A stretch of DNA of 64,000 bases, from NCBI GenBank assembly GCA_037974665.1, contig CM075775.1, positions 34,495,652 to 34,559,651 of the forward strand, read 5' to 3'. The notes beneath the pieces are model-generated. The model was given only the letters and a program-made list of their open reading frames with translations, was not told where the DNA came from and searched no databases. A program made the translations under genes and the position numbers. Source of the DNA: Ehretia macrophylla. Lineage: Eukaryota; Streptophyta; Magnoliopsida; Boraginales; Ehretiaceae. Shown piece after piece: positions 1 to 64,000 of this stretch; position 1 is the first letter of the stretch; every line of letters starts with the position of its first letter.

Positions 1-1
1 T

Positions 2-2810
2 GAAGCTAATAAATCAATTGCAGTGAAAACAGATGAACAATTTGCTGCAATACCGCCATCTTCTCGCTCACCTGACCAGGTTATTCAATTCCTCCTCCGT
101 GTATATAGTTTTGTTTATTTCACGACCAGACCCGACCCGTAATCAAGACTAGTATCGTATGTTTAAAATATTAAATTAAGTTATGTCTCACACCAATATA
201 GTACACTAAGTATATATACATTAATATATCTGTTTACATATGCTCATGAGCTTATATAAACCAATTTGTTCATGAGTTTGTACCTCAATGTATTGGACCA
301 CGGCAAATAATTAACCACTATGTAAATCACGTGGCTATTTTACTTGAATTGGAGCTATAAATGGTCTAAAATTATAATAAAAAAAAGAAGAAGTTGCTAG
401 CAGTGGCATTAGACCAGCTTGATCTATCAAAAAGCTTTTCAAGAAAGCTCAATGGTTTCTCAACCTCCAAATTGCTTCATCTAGCATATGAAAAGCTACA
501 TGTTTTACCGAGTTTAGATAAGGTGGTAATTTAACATATCGTAATTTATGTTATCAAACGGTTTTCTTTTTTTATTTGTGATTTAAAGGAGTCTTATTAC
601 ATTTTACATCACATATGATGTTGCACACGATAATGGATTTCAAGACTGTTATCAAACGATTTTGAGTCCAAGTCTTGCCAACATTTATTTCAAAATATTA
701 AAACTGTCTACATGCAAGGTTGAAAACAAATTTCATCTGAATGTGCGGAATCTTTTTAAAAATAATAAATAATATAATAAACTTATTTTTAACCGTTTAA
801 ACTTTTATATAGGGTTGTAATTTTACAGAATTGAAGAAAGTTGGTAAAGTTTATGAACTTCAATAATTTGTTCGAACTATGTCTAACGTGAGCAAATCTA
901 GCCTTGCGCAAGCTGAATACGAAATTAAATCGATTTGTTTAGGCATAAAGCTTGTCAGACGTAAACATTACAGTTTCTTTGTGTAAGATGGCCCATCTCA
1001 GGTTTCTATGTTGCTTTCGTCCCAACTTGAATGTCTGTTTTTATTTTTTCTAGCCAGACAAACCTTTTTTCCACCGATTGACACACATTTAATCTAGTGA
1101 TATGTCACTTACTGTAAGTATGAAAGATTGTATGATCAATTCTCGTAAATTTCAAAAATAAAAATAAAAATCTTTTTCCTGAATCTTTTCACATTGATTC
1201 GGAGACATTTTTAAAGAACCAAATGATATTTTCTATAAATTCTATTATTGTCATTTCAATTTAGCAATGTATTTCACAAAAAAAAAAAAAAATAGCAATG
1301 TAGCAACATAAAAAGTTACATAAAGTTACTAATTTAACCTAAATAGATCAAACAAATCACATAGTCATATTTGGCCAGCTACTTAAAAGAATCTGTTGAA
1401 AGCTTGAAACACGTCATCGAACTCAAGGGAAGAGCTATTCACGAGCCAGCGAAAGTTGCAGTCCTTATTAACTCTAAGAGCGAAACTGTTAAAAAGTGAA
1501 TTGAGATTATATTTTTTGAGAACATGAATATTTTTAAGGTATTTTTAACTAAAAAAAATTAATTTAGCCCGCAGTGAAAAATTTATCCACATACAAATAC
1601 TATTATGTGTTCCCAAGCCCCACTAAGTAATAATCCTGAATTTGCCCCTCATCGAACCGTTAGCTAGATAAGATATTAGAAACACATGAGTACACTAGTG
1701 GTCCTAAGAGTGGGTATGGTTTTTAATGTGTTTGCTTGCAGGTCGTTGTTCTGAGAGTATCACTCCATTGCAAGGGATGTGAGAGGAAAATGAGAAAGCA
1801 TATATCTAGAATGGAAGGTATGCACTTCTCTTCCAACAACTCTCTTTTTTTTCTTTTTTTTTTGTCCTAGAAAAAAACTCTTTTTTTTTTTTTGTTGTAA
1901 CATGTTATCAAACGTTGTAATTACATTTCTATTGAGTAATTTTACTTATAAAATACCCATTTGACTTTTATTTTTCAACTCACACCAGCCTAGTATGAGA
2001 TAAATTACATTTGTTTAAAACTTTGTTAATTTTTTTAAATATATTTCACAGTTTTGTATTGAGAATTGATATAATAATTCACAAGAGGAGGAAAATTTTC
2101 AATTTTAGACTAATACAGAATTCATTGGTCATAGTCTCATGAACTGGGCTATTTTTTTAAGATTAACAAAATTCATCATCTTAAGCCCATGAGCTACCTC
2201 AGGCCAGTCCCTTCCATGTTGGGCAAATATTGGACCAAGGCATATCCAGCCCGATGTTGATTGGGCCGTACTTATAATTATACAACCCGAACCTGTAATG
2301 GACCATGGACCAAAATAGATTTCAAATAGTTTTGCCTAACGTTGCATAATTTGTCTTCATATCCTCTCTCTTTTTTGGGTCATTATAATGGGGCGGATGT
2401 AACTTATAGTTGTAGCAAAGACGACCCCTAATTTTTTCAAAATAAAAAATACATTGATTAATTTTTACTAAAAAATATATACAAAATTTTGTTAATTAAT
2501 CCTTATCAAAAAGTGCATATATATAATTTTCACCGAGAAAAAATTTTAGATCTTCCCCTCGTCACTATTACTCTCATATTCTACTAGTAATAAACTCTAA
2601 ATATGATGTGCAGGTGTGACTTCCTTCAACATAGATTTTGCAGCAAAGAAAGTTACAGTTGTAGGGGATGTGACGCCATTAGAAGTTCTTTCAAGTATTT
2701 CAAAAGTGAAGAATGCAAAATTGTGGACGCCTACAATGCCACCTTCTTTAGCCCATCCAGTTAGCTTGAATAACATAGAAACCAGGCAATTCCAAGAAGC
2801 TGGTGCATGA
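2..2810 (+). CDS. HMA-domain protein, NaKR-like (3' three exons, partial)
   Basis: The gene enters from the left edge. Three exons join in frame: 2-79 (ends PDQ, donor gt at 80), 1742-1817 (acceptor ag at 1740-1741, donor gt at 1818), and 2614-2810 (acceptor cag at 2611-2613, stop tga 2808-2810). Exon 2 encodes VVVLRVSLHCKGCERKMRKH, which has the heavy-metal-associated domain and its metal-binding CxxC (CKGC). Exon 3 continues the fold with VTSFNIDFAAKKVTVVGDVT and ends about 30 residues after the domain. The spacing and the FNIDFAAKKVTV segment resemble the C-terminus of SODIUM POTASSIUM ROOT DEFECTIVE (NaKR) proteins, which are phloem-associated metal-binding proteins with the HMA domain at the C-terminus. 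The N-terminal half lies outside the window. No stop or frameshift is seen, so the gene looks functional. The family is clear; the paralogue (NaKR1, 2 or 3) cannot be told. Confidence 0.85.
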
Positions 2811-3419
2811 TGAATACATGGAAATTCTTTGAAGTATTATTTTGCGGGCGACCTTTTTTGGGATAAGCGTGTAGCAAAAGTTTTATATACCGAACTACCT
2901 TTTTATCATTTTGTCGATGGAATGCACTATCTGGCTTTTGTAAATATATTCACCCTTGAGTAGAAATTTCGTTATATGTGTTTCTTAAGTACTTGTATCA
3001 AGAGGTAGGTTGGACATGGATTGAAGCTAAAACTTCTTTAACTTGGTCAGTTTCGATCGAATTTTAGCTCTTGCAAGTTGCAAATTTTGCATATACACGT
3101 TTTCTTATTTCTTACATTAGATTTTGGTCTTTGAAATAATGTGCTACGAGAAATGATGACACAATTAGGAAAGAATTTAGAATATTTTATTACATTCGTT
3201 TATAATACTAAAATGATTAAGACGGTGAGGACTAAGTGATTTTACAAACAAAATTTCAAATTGGCACCAATGAGAATTTTGATAAACAGGAAACACCATT
3301 GATGAAAATGTACATGCTAGAAGAATGCATTACAGATATTTAAGTCTACTATTATAGAATAATTAATACTTTGGGAAGTACATTTGTGAACAAACATAAA
3401 ATTAAATAGAATAGCCTAA
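2811..3419. other. 3' flank of the HMA gene, no gene seen
   Basis: AT-rich sequence holding the presumed 3' UTR and downstream flank of the HMA gene. I see no ORF, RNA gene or repeat structure before the Mutator target duplication at 3420. Confidence 0.5.
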
Positions 3420-3819
3420 ATTAAAAAAGGGTGAATAGCTCCAGACCCCCCTGTGGTCAAACGAAACTAGTTATAACCCCCCTGTGGTCTACAAAATATA
3501 GTCTGACCTCCCTGTGGTCCTACGCAAGGTGCATACGCACCACTTTCGTTACTTTCCGTTAAAAAAATTAACAACAACAATACAATGACCAATATACCTT
3601 TATTTTTAATGCTCATTCTTTTTAACTTTTTTACTATTTTCTCTTTTGACCCATGCTTTCACCCGACTCCTCTCACACGCACGCAGCATTTTCCCCCTCT
3701 CAATCACACACACCACACCATCTCAATCGCACATATCACACCATCTCTATCGGACCTGATAGCATCAGACGTCGGCCCATCAGATTAGCATATCTCCGGC
3801 GACATCTCCTTGAAGGCGA

Positions 3820-3900
3820 GGTAAATATATATACATACATATAGGTATATATACATATATGTACATACACACGCATACATGTATATATACACACACACAT
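3820..3900. repeat. TA/CA-rich microsatellite inside MULE
   Basis: Alternating purine-pyrimidine tract (tatatacatacata and acacacacac runs) between the MULE left end and the transposase. Confidence 0.7.
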
Positions 3901-4464
3901 TCTCTTTCACAACACATATATGTATTTTATTATGTCGACGATGCCTATTTTTATAGTATGATCAGGAAACAAACTAGGTTAATAAATTAGGGTTTTAAAA
4001 ATTGAGCGTAAATAAATTAGGGCTTGATATACTATTTAAATTAGGGATTTAGGAAAATAAATTAGGGCTTTATAATTAGTAAATAAATTAGGATTTTGGG
4101 TAAATAATTTAGGGGTATTAGTTATGAAATTTATACTCATTCGAGTTGTTTGAAATTTGTTTTTTCTAATTTATTTCATGCTATAGTATGATGAATTTGC
4201 TGCTATTGATGTTGTTGATGATATAGTTGATGATAAATTAGATGATAATGTTGTTACATAACTTCGAAGTTAGTGATGATGAGTTCACTGCTATTTTATT
4301 TCAGAATGAATGATGATAATGTTGATGTCAATAATGATGAATTTGTTGGTAGTGATTATGATAATTTTGGAATGTTTTATGGGTGTTGTGATATTCAATT
4401 ATGCCCAGGTGGTACGCGTGTGTATTATCCTGGGATTAGGTATGAGGGAAGGAAGAAAGAAATA

Positions 4465-4780
4465 TTCTGAGATGTTGAAATAGATACTTTGAATGAGTTT
4501 AAATTTAGAAAATGTATGAAAATGCTAGGGGGGACAAAAGTAACATATCATTCTATATTAGTAACAAGTAAATCCTTTGTGTGTATTTCCCAATCTTTTT
4601 GGGGGGATAAATATCAATCGTAAGGTCTGAGACGACCCAGAAAGGTCGGACGATAGTAAAAGGTCATAGCAAACCCTGTAGCTACTTGTTCTGAGATGTT
4701 GAAATAGATACTTTGAATGAGTTTAAATTTAGAAAAATGTATGAAAATGCTAGGGGGGACAAAAGTAACATATCATTCTA
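4465..4780 (+). repeat. About 90-bp direct repeat within the transposase gene
   Basis: The stretch starting ttctgagatgttgaaatag occurs at 4465 and again at 4689 (offset 224 bp), running to about 4556 and 4780. The copies differ by one base (aaaatg against aaaaatg). The 134-bp spacer contains unrelated GC-richer sequence. Because 224 is not a multiple of 3 the duplication breaks the N-terminal frame. Confidence 0.85.
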
Positions 4781-7290
4781 CTACGCTACGCCAGGAAGGT
4801 CGTTGCATGATGACATAAGGGAGATTTGTGATGATGCTAGTGTTACAGAGTTTCAAAGTGTTTGTGTAGATTATTATTTGGTAACAGTGTATGCAGTAGA
4901 AGGTCATGAACCATTTTGTGCAATTGGAACTGATAGAAATATACTTAGTTCTAATGCATTAGTCTTGTATAATGGTGGTGTTAAAACTAATGGTTTAGGG
5001 GATGCCTTAAATGGTTCAGGGGAATCTACACAAGTACATGAACATGTAGAAGTGCTTAAAAATACAGAAGCACTTGAAAATACACAAGTACATGAACATG
5101 GTTCAGGGGAATCTACACAAACACATGAACATGTAGAAGCAGATGTAGATGATGAAGTGAGTGAAAATGAAGTGCATGAAGAAGATTCGGATGTAGATGA
5201 TGAGGATTATGTTGCAGAAACAGATAGATCGATTTCAGATACAAATTCTGATGTACCTAGCTTGGTGTATGAGGATGTTGAGGGATTAGGTGATAATGAC
5301 ATTTTCAATTAGACTGATGAGGGACAGGCTAAAAGAGAAAGGTACATTGCATGGAAAGAAGAAATTAAAAAGAGAAATCAGAAGAAAAAGAAAACCAATG
5401 AAAATGGTATTGATCAAAATTCAACTAGTGAATCCCGATGGAGCAGTGATGTGGAAGAGGATACCTTATATGATTCTGAATATCATCCAGAGTTCCCTAA
5501 TGATATTGATATGGGTACTTTTGAAATGCAAGTGAAACTGGAGTTTAAATCAATTGATGAATTTAGGAGGGTTCTGAAGGATTGGGCTATTAGAAAGGGC
5601 ATTTACTATAGATTGGTGAAAAATGAGAAGTCAAAAATCTGGGCGATATGTACTTATGCTAAAACCCACGGTTGCACTTGAGTACTACATGCATCTCTAG
5701 TTATGGGTGGTCCAACATTTATGGTTAAAACTCTTAAAGGTTCTCATAAGTGTGGACCTAGGTTTGATAATAGATTGGGTGATTACAAGTACATTGGAAA
5801 AAGGATGGTTGATGCTGTTAGGGATAATCCAACTCGGTCTACTGCAAATATGCAAGAAAAAATTCATTCGGATATCAAACTGACAGTTAGTAAATAGAAG
5901 GCTATGAAAGCCAAACAAGTGGCAAAAAGACTGATAAAAGGTGATTTTGAGGAACAATTTGCTAGATTGAGGGACTATTGTGCAACTGTCATTCAATGTA
6001 ATGAAGATAGCTCGGTGTTATTGAGGGTTGATAGGAGTGTACCTGATGAACCGAGGTTTGAGAAGTTGTTTTTCTCAGTGGCTACGATGAAGAATGGTTT
6101 TCTAGCAGGGTGTAGGCCAATAATAGGCCTAGATGGGTATTTATTGAAGACTACATATGAGGGCCATTTGTTAGCTGCAATAGGCAGAGATGGAAATGAC
6201 AATATGTTCCCTATTGCAATTGCTTTGGTTCCAATTGAGATGAGGGAGAGTTGGAGTTGGTTTCTACATGAACTGCACAACCTAATTGTTAATCCATATG
6301 CACATCGTTGGACTTACATTTTTGACAGGCAAAAGGGGTTATGTGAAGTATTCGAAAATGAATATCTAGGGATAGATCACAAGTTCTGTATTCGACACAT
6401 GTGGCAGAATTTTAAGCAAAAGTTTGGGGGTTTGAAATTCAAGGACTTATTTTGGAATGTTGCATCAACAACTAACATGAAAGAGTTTGAAATATGTATG
6501 AAGAGTATAGAGAAGGTTGACCCAAATGCATTTGCGTGGTTAAGAACGATACCCCCTCAGCAATGGGCAAGGTCGCATTTTCCACTAACTTCAAAGTGCG
6601 ACATATTGGTTAACAATCTCTGTGAATCTTTTAACAATTACATTATAGATGCCAGAGATAAACCAATTATCACAATGCTTGAAATGATAAGAGAAAAATT
6701 GATGACTAGAATGCAAGTGAAAAGACAGGGAATGGAAAAATATACAGGTATAATTTGTCCAAATATATTGAAGAGGATATCAAAATTGGTTGAGGCATCA
6801 AATGGTTGGTATGCTAACTGGGCAGGAAATAAGGAATATGAGGTTGTACAGGATTGGAACAAACAAGTTGTCAATTTGGTCACCAAGATATGCACATTTG
6901 GCATGTTTCAATTGACAGGATATCCATGTTGTCATGCGTTGGCTTGCATACACCGATATGGTAAAACTATGGAGGACTATGTGGATCATTGCTACTCCAA
7001 AGAAGTTTACATGAATGTATATGCACATATGATTCATCCAGTACCTTTTCCACTTGACTATGTTGACAGTGGAGGTGAGGCATTGAAGTCACCATTGGTG
7101 CACAAGAGAACTGGTAGGATTCGTAAGGTAAGAAGAAAGGGTCCTGATGAGTTGAACAAGCAAAATGGGAGTGCAATTGTTTCTACAAGGAAGGGCCAGA
7201 CCATAACTTGTCAAAAATGCCTACAGAGAAGACACAACAAGAAATATTGTGGAAATGATTTCCATCCAAATTCAAAATTATTAAAGGTAA

Positions 7291-7755
7291 AATAAATCTG
7301 AAATAGTTAATTTGTTATTATTTTACTTGTCAACTATGAAATATTATTTTGTGCAGGCAATGAACAATGAACATAGGTCAAATGTGGAACATATGGATTC
7401 AAATGTGGACCGGCCTTAGTCTTCTTCTTATGATGTAAGAAAATGTGTAACATCTTATGTTATTTACACTTAAAAATCAAATGAGTTGAGGAGATGAAAT
7501 CCGAAGAACTAATACTTATCACTAATAAATCTGAAATAGTTAATTTGTTATTATTTTACTTGTCAAATCTAAAATATTATTTTGTGCAGGCAATGAACAA
7601 TAAACATGGGTCAAATGTGGAATATATGGATTCAAATGTGGATCGCCTCAGCCTTCTTCTTATGATGTTAGAAAATGTGTAACATCTTATGTTATTTACA
7701 CTTAAAAATCAAATGAGTTGAGGAGATGAAATCCGAAGAACTAATACTTATCACT
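7291..7755 (+). repeat. Tandem duplication (233 bp x 2) across the last transposase intron
   Basis: Copy 1 is 7291-7523 and copy 2 is 7524-7755; both begin aataaatctgaaatag and end cttatcact. Each copy holds an acceptor site (tgtgcag) and a decayed version of the last exon start (gcaatgaacaa). The genuine last exon begins after a third acceptor at 7771-7773. Confidence 0.88.
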
Positions 7756-8269
7756 TACAATGTTTATATGCAGGCAATGAACATTCCAAATGTGGGTCAA
7801 CATGGGCCATTTACCACTCAAGCATTAAACATGTCCACCCAAGAATCAAACCCATCAACTCATTTACCACCTAGACCAAAAGTTGTTGATAAAGGTAGAT
7901 CTACAGTTGATGGTGCTAGATCTGACGATAATAATTTCAGATCTTCCAGATCTGCAGTTGGCTGTGGAGCTAATAGAGGTTGTGGAGCTGATAGAGGTCG
8001 TAGGCCTGTTGCCCGAGGCGGTGGAGTTGTGGTACGGGGTGGTAGTACATCTTCTCAGAGAGGTGGTATATCTTCTATGGTTGGACCTCAAAACAGTGAA
8101 GATAGTTCTAGCAGTCAAGGGGCCACCAGAAAAGTGTACACAAGCTTCCAAAGTGAAGCTCTTGCAGGTGGAACAAATGCAAAACGAAATCGTGTTGCAA
8201 GCATTGGTAAAGTGTTAGAGAACATCAAGAAAAGGAAAAGAATATGGCAGCCTTGACATTTTATATTTA

Positions 8270-8835
8270 CACTTGTTGGAGTTTGTCTTTTTTTTTTTAG
8301 TACTTAATTGAAGCTTGTCTCCTATGGTTTAGATATGCACATGGTTGGTATTTTGGCAGTTTGTGCAACTTGGTTGGTTTTTGCTACTTTGTAACAGGTT
8401 GGTTGGTTTTTTGGACAATGGTGGGGTGCAACTTGATTGCCACTTTATGTCTTTATACTTTGTAACAGGTTGATTGGTTGATTTTTGGACAGTGTGGGGT
8501 GCAACATTAATGACACTTGGTTTTTATATTAGTTGGTATGTTTCATGACTAAATATGTGCATTTCTATCAATTTAGTCTATATCAAGAATTGTACTACAT
8601 ATCAGGTCTTTAGTCTTTCTTTCTAGATACAACTCATGTTATGAGAACATTATGAAAAAAAAAAAATTAAATATGGCTAACAAGTAATTATTTTCCGGTT
8701 ATAAACAAGATCGCAACAACAAGAAGTAGCACCAATAACATAATAAAAAAACTAACGGCACAATAAAATTGAAGATGGCTAACAAGTAGTTATCTTCCAG
8801 TTACAACAATGACTATCCTACACACCACACATATT
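8270..8835. repeat. MULE interior spacer with direct repeats
   Basis: Between the two convergent genes lie two diverged direct copies of a segment containing ctttgtaacaggttg (about 8387 and 8457) and a further direct repeat (aacaagaagtagcaccaa at about 8717 and 8851). The second copy overlaps the 3' coding end of the GRF gene. Confidence 0.65.
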
Positions 8836-9273
8836 TTATTTGAAGATTGTGACAACAAGAAGTAGCACCAACAACACAATACAAAAACTAACGGGCAAGA
8901 CAAGAAACATGTTCAATTTTTTGATCTCGTTACTCTTGTTTTTCTTTTTCTTCTTCTTTTTCTTCATAGGAAATGTCACTTCCTCTTTACTATTCTCGTC
9001 TTCGAAACTCCTACTAACGTTATCTCCTAATCTCAATTCCACGTCCAGCTCAGTGCCAAACCAAGAAGCCCTGATAGGCTCGCACCATTTAAAAAAATTG
9101 CATGCATTACAATTATAGAATAAACGTCCTTTCGAGTCCTTCTTATTATCCTTAACAACAATAATTTCAGCCTTCCGATGACAACGACAATTTGTGTTCA
9201 TGTACCGCAAGTCTAGTGCTGGGTCTCCTGAAGCTCGACTTCGACTTCGACGGGTAGATGTTGACATTTTCAC
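8836..9273 (-). CDS. GRF-type zinc-finger membrane protein carried by the MULE
   Basis: A 145-residue single-exon ORF, convergent with the transposase. Residues about 28-66 form a GRF zinc finger: NTNCRCHRKAEIIVV, then GRLFYNCNACNFFKWCEP, giving the paired Cys/His, the GR-F core and the terminal W. It is followed by a Lys run (about residues 104-117) and one C-terminal hydrophobic helix (FLVLPVSFCIVLLVLLLVV), so a tail-anchored membrane protein is likely. Small plant proteins with this layout are numerous and uncharacterised. Position and orientation recall mudrB of maize MuDR, which is also convergent with mudrA, but there is no sequence reason to call it a homologue. The ORF is intact, unlike the transposase. 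It may be a captured host gene or a resident accessory gene. Confidence 0.7.
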   Translation of the reverse strand: MKMSTSTRRSRSRASGDPALDLRYMNTNCRCHRKAEIIVVKDNKKDSKGRLFYNCNACNFFKWCEPIRASWFGTELDVELRLGDNVSRSFEDENSKEEVTFPMKKKKKKKKNKSNEIKKLNMFLVLPVSFCIVLLVLLLVVTIFK

Positions 9274-9489
9274 TTCTGCAAAATGAAGATAAAATAAAAA
9301 AAATCACATCAAAGACAGTTCAAATTACAAATTTTAGCTCAAAATTACAAATCCAAAAATTAGAGAAAAAGAAAGTATAAAATAGTAAAAAATCAAAAAA
9401 TAAAATTACAACAATGTGCATATGTGTATGCATATATAATGTACTTAAATGAAAAAGGATTATATTTGTGTACTAAGTATTTTTTTGAC

Positions 9490-9650
9490 AGCAAGTCAAG
9501 CTCTTCGACGACAACAAAAGAAGCAATCTCAAACTCTTCGACGACAACGAAAGCGGCACGTTCAAGCTCCTTAACGACAATGAAAGCAGTATGCTCAAGC
9601 GCCTCGACGGCAACGAAAGCTCTTCGACGGCAAAGAAGGTAGCAAGCTCA
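9490..9650 (+). repeat. Degenerate minisatellite near MULE right end
   Basis: Four to five imperfect units of about 33 bp with the core ctcttcgacgacaacgaaag lie just inside the right end. Subterminal arrays of this kind may be transposase-binding sites; that is inference. Confidence 0.65.
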
Positions 9651-10184
9651 CGATACAAACTATGGTAAATAGTATTAGGGCATGTTAAAATTTGAATTGA
9701 GGGTATTTTGGTCAGTTTCCATTGTAATTTTATTAATGTTATTGTTAAAAGTCATCAATAGAGGCATTACTCGCTCGTGGTTAGCACTCTCCACTAGTTT
9801 GAACATAAAAGTTGACGGATGGGGGTTATATGCACATCGCGTAGGACCACAGGGAGGTCCGGGGCTATTCACCCATTAAAAAATGCCACTTTGCATTGGA
9901 TAATCCAATATATTAATGTAGCCATTGGTGTCTATTTAAATCTTGGATCTTGTAATCGCGATATGATGCTACTATGTCCCTATCAAGCTGCATCCCCAAA
10001 TGATCAAAACTCCAGGCTAACATCGTAACAAACCCGTTGCTCCCATTTTAAATTTTTTACTAAGCAAGTAAGTATTTTTTTTGCTTGATCAATAAATGGA
10101 TTTTTCATTGCAACAGTATCAGAATACATAGGAGTATATATATATATGCTCCTTGGTCAAAATATTTACAGTGAAAAAAATAAC

Positions 10185-11125
10185 TTACAAAAGATTATGT
10201 TTGTCAATATTCCATGTTTTACAAATCCTAATATTAGTTCTTGTACGTCTAAATTTAGTTTTACCATCTAACTTCATATTGATGTTGGCTTTAATTTTGT
10301 TCAGCACTTGGTCTTCTGTTCTTGTGCCAGTGTTGTGAAGTCTTTGATTTCTCTCTTGCCAGAGTTGGTAGATAAGAGCACAGAAAACAACTTTGATGAT
10401 GCATGCCTGGAAGCTCTTGTTTTTGCAGAAAATTAAAGCCCACTTAATACATGTTTCCCATTTACAAATTCTGGTTGTAACTTGAGCAAGTCGTAGCATA
10501 TCCCACCAGATTTTGTTAGAGTACCCACATTCAAAGAAAAAAGGCTCCCGAGTTTCAGTGTACATGTTACACAGAAGGAATAAGAATTCACTTGATAGCC
10601 CTATAATATCAGCTTGTGCTTTGTTGTGAGTTTATCTTTCATTGGAAGCTAGCTGCAAAAAGCACGTCGAGGGACGACATATCTTGACCAAATGATATCC
10701 GCACAAGGCCACTTTCGTTTCTTGACTCGAATTGAATTCCAAATAGCATCAGATGTAAAGTTATATGTGCCAAGCCATGAGACTTTATCCCTACCATTAG
10801 GATTAGGAAGTAGATTGCCCAGGGTAGCTTTAATATGATTCAATGTTTGATATCTAGATGGGAATGCCCATTGACCATCAGAGATAAAATTTGAAACTTT
10901 AACTATCAATCTGGTACCTGGATTTACTAATGTTTCAACTTCATAGTAGTTCTTAAGACAGCCGAGAGGATTCCAAGAATCAAGCCAAAAAAAAGTATCA
11001 TTGCCATCACCAATATGATGAGAGAGTATCTTCTTTGCCAATGGTCTGAAACTGAGTATTTTTCTCCAAGCCCATGATGTGTCTGAAGGCACTTCAACTT
11101 CCCATAAACTTTTTCATTTCAGATG
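10185..11125 (-). pseudogene. LINE (L1-type) 3' fragment: zf-RVT region
   Basis: The minus strand reads KSLWEVEVPSDTSWAWRKIL from about 11120, then a zf-RVT-like segment ending WSRYVVPRRAFCS. After that it is broken by TAG codons where Trp is expected (about 10645 and 10605) and a frameshift, resuming as FFECGYSNKIWWDMLRLAQV and LIYQLWQERNQRLHNT to 10185. This is the domain order of the C-terminus of plant non-LTR reverse transcriptases. It is non-functional. It is probably the continuation of the fragment at 13395-13610. Confidence 0.75.
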
Positions 11126-11197
11126 AATATGTTTGGGGTTCGTCTTCTATACGGAAGACGCCACATCAACAGGGAGAAACTGAACCGTTGATTTATT

Positions 11198-11228
11198 GGG
11201 GTGAACATCAATGATTGATGTTTACCCC
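11198..11228. repeat. 31-bp near-perfect palindrome
   Basis: ggggtgaacatcaat and attgatgtttacccc face each other across one base: a 15-bp stem with one G-T mismatch. It could be the remnant of a MITE end or a cruciform site; nothing around it decides. Confidence 0.6.
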
Positions 11229-12639
11229 TTTTGTTTAGTTTAAACAAATGTCAATTCAGACCACAATTACACATGTACCCTTAATATTGAAACAAGTGTC
11301 GACGACCACTTTTACTTCTCAATGTTGCATTTGCGAGATTGCCCTTCTGGAAACATATCACATAGGAAATATCAATTCAAAAATTACCTTCGTACCCTCA
11401 CTCAATACCCGAGATCAGTCTTCTTCATCTCTTCCAAAAACAATTCTTCATCTCTAATGAAAACAACCCCTTCATCTAATTAGTGAAAAAAAACCCCCTT
11501 CATCTCTTAGATTTGAAAGAAACGTCTTCAACCACAACTTGTTCTTCTTCGTTTCGTTTCGTTACTTTTTTGTTATTTCTTGTTCTTTGTTGTTCGATCG
11601 TCTGATTCTTTAAGATGAATATGCATTGTTGTTGAGCTTCGTAGTATGTAAAAAAAATTGTTATTGCTCGAAGTATTTTGACTAACCACAACTTTCTTGA
11701 AGAAAAGTCTTCAAAAGAAAAACCCTTCATCTCTTGGTACCATTTACTTTGATATAATTAAGGGTTCTGTGAAGAGATATTCATGGTTGTTTTTTTTCAT
11801 GTGTTTTTAATGCTTATATGGTATGATTCTTGTGTTTGTAGAAAAAATAACATGATTTTCATAGTAATTTCATATATAAAAAAGTGTGTTAATTTTATAT
11901 ATGAAGTGAAAATATAAGCATAAATAATACGTACACCCTAACAGTTCTAAATGGACGATAAATAATACCTCATGTGTTTTTCATGTGGGGTTTTTTTATG
12001 CTTATATACCCCCAACCCCCAAACCTCTGATTTTAATTTTCATGTGTTTTTTATGCTTATATTTTCACTATTAGCTAGTCCTTCACTTGTTTTTCATCTA
12101 TTCTCAATCACTAAGTGCAAGGTAATTTTACATAACACGTATATCTAACGGTTTAAAATGGACGATAAATGAGCAAATGACTAAAGGACCACAAAATAAA
12201 AAGAGTCAGCAACACAAAATAAAACGAGCAACAAATGACACCCATCAACATGAGATGTAACAATTTACATGTTTCTTAAATTTTTGGTCCAACATGTACA
12301 ATATCGAAGCTTCCAATTTGATTAACTAAAAAAAAGAAAAATATAAGCTCACAATAAAATATTAATAATAAAATATCAAGCTACAAAAATAAATATCAGT
12401 ATTAGATCAACTAACCTGATAAATAATAATCCAAGCCTTGATCAATTTTTTTTTGACAAGAGGTATTCACACGAATGAGTTGCGTTTTATACAAGATACA
12501 TTAATTATGTTAGTTGACATTTATTGTGCTTTATTTATGAGATATTGACATTGATTTTAGATGATCTACTAAATATATTCCTTATATATACACATTTTGT
12601 CCTTCTTAAATCACATCCTTTGATTTGATATTTGTAATT

Positions 12640-12887
12640 GGGTAAAATATGCATATAGTCCTTATTATTTATACAGTTTTTTTAAGTTGGTCGTTAATAT
12701 TAAAAAAAAATTATATTAATCCCTAATATCAACAAAAATGATTCAAAATGACCTATATTGTTCAAAATTAATCAATTGAATCCCATTTATTTTCCAAAAC
12801 ACTTTATTTTAGTCCCCAAATAAGAATAACATGTGAGGACTAAATTAAATTTTTAGAAAAAAATAAGGACTATTTGCAAAATTTACC
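12640..12887. mobile_element. Foldback element F1 of the agtccctattgtt family
   Basis: The ends gggtaaaatatgcatatagt and the complement of actatttgcaaaatttacc are inverted. Each arm is built from imperfect copies of a unit like agtcctta-ttattta. No clean target duplication is seen. See F2-F6 for relatives. Confidence 0.6.
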
Positions 12888-13394
12888 TTTTACGCTAAGT
12901 AGAGTTGACTATATGAATATATCACATGATCAATTATCTTACAAACTAATTATATTAATGGTTGGATGTGTTGATGTTGATGAAGTACAAATGATAAAAT
13001 GTAAAGAGTGCTATGCAAATTTGTTTTTTTTTTTTTGTTTGCTACGTTGATTACATGCATGGTGTTATATTTTGAACCAAAAAAAAAAAAAAAAGAAACA
13101 AAGAGACTAACCCTAAATGTGGGGACAAGTTTTTTTAAAAAATTAAATAAATAAATAAATAACACTACATGGAACCTAATTTTATCATTTAAAATGACTT
13201 TTGTCTTTCCTCTCTTGTTCTTTTAAGTCATTTTACATATTTATTAATTTTTAGTCATGTCTATTTCAGTCATTTCATACATATTTTAGAGGCTTGGTTT
13301 CTAATTAGCTGATAAGTTTGTCCGCATGTGCACTGACACAGATCAGCCGCTTATGCATTTAATTGTCTATTTGGTTGCGGATATGCAACCGTAT

Positions 13395-13610
13395 AGTAGA
13401 AAAATCCATATGTTTGCACCATCTTGCCAAAGAGAATCTTGATTCGCAAAACGGTATATGATGAATTTGAGAATCCCAACATTATTTGAATCAGCCAAAG
13501 CTCTTATGCCGAGTCCTCCCTCAAGCCATTTAACTTTAGCTCCGTGGTGATTTTGATCCGTCCCTTTCCAAAGAAAATTTACCAGCTAAGAAAGCAAATA
13601 TTTCATTGAT
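13395..13610 (-). pseudogene. LINE reverse transcriptase fragment (thumb region)
   Basis: The minus strand is open from about 13580 down to 13405 and reads NFLWKGTDQNHHGAKVKW, then LEGGLGIRALADSN, then DSLWQ. The EGGLGIR and FLWKG motifs are characteristic of the C-terminal part of plant L1 reverse transcriptase, immediately upstream of the SWxWRKIL segment found at 11092 on the same strand. Confidence 0.7.
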
Positions 13611-14146
13611 ACCAAAATCGAATATACAAGAGTCTTCTTAAGTAACAGAACCTTCAAAACAAGAATTGTATTATCAATAATCTAAGCATTACAATAGATC
13701 GTATTCAAAAAATTGTTACAAGTAAGATGTTGACGAAAGTCCATATATTACTTGTTTTTTTTATTTTTTATTTTTTTTATTTTTTATGATATAATAACTT
13801 AACTGGCGGAACCTAATCACTAATTGGTAAACTCTCGAGTGTAGTGATATATCCCCACATATATATCAACTTAGTTAAGAGCAGAAGAGCAGTAAAAGTA
13901 TCGAATCCACAACTTTGTATAAGCTCTTTTTTATGTACTGTTTAATTGTATTAATTGTAATGTTTTTTTAACAAAGGAGAGAGATCAATTTCCAAGTATC
14001 TCAAATTATTTTTACGCTTCGTGTTGTTTAGAGTTTTCAGGGTGATTAAATTACTAATATTGATTCACAATGATATATTATTCTTGTTAAACATTTGGAC
14101 ACCAATAATAATGATAAGACATTGAAGACCTAAAAAAAACAAAAAT
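13611..14146. other. AT-rich spacer, no gene seen
   Basis: Probably further decayed LINE sequence on the right of the RT fragment, then ordinary AT-rich flank of the tRNA gene. No supported coding region. Confidence 0.4.
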
Positions 14147-14238
14147 TCCGACCTGCCGGATTCGAACCAGCGACCTAAGGATAGCTATTGGGTGGGTCCC
14201 ACTACAGTCCTCCGCTCTACCAACTGAGCTAAGGTCGG
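14147..14238 (-). tRNA. tRNA-Tyr (GUA) with a 19-nt intron
   Basis: The minus strand folds as a cloverleaf: acceptor CCGACCT pairs perfectly with AGGTCGG, discriminator A at 14147, D arm AGCTCAGTTGGTAGAGC, anticodon stem GAGGA/TCCTT, loop CTGTAG-A with anticodon GTA at 14203-14205, and T arm GGTTCGAATCC. The intron tgggacccacccaatagct (14183-14201) sits one base 3' of the anticodon, as in nuclear tRNA-Tyr genes of plants; mature length is 73. A pol III terminator of T residues follows at 14141-14145. The gene looks functional. Confidence 0.96.
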
Positions 14239-15522
14239 ATTGACGTTCAGTCTATATCCAAATGCATAACATGGTTTGGGAATGGACAACAATTTTTTTT
14301 TTTTGGGTTGTTTGGAGGAGGGTAGTTAAAGTCAAAATACTCTATGAGTTTATCAGCAAATTGAAAACACCCCCATTAATTTTTACTTTTAGTCAAATTC
14401 TCCTATGTCAAGTCATTTGACTAGCAAATTTTTACATAATGAATATTATGCACATGATTCAAATAGTTAGTAAGATGTGTTGAAATTAAAACTTATTGTT
14501 GTACTTGATTAATTGCTCTTTGTTATTCGAACCGAATAGTTTATTTTTGTAATTTTTTAATTGTTCTTTAATATATTAATTCTAGAGAAATATATTATAT
14601 TTAATATTTATACATAACTTTATATATAATCAAAATTTATATTATAACGACTGTTGTTAGAATCCAAGTTGAAAAAAATAATGGAAGTACAACAATATAA
14701 GTAACTACAACTACTATCATTAGAATGCCCTCACTCAAGGATTTTCATACAACTAAAATATATGATTTTAATTTAACAAGAACATGAAATTGCCTAGATA
14801 ACACCCAAGATAATCGATTAAGACTAAATTGTATCTTATAACAAAGCATAGTGGGTTACAATAATAAGAATTAACTAATAAATTGAAAAGAATAATCGAT
14901 AATATCTACTTTGCATAAATAGTAGATGGAAAATATAAGGAAATTTTTCATGGATTATCTCTAAAGTATTACAGGAGTTATTTTTGAGAATATACATATG
15001 GAACATGGGTATAATCATCAATATATAAAAAGTATAATCGTCATTGGAATATGGGGCAATATTTTGTGACGAATATTTTTTGCGATCATCGTTCTAATTA
15101 AAATTAGCAATAAAACCTTCTAGAAGCACCTAACTGACTATCATTCTAGGGATATTTTGGAGGCACTATGTGCTAGCTAGGGTTTCAAGTCGTGCCTTAA
15201 GAGAAGTGAGATCCGAATTTTACTATGAAGTTGTTAGAGATTCAGATGAATATCAATCATTCCCGGATTTTTCTTTGCATTTTGAAGTGGTAATTCTAAC
15301 CTAACTAGACTTCTTACTCACGCCCACTCTCCAAGCTAGCCATCATTTACTTATTTTCCTCTAACAACTTATTTGCCTATGTTGTCTTCCCCCTTCTTCT
15401 TCTTCTTGTCTTCCTTCTACTCCATTTCACATTTTCTCGACATTTTTTTGCTTGTAAGCCGAGTAATACTTTAGGTCACCACTACATTTATTGAACTATT
15501 TTTTCTATACTGAACTCAGAAA
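14239..15522. other. Intergenic; possible short exon-like stretch near 15190-15290
   Basis: Mostly AT-rich and featureless. At 15187-15290 a plus-strand reading frame (SSRALREVRSEFYYEVVRDS then DEYQSFPDFSLHFEV) ends at a plausible donor (gaagtg|gtaatt). A plausible acceptor (gaactcag) lies just before G1. I cannot tell whether this is an upstream exon of G1 or an unrelated relic. Confidence 0.3.
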
Positions 15523-16305
15523 ATGGAGAGTTTCTATTCATCGGCATCAAAAGAACTAGATCACGAGAGTCAAAGTGAAGATCAAATTGTTAATCTTTCA
15601 CTTTCAATCTCACCAATATCATCATCACCCCTAAATCCACCACTAATTCAAGATATATCTTCTCCTATAGTCTCAAAACTCCAACCTTCAACACCATTGT
15701 TAACACCACCAATCTTGCCACCACAGCCACTTGAACTGTCTACAATTCAGCCACATGGCGATGCTAAATCGCTTCGTACGCGTGCGCGGCGACGGCCTCC
15801 CTCTCTCGGGCCAGGAAAGAGCGAGACAATACCTGCACCATACCCTTGGGCAACCACGCAACGTGCCACAGTGCATACTCTCAATTATCTGTTATCTAAA
15901 GGCATAAACACCATTAATGGTGAAGTTCAATGCAAAAGATGCGAGCAACAATATGAAATTACTTATGATTTGCAGCAAAAATTCATGGAGGTTGCTGCCT
16001 ATATTTCGAAGAACAAGGTTGCTATGCACGATAGGGCGCCTGCTGCGTGGATGAATCCAGGCCTGCCCGATTGCAAGTTTTGTGAACAAAGTAATTGTGT
16101 TAAGCCTATTGTTGATAAGAAGAGGTCCATCAATTGGCTATTTTTGCTTTTAGGTCAAATGCTGGGATGTTGCAAGCTTTCTCAATTGAAGTATTTTTGC
16201 AAGCATACCAAGAATCACAGGACAGGAGCAAAAGATCGAGTTCTATATCTTACTTACCTAGGGCTGTGCAAGCAACTTGATTCTGATGGACCTTTTGATC
16301 GATAA
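15523..16305 (+). CDS. G1: DUF7086-type protein, N-terminally shortened
   Basis: 260 residues, subgroup I of the cluster. Residues about 106-260 form the conserved domain: PYPWATTQRATVH at the start, a first CxxC (VQCKRCEQQYE), a second CxxC (LPDCKFCEQ), the hydrophobic block INWLFLLLGQMLG, then LKYFCKH and a GPFDR end. The two CxxC pairs are kept in every copy here, so a zinc-binding fold is plausible; the molecular role is unknown. The start MESFYS corresponds to an internal position in G2-G4 (after RTTR or similar), so G1 lacks the Pro-rich and LxLxL region; it retains NLSLSISPIS. It also lacks the promoter block shared by G2-G4 and G6-G7. It may be expressed from another promoter or have an unrecognised 5' exon. 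It supplies the empty site for the MITE inside G2 (ttcaagata at 15647-15655). Confidence 0.75.
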   Translation: MESFYSSASKELDHESQSEDQIVNLSLSISPISSSPLNPPLIQDISSPIVSKLQPSTPLLTPPILPPQPLELSTIQPHGDAKSLRTRARRRPPSLGPGKSETIPAPYPWATTQRATVHTLNYLLSKGINTINGEVQCKRCEQQYEITYDLQQKFMEVAAYISKNKVAMHDRAPAAWMNPGLPDCKFCEQSNCVKPIVDKKRSINWLFLLLGQMLGCCKLSQLKYFCKHTKNHRTGAKDRVLYLTYLGLCKQLDSDGPFDR

Positions 16306-18133
16306 CCTAAAAGGGTAGTTCGATGCAGAAAGTTTTTGCTATGCGTGGATTTAAAGAAAGCCAGACTAACTTTAGAGTTTATTTTATGTCGTCTTATTTT
16401 GCATTTTTGCAAGAGGTTTGAACTTTGATCAATAATCGAATTGGTCTCTAATTTGTAATTCCAGTTGGTATTAGGTGCTAACTTTTAGTTAGTGATTGTT
16501 GAAAGAATTTGAATTTCCGATTAGAACCAATTAATAATTAGATGTCTGTGTTTAATCTAAGGACTAGTAGTATTGATGATTTTTTACAAATTGCACAGAA
16601 TGATTTGAACTCAAAACGTTTAATTATATTATAATAAGTTATTATCCGATCATTCTACCCAACTCAGTGAGTGTTCCAAGAAATTTGATTCTTTGCAAAG
16701 TTGAGAGGCAGATTGGCGAATGTTTTCACCTATGTGTTTTCCATTTCCTCCATTTCCTAATAAATCTTGAGCCTAGCTGTCTTGAACTATATTTCAATTC
16801 TCTTTTTGCTATTGAACTCTTCTGTTGAGGTATATGTATATATATGTTGAATTTCATATGTCCAACTTCTTGTTGCTGTTGTTGTTGCATTTTGGTACGT
16901 TCGGTATAGCTCAACCACAATATATAAAGATCAATGAAGCAGCACTTTGATGACCCAAATCTTTGTAATTTCTAAACTATTGTAATTATATTTCAATTAT
17001 ATATGAAGCCTGTAGCTAAAAATGAGATGACTCCCAACAAAAATGTATTGTTTCATTTAATTCATATAGCTAAAAGTTTAGAAGACCCGTATAAAAGTGG
17101 TGAAACGTCTCATAAATTTATTTATGTTTAAACTGAGCATAGCAAATTTAACTCCATATATAATCACATTAATTATATACTTCAAGAAACGAATTCTATG
17201 GTGGAGCTTTCCAACTGCTGAATCAACCTAAAATTAGATAATCAATCTGCACATTAATTAATTTCCCGATAAACATGATATCTTATGTAGTCTGGATGTC
17301 TTTCTAATTTCCGGATCATCCAAACTACGTCATCGTTCTACAAGTTGTCTTCAAAACTGGTTAGCTATGTGAGCCGAGAGCGTTATTTTGAAGTATCATT
17401 GGAACATATATATAAATGAGTGCTTATGTGTAATAAGAAATAATTAGTAATGGGAAATAAATGAGTGTTAATTTTGGCTTCTACCTCGAATTTTTTGATC
17501 TCTAGATAATGCACAATTTTTCTTCAAAGACTTTGATTTCCCTGAAAAATAGTGTTGAAACCTCTAATTAGAGAAACACTAACATACTAGTTAATAATAT
17601 CATTTCGTGGGCGCAAACAACATTTGCACAAAGCGTATGTGCAAGAATGAAATCACCGATACTGTTAGAGACAAGTAATAACAATCAATCTAAGAGACGT
17701 CTCAATTCTTCTATCCTTTGCAAGAAGTAAGAGCAACGATTGTGATAGGTGTTCTACAGTAATGCATCTAAAGAGTTGATAAAAAAATTTAATTGAAAAA
17801 TCAATTTGTCCATCCATTTGTCTCATAACAAACGTGACTCGCTTGAAAACCCGAATATCTCTTATCCTGGTAATTGATCATGCCTGACGTTAACAATATG
17901 TTCGGCCTGATTCTACTTTCATATATATTTCAAGAAATTGGAATCAAATAGATTACTGGTTTTATTTCTCAGAAATAAACTTTTCTGATTAGCCAACCAA
18001 TTCATATAGAGCTCTTTATAAATAACAGCTTTCTTATGCTCATAGCTATAAGAAAGCACGTAGAGACATCTCAGCACCTCTATAGTTCTGTTCTTATTGT
18101 TATCAAAGCACCCCCAAGATAATTTCCATAGCC
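16306..18133. other. Spacer between G1 and G2
   Basis: The first 300 bp align with the downstream flanks of G2, G3 and G4 (ggtattaggtgctaactttt and following). The last 450 bp (about 17690-18133) are the G2 promoter, closely matching the G3 upstream region at 31500-31950. Nothing coding is seen between. Confidence 0.5.
17988..18060 (+). promoter_or_regulatory. G2 core promoter, cluster consensus
   Basis: gattagccaaccaattcata, then a TATA box tataaata at 18017-18024, then acagctttcttatgctcata. The same arrangement precedes G4, G5 (minus), G6 and G7, so it is the ancestral core promoter of the family. Confidence 0.6.
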
Positions 18134-18749
18134 ATGAAGCGAAACTTATTCCATTTCCAAAACCTTAACCAAGAAAACATCCAAGAACAGCGGTTCAGCA
18201 TCACCGGCTACCAGAAAACGCCGCCGCCGCCACCACCACCACCACCACCACAAGAGCCACAACAGGCTGAAGAAACTCTTGACCTCCGGTTAAGCCTCGG
18301 TTACAACCATCCAACGCCACCACCACCACAAGAGCCACAACAAGCTGAAGCAACTCTCGACCTCCGGTTAAGCCTCGGTTACAACCAGCCAACGCAAACT
18401 CCACCACAGCCACAACACGCTGATGACACTGCATCTTCATCACCTCCTAGTGAAACAAACCAACAAGATCAAGCAATGGCTCTGGCAGATCCATCTTCAT
18501 ACCCCATAAACACCCTTCAAAGCATACGACAAAGCCACGCAACATCAAGAAACCATCCACGTTTTCAAGAAATGTACTATCAAGAATGCGCCATTGCTTT
18601 ACCACCAAGAACTACGAGAATGGAGAGTTTCTATTCATTGTCTTCAAAAGAACTACATTATCACGAGGGTCAAAATGGAGATCGACTTGCTAATCTTTCA
18701 CTTCCATTCTCACCTATCTTACCTGCAAAAAGTGCAGCATTTCAAGATA

Positions 18750-19172
18750 GGGTACATAGCGTATTATCGCTCTGTGTTTTGCTAAAAATGTATAATATTC
18801 CCCTGTGTTTTAAAAATTAACTGATTGCCTCTTTGTGTTTTACTAAAAGTGCACAATACCCTCTTGTGTTTTAAAAATTAGCTGATTACCCCCCTGTGAT
18901 TTGCTAAAAGTAGCTGATTGCCTCCTTGTGTTTTATAAAAATAGCTGATTGTCCTTTTATATCTTCTAACAAAAGCATTAATTTTTAAAAAGCACAAGGT
19001 GATAATTAACTAATTTTATAAAGTACAGGGAGGTAATCAGCTAATTTTTAAAATACAGGGAAATATTGTGTACTTTTAGCAAAACACAAGAGGGTAATCG
19101 GCTAATTTTTAAAACATAGAGAGATATTGTGTATTTTTAACAAAACACAAGGAGTTAATATGCTATTTACCC
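18750..19172. mobile_element. Foldback MITE in G2, Mutator-type TSD
   Basis: Inverted arms of about 200 bp begin gggtacatagcg and end with the complement of gggtaaatagca. Each arm repeats the phrase ctgtgttttgctaaaa several times. The flanks ttcaagata (18741-18749) and ttcaacata (19173-19181) match at 8 of 9 bases. G1 has the uninterrupted site ttcaagatatatcttctcct at 15647. The structure (repeat-built arms) resembles the MULE end at 3429 in style but not in sequence. Confidence 0.82.
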
Positions 19173-19299
19173 TTCAACATATTGCTTCTCCTATAGCCAC
19201 AAAACTACTTCAACCTTTAGCATTATCGCTAACACCACCAATCTTACTCGACAGCCACTTGAAGTGTCATCACTAGAAAAATAGGGAATGGCGACATAC

Positions 19300-19740
19300 G
19301 TTTTCTGTCACTATTCTGTCGCTAAATTTAATTAGCGACAGAATCCCGTCACAAAATGACTGTCACAAATAAGTTCGTCGCTAAATTAAGTTTTCGTCAC
19401 TAAATCTATCGATATTTAGCGACAATATGGTTCATCGCCTTTGCCGTCACTAAATAACAACATCAGTAGTTTGTCACCAAGTTCGTCGCTAAATAGCGAC
19501 GGATTGTGACAAAAATAATACAATCGCTAAAATCGTCACTAAATAGTGATATACTGTTACGGTCACTAGAGCCATTACTAAATAGCGACAGACTGTTACG
19601 GTCACTAGAACCGTCACTAAATAGCGATAGACTATTTTAGTCACTAGAACCGTCACTAAATAACGACAGACTGTTACGATCACTAAATCCGTCACTAAAT
19701 AGCGATAGTAGTATTTTAGTCACTAATCCATCGCTTTTTA
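19300..19740. repeat. Left subterminal array of the CACTA element
   Basis: About eight imperfect units of roughly 40 bp, core ctaaatagcgacagactgtt and acggtcactagaaccgtca, in one orientation with inverted submotifs (gtcgctaaa and its complement). Such arrays bind the element-encoded protein in En/Spm. Confidence 0.75.
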
Positions 19741-20647
19741 TCGATTACAAAAGTTTGTCTTTGAATAAAAATTTTAATTCAATTTATTAATATTTATTAA
19801 GATTAATTTTTTATTTTTAAATAAAAATAATACTAAAGAACAATAAACAAAAAAATATATTATATTATACTAATTCGTAAATAATATTTACATTACACAA
19901 ACTACAACAATAGTTTTACAATTGTAATACAAAATATTTATATTATAAAAATAAAAATTGTTTCACAAATAGCTAAAACTAATTCTTCTAATGTTCACAT
20001 TACAATTGACGCTGGCTACAATAAAAATAACTAATTGTTAATAACTAAAACTAATCGTACAAAATAACTAATCTTTAATTAGACAAAATAAAGTCGTAAC
20101 ATTGAATTTGTCTGGATCTCGGCCTCGTGTTCACAAAAAAATTGAAAATACATCTTCAGCTAACAGAAGTGATATAAACTACAGAACTGAAAGCAAGAAT
20201 GTTAGATTTCTTACTAGACATGTACTACACAATTGAAAATGAGTAAACTATAAGAAAATAAATTCAATTATCCTACTATCTCTTTATAATGATTCAAGAA
20301 ATTTCCTAAAGTAGATGAGTTTACTAATTCCACCCTATCATGTCCAGTAACACCCAAGACATGGTCCCGAGACACTTAATTTCTTCATAAATCACAACTA
20401 TTAATGCAAAACCAACCTTTATTTAAGACTTTAAGATAAATCTAACAGCGGTAAAGAATGCAATAAGGAAGCACAAAATATAAGCTCTCAATAATCTCAA
20501 TCTCTCCTAAAATACTTCTCCGAGAAAAGAAAACAGTTGTTTGAAGTTTCATCTAGAACTCCAAAAATTTCGGTATAACTATCAATATAAAACTTCAAGA
20601 AAGAGAAGTAACATTTTAAATAAACAACATCTAAAAAAGAAGGCTTA

Positions 20648-21357
20648 CCTTAAGCACATTATCTACTTTTGCATTTTTCATATTATGTGTGGCATTTGTA
20701 CATTGTAGATAAGCCTCCCTAAAAGCATCTTTTGATATCCTGCATCAACACCCAACCATATTAACAGAAAGATCAGTTATCAACTGTATAATCTAGAAAC
20801 TCCATTATTCATTAGGTACCAGAAAACATTAAATACAAAACTAATCTCTTTGGTGTGTAAGAGTAGAAATGGAATGATTCTGTTAAGAGTTATTTCAGTC
20901 TTTTTTTCTTGGAGGTGGGGGAAAATTATAAATGGAGATGGAATAAGTAACGAGCAACCAACTTAAAGCAAGACCAGGATCATTAAGTAAAATTCAGAAA
21001 TTAAGGATATAGAGGAGGATACAGAAGTGGACAACTGTAAAGACTTGGGTGATGAATTTGGCACGTTTGACACTTACACTTCTTGCACACTTTGAACCAA
21101 GTCCGTTGTTATAGAGTTTGAATATCACATAGTAACATAGAAGATGAGCATTAAACTAATTATAAATCAAGCAAAAATTGAACCACTATTTACTTTATGA
21201 CTATATGACTTAGTAACATAATTATAAGAAAATATATTATTTCATCAAACAAAGGTGTGCATAAGTCAAGATTTAGCCATTCACATATTACCTTCTCCTG
21301 TTGATCTTCTATATAAGACAACCGGCTTCCTTTTTTGCATGAGAAACATCTCAGTTA
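20648..21357 (-). pseudogene. Candidate captured host-gene exons inside the CACTA element
   Basis: On the minus strand two exon-like blocks have good splice borders. One (about 20742 to 20650) is preceded by gatgcag and followed by gtaagc and is open in one frame (ISKDAFREAYLQCTNATHNM and on). The other (about 21357 to 21292) follows ttttaag and precedes gtaatatg, open as VTEMFLMQKRKPVVLYRRST. I do not recognise the parent gene. The blocks could be pieces of the element's own lost gene instead. Confidence 0.35.
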
Positions 21358-23399
21358 CTTAAAACAAAAACTTGTCATTTGCCCTGACAAAAAAAAATAA
21401 AAATAAATAACCTGTCATTTGCAACCTTTACAGTATAATAAAATAAAACAAAAGAGCGGTAGCAATCAGTGGCTTGGTTAAAATTATTTTCTTTTGAAAA
21501 TAGCATTGAGTTACAAAAACTTCCTTGAAAATACATATCATGGTAACTTCCTTCAAAACATGATGATAGCATGCATTTTTAAGTAACTGATTCCAAACAT
21601 CCAGTGCTTAAAAGTAATATGAGCAGTATAATAATAATAGGTAATATTTTGTCAAACTTCCTGGAAATACTTATTTATCTCTCTAAGACATTACCTCGAC
21701 CACTTGGTGCACAGAAGTTAAGAGTCTCTCTAAGACAAAGCTCCTTACCTCACACCCGTAATCTAGCTCACGTATTATATACATATATAACTAATAACTA
21801 AAAGATATATATACATCATATATATACTTAACACACAGGCAGCAACACAGATTCTTCACCACAATCATACCCATTTTATAACTCTCTCTTTATTATTAAG
21901 ATTCCATAAATTAATTAGCCCTCACAGTTGTATCCAAAAATTCATTCATTTGTTAACAATTCTCTGATTAAATCCTAAACAAAATTGAGTTTGTGCACTA
22001 TATGTATAATCTCTATATATACACATGTACCCAAAACAAGAAAAAGCTTAAAAAGGTTGCTCCTCACCCGAATGAAGGCTGCCAGCTTGCAGGACTTTTC
22101 TTCTCTCAACTTTTCTCCTTCTCTTTCTCTCTATCGATTTCTCTTTCTTTCCCTTTCTATGATCGATCTTTATATCTCCCTCTCTTTATTTTTTTTGTTT
22201 GTTTCTTATCTTTTAATACTCCATCTCTCATCACCACTTTGCAAGAACAGTTATGGAATCAAATTAAAGACAAAATATAGAAAAAAAGAAGCTATATACT
22301 AAAGATTGAGAGCAAGAAAGATGTCCATTAACTACAGCTCATACATTATTTCAGGCCTAAAGGAACCAAAGAAAATAAAACTTAAGTTCGAACACATTAA
22401 ATTGCATTTCCTTAATCTTAACTTTCTCTTTCCTTAGTTTCTTCTTCTTTCTTTACATTTTCTTTATTTATTTGCTAGCTGCATAATTAATGACATGCTA
22501 ATCTAACACATGTACTCCCCTTTATTACTCACTACCTCACAAATACACTCACAGGCTTATACAACACCAACCACACAACCTTCACATACAACAGACACAC
22601 ACGGTACACACATATCACATACCACACCCTATATTTATAATACACACAATCGGCTACTCACAGGTGCACTCACTCACCCGATTAATACACACACCCAACG
22701 TCATACCCATTTCATAATTTTCCCTCTTTGTTCTTAAAGTTTCACAAATCAAATTGTCAGCAAGCTTATACCAAATAAAGAAGTGAAAAAAAGCATAAGT
22801 AGTCACCAAATCACATATGTAATCCAATAAATAACGAAGTTGAACATAAAAAGAATCATGATTACTTTATAATACAACTTAAAACAAAAAAAGTTAAGCT
22901 TGGATTTCAAAAAAAAGGACTGGAATTTCAGAAAAAAAAAAAAAGAAAGAAACTTCACCTCAAACTATTAGGTTCGTGTTGATGGAGTAAACTACGTTTC
23001 AGCACCTTTACGCATTACCGGCAATGAAAAATCGCCATCGGGCATCACAGGTAGCAATAGCAACGATGAGATCTTTGTCTTTGTTGGGTGTGGGTATATT
23101 TCTTCTTATGTGATGCTTAGAAGAGAAGAGTATGTGTTTTAGGTGAATCTATGTGTACTAACCTTTTCAAACAAAGCTTTCCCGGGCAATAAATTGGTAA
23201 AATGCTTTTTTATTTTCCCCCAACCGTCCTTATCATCACTAAACACCTAAAATTACAACATGTAGCTTTTAATCTTTTTATTGTTTGATTTTTATTCTAT
23301 TTTTAATCTTAAGTTTTCATAAATTATGGCCACGCCCCAACTGATAGGTTCATGATTATATAATACTAATTTTCATGCCTCAACTGATAGGTTCATGCT

Positions 23400-26240
23400 T
23401 TTTAATTTTCATGATTAACGACGGCTTTAGCGAGAAAAACTCGATATGTCGTCGTTAAAACCGTTACTACTTAGAATTAGTGATAGATTTAACGACGGAA
23501 ATAAGAAACTACTTTAAAAAAAAGGTTACAAGTCATGATTTTTTATCAAATGCATCTTACAGTCCATTAACAATATGAACATTTATTTTTCAACTTAATT
23601 TCATGACCGAGCCACTTTAAGAGTGAAAATTGGCAAAATCGGATGAAATGAGTTATAATTGTTTATAATTTGTATTATACACAACAACATGTGATTATGT
23701 CAAATCCTTTATATTTCTTGTTCTGGACCTAGGTTATTATCAATTTCAACTCGTGTATAATTAGTGACCGCTAATTAATTTAAGGGCTTATTTTTAATAT
23801 TTTTACTAATGTCCGTCGCTAAAGCCATCACTAATTAGAATTAGTGACAGATTTAACGACGGATATCAAAAACTAATTTAAAAAATAAAACGTTACAAGT
23901 CATGATTTATTATAAAATGCATCTTACAGTCCATTGACAATGTGAACATGAATTTTTCAACTTATTTCAATGTCCGAACAACTTTCAGAGTGAGAATCGC
24001 AAAAAACGGATGAAATGAATTATTATTGTTCATAGTTTGTATTATAGACAATAACATGTGATTACGTCAAATTATTTATATTTCATGTTCTGAACCTAGG
24101 TTGTTATTACCTCAAACTCGTCTATACTTTACTACGATTGCCAATAACGTACAATACTGATCATTTATTTTAGAGAAACTTGATTTTTAATATTTTTACT
24201 AATGTCTGTCGCTAAAGCCGTCACTAATTAGTGACCGCGTTAGCGACAGAAACTCGAATTTTAACATTTTTTACTAATGTCTGTCGCTAAAGCCGTCACT
24301 AATTAGTGACCGCGTTAGCGACAGAAACTCGAATTTTAACATTTTTTACTAATGTCTGTTGCTAAAGCCGTCACTAATTAGTGACCGCGTTAGCGACATA
24401 AACTCGATTTTTAATATTTTTACTAATGTCTGTTGCAAAAGCTGTCACTAATTAGAATTAGTAACAAATTTAACAACGAATATCATAAACCAATTTAAAA
24501 ATAAATGTTACAACTTATGATTTCTTATAAAATGCATCTTACAATCTATTGACAATGTGAACATGAATTTTTCAACTTAATTCGATGTTCGAATAACTTT
24601 CAAAATGAAAATCACAAAAAATGGCTAAAATGAGTTATTATTGTTCATAGTTTGTATTATAGACAATAATATGTGATTACGTCAAATTATTTATATTTCA
24701 TGTTGTGGACCTAGGTTGTTATTACCTCAAACTCGTCTATACTTTACTACGATTGCCAATAACGTACAGTACTGATAATTTATTTTAGGAAAACTCGATT
24801 TTTAATATTTTTACTAATGTCCATCGCTAAAGCCATCACTAATTAGTGACCGCGTTAGCGACAGAAACTCAAGTTTTAATATTTTTTACTAATGTCTGTC
24901 ACTAAAGTCATAATTAATTAGTGATCGCGTTAGTGACAGAAACTTGATTTTTAATATTTTTACTAATGTCTGTCGCTAAAGTCGTCACTAATTAAAATTA
25001 GTGATAGATTTAGCGACAGATATCATAAACTAATTTAAAAAATAATCTTTACAAATCATGATTTCTTATAAAATGCATCTTACAGTCCATTAACAATGTG
25101 AACATGAATTTTTTAACTTAATTCGATGTCCGAACAACTTTCAAAATAAGAATCACAAAAAACAGCTAAAATGAATTATTATTGTTCATAGTTTGTATTA
25201 TAGACAATAATATGTGATTATATCAAATTATTTATATTTCATGTTGTGGACCTAGGTTATTATTAATTTAAACTCGTCTATACTTTACTAGGATTTCCAA
25301 TAACGTACAGTACTAATAATTTATTTTAGGGAAACTTGATTTTAATATTTGTACTAATGTCCGTCTCTAAAGTCGTCACTAATTAGTGACCGCGTTAGCA
25401 ACAGAAACTCAAATTTTAATATTTTTTACTAATGTCCGTCGCTAAAGCCGTCACTAATTAGTGACCGCGTTAGCAACATAAAGTTGATTTTTAATATCTT
25501 TACTAATGTATGTCGCTAAAGCCGTCACTAATTAGAATTAGTGACAGATTTAGCGATGAATATCAGAAACTAAATTAAAAAATAAATGTTACAAGTTATG
25601 ATTTCTTATAAAATGCATCTTACAGTCCATTGCCAATGTGAACATGAAATTTTCAACTTAATTCGATATCCGAACAACTTTCAAAATGAGAATCACAAAA
25701 AGGGCTAAAATGAGTTATTATTGTTCATAGTTTGTATTATAGACAATAACATATGATTACGTCAAATTATTTATATTTCATGTTATGGACCTAAGTTGTT
25801 ATTAATTTAAACTTGTCTATACTTTACTAGGATTACCAATAACATATAGTACTGATAATTTATTTTAGGAAAACTCAATTTTTAATATTTTTACTAATAT
25901 CTGTTGCTAAAGTCGTCACTAATTAGTGACCGCGTTAGCGACAGAAAGTCAATTTTTAATACTTTACTAATGTATGTCGCTAAAGTTGTCACTAATTAGA
26001 ATTAATGACAGATTTAGCGAGAGAAGCGTGAGAGTCCCTCGCTAAAGGTGTTGCTAATTTATCGGTCGTCACTAATCCGTCACAATTTTGCGATGGATTA
26101 GTGACAAAATTTAGTTGTAACATTTTTCGTTGCAAAGTCGTCCCTAATTCGTCACAAATTAGTGACTGAGTCTTTTTATCGATAAATCCGTCGCTAAATA
26201 GCGACAAACTTTTTGCCGTCACTAAATTCTGTCACCCGTT
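23400..26240. repeat. Nested tandem array, right half of the CACTA element
   Basis: Five copies of a long unit, marked by tgcatcttacagtccatt at 23551, 23919, 24533, 25074 and 25614 (spacings 368, 614, 541 and 540 bp). Each unit holds a roughly 250-bp segment with gtgaacatgaatttttcaac and cctaggttgttatta, followed by one to four copies of a 60-70-bp subunit (ctgtcgctaaagccgtcact, gtgaccgcgttagcgacaga). Unit length varies with subunit number. Confidence 0.85.
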
Positions 26241-26882
26241 TGCATTTTTATTGTAGTGTGCCGCCTGCACGGCGGCGTCTTCCTCGTCTAAACACTCTAA
26301 GGCCAGTAAAGACGAGACTGATACCGGCACCGTACCCATGGGCAACCACACGACGTGCCAGAGTGCATAGTCTCAATCATCTATTATCACAAGGCATAAA
26401 TACCATTAGTGGTGAAGTTCAATGCGAAGAATGCAAGAAACAATATGAACTTGCTTATGATTTGCAAGAAAAGTTCATGGAGGTTGCTGATTTTCTTTCA
26501 AAGAATAAGGGTGCCATGCATGATAGGGTGCCTTATGTATGGATGAATCCAGTCCTGCCCACTTGCGAGTTTTGTAAACAAAGCTGTTGTGTTAGTCCTG
26601 TGATTGATGATAGGAAGAAGTCCATCAATTGGCTCTTTTTGCTTCGAGGTCAAATGCTTGGAGTTTGCCATAAACCTCAGTTGATGTACTTCTGCAGGCA
26701 TTCCAGGAATGTTTAGACAGGAACAAAAGTTGAACTTCTATATCTTACTTATCTAGGGCTGTGCAAGCAACTTGATCCTGACGGGCCTTTTGATCCATAA
26801 ACTCAAAGGGTTGTTCGGTATTAAAAAAACTCTTGTTAATTATCTGCAAGTTTCCGACAAGGTTAGACCTACTTTAGTGTTT

Positions 26883-27020
26883 ATTGTAGGCTTCATTAAT
26901 TGAAGTATTTTGCGAGCATAAAAAGAATTACTAGTCAAGAATAAAAGATCGAATTCTTTGTCTTACTTATACAGGGATGTGCATGCAACTTGATCCTGAT
27001 GGACCATTTGATCCATAAAC
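26883..27020 (+). pseudogene. Decayed second copy of the gene 3' end, after G2
   Basis: The last 125 bp or so of the family coding sequence (from ttgaagtattttgcgagcat to gatggaccatttgatccata) is repeated 215 bp downstream of the real end. It no longer reads through. G3 and G4 have the same extra tail. Confidence 0.75.
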
Positions 27021-27059
27021 TAATGGCCTTAAGTAAATTTGTATTTGTACTTGGTATTA

Positions 27060-27727
27060 TTGGGCAAATATCACAAATAGTCCCTATTGTTTATAAATTT
27101 TTGACAAATAGTTCTCATTATTTTAAATGTCACGCAGTTAGTTCCCATTGTTCGCAAAAGTTTCACTAATAGTCCCCATTGTTTCACAAGTCATTCAGTT
27201 AGTCCCTATTGTTTGCAAAAGTCTATCTATTAGTCCTCATTGTTTACAAAAGTCTCTTCATTAGTCCTCAATATTTGCAAACTCATTGTTACACAAGTCA
27301 TTCAGTTAGTCCTATTGTTTGCAAAAGTCTATCTATTAGTTCTCATTATTTGAAAAAGTCTCTCCATTAGTCCTCAATGTTTACAAATGCATTTGCAAAT
27401 ATTGAGGACTAATGAAGAGACTTTTACAAATAATAGGGACTAATTGAGTGACTCTTGAAACAATATAGACTATTTGTGAGACTTTTATAAACAATGAGAT
27501 TAACTGCGTGCCTTTTAAAATAATAGAGACTATTTGTCCAAAACTTGTAAATAATAGGGACCATTTGTCCAATTTGTTGTATTTGTATTTGATCCCATAT
27601 ATGGCAAGTAAGTTCCCCATTATCCTCTCGTGAAGGTTCAGACTATTTATCCCCCTTCACTTTTGTATTTTCCTTTCATTAATTAATAAAATCTCGGAGG
27701 GAAGTAACCCCTTTAGCCAAAAAAAAA
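27060..27727. mobile_element. Insertion with foldback F2 and an A-tailed segment
   Basis: G3 and G4 flanks read ggtattaagtgttagctttt; here ggtatta and gtgttagctttt are separated by this block. Its first part (27062-27579) is foldback element F2 with ends GGGCAAAT and the complement of CAACAAAT and arms made of agtccctattgtttacaaa units. The rest ends cctttagccaaaaaaaaa, like a retroposon tail. Whether this was one insertion or two is open. Confidence 0.65.
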
Positions 27728-28229
27728 GTGTTAGCTTTTAGTTGAACGAATTTGAATTTCCAATTAGGACCAATTAATAATTAGACGTGTTTGTGTAATC
27801 TAGGGATTAGTTGTAAGGATGGTTCTTTACAAATTGCATAGGCTTTTATTGGACTTTGATTCTTTTTAAAGTTGAGACATTACCTTTTTTTTATTTTTTA
27901 TTCAAGAGAAATTTAAATTGTAAAACACATATCACAAATTTATCAATTTCCTCACTTGTTTAGTTCGAGTTGGAAAAGCAATATAATACATAAAAATCTC
28001 ACATTATTACAACATACTTTTCGGCTTTTAATTTTTCTGAAAACTTATTATGACATATACGGGGCAACACAAGACAACATGTTGGATTGGACAAAAGTAA
28101 AAAAGAAAAAAAAAATTAAAAGCATTACTATATAACATTCAAGTGATGATTCATTCCTCTCTATACGATAAGTACTCTTACTATAAACATCAAAATTAAC
28201 ACATTATGTGAATTCTTATCGGTTATCAT

Positions 28230-28660
28230 ATAAAGAAGAGGTTAAACATTACACAAATAACATAAATCGTTATTCATATTAAGCTTAAACATGATCATAC
28301 GGATGCCAACACCAAAGACTGCGACTCCAATGCCTTAATGGAGCAAATTCAGGGGGACACACCGCCCACATCGCTTTGAAGCCGAAAGTTGAAAATTGTA
28401 AGCTCATGGTGCAGTAGAACCCGGGCTATTACATATAGCATATTCTCATAGATGCTAACAAATGTGTAGATCGATTAGCCAATTGGTAGCGTAGATGTGA
28501 CTTTGGCTCCTAATGCCCCCCAAGCTTTGATGGAGAAAGACAAGAGGGTCGGCTTGTCCTCTTGAATAATTGTCGAACTGCCTATATGGCTACCTCTTTC
28601 ATTTCCTTGTGTTTGGATATCGGCTACACCTCCCTTCAAATCTAAAAAGAAAAAAAAAGA
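28230..28660 (+). pseudogene. LINE 3' remnant (RNase H-like end)
   Basis: A short frame reads HILIDANKCVDRLANW at about 28438-28488, resembling the end of the RNase H domain found at the C-terminus of some plant LINEs. It is followed about 150 bp later by an A-rich tail at 28640-28655. Frames are broken throughout. Confidence 0.4.
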
Positions 28661-29692
28661 AATTACTAGTGAGCCTTCAGCCTAGGTTTACAATCAAACA
28701 CATTGTATTGATTAGTTTGTCAATCTCGACCTTAAAATTCTGTTAGGTGTTTTATATGATCGAGATTCTTCCTCATCCTCTACTTGTCCTATTGGATTTA
28801 AATCGTAGTTGTGTAATTGGATTTTACCTCCAATATATCAAAAAAAGAAAAGATGTTACTACAATATTTTAACTCTTTTGCAACACTTCAATTGAAAAAT
28901 TAAAAAAAAATAGTTGCAAGAATGAAAAACACTTGCAATAAGAAACTTAATGCAATAATTTTTAACCATTGAATAAGCTAAAACTTTTGGCAATGATATT
29001 ATTTACTTGCAAAGGTTATAATTTTTTAATATTAATAATTCATAAAATTATTTTTTCGCAATGGTTTTAAAATTTAAATTTAATTGCAGTGGCTTTTTAA
29101 GGTGTTGCTCGTTATTTATTAAAAACTATTTGAATAGAAAATTTGCAATGAGACTATAAACTATGACACCATATACAACAATTAGAGTCATTTCCAACAA
29201 TTTTTAACCTTTCTACAATAGTTTCAAACATTTTGAAATGTTATAATAGATTAAAAATTATTTTGAATGAATTTGAAAAAAGAGTGACGTGATGTGCGCC
29301 TATAAACGTAACAATGCATGTTTACAACCAAAATTAACCATGTTCTCTAAATTTTACTGTTCTAGGTCAATTTAAGGTTGGTGGGTGGAGATCTAATGAT
29401 GGTGAACTAACTCTCGTGTTCTGAATTTAGACTTTGAGATCGAATGATGGTGAAGTAACATTGTAGAGCTCACTTTTGCCAATGTATTAGGAAACAAGCC
29501 ACAAACAGATTTAATTACTTTACATTGAAAGACAACAACTCTGAATGAAATCAGGCGATGATGATTGATTTGGTTTACAAAATTAAATCATTATTATTTG
29601 ATGTATGTTAACATCTATGGCAATTAACTCCATTTCAACACACGGAAAATGAAAAAGGAAATCGATTTACACCTGGAAAGATTTAACATATA
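28661..29692. other. AT-rich spacer sharing sequence with 36420-36800
   Basis: 28870-29280 is AT-rich with recurring ttgcaa words and no recognised feature. From about 29320 (caaaattaaccatgttctct) the sequence matches the region downstream of G4 (36425 on), showing it belongs to the duplicated block around these genes. Confidence 0.45.
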
Positions 29693-30576
29693 AGAGTAAT
29701 GTTAGATGTCACATTTTTTTTATCACCTAATTGTCACTTTCTAGTTGGCATGCCAACTAGATAGATTTATTTTTATTCTCTCTCAAATCTTATTAATTTT
29801 ATTTAATTTTTCTCTCTCTTATTTTTCCTTTTTTCTTTCCTTAATCAAAGTTTCCTTTCTTCTTTCATTTTTTCTTTCCTTAATCACGTGTTGATGTAAT
29901 GTATAAGGAATTAGGTGAAGACCGCAATAATAAAATTTTATACGGGACAACAACAATATCACAAAATAGCAAATTAATAATACGTAACAGCATTGAAAAT
30001 CTCAAATTTTTTGTATGTTTTTCTCTGTTAGTTGCATAATATTACATGTTGTCAGGGTTCGAAATGATTTTTAATGGTTACAAATGAACCATAAGAGATC
30101 CATGCAAGATTAAAATTTTCCTTCTATTCCAATTGCCAAGGGCCACACTTTTTTACTTTTTCAGGAGAAAAGACAATTTGCTTTCAACTCACAGATGCAG
30201 AAATAAAAAATGTGGAAACAAAACTTTTTATAAATAACAAAAATATTAAAGATGATTCAAGTTGTGCCACTGCTAGTTTCTTGTCCAGCTATACGTATGT
30301 GTATGCATGTATGTTGAAAAAAAATGCAGTAAACCTATAAGGTTAAACAAAAGAGAGAGAAGAGAGGAAAGGAAATTGATTAAGGAAAGAAAAAAGGAAA
30401 AACAAGAGAGAGAGAGAGAGAAAAAAAATTAATAAAAGGTGAGAGAAAAATTAAATAAAATTAATAAGATTGGAGACAGAATAAAAATAAATTTATCTAG
30501 TTGCATGATAATTAAGCATGTCAACTAGGATGTGACAATTGAGTGATAAAAAAATAGTGACATCTAGCATTACTCT
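29693..30576. mobile_element. Non-autonomous MULE with about 200-bp terminal inverted repeats
   Basis: The left arm begins AGAGTAATGTTAGATGTCAC and the right arm is the complement of AGAGTAATGCTAGATGTCAC; similarity continues for about 200 bp (29693-29895 and 30358-30576). The flanks taacatata (29684-29692) and taatataaa (30577-30585) agree at 7 of 9 bases. The matching block downstream of G4 is uninterrupted (tttaacataaagactcc at about 36775). The interior has no ORF. A GA microsatellite lies in the right arm at about 30403-30420. Confidence 0.75.
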
Positions 30577-30585
30577 TAATATAAA

Positions 30586-31949
30586 AACTCTGCTACTGAC
30601 ATAGGAGGACATCCTCCACTGTTATATGTATAATTTTAAGTGTTAAAATCATGGGTTGATCCTAAAATCAATTGGTTTTAGGTGGAGTAACCCATGATCT
30701 TATATAATGGATTTAAAATACTTGGTGATGCTTCGATGTGATAGAAATATATATTCTAACATTTAGACTGATTGATGTTCAAAGTCTTAAGCGGCCGAAA
30801 TTTTCACGACAAAATACACACTATCTAGCAACAAGTTACGGATTCAAATCGAGAAAAAGCACGCTACCCATTTAACAAAAGATCGTGGATTCAAATTCCT
30901 GAACTCCCTTAAGCCTTTTCTCGGTTGACAAAGAAAAAAACAAATTTATTATCAACGTACAAAAATTGTGCCAAAGTATTATGCCAACATAAAGGACTTC
31001 AAATCATGCCATTGAACAATTAAAAGAATTTTTGCACTGATGCTCTTCTTTTCAATTTCAGTTGAATGTAATGAAAGACAGATTAAAAAGCTACTGAAAT
31101 AACTAAAGTGTATAATAGAACCAAGTCACCAACCAATAAACTACTTGTATCAACAACAATTCGACTAGACCAAGTGGTCAAAGCGTACTTCAAAGTAAAA
31201 AACTTGTAATATACTTAGCAAAAAAAAAAAAATTGCAGTCTAGTAGCGTACGGTGCTAGTGCCCGTGGTGGCGGTGGTGGTTTCATAGAACTTTAATGGA
31301 CCAACAACATTCATGTTATGAGATCAAAAAATAATGTACAAAGAATTCAAATAATTGGCCGGAAAAGAAACTAAATCAACCCGATATTAAGAAAAAGTAA
31401 ATATATAAAGTACATACCCATGGATGAAGAGATAGACATTATACATAGGAGGACTTAGCTAGTCCTCAATCAAGTACATGATCAAAACAAGCATGCAAGT
31501 GGGGGATTAGTCATATCCATCAAGTGTTGTGATAGGTGTTCCAAGGTAACGTATCTAAAGAGTTGGTAAAAAATTTTAATTGGCAAACCAATTTGTCCAG
31601 CGGATCACTTACTACTAGGTTGCATCGGATGTCAACTTGTAAAGACACTAAAACAAAAGTTTCGTGAAGAAAAAAAAAAAGCCCACAATTTGTCTCATGA
31701 TAAATAAAACGTGTCTCACTTAAAACTCCGAGAAAATATATATTTGCAGTCATCAATCAAATTTACGCCTTATCCTGGTAATTGATCATGCCAGATGTTA
31801 ACAATAGGTTCCGCCTGATTTTACTTTCATATATATATTTCAAGAAATTGGAATCAAATAGATTACTGGTTTAATTTCTCAGAAATGAACTTTTCTGATT
31901 AGCCAACCAATTCATATAGAGCTCTTTATGCTCAAAGATTTCCATAGCC
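30586..31949. other. Spacer and upstream region of G3
   Basis: 30586-31250 continues the block shared with 36780-37800. It includes a possible short LTR-like insertion at about 30620-30760 (tgttatatg to attctaaca) absent from the other block. 31500-31949 is the G3 promoter, matching 17690-18133 upstream of G2. Confidence 0.45.
31887..31949 (+). promoter_or_regulatory. G3 promoter with TATA box and most of the leader deleted
   Basis: The G2 and G3 upstream sequences align up to gagctctttat. G3 then lacks aaataacagctttcttat, which includes most of the TATA box, and after gctca it lacks a further 76 bp or so of the leader. It resumes at aagatttccatagccatg. Confidence 0.6.
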
Positions 31950-33086
31950 ATGAACCGAAACTTATCCCATTTCCAAAAGCTTAACCAAGAAAACATCCAA
32001 GAACGCATTAACCGTCGGCGGTTAAGCATCACCGGCCACCAGACAATGCCGCCACCACCACCACCACAAGAGCCACAACAGTCTGAAGCAAATCTTGACC
32101 TCCGGTTAAGCCTATGTTACAACCAGCCAACGCGACCACAACCACCACAACCACCACAAGAGCCACAACAAGCTGAAGCAACTCTCGACCTTCGGTTAAG
32201 CCTCGGTTACAACCAGCCAATGCAACCTCCACCACGGCCACAACAGGCTGAGGAAACCGCATCTTCATCACCTCCCAGTGAAACCAACCAACAAGATTAT
32301 CATGAAGCAACTCTCGACCTATATACTTTTCTATCACCTAACCCACAAGCAATGGCTCTGGCAGATCCTTCTTCTTACCTCGCAAGGACCCTTCAAAGCG
32401 TACAACAAAGCCTTGCAATATCAAGAAACCATCCACGTTCTCAAGAAATTTACTACCAAGAACGCGCCATTGCTTTACCACCAAGAACTACGACGACAAT
32501 GGAGAGTTTCTGTTCATCGTCTTCAAAACAAATAGATCATCACAAGGGTCAAAATAAAGATCCGCGTCCTCGTCTGGACACTCTGAGGCCAGGGAAGACG
32601 GAAACGATACCGGCACCATACCCTTGGGCAACCACGCGACGTGCCACAGTGCATAGTCTCAACCATCTGTTATTACATGGCATAAATAACATTATAGGTG
32701 AAGTTCAATGCCACAATTGTTGGGATCAATATGAAATAACATATGATTTGCAACAAAATTTCACGGAGGTTGCTCTCTACATTTCGAGATTCAAGAGTAC
32801 CATGCACGGTAGGGCGAATGCTAAATGGATGAAACCAGGCCTTCTCAATTGCGAGAGTTGTAAACAAAGCAATCGTGTTTGGCCTGTCATTAGTAAGATC
32901 AAGAAGTCCATCAATTGGCTCTTTTTGCTTTTAGGTCAAATGCTTGGATGTTGCAAGCTTCGTCACTTGAAGTATTTCTGCAAGCATACCAGAAATATTA
33001 GATCCAGATCAAAAGATCAATTACTATATCTTACTTATCTAGGGCTGTGCAAGCAACTTGATCCTGACGGACCTTTTGATCCATAA
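31950..33086 (+). CDS. G3: DUF7086-type protein with two LxLxL repeats
   Basis: 378 residues, the longest intact member. Residues 1-30 hold the conserved start MNRNLSHFQKLNQENIQERI. Residues about 33-92 are two 30-residue repeats (Pro run, QEPQQ, then LDLRLSL at 49-55 and 79-85). LxLxL is the EAR repression motif that can recruit TOPLESS-type corepressors. The domain spans 223-378 with CxxC pairs at about 254/257 and 301/304, INWLFLLLGQMLG and YFCKH. No stop or shift. The start matches the paralogues. It is a nuclear repressor candidate by inference only; the family has no known function to me. The coding part is intact but the promoter has lost its TATA box. Confidence 0.8.
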   Translation: MNRNLSHFQKLNQENIQERINRRRLSITGHQTMPPPPPPQEPQQSEANLDLRLSLCYNQPTRPQPPQPPQEPQQAEATLDLRLSLGYNQPMQPPPRPQQAEETASSSPPSETNQQDYHEATLDLYTFLSPNPQAMALADPSSYLARTLQSVQQSLAISRNHPRSQEIYYQERAIALPPRTTTTMESFCSSSSKQIDHHKGQNKDPRPRLDTLRPGKTETIPAPYPWATTRRATVHSLNHLLLHGINNIIGEVQCHNCWDQYEITYDLQQNFTEVALYISRFKSTMHGRANAKWMKPGLLNCESCKQSNRVWPVISKIKKSINWLFLLLGQMLGCCKLRHLKYFCKHTRNIRSRSKDQLLYLTYLGLCKQLDPDGPFDP

Positions 33087-33175
33087 ACTAAAAGGGTATT
33101 CAGTGCAAAATAACTCTCGTTATGTAAAAATTCGAAGAAAAGTTAAACCCAGTTTAGTGTCTCCGATACACTTCC

Positions 33176-33300
33176 ACAGTTGAAGTATATTTTTTGCAAG
33201 CATACCAAGAATCATTAGTAAAGAATAAAAGATCAGATTCTATATCTTGATCTGGGGCTGTGGAAGCAACTTAATCCTGATGGGCGTTTTGATCCATAAA
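33176..33300 (+). pseudogene. Decayed second copy of the gene 3' end, after G3
   Basis: From ttgaagtatattttttgcaa to gatgggcgttttgatccata, the last part of the family coding sequence is repeated downstream of the G3 stop, with indels and stops. Counterparts follow G2 and G4. Confidence 0.75.
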
Positions 33301-34142
33301 AGATGCCGTTAGAATTTGTATTTCTACTTGGTATTAAGTGTTAGCTTTTAGTTCGTAATTGTTGAAAGGATTTGAATTTCCGATAATTAGATGTGTATGT
33401 GTAATCTAAGGATTAGTTGTATGGATGGTTCTTTACAAATTGCAGTCATTTCTTGGACTTTGATTCTTTGGAAACTAAAAATTTTATATAACAAGAATTA
33501 AGTTATTATCCAACCACTCCATCGAACTCAATTTGTCATCTTATTTGTTGCTTGTACCTCAAATCCTTTTTATTTTTATGAACTTGTAAAGAATATATTA
33601 TATTTGGTTAATTCTAGGACCTTGGTATTTGTTATATTTATTTATTATGTTCAACATCCCCTTCAAAAGAATAGATGTATTATTTCCAAACTGAAGGTGT
33701 TTATTGTATTTATTTATTTATATTTGACACGCCTCTCATGTGTAGGCTAGATCCACATAGACGTAATTTTACAAATTGGTGACGGTGAGTTTTAAAATCA
33801 TGCTTTTATACCATGTTAAATAACCACTTAATCTAAAATATTAAATAATTGGAAAAGGGGGTTTGTTTATTTATTTATTGTGTTTAACATTATTAGAAAA
33901 GGGGGTTTGTTTATTTATTTATTGTGTTTAACATTATTATATACATATTACAGTCTTAAAAATAAAAATAAACATAATAATACTAATGATAATAGTAATA
34001 AAAATTATAATTAATAATAATCTTATTTATTATATACATATTATTTATAAAAAAATGGTAGTAGTATTAGTAGTACAGGTAATAAACAATAATTTAATTA
34101 CAATAAAATAATATTATCAGATCCATTATCTCATAACAAGCC
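33301..34142. other. Spacer between G3 and foldback F3
   Basis: Starts with the shared downstream flank of subgroup I genes. It then holds a perfect 44-bp tandem duplication (33852-33939) and AT-rich DNA with runs of ttattta and taataa. No gene seen. Confidence 0.5.
33852..33939 (+). repeat. Perfect 44-bp tandem duplication
   Basis: gaaaagggggtttgtttatt and the following 24 bases occur at 33852-33895 and again at 33896-33939 without a difference, so the event is recent. Confidence 0.9.
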
Positions 34143-34555
34143 GGGCAAATCTCACAAATGGTCTCTATTGTTTACAAATTTTTGATAAATAGTCTATATT
34201 ATTTTAAAAGTCACGCGGTTAGTTCTCATTGTTTATAAAAGTCCCACCAATAGTTTTCATTGTTTCAAAAGTAAGTCATTTAGTCCCTATTATTTGCAAA
34301 AGTCTCTCCCTTAATCTCCAATATTTGCAAAAGTCTTACTATTAGTTCTCAATGTTTACAAATGCATTTGCAAACATTGGGGACTAAGAGAGAAATTTTT
34401 ACAAATAATAGGGACTAAATGAGTAACTTTTGAAACAATGGAGACTATTGGTAGAACTTTTACAAACAATGGAGACTAACTGCGTAACTTCTAAAACAAT
34501 AGAGACTATTTGTCCAAAACTTGTAAACAACATGAACTATTTATCTAATTTGTCC
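34143..34555. mobile_element. Foldback element F3 upstream of G4
   Basis: Ends GGGCAAATCTCACAAATG and the complement of GGACAAATTAGATAAATA. The arms are tandem imperfect units around agtctctattgtttacaaa and reverse at about 34365 (aatgcatttgcaaacattg). No clean target duplication. It lies about 450 bp upstream of the G4 start. Confidence 0.72.
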
Positions 34556-34868
34556 TCACAAACACAAAAAAAGAATATATTAAAGACTGTCATTCCATTC
34601 CCAACGTATTTCAATATATCAATTACCACCCAATGTACTAGTCAATAATCTCGATAAATTCCGAATTGACAAACTACTTTGTCCATCGATTTGTCTCAAG
34701 ATAAACGTGCTTTACTTGGAGACCAGCGATTTTAAAATATACCTTAGCAGTCATGAATATAACAACATATCAGTCCTGGTAATTCATGAACACCTGATTT
34801 TATTTTATTTTATTTAAAAAATGGCAATTTTCGCAGATGACTAGTTTATTTCCAAGCTTTTCTTTTCT

Positions 34869-34925
34869 GATTAGGCAACCAAATCATAGCTCTTATAAAC
34901 AACATCTTTGTTATGCTATAAGATA
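34869..34925 (+). promoter_or_regulatory. G4 core promoter
   Basis: gattaggcaaccaaatcata then tataaa at 34894-34899 and caacatctttgttatgctat. It aligns with the G2, G6 and G7 promoters. Confidence 0.55.
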
Positions 34926-35006
34926 GCATAAAAATCATTCTCATACATCCGCTCTAGCTCTGTTCCTATATATTGTTATCCAAGCACTCTCAAGATCTCC
35001 ATAGCC

Positions 35007-36020
35007 ATGAAGCCAAACTTACTCCATTTCCAAAAGCTCAACCAAGAAAACATCCAAGAACGCATTAAACAGCGCCGGTTAAGCGTCCCTGACCACCAGC
35101 CAACGCCGCCGCCACCACCACCACCACAAGAGCCACAACAGGCTGAAGCAACACTCGACCTCCGGTTAAGCCTTGGTTACAACCAGCCAACGCCACCTCC
35201 ACCACAGCCACAACAGGCTGATGAAATCGCCCCCTCATCACCTCCCAAAGACACCAATCAAACCCATGCAACATTAGAAAATTATCCACATTCTCAAGAA
35301 ATGTATAATCAAGAACGAGTCGTTTCTTTACCACCAAGAACTACGAGAATGGAGAGTTTCTATTCATCGTCTTCAGAACAACAACATCATCACGAGGGTC
35401 AAAATGAAGATCAACTAGTTAATCTTTCACTTGGAGTGCCTACATTTCAACCAAATGATGATACGAAATCAGTTCTTGCAAGTCCAGGCGTACGGCGCCG
35501 ACGTCTTCGTGCACTGACTCCAAGGCCAGGAAAGAGCGAAACAATACCGGCACCATACCCATGGGCAACCACACGACGTGCCATAGTGCATAGTCTCGAT
35601 CATCTGTTATCACAAGGCATAAACACCATTACTGGTGAAGTTCATTGCGAAGAATGCGAGAAGCAATATGAAATTGCTTACAATTTGCAAGAAAAGTTCA
35701 AGGAGGTTGCAGCATTTGTTTCAAAGAACAAAGATGGCAAGCATAATAGGGCGCCTGATCAATGGATGTCTCCATTCCTGCTCGATTGCGAGATTTGTAA
35801 ACGAAGCTATTGTGTTAGGCCTATCATTGGTAAGAAGAGGTCCATTAATTGGCTCTTTTTGCTTTTAGGTCAAATGGTTGGATTTTGCAAGAAACCTCAG
35901 TTGAAGTACTTCTGCAAGCATACCATGAATCCAAGGACAGGGACAAAAGATCAATTACTTTATCTTACTTATCTAGGGCTGTGTAAGCAACTTGATCCTG
36001 ACGGATCTTTTGATCCATAA
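35007..36020 (+). CDS. G4: DUF7086-type protein with one LxLxL repeat
   Basis: 337 residues. Begins MKPNLLHFQKLNQENIQERI; polyproline at about 34-40; one QEPQQAEATLDLRLSLGY unit (LxLxL at 50-56); a Ser-rich linker with the internal MESFYSSSS motif and NLSL; then the conserved domain from PYPWATTRRAIVHSL to GPFDP-like DGSFDP. The CxxC pairs are VHCEECEKQYE and LDCEICKRS. All key residues are kept and the core promoter is intact. This is the best candidate for a fully functional subgroup I member. Function unknown; a corepressor-recruiting, zinc-binding nuclear protein is inference. Confidence 0.82.
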   Translation: MKPNLLHFQKLNQENIQERIKQRRLSVPDHQPTPPPPPPPQEPQQAEATLDLRLSLGYNQPTPPPPQPQQADEIAPSSPPKDTNQTHATLENYPHSQEMYNQERVVSLPPRTTRMESFYSSSSEQQHHHEGQNEDQLVNLSLGVPTFQPNDDTKSVLASPGVRRRRLRALTPRPGKSETIPAPYPWATTRRAIVHSLDHLLSQGINTITGEVHCEECEKQYEIAYNLQEKFKEVAAFVSKNKDGKHNRAPDQWMSPFLLDCEICKRSYCVRPIIGKKRSINWLFLLLGQMVGFCKKPQLKYFCKHTMNPRTGTKDQLLYLTYLGLCKQLDPDGSFDP

Positions 36021-36115
36021 ACTAAAAGGGTCGTCCGGCATTTAAAAACTCTTGTTATGTGCAAGTCTCGAGAAGGGTTGGTGGACTCACTCTAGTGTTT
36101 ACTGTACACTCCTCA

Positions 36116-36240
36116 GTTGAAATATTTTTGCAAGCATACCAAGAATCAGAAGTCAAGAATAAAAGATCGAATTCTATGTCTTACTTATTAGGGCTGTGCA
36201 TGCAACTTGATCCTGATGGACCTTTTGATCCATAAAACTA
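36116..36240 (+). pseudogene. Decayed second copy of the gene 3' end, after G4
   Basis: From ttgaaatatttttgcaagca to ccttttgatccataaaacta, repeating the last 125 bp or so of coding sequence. It is the best preserved of the three tails but has lost the frame near ttacttattagggctg. Confidence 0.75.
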
Positions 36241-36851
36241 ATGCTCTTAAAATTTGTATTTCTACTTGGTATTAAGTGTTAGCTTTTAGGTAATGATAGT
36301 TGAAAGAATTTGAATTTCCGATAATTAGATGTGTAATCTAAGGGTTAGTTGTATGGTTGGTTCTTTACAAATTGCAGTGTCTTTTCTCAGACTTTGATTC
36401 TTTGGAAACTCAAATTTTTTGCCACAACCAAAATTACCCATGTTCTCTAAATCTTAGAGTTCTATGTCTACGTGAGGTTGGCGGGTGGGGGATTTGGATC
36501 CCAAGATTGAATGATGCCACCAACGAGATTTGATCTCCCAACCTTTCACAGTTACAGTGAGAAGCGTACTGCTAAATCAAACGCCTATGGTAGATTCTAA
36601 TTACTTTACACTGAATAAGACACCTTGAGTTAACTTGGAATAATAATCAAGCGTTGATGATTGATTTGGTTTACAAAATTAAATCATAAGTTGATGTATG
36701 TTAACATATAAAGCAACTTAACTCTATTTCAACACACAAAATATGGAAAAGAAATCGATTTACACCCAGAAGGGTTTAACATAAAGACTCCAGCGTTATG
36801 TATATTCTCTTAGCTAGGCTGATCGATGTTCAAAATCTTAGGGGATATATT
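36241..36851. other. Shared downstream flank of G4
   Basis: Matches 27728-27870 and 33330-33470 (subgroup I 3' flanks) and then 29320-29690. It carries the empty site for the MULE at 29693. No gene seen. Confidence 0.5.
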
Positions 36852-37348
36852 TGTTAGAATATGTACTTATCCCACATAGAAAAATCATAAACTCTTAGAC
36901 CACTTAATAAGATCCTGAGCTACTCTACTTGACACTAATTGGTTTTAAGATGGAAACTCATGATTCTTTACATGGTATCAGAGCTAGGCCCATGGTCTAG
37001 TCTCATTCATTTTTCGCGTGCAACCTATTTCAAATCAGGTCCACTTGTCTTCAATCTTTCGCGTGTGCATAGTTCACGTACTTTCAATCTTCCATGTGTG
37101 ACCCATCTCCAAAAAAAACTTGGTCCACATGTATTTAATCTTCCAAGTGTGATAATTTCAATCTTCCATGTGTGACCCATCTCCAAAAAAAATTTGGTCC
37201 ACATGTATTCAATCTTCCAAGTGTGATCATCTCAAAATAATATTTCACGTGTGATCTCTCTCAAATCAGGTCACACAGACACAAATGTCACGCTATTTAA
37301 CAAAAGATTCAGGAAAAATTACGCAATCTAACAAACTCTTAGACCACA
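36852..37348 (+). mobile_element. Short LTR retroelement, TRIM-like
   Basis: Starts TGTTAGAATATG and ends ACCACA (TG...CA), flanked by a perfect 5-bp duplication atatt (36847-36851 and 37349-37353). At 36974-36985 tggtatcagagc is the primer-binding site complementary to initiator tRNA-Met, placing the left LTR at about 36852-36972. The interior has two copies of a roughly 75-bp segment (caatcttccatgtgtgaccc) and no ORF. The right end contains aactcttagaccac, found inside the left LTR, and a copy of host sequence that also lies just outside, so it is rearranged. Confidence 0.7.
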
Positions 37349-37898
37349 ATATTCGTGACACAAATGTCACGCTATTTAACAAAAGATTCTGGATTCAAAT
37401 TGAGAAAAATTACGCAATCTAACAAAAAGTCGTGGATTCAAATCTCCTGATTCTCTAAAGCCTTTTCTTCGTTGATAAGGAAAAAAAAAAAAAAACTCAT
37501 CATCTACGGACAAACATTGAGCCAAAGCGCCAACATAAAGAACTACCAATCTGCCATTGAACATAGAGAATAGATAACAATTAAAAGAATAATAGGATTG
37601 ATGCTATGCTTTTCAATTTCAGTTGAACGTAATCAAATACAAAAATTAAAAGCTACTAAACTAACCTAAAAACGACAGGGAAAAAAATAAAGAAAAACCC
37701 TAAAGATTCTTATCGAATCAACAATTCGACTAGACTAAGTGGTCAAAGCATACTTGATAAAGCGACCAATAAAATAACCAACTTATAATATTGCAGGTGA
37801 TAGATCCATGCATTAGTATATGCAAGAAAGAGGGCAATCATCTGAGTATATGTATATGTGATGCAACAGATACGATTATGGAGATCACAGAGCCTTGT
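37349..37898. other. Spacer 3' of G5
   Basis: Contains the second copy of gacacaaatgtcacgctatt, the block shared with 30800-31200, and the 3' flank of G5, which matches the 3' flanks of G6 and G7. No gene seen. Confidence 0.45.
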
Positions 37899-38660
37899 TT
37901 AACGAATCTGAGGAAGAAGCTGTTCATAGAGGCCGATATATGTGCGATAAACAAGATGTGCTTTACTGCCTTGTTGATCATACCCATTGTGTTTGCAGAA
38001 GTACTTCAACTGCTCAAGACTGCAACACCCTATCCATTGTCCCAAAAACAAGAACAGCCAATTGATGTCCTTTTTCTTCATCTCAATAATGGGCATTACA
38101 TTTTCAGATTGCAAACAAGAAATGCAGTCTAGTAGCCTAGGGTGCTCCCAAAGATATGGAGCCATTCCACTCGTTGTGTACTTATTCGCAATGATGAAGT
38201 TCGAAACCTCCATGAACTTTTCCTGCAAATCATAACGCATTTCGTATTTTTCTCTGCAGTGTTTGCATTGCATCGACCCTTCAATCGTGTTTATGTTCTG
38301 AAGTAGCAAGTAGCCGATGGGGTGTAGAGCTGCACGGCGAGTAGTAGCCCATGGGTATGGTGCATCGATTAGTGGTAGAGGCATAGGAGCAGAACCACTG
38401 GTACCTGAGAAACCTGAGGTGGGCAATGCAGTTGTTGGTGGAAAAGCATTGGAAGGTTGTTGATACATTTCTTGATGAGAACGTGGAGAGATTCTTGGTG
38501 TTGCATGGCTTGGTCCTACGCCTTGTGATGGAGAAATATTTGGGTCGAGAGTTGCTTCACGATCTTGTTGTGGCTGCGGTGGTGGTGGTGTCGGCATTGG
38601 CTGGTGGTGGTCATGGCGTTTTTGGATGTTTTCTTGGAAATCGGATAACTTTCGCTTCAT
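37899..38660 (-). CDS. G5: DUF7086-type protein, subgroup II
   Basis: 253 residues, the only minus-strand member. Begins MKRKLSDFQENIQKR, with a short TPPPPQPQQ tract. The position of the LxLxL motif reads ATLDPNISPSQG, so the EAR-like motif is gone. The conserved domain runs from PYPWATTRRAALHPIGYLLL with CxxC pairs MQCKHCREKYE and LDCISCLQS, then INWLFLFLGQWIGCCSLEQ, LKYFCKHNG and a shorter end (YIGLYEQLLPQIR). It groups with G6 and G7 by GQWxGCCSLEQLKYFCKHNG. ORF and core promoter are intact, so it is probably expressed. Function unknown. Confidence 0.82.
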   Translation of the reverse strand: MKRKLSDFQENIQKRHDHHQPMPTPPPPQPQQDREATLDPNISPSQGVGPSHATPRISPRSHQEMYQQPSNAFPPTTALPTSGFSGTSGSAPMPLPLIDAPYPWATTRRAALHPIGYLLLQNINTIEGSMQCKHCREKYEMRYDLQEKFMEVSNFIIANKYTTSGMAPYLWEHPRLLDCISCLQSENVMPIIEMKKKDINWLFLFLGQWIGCCSLEQLKYFCKHNGYDQQGSKAHLVYRTYIGLYEQLLPQIR

Positions 38661-38738
38661 GGCTATGGAAAATCTTGAGGGTGCTTTGATAACGATACGA
38701 AGAGAGAGCTAGAGAGGGTCTGAGATGGATCTATGTGC

Positions 38739-38779
38739 TCTCTTATAGCGATGAGCATAACAAAGCTGTTATTTATAGG
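38739..38779 (-). promoter_or_regulatory. G5 core promoter
   Basis: On the minus strand: cctataaataacagctttgt then tatgctcatcgctataagag, the same TATA and leader start as G2, G6 and G7. Confidence 0.6.
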
Positions 38780-38872
38780 CAAGAAGTCAAAGTAGCTACA
38801 AGTCTTGAATTGTTGTTGAAGATCAGTTTAGAAGTTCAAACTCTCTCGGTTGGCTATTTTTTAAAGACTTTA

Positions 38873-39207
38873 GGGCAAATCTCACAAATAGTTTTTATTA
38901 TTTATAAATTTTTTTAAATAGTTGTTATTATTTTAAAAATATTGTAGTTAGTCTCCATTATTTACAAAATTTTTACCAATAGTCTCCATTGTTTCACAAG
39001 TCATTCAGTTAGTCTCTATTGTTTGTAAAAGTCTCTCAATTAGTTCTCATTTACAAACAATAGAGACTAGCTGAGTAACTTTTGAAACAATGAAGACTAT
39101 TGGTGGGACTTTTACAAATAATGGGGACTAACCGCATGACTTCTAAAATAATATGGACTATTTGTCCAAAACTTATAAACAATAGGGACTATTTGTTCAA
39201 TTTGCCC
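38873..39207. mobile_element. Foldback element F4 upstream of G5
   Basis: Ends GGGCAAATCTCACAAATAG and the complement of GGGCAAATTGAACAAATAG. The arms are made of agtctccattgtttacaaa units. Flanks aagacttta and gagttttta share 6 of 9 bases, not convincing. It lies about 210 bp upstream of the G5 ATG. Confidence 0.75.
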
Positions 39208-39627
39208 GAGTTTTTATGTAGAAGTTAAAGTTAAAAATAAAATTAAAAATAAGAAAGCTTCAAATTAGAGTTTTTCAAACAGATTTTTGAGAAGTTATTT
39301 TTATATAATGCATAAAGTTATTTTTTTTTAATTTGTCAAATATATATCTTCATATTTTTAAAAATCTAACATTAAGCTCAAAATATCTAAAAATCCAATA
39401 TTGTTTAAGATAGGCCAAATAGTTAATAGTTTTTCTTTAACGACATTTATTTCCAATGTTATACTGTAAAAGCTCTACGAGTCAGAAGTTAAAATTTCAA
39501 AATTAGGCCAAAACGGATTCTAACCCAATTAGTTGTACTAATTAATTCTCCTATATAAGGTTATAATTTCCAAATTGTTGGTCCTAAGATGACAACCTTT
39601 CATGAACTTTGTCTCTTCATCCTATGG

Positions 39628-41421
39628 TAGAGGTGGCATTTGGGCCAGTCCGGCATAATTCGGCACGGTTTGGCCAAATTATGGGTTGAGAAAAATGAGC
39701 CTAACTCGGCATAGATGTTTAGTAGGCTGAACTGGGTTAGACTCATTTTTCAGAAGTTTAATGAGATACAAATAAATTAGTGATATAAACATAAAAATAA
39801 AACATTACATAAACGTTTGAGAAAAACTAGTGCAAAAGTTCTTCATTTTGTTATACTCCTTGTACAGGTGTTAGGTCTGTTGGTAGTGGTAGTGGGTTTG
39901 GTGGTGGCGGTAGTTGAATAACTACTTCAGAATTAAAATAATTTGTGATATATGGTTGTTGAGATACAAGGTATTTTACAAGTGTCTTAGTTCTAAATTT
40001 ACGTAGAAATATAAATTGATGTTAACAATAGTTATAAATTACATACCTCTATTCTTCAAAGTACATAAGATGATCCCAAACTTCTAACGAATGTAATTGT
40101 CGTGAAAGATTTTATTCTTCCATGGACATAGTTATATATAATGTTGTAAACTTGTAGTAAAATAAAATTATAGAAAAAAATTATATGTACAATTATAAAA
40201 ATTGTAAAAAAAATTATATGTACAATTATAAAAATTGTAAAAAAAAAATTGTACCTAAAATCTTTTAAAAAAAATTGCGTGAAGGGACTTCAAGTTGCAA
40301 GTTGCAAACTTGCAATATTATAAAAAATGTTTGATAACAAATCATTTAATATTAATTTAAAAAATACATTTACTACTTTTTATTATTAGTTTGTCAAAAA
40401 TATAATTAGTACAAATTGCTAGTTTGTTTTAAAAAAAGTAGTTACTACGACTTACATTACATGTATAAAGCATAATACAATATAACTTGTTTAAATTAAT
40501 AGCGTTGGGACTGCTAAATTTTATTAAGTTAGTGAGATATTAATTTATTGATAAATTAATAATTAATAATTTATTGAAATATTTAATTTTTTTTCTTAAT
40601 AGTGAACATATTATAATTATGTTATTTCTTTTGAAAAGCAAATCATATTTTTTTGGGCCAATTTGAAAAAACAAGTAGAAAAGTCTAATGAAAATATAAC
40701 ATAAAAATCTAATTTAATAAGATTAGATATTTTAGGCGCATTGCGCACAATTAAATATGAGATTCAATTTAGCAAAAAAAAAAAAAGATGAGATTCAACT
40801 AGATTTGAAGTTCAACAAAAGACAAGTTATTCTTGGTCCATATTTTGATAAAATTTTAAAGTTAATTTATTATGTACTTTTTAGCTAATTATTAATTTAT
40901 GAAATATTTGGATCGATAAAATAGAAAGAAAATATTTTAAATCTTTATCTTATAATTTTATCGAAATTATTAATTTTTTATACTGGTCCTAAGTCGGGAC
41001 CAGACATTTTTATTATTTAAAAGAGATTATTAATTTATCGAGTATTAATTTAAAGAGATTCTACTGTATTTTAATTTCTTTTAATAAGTGAGCTCAAATT
41101 ATGTTGGGCCCGATTTGGGCCTTATCTGGGCTTAAGATGTGCATTATCTGGGTTCGAGTTAGGCCTGTACTTGGCTCCAGTTGGGTTGGGCTCCGAGCTG
41201 GGTCGTGTTTCGAGTTGGGCTGGACTCATGGGTTGGGCTGAGTTGGGCCTGAGCTTAAATGAGGTGGGTTAGAAATTATATGATCCAGCTCGGCCCACAT
41301 ATATGTAGTGGGTTGAGTTGAGTCGAGTCGAGCCCACTATCAACTAAGCTGGGTTAGACCCAAATTTTCGTGTGCTGGTCTGAGTTGGACTTGTGTCGAT
41401 CCAGTCCAAATGCTACTTCTA
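39628..41421. mobile_element. Non-autonomous hAT element
   Basis: Left end TAGAGGTGGCATTTGGGCC, right end the complement of TAGAAGTAGCATTTGGACTG. The flanks tcctatgg (39620-39627) and tcccatgg (41422-41429) match at 7 of 8, the hAT duplication size. Subterminal GC-rich arrays of gggctgagttgggcc type (39640-39760 and 41090-41400) are usual for plant hAT elements. The interior is AT-rich with no transposase. Confidence 0.8.
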
Positions 41422-41483
41422 TCCCATGGTGGTCTGGACTTGTGTCGATCCAGTCCAAATGCTACTTCTATCCCATGGTGGTC
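41386..41483 (+). repeat. Perfect 49-bp tandem duplication of the hAT right end plus target site
   Basis: The unit tggacttgtgtcgatccagt... to ...atcccatggtggtc occurs at 41386-41434 and 41435-41483 with no difference. It contains the last 36 bp of the element, the 8-bp target copy and 5 bp of flank. Confidence 0.92.
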
Positions 41484-42415
41484 TTATCATTGCAGGAAGA
41501 ATGATACAAGTTACCTTATTACTTGCACGAGAGGCAATGGTTTATTAAGAATCATTGAATTCCATCTTAAAATTAATTTGCACTATATGGGAGTAGTCCA
41601 ATATTTTATATGATAAATTTTGTGTTTATGATTTTTATAAATAGGAGGGATTATATATTTTAATACCTTCTCACATGTGATTCGGTAAGTATTAAGAATC
41701 GAGAACTGACATAGTGGCGCATGAGAGTGAGACAAGAGGATAAATGGATCTCACGTGGATAAATATGACTAGATAAATGGTCTAATTTTAATACTTTATT
41801 AAGAATTATGAAGTTCTATATATGCTAAAACTAATTAGTATTAAGTAAAAAGTTTCATCTCTCTACTGATTACAGGCCCAATTTGCAGGATTATTTGCTT
41901 TACGATTGATGAATCTGAACTAAATCCAATCTAGCTTGGCAAACGTATCTGTAACCTCCATCGCAGTGTGTTGAATTTTCCAATTACTTGAGCTTTCCGG
42001 ATTATTTATGTTAATAATGCTTTTTGTTTACATAATAGAAACAATGCTGATTGATGCATATATATATAAATAAATTAAGTTGAAATCTCTAGAACCCAAC
42101 TCAATTTTATTTTCTTAACTTTAACTCCTGGCTTAAATTAATTCTTTAGACTATACACATAAATTATTCTTCAAAGACCTTAATTTCCTTAAAAGACAAA
42201 TATTGTTAAATTCTCTTCTCAGAGAAATGTAGTATTACTAGCCAATAATCTCCATATATATTTTATCTGGTGCTAACAAGTAAATATTATATTCATGATG
42301 ATATTTACTTCGAGATTCAATTTCGGAACCTTCTCACAATTAAAATGAGAATCATAACATTAGAATAAATGCCTAATTGCAAGCTTTTCTTTAGTTGCTA
42401 ACCGTTTTTGATTAA
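41484..42415. other. Spacer and G6 upstream region
   Basis: No gene seen. From about 42068 (ttgaaatctctagaacccaa) the sequence matches 48438 onward, marking the left edge of a segmental duplication. Confidence 0.5.
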
Positions 42416-42480
42416 CCAACCAATTCATATAGAGATCTTCATAAATAACAGCTTTGCCATGCTCACTAGCTATAAGAGAG
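42416..42480 (+). promoter_or_regulatory. G6 core promoter
   Basis: aaccaaccaattcatatagag, then a weakened TATA (cataaata, 42440-42447), then acagctttgccatgctcact. It aligns with G2 and G7. Confidence 0.5.
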
Positions 42481-42548
42481 CACATAGATCCTTCTTCTCT
42501 GACCCCTCTCTAGCTCTCTTCTTATTGTTGTCAAGATTTTCCATAGCC

Positions 42549-43970
42549 ATGAAGCGAAACCAAGAAAACGCCCAAGAACTCCATAACCAGCACCAGTTAA
42601 GCATTTCTGACCACCAGCCAACGCCACCACCACCACAGCCACAACAGGCGGCTGATGAAATCGCCTCTTCAGCACCTCCCAATGAAGCCAACAAACAAGG
42701 TCTTGAAGCAACTCGCGACCTAAGAATTTCTCCATCACAAAGCGTACGACCAATAAGCCTGCATGCAACACCAAGAATCTATCCACGTTCTCAAGAAATG
42801 AATCAAAACGTGCCATCAAAATTGCCCCCAGATTGGCCATCTGTACTTCGTCGTCTATTTTCAAGAGCAATCCTGGAGCCTTATCAAGTGAGGCGGCGCA
42901 TGGCAACGCTGCGGAAACTGCTTATGCTTCAGCTTCGGCAACCACCAACACCTCTTCCACCTACACCTGATCATCATCATGCTGGTTCATCCACAGCTGC
43001 TAATCAAAATAAACCTGATAAAAATTATCAAGAGCCAATAGTGGCGCTACACCCATGGGCTACTACTCGTCGTGCGAAAGTACACGGCTGTAGCTTCTTG
43101 TTACGTAAGGGCATAAACACCATTCACGGGTGGGTGCAATGCAAGTACTGTGAAAATACATACAAAATGGACTACGATTTTCAGGAAAAGTTCATAGAGG
43201 TTGCGTCGTTTATCGTTGGGAATGAGAACAAAATGGGTGGAATGGATCCTGTTAGAACATAAGTCACATATATTCAATTAATCTATACAAACTCCGTTTA
43301 GATTATCAAGATTGCATAATCAAAATAATAAGAACGGCGCGTACCTGAATCCATGATATTAATTATGAGAAGACGGAATCACTTCTTGGAGAATTGGCGC
43401 GAGATCTTTCACAGGCTAATCAAATTCTCTTAATGGGTGTCTCTCAATAGATGGGGAATTGAGGACGAAAGAATAAAATCATTAGCCTTGTGGATCAAGA
43501 CCCTCTTTATATAAACAACCTGATTAGAATTCCACTAATCTTAACCAAGTTACTATTGGATACCATACATTACAAAGTCCATACCAAATTAGATATCTTA
43601 TTAAGATCTACTAAAATTATTAACTTTAATTTTCCTAATTAGAATAAAAGCTCAAATATAATTGTGAATAATTTGTAAGCCCACATCAAGTTATTATTAT
43701 AATAACCCAACAGATCCAACTTTCTGGGAGCACCCTACGCCTCCGCCCTGCAATTCTTGTCAGAAATATGAATATGCAATGCCCATAGTTGGAATCAAGA
43801 AAAGGGACATCAACGGGCTGTTCTTGTTTTTGGGAAAATGGATAGGGTGTTGCTCTCTTGAGCAATTGAAGTACTTCTGCAAGCACAATGGTTTGAGCCA
43901 ACAAGGCACTAAAACAGAGCTTCGCTGGCAAACATATATTTCCCTCTTACTACAGCTGCTTCCTTCTTAA
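42549..43970 (+). pseudogene. G6: DUF7086-type gene, subgroup II, split by a solo LTR
   Basis: The start ATG at 42549 matches the paralogues (MKRNQENAQELHNQHQ). The LxLxL position reads ATRDLRISPSQS, a decayed motif. A helical segment (WPSVLRRLFSRAILEPYQVR) shared only with G7 follows, then the domain from HPWATTRRAKVHG with the first CxxC (VQCKYCENTYK). At 43250 a 463-bp LTR interrupts codon P of MDP; read-through adds VRT and a stop at 43260-43262. After the LTR the frame resumes (TFWEHPTPPPCNSCQKYEYA to LLLQLLPS, stop 43968-43970). The ORF is otherwise free of lesions, so the insertion is recent. The truncated product would lack the second CxxC and YFCKH. Confidence 0.85.
43250..43712 (+). 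mobile_element. Solo LTR in G6 with perfect 5-bp TSD
   Basis: Begins TGTTAGAACATAAG and ends TAACCCAACA (TG...CA with inverted TGTT/AACA), flanked by gatcc at 43245-43249 and 43713-43717. A TATA box (tttatataaac, about 43512) fits an LTR promoter in the plus orientation. No internal region or PBS follows, so it is a solo LTR left by recombination. Superfamily not assignable; a Copia-like end is likely. Confidence 0.88.
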
Positions 43971-45728
43971 GCTCATTTTGATTCTTTAAACAAGGGTTTA
44001 ATTGTGAGCTCCAAAATCATATCTGTTGCATCACATATACTCAGATGATTCCATGCCCTCTATCTTGCATGTAACCATGCATGGATCTATATATCATTAG
44101 TTTAGTAGCTTTTAGTGGTTTATAATTTGATTGTATGAAGATTTTTGGAAAAATCTCACATTTAGTTCCTATTGTTTTTTAGCTCTCAGTTTTTGTAGTC
44201 CCATATAAATCAACAGAAATTGATGAAAAGAAGAGCAACAGTGCAATGAATTCTTTTGATTGTTCCTTATTATTCTCTATGTATGTTTGATGGAAGATTC
44301 TGTTCTTGGCAATTGTATTCTGCTTGTCTCCGCGACATGTAACACGGTGTGAAAAGTTTGCCAAGCTTAGTCTGACTCAATGTTTGTCCGTTGATATTTT
44401 TTCTTTTGCTTTTTCTTTTTGTTTTTTGTTTTTTGTTTTTTTTGTTTTAGTGGAGCCAAAGCCGAGATTACACATTGACCAATTTAGGAGATGTTTTACC
44501 CCTAACATTCTTTTCCAGAAAACCCGAAACAGCTTTGATGGTTAATCAAAATGGTAAACTCTCAAAGGATGCGGCAGACCAAAATTTGTCAAAAAATCTA
44601 CGTACATTTATTTACTTCTTGATAAATATAATAAATCTTATACTCGGTCGAGCAGCAATAACTACATGGAGCTGCCCTGGTCATATAATAATTCTTTTTA
44701 TTTTTTGTGCCAACCGTGAAAAGGGGTAGGGAGTTGGGATTTGGATTCTCTCCTAACTAGAAGTTTGTTGGATGGAACTTTTGTCGCGAAGATATCTCTT
44801 ACCTTTTAAACGAAGACAAGTCTAAGTGGTCATTAATATTATGAAATGAATTTAAACATAAATAGAATGAGTTAAGAAATGAAATAAAAATAAAAATTGA
44901 ATAAATTTGATAATGAGTATGTCATGTTTGATATATTTTAGAAATGAAGATAGAAATAGGTCTTTCACTTTTTTCCCCTTGTCGTTTAAGATTTGAAATT
45001 TTGCGCTAGTATAATAGCCTTTATTTGACGCAATTTACCAATTACATAATGCAAAACAATGACGTTTATAAGATTTCTGATGGATGAAATTTGCAATTTA
45101 ACTCTAAATCTTCCCGCGCAATATGACCAATCAGATAACTTCAGTACTTTACTGATTTGACCACATTGATTAGTTTTTTTTTTTTTTTTGTCAAACATTG
45201 ATTAGTTGTTGGTTTTAGGCACTTTGTCACAGGAAAAAAAATGTTTGACATTTATACATGAAAAATATTTACAACCAGCAAGGTGGGACAGTCGATTTAA
45301 ATCGAGAGGTGGATTTCACTTGTATGAGACTCTTTTCGTGAGTATTGCATGTTCAATTTTGGTGGATAGAAGAGTTTTTCCTATATAATGGACAATGAGC
45401 ATAAAACTTTCTAATCAAATTAAAGGGAAATTTTCATTTTCCCCTATGAGATTAAACCAACTTCCAAACTCCCTCATATAAGGTTTAACTTTCATCCCGA
45501 TTCTCCCATGATTATTGACAAAGTTAAACAGATACTAAGTTGGAAGGGCATTTATGTCTCTTTACACTTTGTAAAAAAAAAAAAAAAACTCCATTATTGC
45601 ATTATCAATCCAATAATATTACAACATTAATCAGCATTGTTTCTATACTATGTAAACAAAATTAACATAAATAATAACTATCTTTTCGATTTGAGGTATT
45701 ATCGAAACATTTATATATATAAATGTAC
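43971..45728. other. 3' flank of G6, duplicated downstream of G7
   Basis: Shares long stretches with 51600-52780 (for example gaaattttgcgctagtataat and gcactttgtcacaggaaaaa against gcactttgtcacagaaaaaa). The end (45430-45600, cttccaaactccctcatata) may be one half of a MULE-type end. No gene seen. Confidence 0.5.
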
Positions 45729-46000
45729 CACAACAAAAAAAATTAGATTTTGCGACGGGCCGTCGCCATCCCGTCACCAATACGGTGATGGCTTGATGAA
45801 GGGAAATGTTGACACCAATTTTGTGACAAGACAGGAACGGCATAGTGTGAGACGGAAAAAATCGTTACCAAGCCGTCACTAATAGTGACGGCATACTTTG
45901 CCGTCTCCAAAATTGGAAACGGCAACGCCTCCCGTCTCCAAAATTGGATACGGCAGCAACTCCCGTCTCCACTAATCTTTAAAAAAAAAAAATTAAGGAC

Positions 46001-46021
46001 ATCAGCCCCATTGGGGCTGAT
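46001..46021. repeat. Short perfect hairpin
   Basis: atcagcccc-att-ggggctgat: a 9-bp stem with a 3-base loop, between the subterminal array and the eS17 promoter. It may mark the junction of captured DNA. Confidence 0.55.
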
Positions 46022-46059
46022 CTAATTTCAAAAACAAACACCTACCCCCACGTCCCCTA

Positions 46060-46165
46060 CCCCACACAAACCCTAACCCCCCTTCCTTTCGCTTCCTTTT
46101 GCCGCCTCCTTCACGACCAAAGCCACCACCTTCGCCACCTACCTACCAGCCAGTCAGCAGCAGCC
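46060..46165 (+). promoter_or_regulatory. eS17 promoter/leader with telo box and pyrimidine-rich tract
   Basis: aaaccctaa at 46068-46076 is the telo box found in plant ribosomal protein and translation-factor promoters. It is followed by ccttcctttcgcttcctttt, a pyrimidine-rich leader usual for such genes, 70-90 bp before the ATG. Confidence 0.7.
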
Positions 46166-46591
46166 ATGGGCCGTGTTTGCACAAAGACAGTAAAGAAATC
46201 TTCTCGGCAAGTCATCGATCACTACTACTCCAAAATGACACTCGACTTCCGCACCAACAAGAAGATCCTCAAAGAGGTCACCATCATCCTATCGAAGCGT
46301 CTCCGTAACAAGATCGCTGGTTTCTCGACCCACTTAATGAAGCGCATCCAAAAAGGTCCCGTTCGAGGCATCTCACTGAAGCTGCAAGAAGAGGAGAGAG
46401 AGCGTCGCATGGACTTTGTCCCTGACGAATCTGCCATCAAGATTGATAACATTGAAGTTGACAAAAAGACCATTGATCTTCTTGCTTCTTTAGGCATGTC
46501 TGATTTGCCTGCACTTGTTCTTAAAGAAGAGCAAGCTCCGATTATGGCGGCTCCTGTTGGGTTCGGCCGTGGCGGTGGCCTGAGGTACTAA
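46166..46591 (+). CDS. RPS17: 40S ribosomal protein eS17 (S17)
   Basis: 141 residues, full length for the family, one exon, no stop. [18 protein letters not shown] at the start, [20 protein letters not shown] at about 50-69, [20 protein letters not shown] at about 71-90 and a Gly-rich [10 protein letters not shown] end are diagnostic. The protein is part of the small ribosomal subunit head. Several substitutions fall at positions I remember as near-invariant: Cys at 5 (Arg expected), Lys at 36 (Glu) and Leu at 42 (Pro). These suggest relaxed selection. The gene retains a telo box and pyrimidine-rich leader, so it was captured as genomic DNA, not as a retrocopy. It sits inside CACTA-type ends. 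Either a captured duplicate or a resident gene flanked by element ends is possible. Confidence 0.93.
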
Positions 46592-47980
46592 AAGAATTTT
46601 GTCTGAACGATTAGAATTTTGATAGGTTGTTGTTAGTTTTTGCTGAAACTGATGTTTTGTTTAGACTTGTTATGTTATTGTTAAAGATTTAAGTTTTGAG
46701 TAATGTGTTAAAGAACAATTTTGGAACATGTTTTATGTTAGGCTTGTTTAATTATTGTGCTTGCTTATTAGTTAATGATATCGGTTTGTCATTTTGGATG
46801 TTAGATGTTATGAGGTTTTGGTGGCTTAATGTTATTGTGCTAATGGTTTATGTTCTAGTATATGTAATGTCCTACATTCGTGGGGAACATGATCCTAGGT
46901 GTCGTTTATAAGTTCGTGTGGTTGGTTCAAGGAATAATTTCGTTTTATACTTTAGGGCAAGTAAACTTGAGACCTAACATAGTTTCCTTGCTAGGTCACT
47001 TGCAGTCTCTGAAGTTTAATGTCTGATTTTGATGTCCATTTTGCTGAATACTACTGTTAGCTTTTGTTTTGAAGTGTGCTATTATTAGATTTCAGCTGTT
47101 TGTTTTGATTGTCGTTGTAAATCTAGTAAGTCAATTCGATGTTTTTTATACAGGTTCTTTTCTCTGAGATAAATGCATATGAGGTATGAATTTCGCAGTT
47201 ATACAAAATACAACATCTTCCCCATAAAAATCATTATGAGCCCCGTGTTACCCGCCTGAATACAAGTAATACATACTATGTGAATGCTCTATTAGGAAGA
47301 CTTGAGAACTGAGGGTATAATACTATTTCCCGTGTCACATTGTGTTAAGAGTTTATAGATTGATTTTGATTGTACATTGGGAGTGTTTAATTACCTTTTG
47401 ATTTACTGAGGTGGTGGTTCATATTTAAAATAAGATTCTTTCTATTGTTTCTATGAATTGAGTGATACCATCTTTCGGCAAAGCTTGCCTATGCCTGATA
47501 GGCTCTACAAGTGAGAAAATAATCATAGATTATGCTAAGCTCTTCAGAATTTGCAGGCTCTGTTATGCAAAATCAATTATGGTTGTCTTAAAGTTTTATT
47601 TCCTCCTACTACTATATTGTTGGTTAGTTCATTTGTTTGCCCCATTTTGCCTCTAAAAAGTCTAGACCTGATTAATTTCTTTTTTTGAGATGCTCGAAAT
47701 ACTATTTCTAATTTTTATTCTTCTTTTCCTATATCTTTTCATTATTTATTTTGCAAAATCAAGTTGTTATTTACGATATTTTCTTAATCTACATTGGTGC
47801 AGACTCAACTAGTATGTATATAAATGGGTTAGTTGTACATATATCAGTCAAAGATGATCTACTTTTGCATTATACCCATTTTTGTAGCAGATTTGTTTCT
47901 ATTATAAAGAATTGTGACATGTGAGACAAAGTAGAGATAATAATTAACAACATACACATGTAGAGAGAAGAGGGGGTTTT
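46592..47980. other. 3' flank of eS17 inside the element
   Basis: T-rich sequence that looks like the 3' UTR and downstream flank of the ribosomal gene. No second ORF of significance and no repeat until the right subterminal array. Confidence 0.45.
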
Positions 47981-47989
47981 GGGAAGAGA

Positions 47990-48400
47990 GAGAAGATAAA
48001 CTGTTGCATGGAGTTTTGGCGAGGGCTTGGCGACGACTGTTTTAGTGACAGCATGGGGACGGGCGAAGTTGGCGAGGGCATGGTGATGAGAAATTTTAGT
48101 GATGGTATGGTGACGGGAATTGTTTGTGACGGCATAGTGACGGGAAATTTTTGTGACGGCGTGGTAACGGGATAAATTGGCAAGGGCTTAGTGAGGGGAA
48201 ACATTGGCGACGGCTCGATGACAGCAATCATTGGTGACGGCCTGGGGACGAACCCTCACAATACGCCGACGACTTGGTGACTGAGAGGATTTTGGTGACC
48301 ACCTCGTATTTGACGGATATTTTTCCTTATCGTGCCTTCGCAAAGTCGAAATTGGCGATGACACGATGAGGGGAACTGTCCATCGCAGAATTTAGTTTTT
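47990..48400. repeat. Right subterminal array of the eS17 CACTA element
   Basis: Ten or so imperfect units of 33-36 bp with the core gtgacggcatggtgacgggaa; the same words in shorter form line the left end. Confidence 0.75.
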
Positions 48401-48437
48401 TTTATAGTGTATAGTCACATTTAGTGGAAAATAATAG

Positions 48438-48672
48438 GTAAATCTAATAAAGTTGAAGTCTCTAGAACCCAACTCAATTTTATTTTGTTAATAATTCACT
48501 CCTGGTTTAAATTAGTTCTTTACACAATTATTCTTCAAAGACCTTGGTTTCCCTAAAAGAAAATATTGTTAAATTCTCTTCTCAGAGAAATCTATATTAC
48601 TAGCCAATAATCTCCAAATATTTATTGTGTGCCAACAACATTCAGACATCATACAAAGGCACGAACTACTAA
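48438..48672. other. Start of the second copy of the segmental duplication
   Basis: Matches 42068-42260 (ttgaagtctctagaacccaa and following). It begins within 30 bp of the right end of the CACTA element. Confidence 0.6.
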
Positions 48673-48681
48673 TATTGTTAG

Positions 48682-48863
48682 GAAAAATGTTATATACCAC
48701 TTTAGTTTTTACATTCAAATATCACTTCTTATGTGTATGTTTAGTTGGTATATTAAAAGAAGAAAAAGAAATCAAAAAGTTTGTTAGTTTAGCATGCTAA
48801 CTAAGTATTCATGTAAGAAGTAGTATTTAAGTGTAAAAAATAAAGTGAAATATAGCAATGTTC
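48682..48863. mobile_element. 182-bp MULE-type MITE with perfect 9-bp TSD
   Basis: Nearly the whole element is two inverted arms: GAAAAATGTTATATACCAC against GAACATTGCTATATTTCAC, continuing to cacttctta. The flanks tattgttag at 48673-48681 and 48864-48872 are identical. Confidence 0.85.
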
Positions 48864-48872
48864 TATTGTTAG

Positions 48873-49568
48873 ATGTGCGAGTGCTCATAATTGAAGACTA
48901 ACTTGAGCGTTTGTCTACGCCCTTTCACGTTGGTTGCTTTCTAAGTTTGCAGGTTAACGATGCCCTAATTAATTGATTGTAGATTTCTACCATCAACAAT
49001 AATCATAGTTGTTATTTTAATTATAATGAAATAACCCAGTATGCTGGAGGACGTCGAATACGACAACACTAGAAGTCCCCTTTCAAGAAACCCTAAGCGG
49101 CTCGAGTCGAGCATCAAATATTTTATTTAAGAGAAGACTATAAGATCATATAACATAATTAACGATATGAACGGATCTAAAATTTAATATTAAAGAGGTC
49201 AAAATATTTTTTTTAATGATATTATATAAAATTTTTAAAAAATTAGGGGGGCCGATAATTTTTTTAATGATACTATATAGATATTTTTTTTAAAATTTAA
49301 AATGTTGGGGGGCCGTGCCCCTACATAGATTCACCCCTGACTAACAAAACTGGAATTCGTAACATTTTACATACATAACGAATTAATTACCATGCACTGG
49401 ACCAAAGCCCTAATGGTGGGCATCAAATTAAATATTTAACTAGGATCTTAATTCAAGAAACTGGATCATCAATTTATTGTTGGCAGATTTCTGGCTTCAA
49501 TATTTCACACAATGGCACTGTTGGCAGATAACTAACTTGCATGCTTTTCTTTAGTTGTTAATATATCG
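48873..49568. other. Spacer upstream of G7
   Basis: No gene seen. 49190-49330 has two near-repeats (ttttttaatgatattatata) with GGGGGGCC-containing words, probably an unidentified element piece. Confidence 0.4.
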
Positions 49569-49577
49569 TTTCTGATT

Positions 49578-50062
49578 GGGAAAATTCAATATTTAGTTAC
49601 TATTGTTGACAAAATGTCTCAATTTAATTTTTATTATTTAAAATATCTCAATTTAGTTTTTATTATTTTACAAAAAAATTTAATTTCGTCTCTATTATTT
49701 AATATGCCTCAATTTAGTTCTTATTATTTCCCAAAAAATTTTAATTTTGTCCCTACTATTTTTAAAATTTTTTAATTTCATCTCTATTGTTTTCTTGAAG
49801 TTTCAAATTCGTCCATATTATTTAAGGACTAAATTAAATTTTTTTGAGAAACAATAGGGACAAACTTAAAATTTTTAAAAATAATAAAGACGAAATTAAA
49901 ACTTTTTAAGAAACAATAAACATGAAATTGAGAAAATTTAAACAATAGGGACGAAATTAAAACTTTTAGAGAAATAATAACGACTAAATTGAGATATTTT
50001 AAACAATAAGGATTAAACTAAATTTTTTTGCAAACAATAGGGATTAAATGTGAGATTTTCCC
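49578..50062. mobile_element. Foldback element F5 in the G7 promoter, perfect 9-bp TSD
   Basis: Ends GGGAAAATTCAATATTTAG and the complement of GGGAAAATCTCACATTTAAT; arms are imperfect units around agtctctattatttaa / aatttcgtccctattgttt. The flanks tttctgatt at 49569-49577 and 50063-50071 are identical. G6 has the unfilled site (cgtttttgattaaccaacca at about 42402). Confidence 0.9.
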
Positions 50063-50106
50063 TTTCTGATTAACCAACCAATTCATATAGAGCTCTTTAT
50101 AAATAA

Positions 50107-50559
50107 GGGAAAATATCACATTTAGTCCCTATTATTCGTAAATTTTTTTATTTTAGTCCCTATTATTTAAAATGTTTCAATTTAGTCCCTATTGTTTCTT
50201 AAAAGTTTTAATTTCATCCCTATTGTTCAAAATTTTCAATTTCGTCCTTATTGTTTCCCAAAAAATTTCAATTTCGTCCCTATTGTTTGCAAAAAGTTTC
50301 AAATTTATCCATATTATTTTTCAAAAAATTTTAATTTTGTCCTTGGATAATAGGGATAAATTTAAAATTTTAAGAAAATAATAGGGACGAAATTGAAACT
50401 TTTTAAAAAATAATAGGGACTAAATTAAGACATTTTAAACAATAGGGACGAAATTAAAAATTTTGGTGAAATAATAAAGATTAAATTAAGACATTTTAAA
50501 TAATAAAAACTAAATTAAGATATTTTGTAAATAATAGTAACTAAATATGAAATTTTCCA
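50107..50559. mobile_element. Foldback element F6 inserted in the G7 TATA box, perfect 9-bp TSD
   Basis: Ends GGGAAAATATCACATTTAG and the complement of TGGAAAATTTCATATTTAG, with the same arm units as F5. The flanks tataaataa at 50098-50106 and 50560-50568 are identical and are the TATA box itself. In G2 the matching sequence is uninterrupted (gctctttataaataacagct at 18011). Confidence 0.9.
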
Positions 50560-50665
50560 TATAAATAAATAACAGCTTTCTTATGCTCATAGCGAGCACG
50601 TAGATCCTTCTTCCCAGACCCTCTCTAGCTCTCTCCTCTTCTTATTATCAAGATTTTCAATAGCC

Positions 50666-51586
50666 ATAAAGCGAAAGTTATCCCATTACCAAGAAAACAC
50701 CCAAGAACGCCATAACCAGCACCAGTTAAGCATTTCTGATCACCACCAGCCATCGCCACCACAACCACCAACACCTCCCATTAATGAAGCCAACAAACAA
50801 GATCATGAAGCAACTCGCGACCTAAGAATTTCTCCATCACAAAGCATACGATCAATAAGCCTGCATGCAACACCAAGAATCTAACCACGTTCTCAAGAAA
50901 TGGATCAAAATGTGCCACAACAATTGCTCCAACTATGGCCATCTATACTTCAACGTCTATTGCCAAGAGCAGACCTGCAGCCTGCTCAAGTGACACGGCG
51001 TATGGAAGCGCTACGACAAGTGATGCTTCGGCTTCAGCGGCCACCAACACCTCCACCTCCTCCATCTACACCTGACCATCATGCTGGTTCATCCACAGCT
51101 GCTAATCAAAATAACCAGGAGCTAATGGTGGCACCACACACATGGGCTACTACTCGTCGTGCGAAAGTACGCGGCTATGGCTTCTTGTTACTTGAGGGCG
51201 TAAACACCATTCACGGGTGGGTGCAATGCAAGTACTGTGAAAATACATACAGAATCGATTACAATTTTAAGGAAAAGTTCATAGAGGTTGCGTCGTTTAT
51301 CGCTGGGAATGAGAACAAAATGGGTGGAATGGATCCATCTTTCTGGGAGCACGCTACGCCTCCGTTATGCAATTCTTGTCAGAAATATGAATATGTAGTG
51401 CCCATAATTGAGATCAAGAAAAGGGACATCAATTGGCTCTTCTTGTTCTTGGGACAATGGACAGGGTATTGCAGTCATGAACAGTTGAAGTACTTCTGCA
51501 AGCACAATGGTTTGAGTCAACAAGGCACTAAAACAGAGCTTCGCTGGCGAACATATATGTCCCTCTTACTACAGCTTCTTTCTTGA
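50666..51586 (+). pseudogene. G7: DUF7086-type gene, start codon lost; domain ORF 50900-51586 intact
   Basis: Aligned to G6, the start codon is ATA at 50666-50668. The frame from there is open except for TAA at 50882-50884, where G6 has TAT. From the Met at 50900 a 228-residue ORF is intact: MDQNVPQQLLQLWPSILQRL, the G6/G7-specific helical segment, a Pro-rich linker, and the domain from HTWATTRRAKVRG with CxxC pairs VQCKYCENTY and LCNSCQKY, INWLFLFLGQWTG and LKYFCKHNG. The lost N-terminus had only a decayed LxLxL motif. Two foldback elements sit in its promoter. It may be a pseudogene or a gene using the later start; conservation of the domain favours recent loss or continued use. Confidence 0.75.
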
Positions 51587-53586
51587 GCTCATTTCGATTC
51601 TTTTTTGGATTCAAGAGAGGTATAAACCATATCACGTATACTCAGATAGTCAGATGATTGCCCTCTTTCTTGCCCGTAACCATGCATGGATCATCTATCA
51701 TTAGTTTAGTAGCTTTTAGTGGTTTATAATTGATTGTATGAAGATTTTTAGGCTAGTTCTATAGCTATCAGTTTGTGTGTATCCAAATAAATAAACTGCA
51801 ATTGAAAAATTGGCAATGTTTGTTCGTTGATATTAATTCTTTTTGTTTTTTTGCCAATCGTGAAAAGAGGTATGGTGTTGGGGAATTTGAATCCACCACC
51901 TTTTGTTGGATGGAACTTTTGACACGAAGATATCCTTTACCTATTGAACATCCATAAGTCTAATCGGCGATTATATTATGAGATGAATTTAAACGTGAAT
52001 AGAATATGTTAAAGAAATAAAATAGAAATAGAATGTGTCAAGAAATGAAATGAAAGCGGGAATCGAATGAATTTAGTAATGAGTATACTTTATAAATTAA
52101 TATAGAAATAGGTCTTTCACTTATTTTTCCCCCTTACCATCTAAGATTTGCTTTATCTTAATGTGATTTGAAATTTTGCGCTAGTATAATGGGCTGTGAC
52201 GCAATTTACCAACTACAGAATACAAAACAATGTCTTTAATTGGATACTTAGTAAGATTTCGGATGGATGAAATTTGCAATTTAACTCTAAATCTTTTCTC
52301 GCAATATGACCAATCATATCACAATACTTTGCTGATTTGACTACATTGATTACTTATTTATTTTTTATTTTTTGTCAAACATTGATTAGTTGTTGGTTTT
52401 AGGCACTTTGTCACAGAAAAAAAAATGTTTGACATTTATACATGGAAAATATTTACAATCAACAAGGCGAACATGACAAGAAAAATTGTCAAATGCGACG
52501 GTTCGTCACCATTTCTTTGGATCAAAGAGTTTCCCTTTATATAATGGACAATGGGAATAAATCTAATCAAATTGAAGGGAATTTTCATTTTCCCCTATGA
52601 GGTTAAACCAACTTCCAAACTCCCTCATATAAGGTTTAACTTCCATCCAGATTCTCCATTGATAATTGACATAGTTAAACGGATACTAAGTTGGAAGGGC
52701 ATTTATGTTTCTTTACACGTTGTAAATCCAAAAAAAAAAAAAACCATTATTGCATCATCCATCCAGTAATATTCCGACTCGTTTCCATCCATTTTCATTA
52801 AATTCAAGGCAAAAATACATTTCCATCCCTGAATAATATATTAAGTTCCAAAAGAGTCCTTATGAATATTTAAAAATCCCTCATAGATCCTCCCATTTTA
52901 CTTTGTAGGAATATACGTAAATGCAACTACAAAAACAGACGAACCAATTGTAGCCTACTGCATGGCGTCGAGAAAAAAGAAAAGAGACGCACACACACAC
53001 ACACTCACACACGCCTTATGCTAGTACGTTTTTAAGTGAAGGAATTTTTTTTACTCCGATGAAACGGTTTGCATATGATGATATTATAAGTTATATAAAT
53101 ATCACTTAGTTTACATGTCATCTTTCCCAAAATACTACACATGTTACATATCAATTTATTTTTCAAATAATTCCCAAATTACTAAATTATAAGCTTACTT
53201 TCAACATAACGTAAGCAACTACCAACATGAGTACTAGATCAATTAATAACATGGTGATAAGGAAGAGTCAAAGAAAAAAAGAAGCTCCTAAAATGGGGTC
53301 TATATAATCCTATTCTCCAACTATCCATTGGAATATATATTTTGTTTAATTAAATTCCAACTAAAACGTTGGATCATAATTTCTTTTGGTCCAAGAATTA
53401 CTCATTCCCGCCATATCGTTACATGAGATAACAAAAAATTAGGACTTCACAACAATTTTATTTCGGGTCCATATCATTGCAGAAGGAAACAATAGTTCAG
53501 CACCTACAAAACTAAAATGTTGGAGCACAATAATTTTTTTTTTCAAGTCCAATAAATACTCATTCCCACCATATCTTCTTTTTTGC
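51587..53586. other. 3' flank of G7 and spacer
   Basis: Up to about 52770 it mirrors 43971-45625 downstream of G6. After that: a CA microsatellite (52987-53015), and two diverged copies of a segment with tactcattcccgccatatc and tactcattcccaccatatc (about 53400 and 53565). No gene seen. Confidence 0.5.
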
Positions 53587-53897
53587 ATGAATCGTCATAA
53601 GAACCTCAAATTAGATCGGTTGCAAGCAACTTTCGACGCAAGTATTTATCATATCTGGTGCGTGAGAAATAATAGAATCTATGGTTATGACACTGCAACG
53701 GAGGAACAGATTCTCCAAAATATTTTTACTAACGTTAGAGAAAAGATATATATCCCTAGAAATATGTTAATAGTCATGGAAATAGCCCTTTGGTATCTAG
53801 ATCTACTATTTTAGTTTCTGGACATTTGTTTGTATTTGTAACATATGTTTATTTGAGATGGAATGAAATGACCCTTGCCCAGCCAAAAAAAAAAAGT
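53587..53897 (+). pseudogene. LINE 3' end with poly(A) tail
   Basis: Encodes ATFDASIYHIWCVRNNRIYG then EEQILQNIFTNVREK, the end of a plant LINE ORF2 (same region as 10185-10565), a stop, about 70 bp of 3' UTR and an A run at 53885-53896. It is 5'-truncated, as is usual for LINE insertions. Confidence 0.65.
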
Positions 53898-54392
53898 CTA
53901 AACTGGCCCTTGAGCTATCCTCTTCATTCTTCATCGGAATTGACAAAGGAGATCCCGAGTTGAGATAAGCCAACCCCGAGTCAAGCCTGAATCAATCAAC
54001 CAATCCCCAACTCGGATGCCAGCCGACCTCACTCCGACCTAGGATAACCCCCGCCCTTTACGCCAGCTGTTCTGATGGGCATAAAGCCTTGATGGGACAT
54101 AAAGTTGCATTGCATTAAATGCTGTCATAACTGAATTTAGTATAAATAGAGTTCCACCCCTCATTTTAGAGGTAACTCGTCATTAATGCCCTTAGCTATC
54201 TTGTCGGCTCGGACATATTAATCATTCGCATGCCCGAGGGAAAAATCCGGGTCATCACCCCGCCTTTTTCCTTCATTTTCCTTGTGCAGGTCAAACAACC
54301 GACCCGAAAATACAAGTCAGGAAGCCGACCCAGAAATTCAGCTCGACAGGAGTAGCCATACAACCTCAACTGCGAGATTCCCAACCTCGACA
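53898..54392 (+). repeat. Partial 5' LTR of the gypsy element
   Basis: GC-richer DNA with TATA at 54141 ending ...cgaca shortly before TGGCGCC. Its left limit is unclear because it abuts the LINE tail and no second LTR is available for comparison. Confidence 0.55.
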
Positions 54393-54534
54393 GTTTGGCG
54401 CCATCTATGGGAGCAAAGTTCTTTTTATCACTTTTCTCACCACCCATTGAGAAACCATCATGGTACAAACTAGAAGGCACAGCGCACCAGTAGAGGACTC
54501 GCCCAACCCGGACGGGAACCTCAAAACCACGTAG

Positions 54535-55810
54535 GTGCCTAGCCAAAACCTAACCCAAACCGATATTAGAATGAGTCAACGTATACACTTAGCCTCACAA
54601 ACCAACCCCTCTACAGATGGAGACCTTGACTCCAACCTGTCACTAGAGATGAGGATGATGCTTGGGATGTTTGAGGAACTTAAGGGGCAGGTAGCCCGGC
54701 TAGCCGTGGATTCTCTTGCTCCACAAGCAGTTACGCCGCGGCCCACGCGTCCACAGTTCCACAGTCCAGCCTAGGGGCAAACCCAAGCGCAAGATGGAGA
54801 GGGTTTCCTGGAGCCGGTAGCAGGACCGGCAAAGGCGAAAGGCAAAAGGGCAAGCCAAGACCGCAGCTGCCATAGCCAAGGTTATCAATTAGCTCGGTGT
54901 AAGCCTGCTCTCTCCCGAGCTACTGGTCACGCCGTTGCCCACCGGCAATCGGATGCCCAACTTGGCAGTCTATAATAGGGACGGAGACTCCGCTAGCCAC
55001 ATGCTCAACTTTGATCACCACATGACTCTGCATGACATGACCGACCTTATGAAGACGAAGATATTCCCGACCACACTGATTGGCAATACCTTGGACTGGT
55101 TCCAAAAGCTTCGTCCCGGCTCTAGCGCAAGTTTTCACTAGTTGGCAGAGGCTTTCTTATCCCACTTCGCGGGGAGCCAACATGCAACCCGTCATACGTC
55201 ATCACTGCTATTAGTGAAGCAGCACAGAGGAGAAAGTTTGAAGGCTTATACAGCCTGATTTAATGAAAAGTCCCTTAGAATCCCCAACCCGGAAGACTCC
55301 ATGACATTGATGGCTTACCAAAGTGGACTTAGGTCGGGCCCCCTCACATCCTTCCTGGCTATTAACCCCGTGGATACTATAGCCGAGCTAATGGTACGGG
55401 CAGAAGGGTACATACACTGGGAAGAAATCCATCAGGCGAAGAGGGGCAGTGACAAGGAGAAGAAAATCGGTAAGAAATGGGAGGTCTCTCGAGTCCAACA
55501 TGGAGGGAAGGCCCAAAATGACCGAGGCAAGCAGCCTCAACAGCCAAAGCAAAACCCCCGGTTCACCATGTTCACTCCCCTTAACTCTACAAGGGAGCAA
55601 ATCCTAATGGAGATCCAACACCAGAATAACCTACCTCCAGTGCCGAGGATGAAAGGCTGACCTGAGAAGTGCAATAGGACCAAGTATTGCCGCTACCATA
55701 TGGATTATGGCCACACCACCAAAGAGTGTAAAGACTTGAAACAGGAGATCGAGGCATTAATAGCTCGGGGTCACCTCCGGAAGTACGTAGATCAACGGCC
55801 AGCTTGAAAT
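54535..55810 (+). pseudogene. gypsy gag
   Basis: Capsid-like segments in two frames: LDSNLSLEMRMMLGMFEEL (54535 frame), then YNRDGDSASHMLNFDHHM to FLSHFAGSQHAT and LKAYTA-FNEKSLRI (54935 frame), and a zinc-knuckle-like end CRYHMDYGHTTKECKDL (about 55690). In-frame stops at 55139, 55259, 55658 and 55805 and at least one frameshift remove function. Confidence 0.8.
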
Positions 55811-56019
55811 CACGAGAGAGAGGGAAAGAAGTCCACCTAGGCGCTCGGTCGGGAGAGGATGTTTAGTTGTGATTGAGACCATTGTGGGAGGACTGGCATC
55901 GGGTGATGAGACCTCAGCTGGCAGAAAAGATTATATACGGGCTGGAAGAGAGTACGGGCCGATGTAGGGTTCGGCCTCAGAGTTGGAGGAGTTCATTTTT
56001 TCCTCAGAAGACTAGGAGA

Positions 56020-57500
56020 GGGTGATACTACCCCATGATGACCCGTTGGTGATCAGCACTGAAATAGCCAACTTCACTGTGAAAAGGGTGATGGGGGACA
56101 CTGGGAGCTCGGCAGAGGTCCTATTCCTAAGCGCATTTGAGCAGATGGGGTTTGACAAGAGCTACTCAGACCATTGAAGGGCACCTTGGCTGGTTTCACC
56201 GGACATACCTACCGAGCTGAAGGGGTCATCAACCTCCCACTGAAGCTGAAAGACGGAGACAAGTGGGTTTCAATGCAGGCCAACTTCATTGTAATAGATT
56301 GCAACTCCACTTACAATGGGATATTGGGGTGAGTGGCACTCAATCATTTCAAAGTTGTACCTTCAACTTACCACTAAGCCTTGAAATTTTCGACCCTGGG
56401 CGGCACGGCCACCATCTGAGGAGCCCAGCTCTCGGCTCGGGAATGTTATGAAAACTCCATCTTCCCTAAATATCAGGTTCGCTGAGGACCAGATTTGCCC
56501 GAGGAGAAGAGAGAGCCCGGCTGAAGACCTTCAAGGGGTGAAGCTCTCCGATGAGACAAAGAGAGCAAAGATCAGAAGTGAACTCTCTGATGACCTCAAA
56601 GAAGGTATAAGCCAATTTCTCCTGAAAAATGAACACATATTTGCATGGTCTGCTATTGACATGATAGGTATTAACCCAGCTGAGATTGAGCATCACCTGA
56701 ATGCCGACCCAAATCACTATCCGGTAAAGCAGTGGTGCAGGTACTTCTATTATGATAAGCAACAGATCATAGTAGAAGAGGTTGATAAGTTGGTGGATGC
56801 CTGTCACATAAGGGAAATCTAATACCTAACCTGCCCCAATGATTGTTTTCTCCTACCCCGGATTGATCAGTTGGTGGATGTCACCTCTGGGTTCTAGCTA
56901 CTCTCCTTCATGGATGCTTTAAAAGGCTATAACCAGATCAAGATGGTTCCCGGAGACAAGGAAAAAACTGCCTTCACTACCGATAAAGGTCTATACTACT
57001 ATGAGGTCATGCCTTTTGGCCTCAAGAATATTGGAGCTACCTATACTCGGATGGTGAACAAGGCCTTCAAAAAGTAGATTGGTCGAAATATGAAGATCTA
57101 TGTAGATGACATGTTGGTCAAGATCAAGAGGGCGGAAGACCATGCGACCGACCTGGCTGAAGCCTTCGCCGTAATGAAGCACTTCGGGATAAAGCTAAAC
57201 CCAAAAAAGTACTCATTCGGCATCAAGGCAGGAAAATTTTTGAGATCATGGTCACAGCTCGGGGAATAGAGGCCAACCGGAGAAAGTTCAGGCGATACTT
57301 GAGTTGGCACTGCTGACCTGCGTGAAGGACGCCCAGGTGCTCGCGGGCAAGGTTGCAACGTTGAACAGATTCATGTCCAGGTCGACTGATAGGTGTGCTC
57401 TTTTGTTCAAAATATTGAGGAATCCTAAAATTTTTGAATGGATACGGAATGCCAGAGCGCCTTCCAAGAGCTAAAAAGGTATCTAGCTTCGTCATCCCTA
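56020..57500 (+). pseudogene. gypsy protease and reverse transcriptase
   Basis: The protease active site DTGSSAEVLF is at 56097-56126. RT follows: HIFAWSAIDMIGINP, LTCPNDCFLLPRID, FMDALKGYNQIKM, MPFGLKNIGATY and the catalytic YVDD at 57099-57110. In-frame stops at 56820, 56895 and 57075 and a short deletion near 57240 break it. Confidence 0.85.
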
Positions 57501-58470
57501 CTATCCTGACCTGAGGTGAGTGAGGAACTGGTATTATACTTGGCATGCTCCGGGACAACAGTGGCGGCAACATTAGTTCGTGAAGAAAGGAAGGAACAGA
57601 AGCCGGTCTATTATGTCAGCAAAACCTTGCAAGGGACGGAGGCGAGGTACTTCTCCTTGGAAAAACTCGCCATCGCGCTCATCACGACAGCAAGAAAGCT
57701 GAAGTCATACTTTGATGTCCACCCAATTAAGGTCATGACGGATGCCCCACTTAAGTCCATCATGCACAACCCGGAGGCGTCGGGCAGGCTATTAAAATAG
57801 GCAGTGGAGCTAAGCTAATTTGGTGTCACCTACCAACCCAAAACAGCCATCAAAGTCCAAGTCATCACGGACTTTGTGGTGGAATATACTGGCCGATCCG
57901 AGCATGACCCGGAGGATATATGGAAGGTAAATGTGGATGGAGCATCGAAAAAGTAAAGAAACGGAGCCGGGGTGGTCATCCTCGACCCGACCTAGCATGA
58001 GCACCAATATTCCCTTAAGTTCGCATTTCCAGCGTCCAACAATGAGGCTGAGTACGAAGTAGTGATCGCGAGGTTAAAAATTACGGCTCAACTCGGGGCA
58101 AAAACAGTTGACCTGAGTACATACTCTCAATTGGTCGCTAGTCAGATATCAGGTGAATTCAAAGCCAAGGATAATGCAATGCTGGCCTACCTCAACAGAG
58201 TAAAGAATTTAACCTCAAGGCACAAGAGGTTTACGATACAGCAAATTCCGAGGGAGGAGAATATGAAGGCTGTCGTTCTATCCAGGTTGGCCTTGGGCGA
58301 GAGCCAACCTGCACTGGTGCATATAGAAGAAGTCTCCGAACCAAGTATTCAGTTGGTAAGGCAAGCCGTAGCTGAGCTCAATTTAAGCCCATATTGGACC
58401 AAACCAATCATGGACTACTTGGAGGGAGGAATGATCCAGAAGGATGAAAAGCCTCAAGGTTTGTCATAAT
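57500..58470 (+). pseudogene. gypsy RNase H and second (archaeal-like) RNase H
   Basis: 57516-57800 is the RT-linked RNase H (YYVSKTLQGTEARYFSLEKL). 57930-58250 is a second RNase H: WKVNVDGASKK, SNNEAEYEVVIARLKI; where DSQ is expected it reads YSQ, so one catalytic Asp is lost. Two RNase H domains in tandem define the Tat lineage. Confidence 0.8.
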
Positions 58471-58499
58471 AGCTGGGCAGCTCTACAAAAGAGCTTACA

Positions 58500-59599
58500 C
58501 TTGGCCTCTCTTGAAGTGTGTTGGGCCCGAGGAAGGAAACTATGTACTTCGAGAGATCCATGAAGGGGTATATAGAAACCACTTAGGTGGTAAGGCTCTA
58601 GCTCGGAAAGCATTAAAGCAATGCTATTTTTGGCCGACCTTAGAACAAGACGCCAAAGAGTATGTAAAAAAGTGTGACACCTGCCAGAGGTTCGCCAATG
58701 TACAGAGAAAGCTAGCGGTAGACCTGACGATGATGATAAGCCCATGGCCATTATATCAGTGGGGTCTAGATATCATCGGCCCATTGCCAACCAATATTGG
58801 CCAGAAGAAACACGCCTTCGTGGCTGTAGACTACTTCACCAAATGGCCCGAGACTGAAGGCGTTGCTAGAATAACAGAAAAGACAGCTTGGGATTTCGTA
58901 TAAAAGAATATCATTTGCCGATTTGGGGTGCCAAAGGTCATCATTACCGACCACGGCAAACAATTCGACAGTGCATACTTTCGAGGCAAATATGCTGAGA
59001 TTGGGATCGACCTCAGATTTTCATCTAGTACTCACCCTCAAAGTAATTGCCAAGTTGAAAGGACTAACCAAATCATTTTGCAGGGTCTGAAAACCAAGCT
59101 AGAGGAAGCAGAAGACCAGTGGGCGTCGATTCTCCTCAAAGTGCTATGGGCCCAACGAACTACCACCAGCTCGACAACAGGAAAATCACCCTTCGAGCTG
59201 ACCTTCGGTACTCAAACAGTACTGCCAGTAGAGATCGGGTCTCCTACCAGTAGAACCCTCCACCATGAACCAGGAATAAACGGAGCCTTGATCCGTGAAG
59301 AGCTCGACCTCGCTGAAGAGCTCCGACCTAAAGCTCAAATCAGGATGTTGGCTAGCAAAGCTGCCATGCAAAGAGCCTTTGCTAAGTAGGTCAAGCCTAA
59401 GCCTATTAAGTTTGGCGACCTCGTCCTCAAAAAGGCCATCTTTTTTACGCGCTCGGATAACAAGCTTTCCCCAACCTGGGAGGGACCGTACGAAGTCATG
59501 AAAGAAGTCCGACCTGGGACCTTCTACCTCCGCGACAAACACGGGAAACAACTGAAGAATGCATGGCACGCAGAACACCTGAAGAGCTATTTTGTCTAA
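58500..59599 (+). pseudogene. gypsy integrase
   Basis: Zinc-binding HHCC (EIHEGVYRNHLGGKAL and CDTCQRF), then the DDE core: WGLDIIGPLP (D), VIITDHGKQFDS (D) and NCQVERTNQI (E), and a C-terminal GPYEVMKEVRPGTFYLRD region ending at 59599. Stops at 58901 and 59387 only; the best preserved part of the element. Confidence 0.85.
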
Positions 59600-60200
59600 A
59601 GGCCCCCGAGCGAGCCGGAATATTTTATAAAGGCCCCGAGCCAAGTATACCCTGTACATAATTTTAATACAATGTATTTTGTATGACTGTGTGAAGTCGG
59701 ACCTGGGCCTAAGCACCTTAGCTACTCCGCTTTAACAAACTCTAATTAACGCAATGGCCATGCTTAATTACGAAGTAAATCAGCTCGGATTATATTTCAA
59801 CTCGGTTCTAATCAATAAAAATTTGATTCACTTTACTAGTTCGGGCTAAAGTCCAACTCAGTACTAGCTGGCCTTGAGTTGGAATGTTAGTTTGGGTCTA
59901 AGCTCGAACTCAACATTAGTCAACATTAGTTTTACCAATTTTAAATAAGACTGACGAGTCCAAGTCGGCAACAGTAATAGTTGTCCAGTCTACCAGCTCA
60001 GATTAGGATGAAAGTTCATTAATCGTGTCCAGCTCGGTTCTTTATATTTAAGTCAAGTACTTAAGTTTGAAAGGTCTATTATGTTGGTTTGACCCCACTT
60101 ACTTGAGAAAATTTACGAAGAGAAAGGTACACATGTACGGACTCAGACAAAACACAAATAAACCTGAAAGCATTCATTTCATTAAATTGAAAAAACAAAT
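59600..60200. other. Untranslated spacer of the gypsy element
   Basis: Between integrase and the antisense ORF; repeated agctcgg / gagttgg words. No coding sequence supported. Confidence 0.5.
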
Positions 60201-60239
60201 TACAAAAGCCCGACCCGGGCGAGATTACAAAAATTATTT

Positions 60240-62034
60240 AGGTGCAGGGGCAGAGGCAGTAGCATCGGTTTCTTCCCCGACCAGGTCCATGCCCTTTTGG
60301 ACAAAGTCCAACACCTCCTGGGCTTGGGATTTGAAATCGGTGGGGAGCTCGGGAACTTCTCAGAACTCTTGCAGCGGAGCCTCAAGGACTTCAATGTAGT
60401 CGTTCTCTGAGGGCGGGAGGAAGGTCTTTGCCCGCTCTCGAGCGGTGACCTGGCCTCGAAAGTAGTACTCCAGCTCGGCGTACCTGGCCATTACCCCACC
60501 TTCCGCTGTCACCCAGTCGATAGCTGCCTCACTGGACTTGTAGGCTTACACCGCATTCTCACCCTGGGGCCCGACCCGATCCAGGAGCTCTTAGAGTTTT
60601 GCCTCGGTCTCACGCCGCTCCAGTTTATAGCGCTCCACGTCCTTGGCCGCCGCTTGACGTCAGGCTTTCTCCACCTCGAGCTCCTTCTTCAACCGATCAA
60701 TCTCCGCTGCATCCACTTTGTACCTTTGAGAGGCCTCCTCCCTCTGGGCTTCAAGCTCGGCTCGTGCATCGGTGCACCGCTACTCGACCTCAACGCAATA
60801 AGCCTGGGCTTTGGCGAGGAAGCTGGGCGCCGAGAGGATGTGGGACTCGGCCTACGCAAAGAATAACAGGGTAATCAGCCGAGCTAAAGAATATAACTAT
60901 ACCTACATAATCAAGTACAACTCACCGTGACCACGACTGTCCTCAGGTCGAGTGAAAGTTGCTCTGCTAGGACCTTTGCCAGCTTGGGGTCGCGACCGAC
61001 CTTGGCCGCCTCCATAAAATCCTTGCTGGGGGGAATCACCTCCGAGGCCTTGTCTTTCCTAGAGTATTATGTCAGAGGCTGCTTCCTATTGTTAGGATGG
61101 GTCGCCGAACGCTCCTAGATCGACACGACCGAGCTAGGCCTCTTGGACAACAGAGACTCTGAGGTCCCCTGGAGGTCACCTCAGCGCCGACCTCCCAAAC
61201 TTTGCCTCTGGATCACTGCTTTTGTCCTTGAGGAATAGGGCCGTGGCCGGACCGAGCCTAGTCTTCGGCACTAGCCGCTGCCTTCTTTTTCTTAATATAG
61301 GCAAGTTTCTCGGCCTCCGATATGTTTGCAAAAGAGAAAGGAAAAAGAGGTGAGAAATAACCAAATACCAACTGAAAAGAACGACGGTAGACGAGGAGAC
61401 GGGAAGGTCGAACACTGATCTCTCGAACTAACCTTCTTCTGAGTTCGATTCCTCATTTTCCCTGGGCTCGGGAAGTAGATGGGGATGCTTCTTTCTCAGG
61501 TCGGGTTCTCTCCGGATAGCTTGGATACCCAGATCCTCTCCCATTTGAGCACGCTATCAATAACTTGGATTCCCAAAACTTGGGATCGTCGTTCACATTC
61601 TTCTTCAGGGCGGGATTTCATTCCCTCCTATACCCCAAGTTCACAGCCGGCTCCACCCAATAGTAGTCGTTGTGCGAACCCTTGTTGGAGGAGTGCCACT
61701 TGGTGAATATGGCATTACCTTCCCGAGCTGCGAAATGGAACCACCCAGACTGCTTTGGGTTGGGCTTGCAAACAAAAAACTGCCTGAACCGGCGCAAGGT
61801 CAGCTCTACTTCCTTCTCGAGGCAGAACACATAAAACGCCACCACTACAGCCCAACCATTGGGTGACATCTGACCCAGGATAAGCTCGAAGTAGTTTAGA
61901 ATCCTGACAATAAAACCTGGGAATGGAAGTCGGATGACGTCGAATGCGAGGTCATAAATGGTAAAGTGGTCGGGTGGAGGATAGTAAGCAACGTCGTGCC
62001 GACCCGGGACCTTCAACTTGTAATCCTCATCCAC
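60240..62034 (-). pseudogene. Antisense ORF of the gypsy element (Transposase_28-like)
   Basis: On the minus strand from 62034: PPPDHFTIYDLAFDVIRLPF, PGFIVRILNYFELILGQMSP, NGWAVVVAFYVFCLE and so on to 61618, matching the putative gypsy-type transposon domain (Pfam Transposase_28 from memory). Further on, broken frames continue a helical Glu/Ala-rich region (RYAELEYYFRGQVTARERAK at about 60480) to about 60240. Such antisense ORFs between integrase and 3' LTR are known in Tat/Retand elements; their role is unknown. Its 5' end is cut by the CACTA element at 62032. Confidence 0.75.
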
Positions 62035-62225
62035 TACAAGAAAAATCAGTTTCGGCGAGGGAAGATTCCCCTCACCGGGCCCTCACCGAGACCCTTTAGG
62101 CGAGGGCCCGGCGAGGGGAATCTTCCCTCGCTGAAACCTTCGTCGGTGAATTGCAGTCCCTTGCCGAGCCCACGCTATTCGGTGACGACTCGGCGAGTGA
62201 CCATTTCGGCGATGACTATGCGAGG

Positions 62226-62440
62226 ACAATTAGCCCTCGCCTTTTTCGTCCCTCGCCTAGCCCTCGCCTTTTTCGTCCCTCGCTGTGCCCTCGCCTTTTT
62301 CGTCCCTCGCCGTGCCCTCGCCTTTTTTTGTCCCTCGCCGTGCCCTCGCCTTTTTCGTCCCTCGCCGTGCCCTCGCCTTTTTTCGTCCCTCGCCGTGCCC
62401 TCGCATTTTTTCGTCCCTCGTCTTTTTCGTCCCTCGCCGG
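62226..62440 (+). repeat. 27-bp subterminal minisatellite of the CACTA element
   Basis: About eight units of ccctcgcctttttcgtccct-cgccgtg with small T-run length changes. The regular array makes spurious ORFs in several frames (Arg/Gly/Lys-rich or Pro/Ser-rich). Confidence 0.9.
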
Positions 62441-62748
62441 ACTCTCGATTACTTGTCCCTTTCTGACCCCTGGCACAAATGTAAATTTATATTTGTAACA
62501 ATATCCATTATAATAATAAGTTGTTTGACCTGTCAATTAAATATTTAATACTAAAAAAATAATGTCTAATGCACATATTTATCGAATTAGCTAATAAATA
62601 TCTAATAATATTGTTCAAAGTAAAATTAATAGTTATTACAGTCCGATTGTAATAGAGTTTTATAATGTCATAACAGTAACAAAGTTATAAATTCAACCCA
62701 ATTTGACCATCATTCGCAGATGAAGACGAAGACGCAGATGACGAACAC

Positions 62749-63209
62749 TATTGTTGTGCAGGGTCAGGTAACCGTGAAGCAAGTAGTGCTAGTTGTGCTT
62801 GGACATCACGGAGCTGTGATGAATGTTCTTGTTGGAGTTTGTAGTATGCCTCGTTCTGCTTATCCAGCTTCTCTTGCAGATTGAGGTACGCCTCGTTATT
62901 CTTGTCCATCTTGTCTTGCAGCTTGTAGTACGCCTCGTTGCTTTGTTCCAGCTTGCTTTCCAAAGATGCTGTGGCTCGAGCAACTGCCTCCTGGAGATCT
63001 CTTTGCGTGATGTGGCTTCCGGTAGTAGGGTAACTATTTGATGTAGACGCCACAGAGACCTGTGATCCCACCCCGTATAAACGACCCTTGCATGGTCTAC
63101 CAACTACCTCCAAAAATAATGCATTACGATCAACAGGAGTTGGAGCTGAACCGGATTCAGATGCCTCGGTTAGTTGTGATGCTTGTTGAAGCAGTTCTGT
63201 GTATCGAGC
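62749..63209 (-). CDS. Last exon of an En/Spm (CACTA) transposon protein
   Basis: The minus strand is open from an acceptor (gttatag, AG at 63211-63210) to a stop near 62749: ARYTELLQQASQLTEASESG, VVGRPCKGRLYGVGSQ, then a coiled coil of three repeats (NEAYYKLQDKMDK, NNEAYLNLQEKLDK, QNEAYYKLQQEHS) and LLASRLPDPAQQ. The GRxYGxG motif before a C-terminal coiled coil is typical of plant Ptta/En/Spm-type proteins (Transposase_24 from memory). Upstream exons would lie to the right, partly outside the window. The exon has no lesion. Confidence 0.7.
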
Positions 63210-63369
63210 CTATAACGCACAAATATCAACACGTAGAGACATGAATAATATAATATTGAAAATTTCGGATTCATACCAAAAATATAATGACCAAACCATC
63301 AGAGAAACAAACAAAACAAGTAGTAGGGAAAACATACATTTAATTTCATAAAATGTCGCGGTCCGACAA

Positions 63370-64000
63370 GACCCCATGCTAAAAGGATAAGTTTGGACCT
63401 GAATAACGGACATAATCTCCTCTGTACCGTGGACTAACTAATTACATGTACTCAAAAGAAATAGCCACAACGCAATATACATTGCATTCACACTCAAACA
63501 CAATGAAATATTAAACAAAATCTTACATTCATATATGCATTTCCATTATCTATTTCAATACTACAGCTATAATTCCGATTATCATATCAATCTAACATAT
63601 CGGATTTAACTTTAAGTTAGTAACAAACAAGAATGTATGATTACTCAAGTTTTAACCATTCAACACTTGAACCTAAGTTCAATTGCCCCATTGCCATCAT
63701 TACATTTCATATAATTAAGCTTGTAATCAACAATTAACAAAGTCCCTTAAAATTTTCAGACCCCACAAACGGACAGAATCTCCTCTGTACTATGAAGTAA
63801 CCAGTTACCTGTATTATCTGAAGATATAGCCACAACCTAAGATACAAGCATTGACAGTCAAATACAATGAATATTAAACAAGTTTCTAAGGCAATCAAAC
63901 TGTTTCTACTAAACAAAATTGTATATTCATGCATGCCCTTTCATTTGCTATTGAAATACTATGTCTATAATTCTGATTATCATATAATTCTAATATTTAC
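63370..64000. repeat. Diverged direct repeat in the CACTA intron
   Basis: 63400-63600 and 63765-63990 share gaatctcctctgtac-like, tagccacaac, tacaatgaa-tattaaacaa and ctataattc-gattatcata segments in the same order, about 375 bp apart. Confidence 0.65.

Follow-up and report, generated by a model that had tools for sequence, protein, structure and literature searches.

The window, by which we mean the whole stretch of 64,000 nucleotides of Ehretia macrophylla DNA that was analysed (C12:34495652-34559651, within a 1.58-Gb genome of 20 contigs), contains a non-autonomous CACTA element that encloses an intact open reading frame (ORF) for the ribosomal protein eS17 (Table 1). According to a profile search, this ORF encodes the full eS17 protein of 141 amino acids (PF00833, E 7.6e-55), and its best match among the chains of solved structures is 8auv_D (E 3.5e-71). 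Subterminal arrays, a trait of the CACTA superfamily, are present near both ends of the element, and an ORF search of positions 45729-48409 found no ORF of transposase size, which makes the element non-autonomous, a condition permitted in this superfamily. At the start of the leader lies the motif AAACCCTAA, which we take to be a telo box.

The window also contains a MULE transposase domain (5898-7292), a retrotransposon integrase zinc-binding domain (58448-58900), and, on the minus strand, an Rfam tRNA match of 59.7 bits with no ARAGORN call (14147-14238), which is perhaps an intron-bearing tRNA gene.

Table 1. Features of the eS17-carrying element and its surroundings, in window coordinates.
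Feature	Position	Strand	Remarks
Non-autonomous CACTA element carrying eS17, entire	45729..48409	+	2681 bp; end match and genome-wide recurrence of parts
Target-site triplet TAC, left	45726..45728	.	one mismatch to right triplet
Target-site triplet TAT, right	48410..48412	.	one mismatch to left triplet
Transposon left part (terminal inverted repeat, subterminal repeats, transposon leader)	45729..46058	+	330 bp; homologous over varying lengths to gene-less elements L023-L027
Left subterminal array	45888..45971	+	three copies, 31-bp spacing
Left joint, short CCACAC-like stretch common to donor and transposon	46059..46067	+	donor homology from 46059; L026 and L027 homology up to 46067
Captured donor segment, C8 eS17 locus	46059..47106	+	1048 bp; 94-95% identity to L009 (C8), confined to these bases
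Telo box AAACCCTAA, leader start	46068..46076	+	read from the sequence; C8 counterpart CAACCCTAA
Intact eS17 ORF	46166..46591	+	141 codons plus stop
Captured donor 3' region	46592..47106	+	515 bp; ends without a poly(A) tract
Transposon right part	47107..48409	+	1303 bp; gene-less elements match from about 47115
Right subterminal array	48016..48251	+	nine 21-bp copies, 26-27 bp spacing
DUF7086 ORFs, local cluster	31920..33083, 34932..36017, 37902..38708 (-), 50885..51583		all four ORFs tested positive; flanks apparently duplicated

Element ends and insertion site

The outermost 30 bases of the element, CACAACAAAA and CACTATAAAA, are identical in inverted orientation at 24 of 30 positions, a match that is not unusual by itself, since at least 20 of the 128,600 CAC/GTG pairs in the window score higher; the left end differs from CACTA by one base. 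We accept these ends as real because the terminus pattern and both transposon parts recur across the genome. A 28-base terminus pattern, typed from the ends of this element and of its relatives, has 75 exact occurrences in the genome, compared with none for the reversed control. The left part has at least 39 other genomic matches, mostly covering the first 243 of its 330 bases (best 40 of 738 candidates scored), and the right part is found again on many contigs (best 40 of 1588 candidates scored).

Perfect target-site duplications (AAT, TGT, AAC, and AAA) border four of six related elements; of the remaining two, CCC is a possible duplication in the one whose left end is worn, and L023 shows none. 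The flanks of the window element have partial local paralogs in the DUF7086 gene cluster, where positions 42001-42279 contain pieces of both flanks with the element absent, but some bases are lost there and a short piece is inverted. This paralog, though rearranged, supports insertion; a clean empty site was not found, the local paralogs being rearranged.

Gene-less relatives and transposase genes

Five related elements with both ends present (L023-L027) carry about 2.9-4.5 kb of other sequence in place of the captured core. They are 5.0-6.8 kb long, and their two halves match the left and right parts of the window element, the left homology ending at 45971, 45991, or 46067. Two of them, L023 (C16) and L024 (C20), are 6.2 kb long and have a common core that is 92.5% identical; the L023 core includes a DUF4283 domain (one piece over and one under the cut-off) and is perhaps LINE-derived.

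CACTA transposase genes are present in the genome (best 150 of 1891 candidates scored, every row listed over the cut-off), several of them with long open frames. The terminus, left-end, and transposase matches listed yielded no autonomous member of the family, and the closest pair of left end and transposase noticed by eye among them is 24.7 kb apart (seven pair distances were computed). A candidate partner at C8 77.78-77.80 Mb, with terminus and transposase 14 kb apart, was rejected owing to their opposite orientation.

Origin of the captured segment

A search of the genome with the eS17 protein returned 29 matches (30 of 30 candidates scored), which were grouped as 18 loci. Ten of these cluster within 2 Mb of C11, and the others are the window, C8, C12:26.59 Mb, C18, C4, C17, C7, and C10. 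The likely parent is the canonical gene at C8:31541404-31541826, which encodes a standard eS17 in an intronless ORF and adjoins a short-chain dehydrogenase gene. The match on the gene side spans C8:31541297-31542475, and homology to the 7 kb around this gene covers the captured segment of the window and nothing else, with transposon homology beyond both of its limits. At the sensitivity used, no CACTA remnant was detected in the same 7 kb. Downstream of eS17, the C8 locus has a stretch of about 121 bp in two copies (L009 about 3689-3941) that is single in the window (46750-46871).

The initial annotation described CACTA-type ends and subterminal arrays around a complete captured eS17 gene with its promoter. 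The ends, the arrays, and the complete coding sequence stand as described, and the promoter only in part. At C8, a TATA-like box (TATATAA) lies about 30 bp above the joint, outside the captured segment, which begins with the telo box; the phrase "with its promoter" is thus only partly correct. Capture with the donor core promoter is therefore ruled out. The leader and the telo box derive from the donor, the first base of the latter being A in the captured copies and C in today's C8 gene, while the DNA upstream of about 46059 is transposon sequence with a putative promoter role.

Captured copies elsewhere in the genome

Copies sharing the joints of the window element are found on six contigs (C4, C7, C10, C11, C12, and C17). 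The left joint between transposon and gene recurs in the C4, C7, C10, and C17 copies, and the right joint is crossed by nine of the ten C11 copies (three of them aligned across the joint), L019 stopping short. Given this recurrence, we conclude from the sequences that one capture was then amplified. In a tree of the coding sequences, C8 and the captured copies are grouped with a support of 92.9/93 and the captured copies together with 89/71; the support for this captured clade is moderate, no branching is resolved inside it, and the C8 branch is about 0.001 long.

The C4 copy, which retains both ends and is bordered by AAT/AAT triplets, is sited within a Ty1/copia pol region, from which it follows that the composite moved as a unit. 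In addition, this element contains a pair of eRF3-like exons kept apart by other sequence (L010 about 5652-6650; C4:37726451-37727450). The second matches eRF3a (E 5e-8); the first was recognized by eye, and the 80-aa ORF that includes it has no match among the solved structures at E up to 1. Positions 5445-6546 of L010 are 95% identical to the C10 copy.

On C11, ten eS17 copies (L011-L020) lie within 2 Mb (C11:22.75-24.71 Mb). Their DNA match begins at window position 46201 (codon 12), or 46208 in L019, and is preceded by other sequence, which in L011 is copia pol. In three of the ten, the match extends to the right end of the element; in the remaining seven, it goes no further than 47151 over the stretches compared. 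In L011-L013, the shared stretch extends past the element, which fits segmental duplication, and by its sequence the cluster looks like a segmental duplication of one rearranged locus.

Among the captured copies found, the whole ORF is kept only by that of the window. The protein match is broken near codons 104-110 in all ten C11 loci, stops near codons 115-119 in the C4 copy and near codons 53-57 in the C10 copy, and the start codon is lost in the C7 and C17 copies.

Sequence change in the captured eS17

The initial annotation pointed to substitutions at the normally fixed positions 5, 36, and 42 and read them as a hint of relaxed constraint, giving weight to the absence of a stop codon. The substitutions are confirmed: R5, E36, and P42 are kept in the C8 gene, the C18 gene, and the five best-aligned structure chains, and at positions fixed in the aligned chains the window copy carries R5C, R19H, E36K, A39T, P42L, and E101K. 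The changes at codons 42, 63, and 101, including L42, are common to the window, C7, and C17 copies and may reflect either descent or repeated deamination. The eS17 gene at C12:26.59 Mb (L029, C12:26593406-26593816) has E36 and P42 and is mostly canonical apart from a deviant start (first 15 residues MGRGPPKTGEKTTPQ), which could be a frameshift pair, an assembly error, or a real change.

The coding sequences of the window copy and C8 differ at 22 positions, 11 synonymous and 11 nonsynonymous, with a pairwise dN/dS of 0.284. When changes were polarised using the C11 and C4 copies, a strict count assigned 16 to the window branch, 8 nonsynonymous and 8 synonymous, 11 of the 16 being of the C>T/G>A type; this count leaves out two ambiguous sites, with which the figures are 9 and 9. 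At codons 81 and 135 the window agrees with C8 and only other copies differ. As a neutral yardstick we used the 10 window-only changes in the 515-bp 3' noncoding stretch, at whose rate 6.8 nonsynonymous and 4.1 synonymous changes are expected. By this measure the imbalance is a synonymous excess and not a nonsynonymous deficit; deamination in C/G-rich third positions could be its source. The C>T/G>A changes alone (6 nonsynonymous, 5 synonymous) show no shortage (P 0.42).

Tests of a low nonsynonymous share depend on the mutation model. P is 0.022 under uniform mutation and 0.038 or 0.062 with transitions weighted 2:1 or 4:1, and 0.015-0.047 in the simple models when the ambiguous sites are included; under the observed spectrum, P(N<=8) is 0.11, or 0.09 with those sites. 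The chance that no stop would have appeared is 0.58 for the strict count and 0.52 with the two ambiguous sites (observed spectrum), and 0.51-0.68 over the simple models. The intact frame is thus ruled out as a sign of selection, and the weight given to the missing stop is not justified under the models tried.

These data bear on the possibility that the window copy works as a diverged eS17 paralog, or did so in the past, with the transposon supplying the sequence for its expression and selection maintaining it. Its full ORF without any indel, its retained leader, a dN/dS within the 0.2-0.6 range given for CACTA-captured wheat genes (PMC4290129), and the shortage of nonsynonymous relative to synonymous changes under simple models (P 0.015-0.06) would all agree with such a paralog. 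However, nonsynonymous changes have accumulated at the noncoding rate, the shortage loses significance once the observed spectrum is used, several fixed positions are altered, and the donor TATA-like box is missing; on balance we consider a working paralog unlikely. Weak or past constraint is possible on the basis of 16 changes. Relaxed constraint, as first suggested, is likely, the nonsynonymous count near its noncoding expectation favoring it and the shortage under simple models speaking against it, so that the noncoding-rate and mutation-model yardsticks disagree. Most probably, the window copy is in decay and the element around it silenced.

Mode of capture

The reading we favor, and hold with considerable confidence, is that of a Pack-CACTA element in which the family core was replaced by 1.05 kb of DNA matching the C8 eS17 gene and which was then amplified, the full frame surviving by chance. 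A host gene lies between CACTA ends without a transposase, its parent lies elsewhere, and the segment has moved with the element. Capture would have taken place at the DNA level, for example through two neighboring CACTA ends that behaved as a single element, or alternatively by template switching at a short shared sequence. Capture through neighboring CACTA insertions with complementary terminal deletions is described in a review (PMC13317346, consulted in part), and such a route, with the left part coming from one element and the right part from another, would fit the architecture seen here. The element would then have moved with transposase supplied in trans and may later have undergone silencing and methylation, followed by decay through cytosine deamination. 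Preservation of the full frame by chance and not by selection would be the least secure of these steps.

A processed, mRNA-derived eS17 retrocopy taken up later by a CACTA element is highly improbable. The copied piece does begin about 30 bp after the TATA-like box, near the likely transcript start, and, as the C8 ORF is intronless, the two routes are not distinguishable by an intron. Against an mRNA origin, 515 bp past the stop codon were copied, the segment ends at a right joint (TTTGTTTT/GATTGT) without a poly(A) tract, and the eRF3-like exons of the sister C4 element lie apart, separated by other sequence, which indicates capture at the DNA level. We give almost no credence to a native eS17 locus between two separate CACTA insertions or fragments, the alternative named in the initial annotation for a sole eS17 locus: apart from the imperfect target-site triplets nothing speaks for it, and it is contradicted by the joints that recur at other loci, by C8 homology ending where transposon homology begins on both sides, by the left and right parts matching the two halves of gene-less elements, and by the presence of other eS17 genes at C8, C18, and C12:26.59 Mb.

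Relation to known elements

Pack-CACTA elements and gene capture by CACTA transposons are already established (PMC8903248, PMC13317346, PMC8978399, PMC4290129; consulted in part). Like the Pack-CACTA and Pack-TYPE elements described in the accessible text of PMC8903248 and PMC13317346, the window element has CACTA termini, subterminal repeats, and no ORF of transposase size, with host coding DNA inside, a parent elsewhere, and dispersed copies; unlike the comparators described there, it encloses the coding sequence in full, together with leader and 3' region, and its C4 sister adds an eRF3-like piece. On wheat chromosome 3B, 140 CACTA capture events are reported, mostly of fragments, with 13% transcribed and under purifying selection, and in the accessible part of that study (PMC4290129) host genes, some of them complete, likewise lie in CACTA elements and are repeated across family copies. 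Our case comes from another plant and, despite a dN/dS in the wheat range, the branch-specific noncoding yardstick fits neutral change. Soybean Tgm-Express is also a CACTA element with host gene sequence (PMC1947982), but it carries gene fragments according to the title of that report, whereas the window element holds one whole gene. Among the open-licence papers listed in literature searches, none was on eS17 in a transposon or on the capture of a ribosomal protein gene. The window element thus belongs to a known kind, Pack-CACTA, of which the eS17 member is new.

A more far-reaching proposal is that the promoter of a complete, divergent eS17 variant (C5, H19, K36, L42) comes from a CACTA transposon, that this transposon-controlled variant would enter some ribosomes, and that the family would form a mobile store of translation genes, with the C4 member carrying eRF3-like exons; judged from the sequences, we regard it as very unlikely. 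The Pack-CACTA reading has its own significance, since one genome provides the donor together with both joints, relatives that lack the gene, sister copies that are broken, and a yardstick for neutral change. Most annotation pipelines would probably call the window copy an ordinary ribosomal protein gene, and the combination of an intact frame and a pairwise dN/dS of 0.284 with a noncoding-like nonsynonymous rate bears on the way in which surveys count captured genes as "functional".
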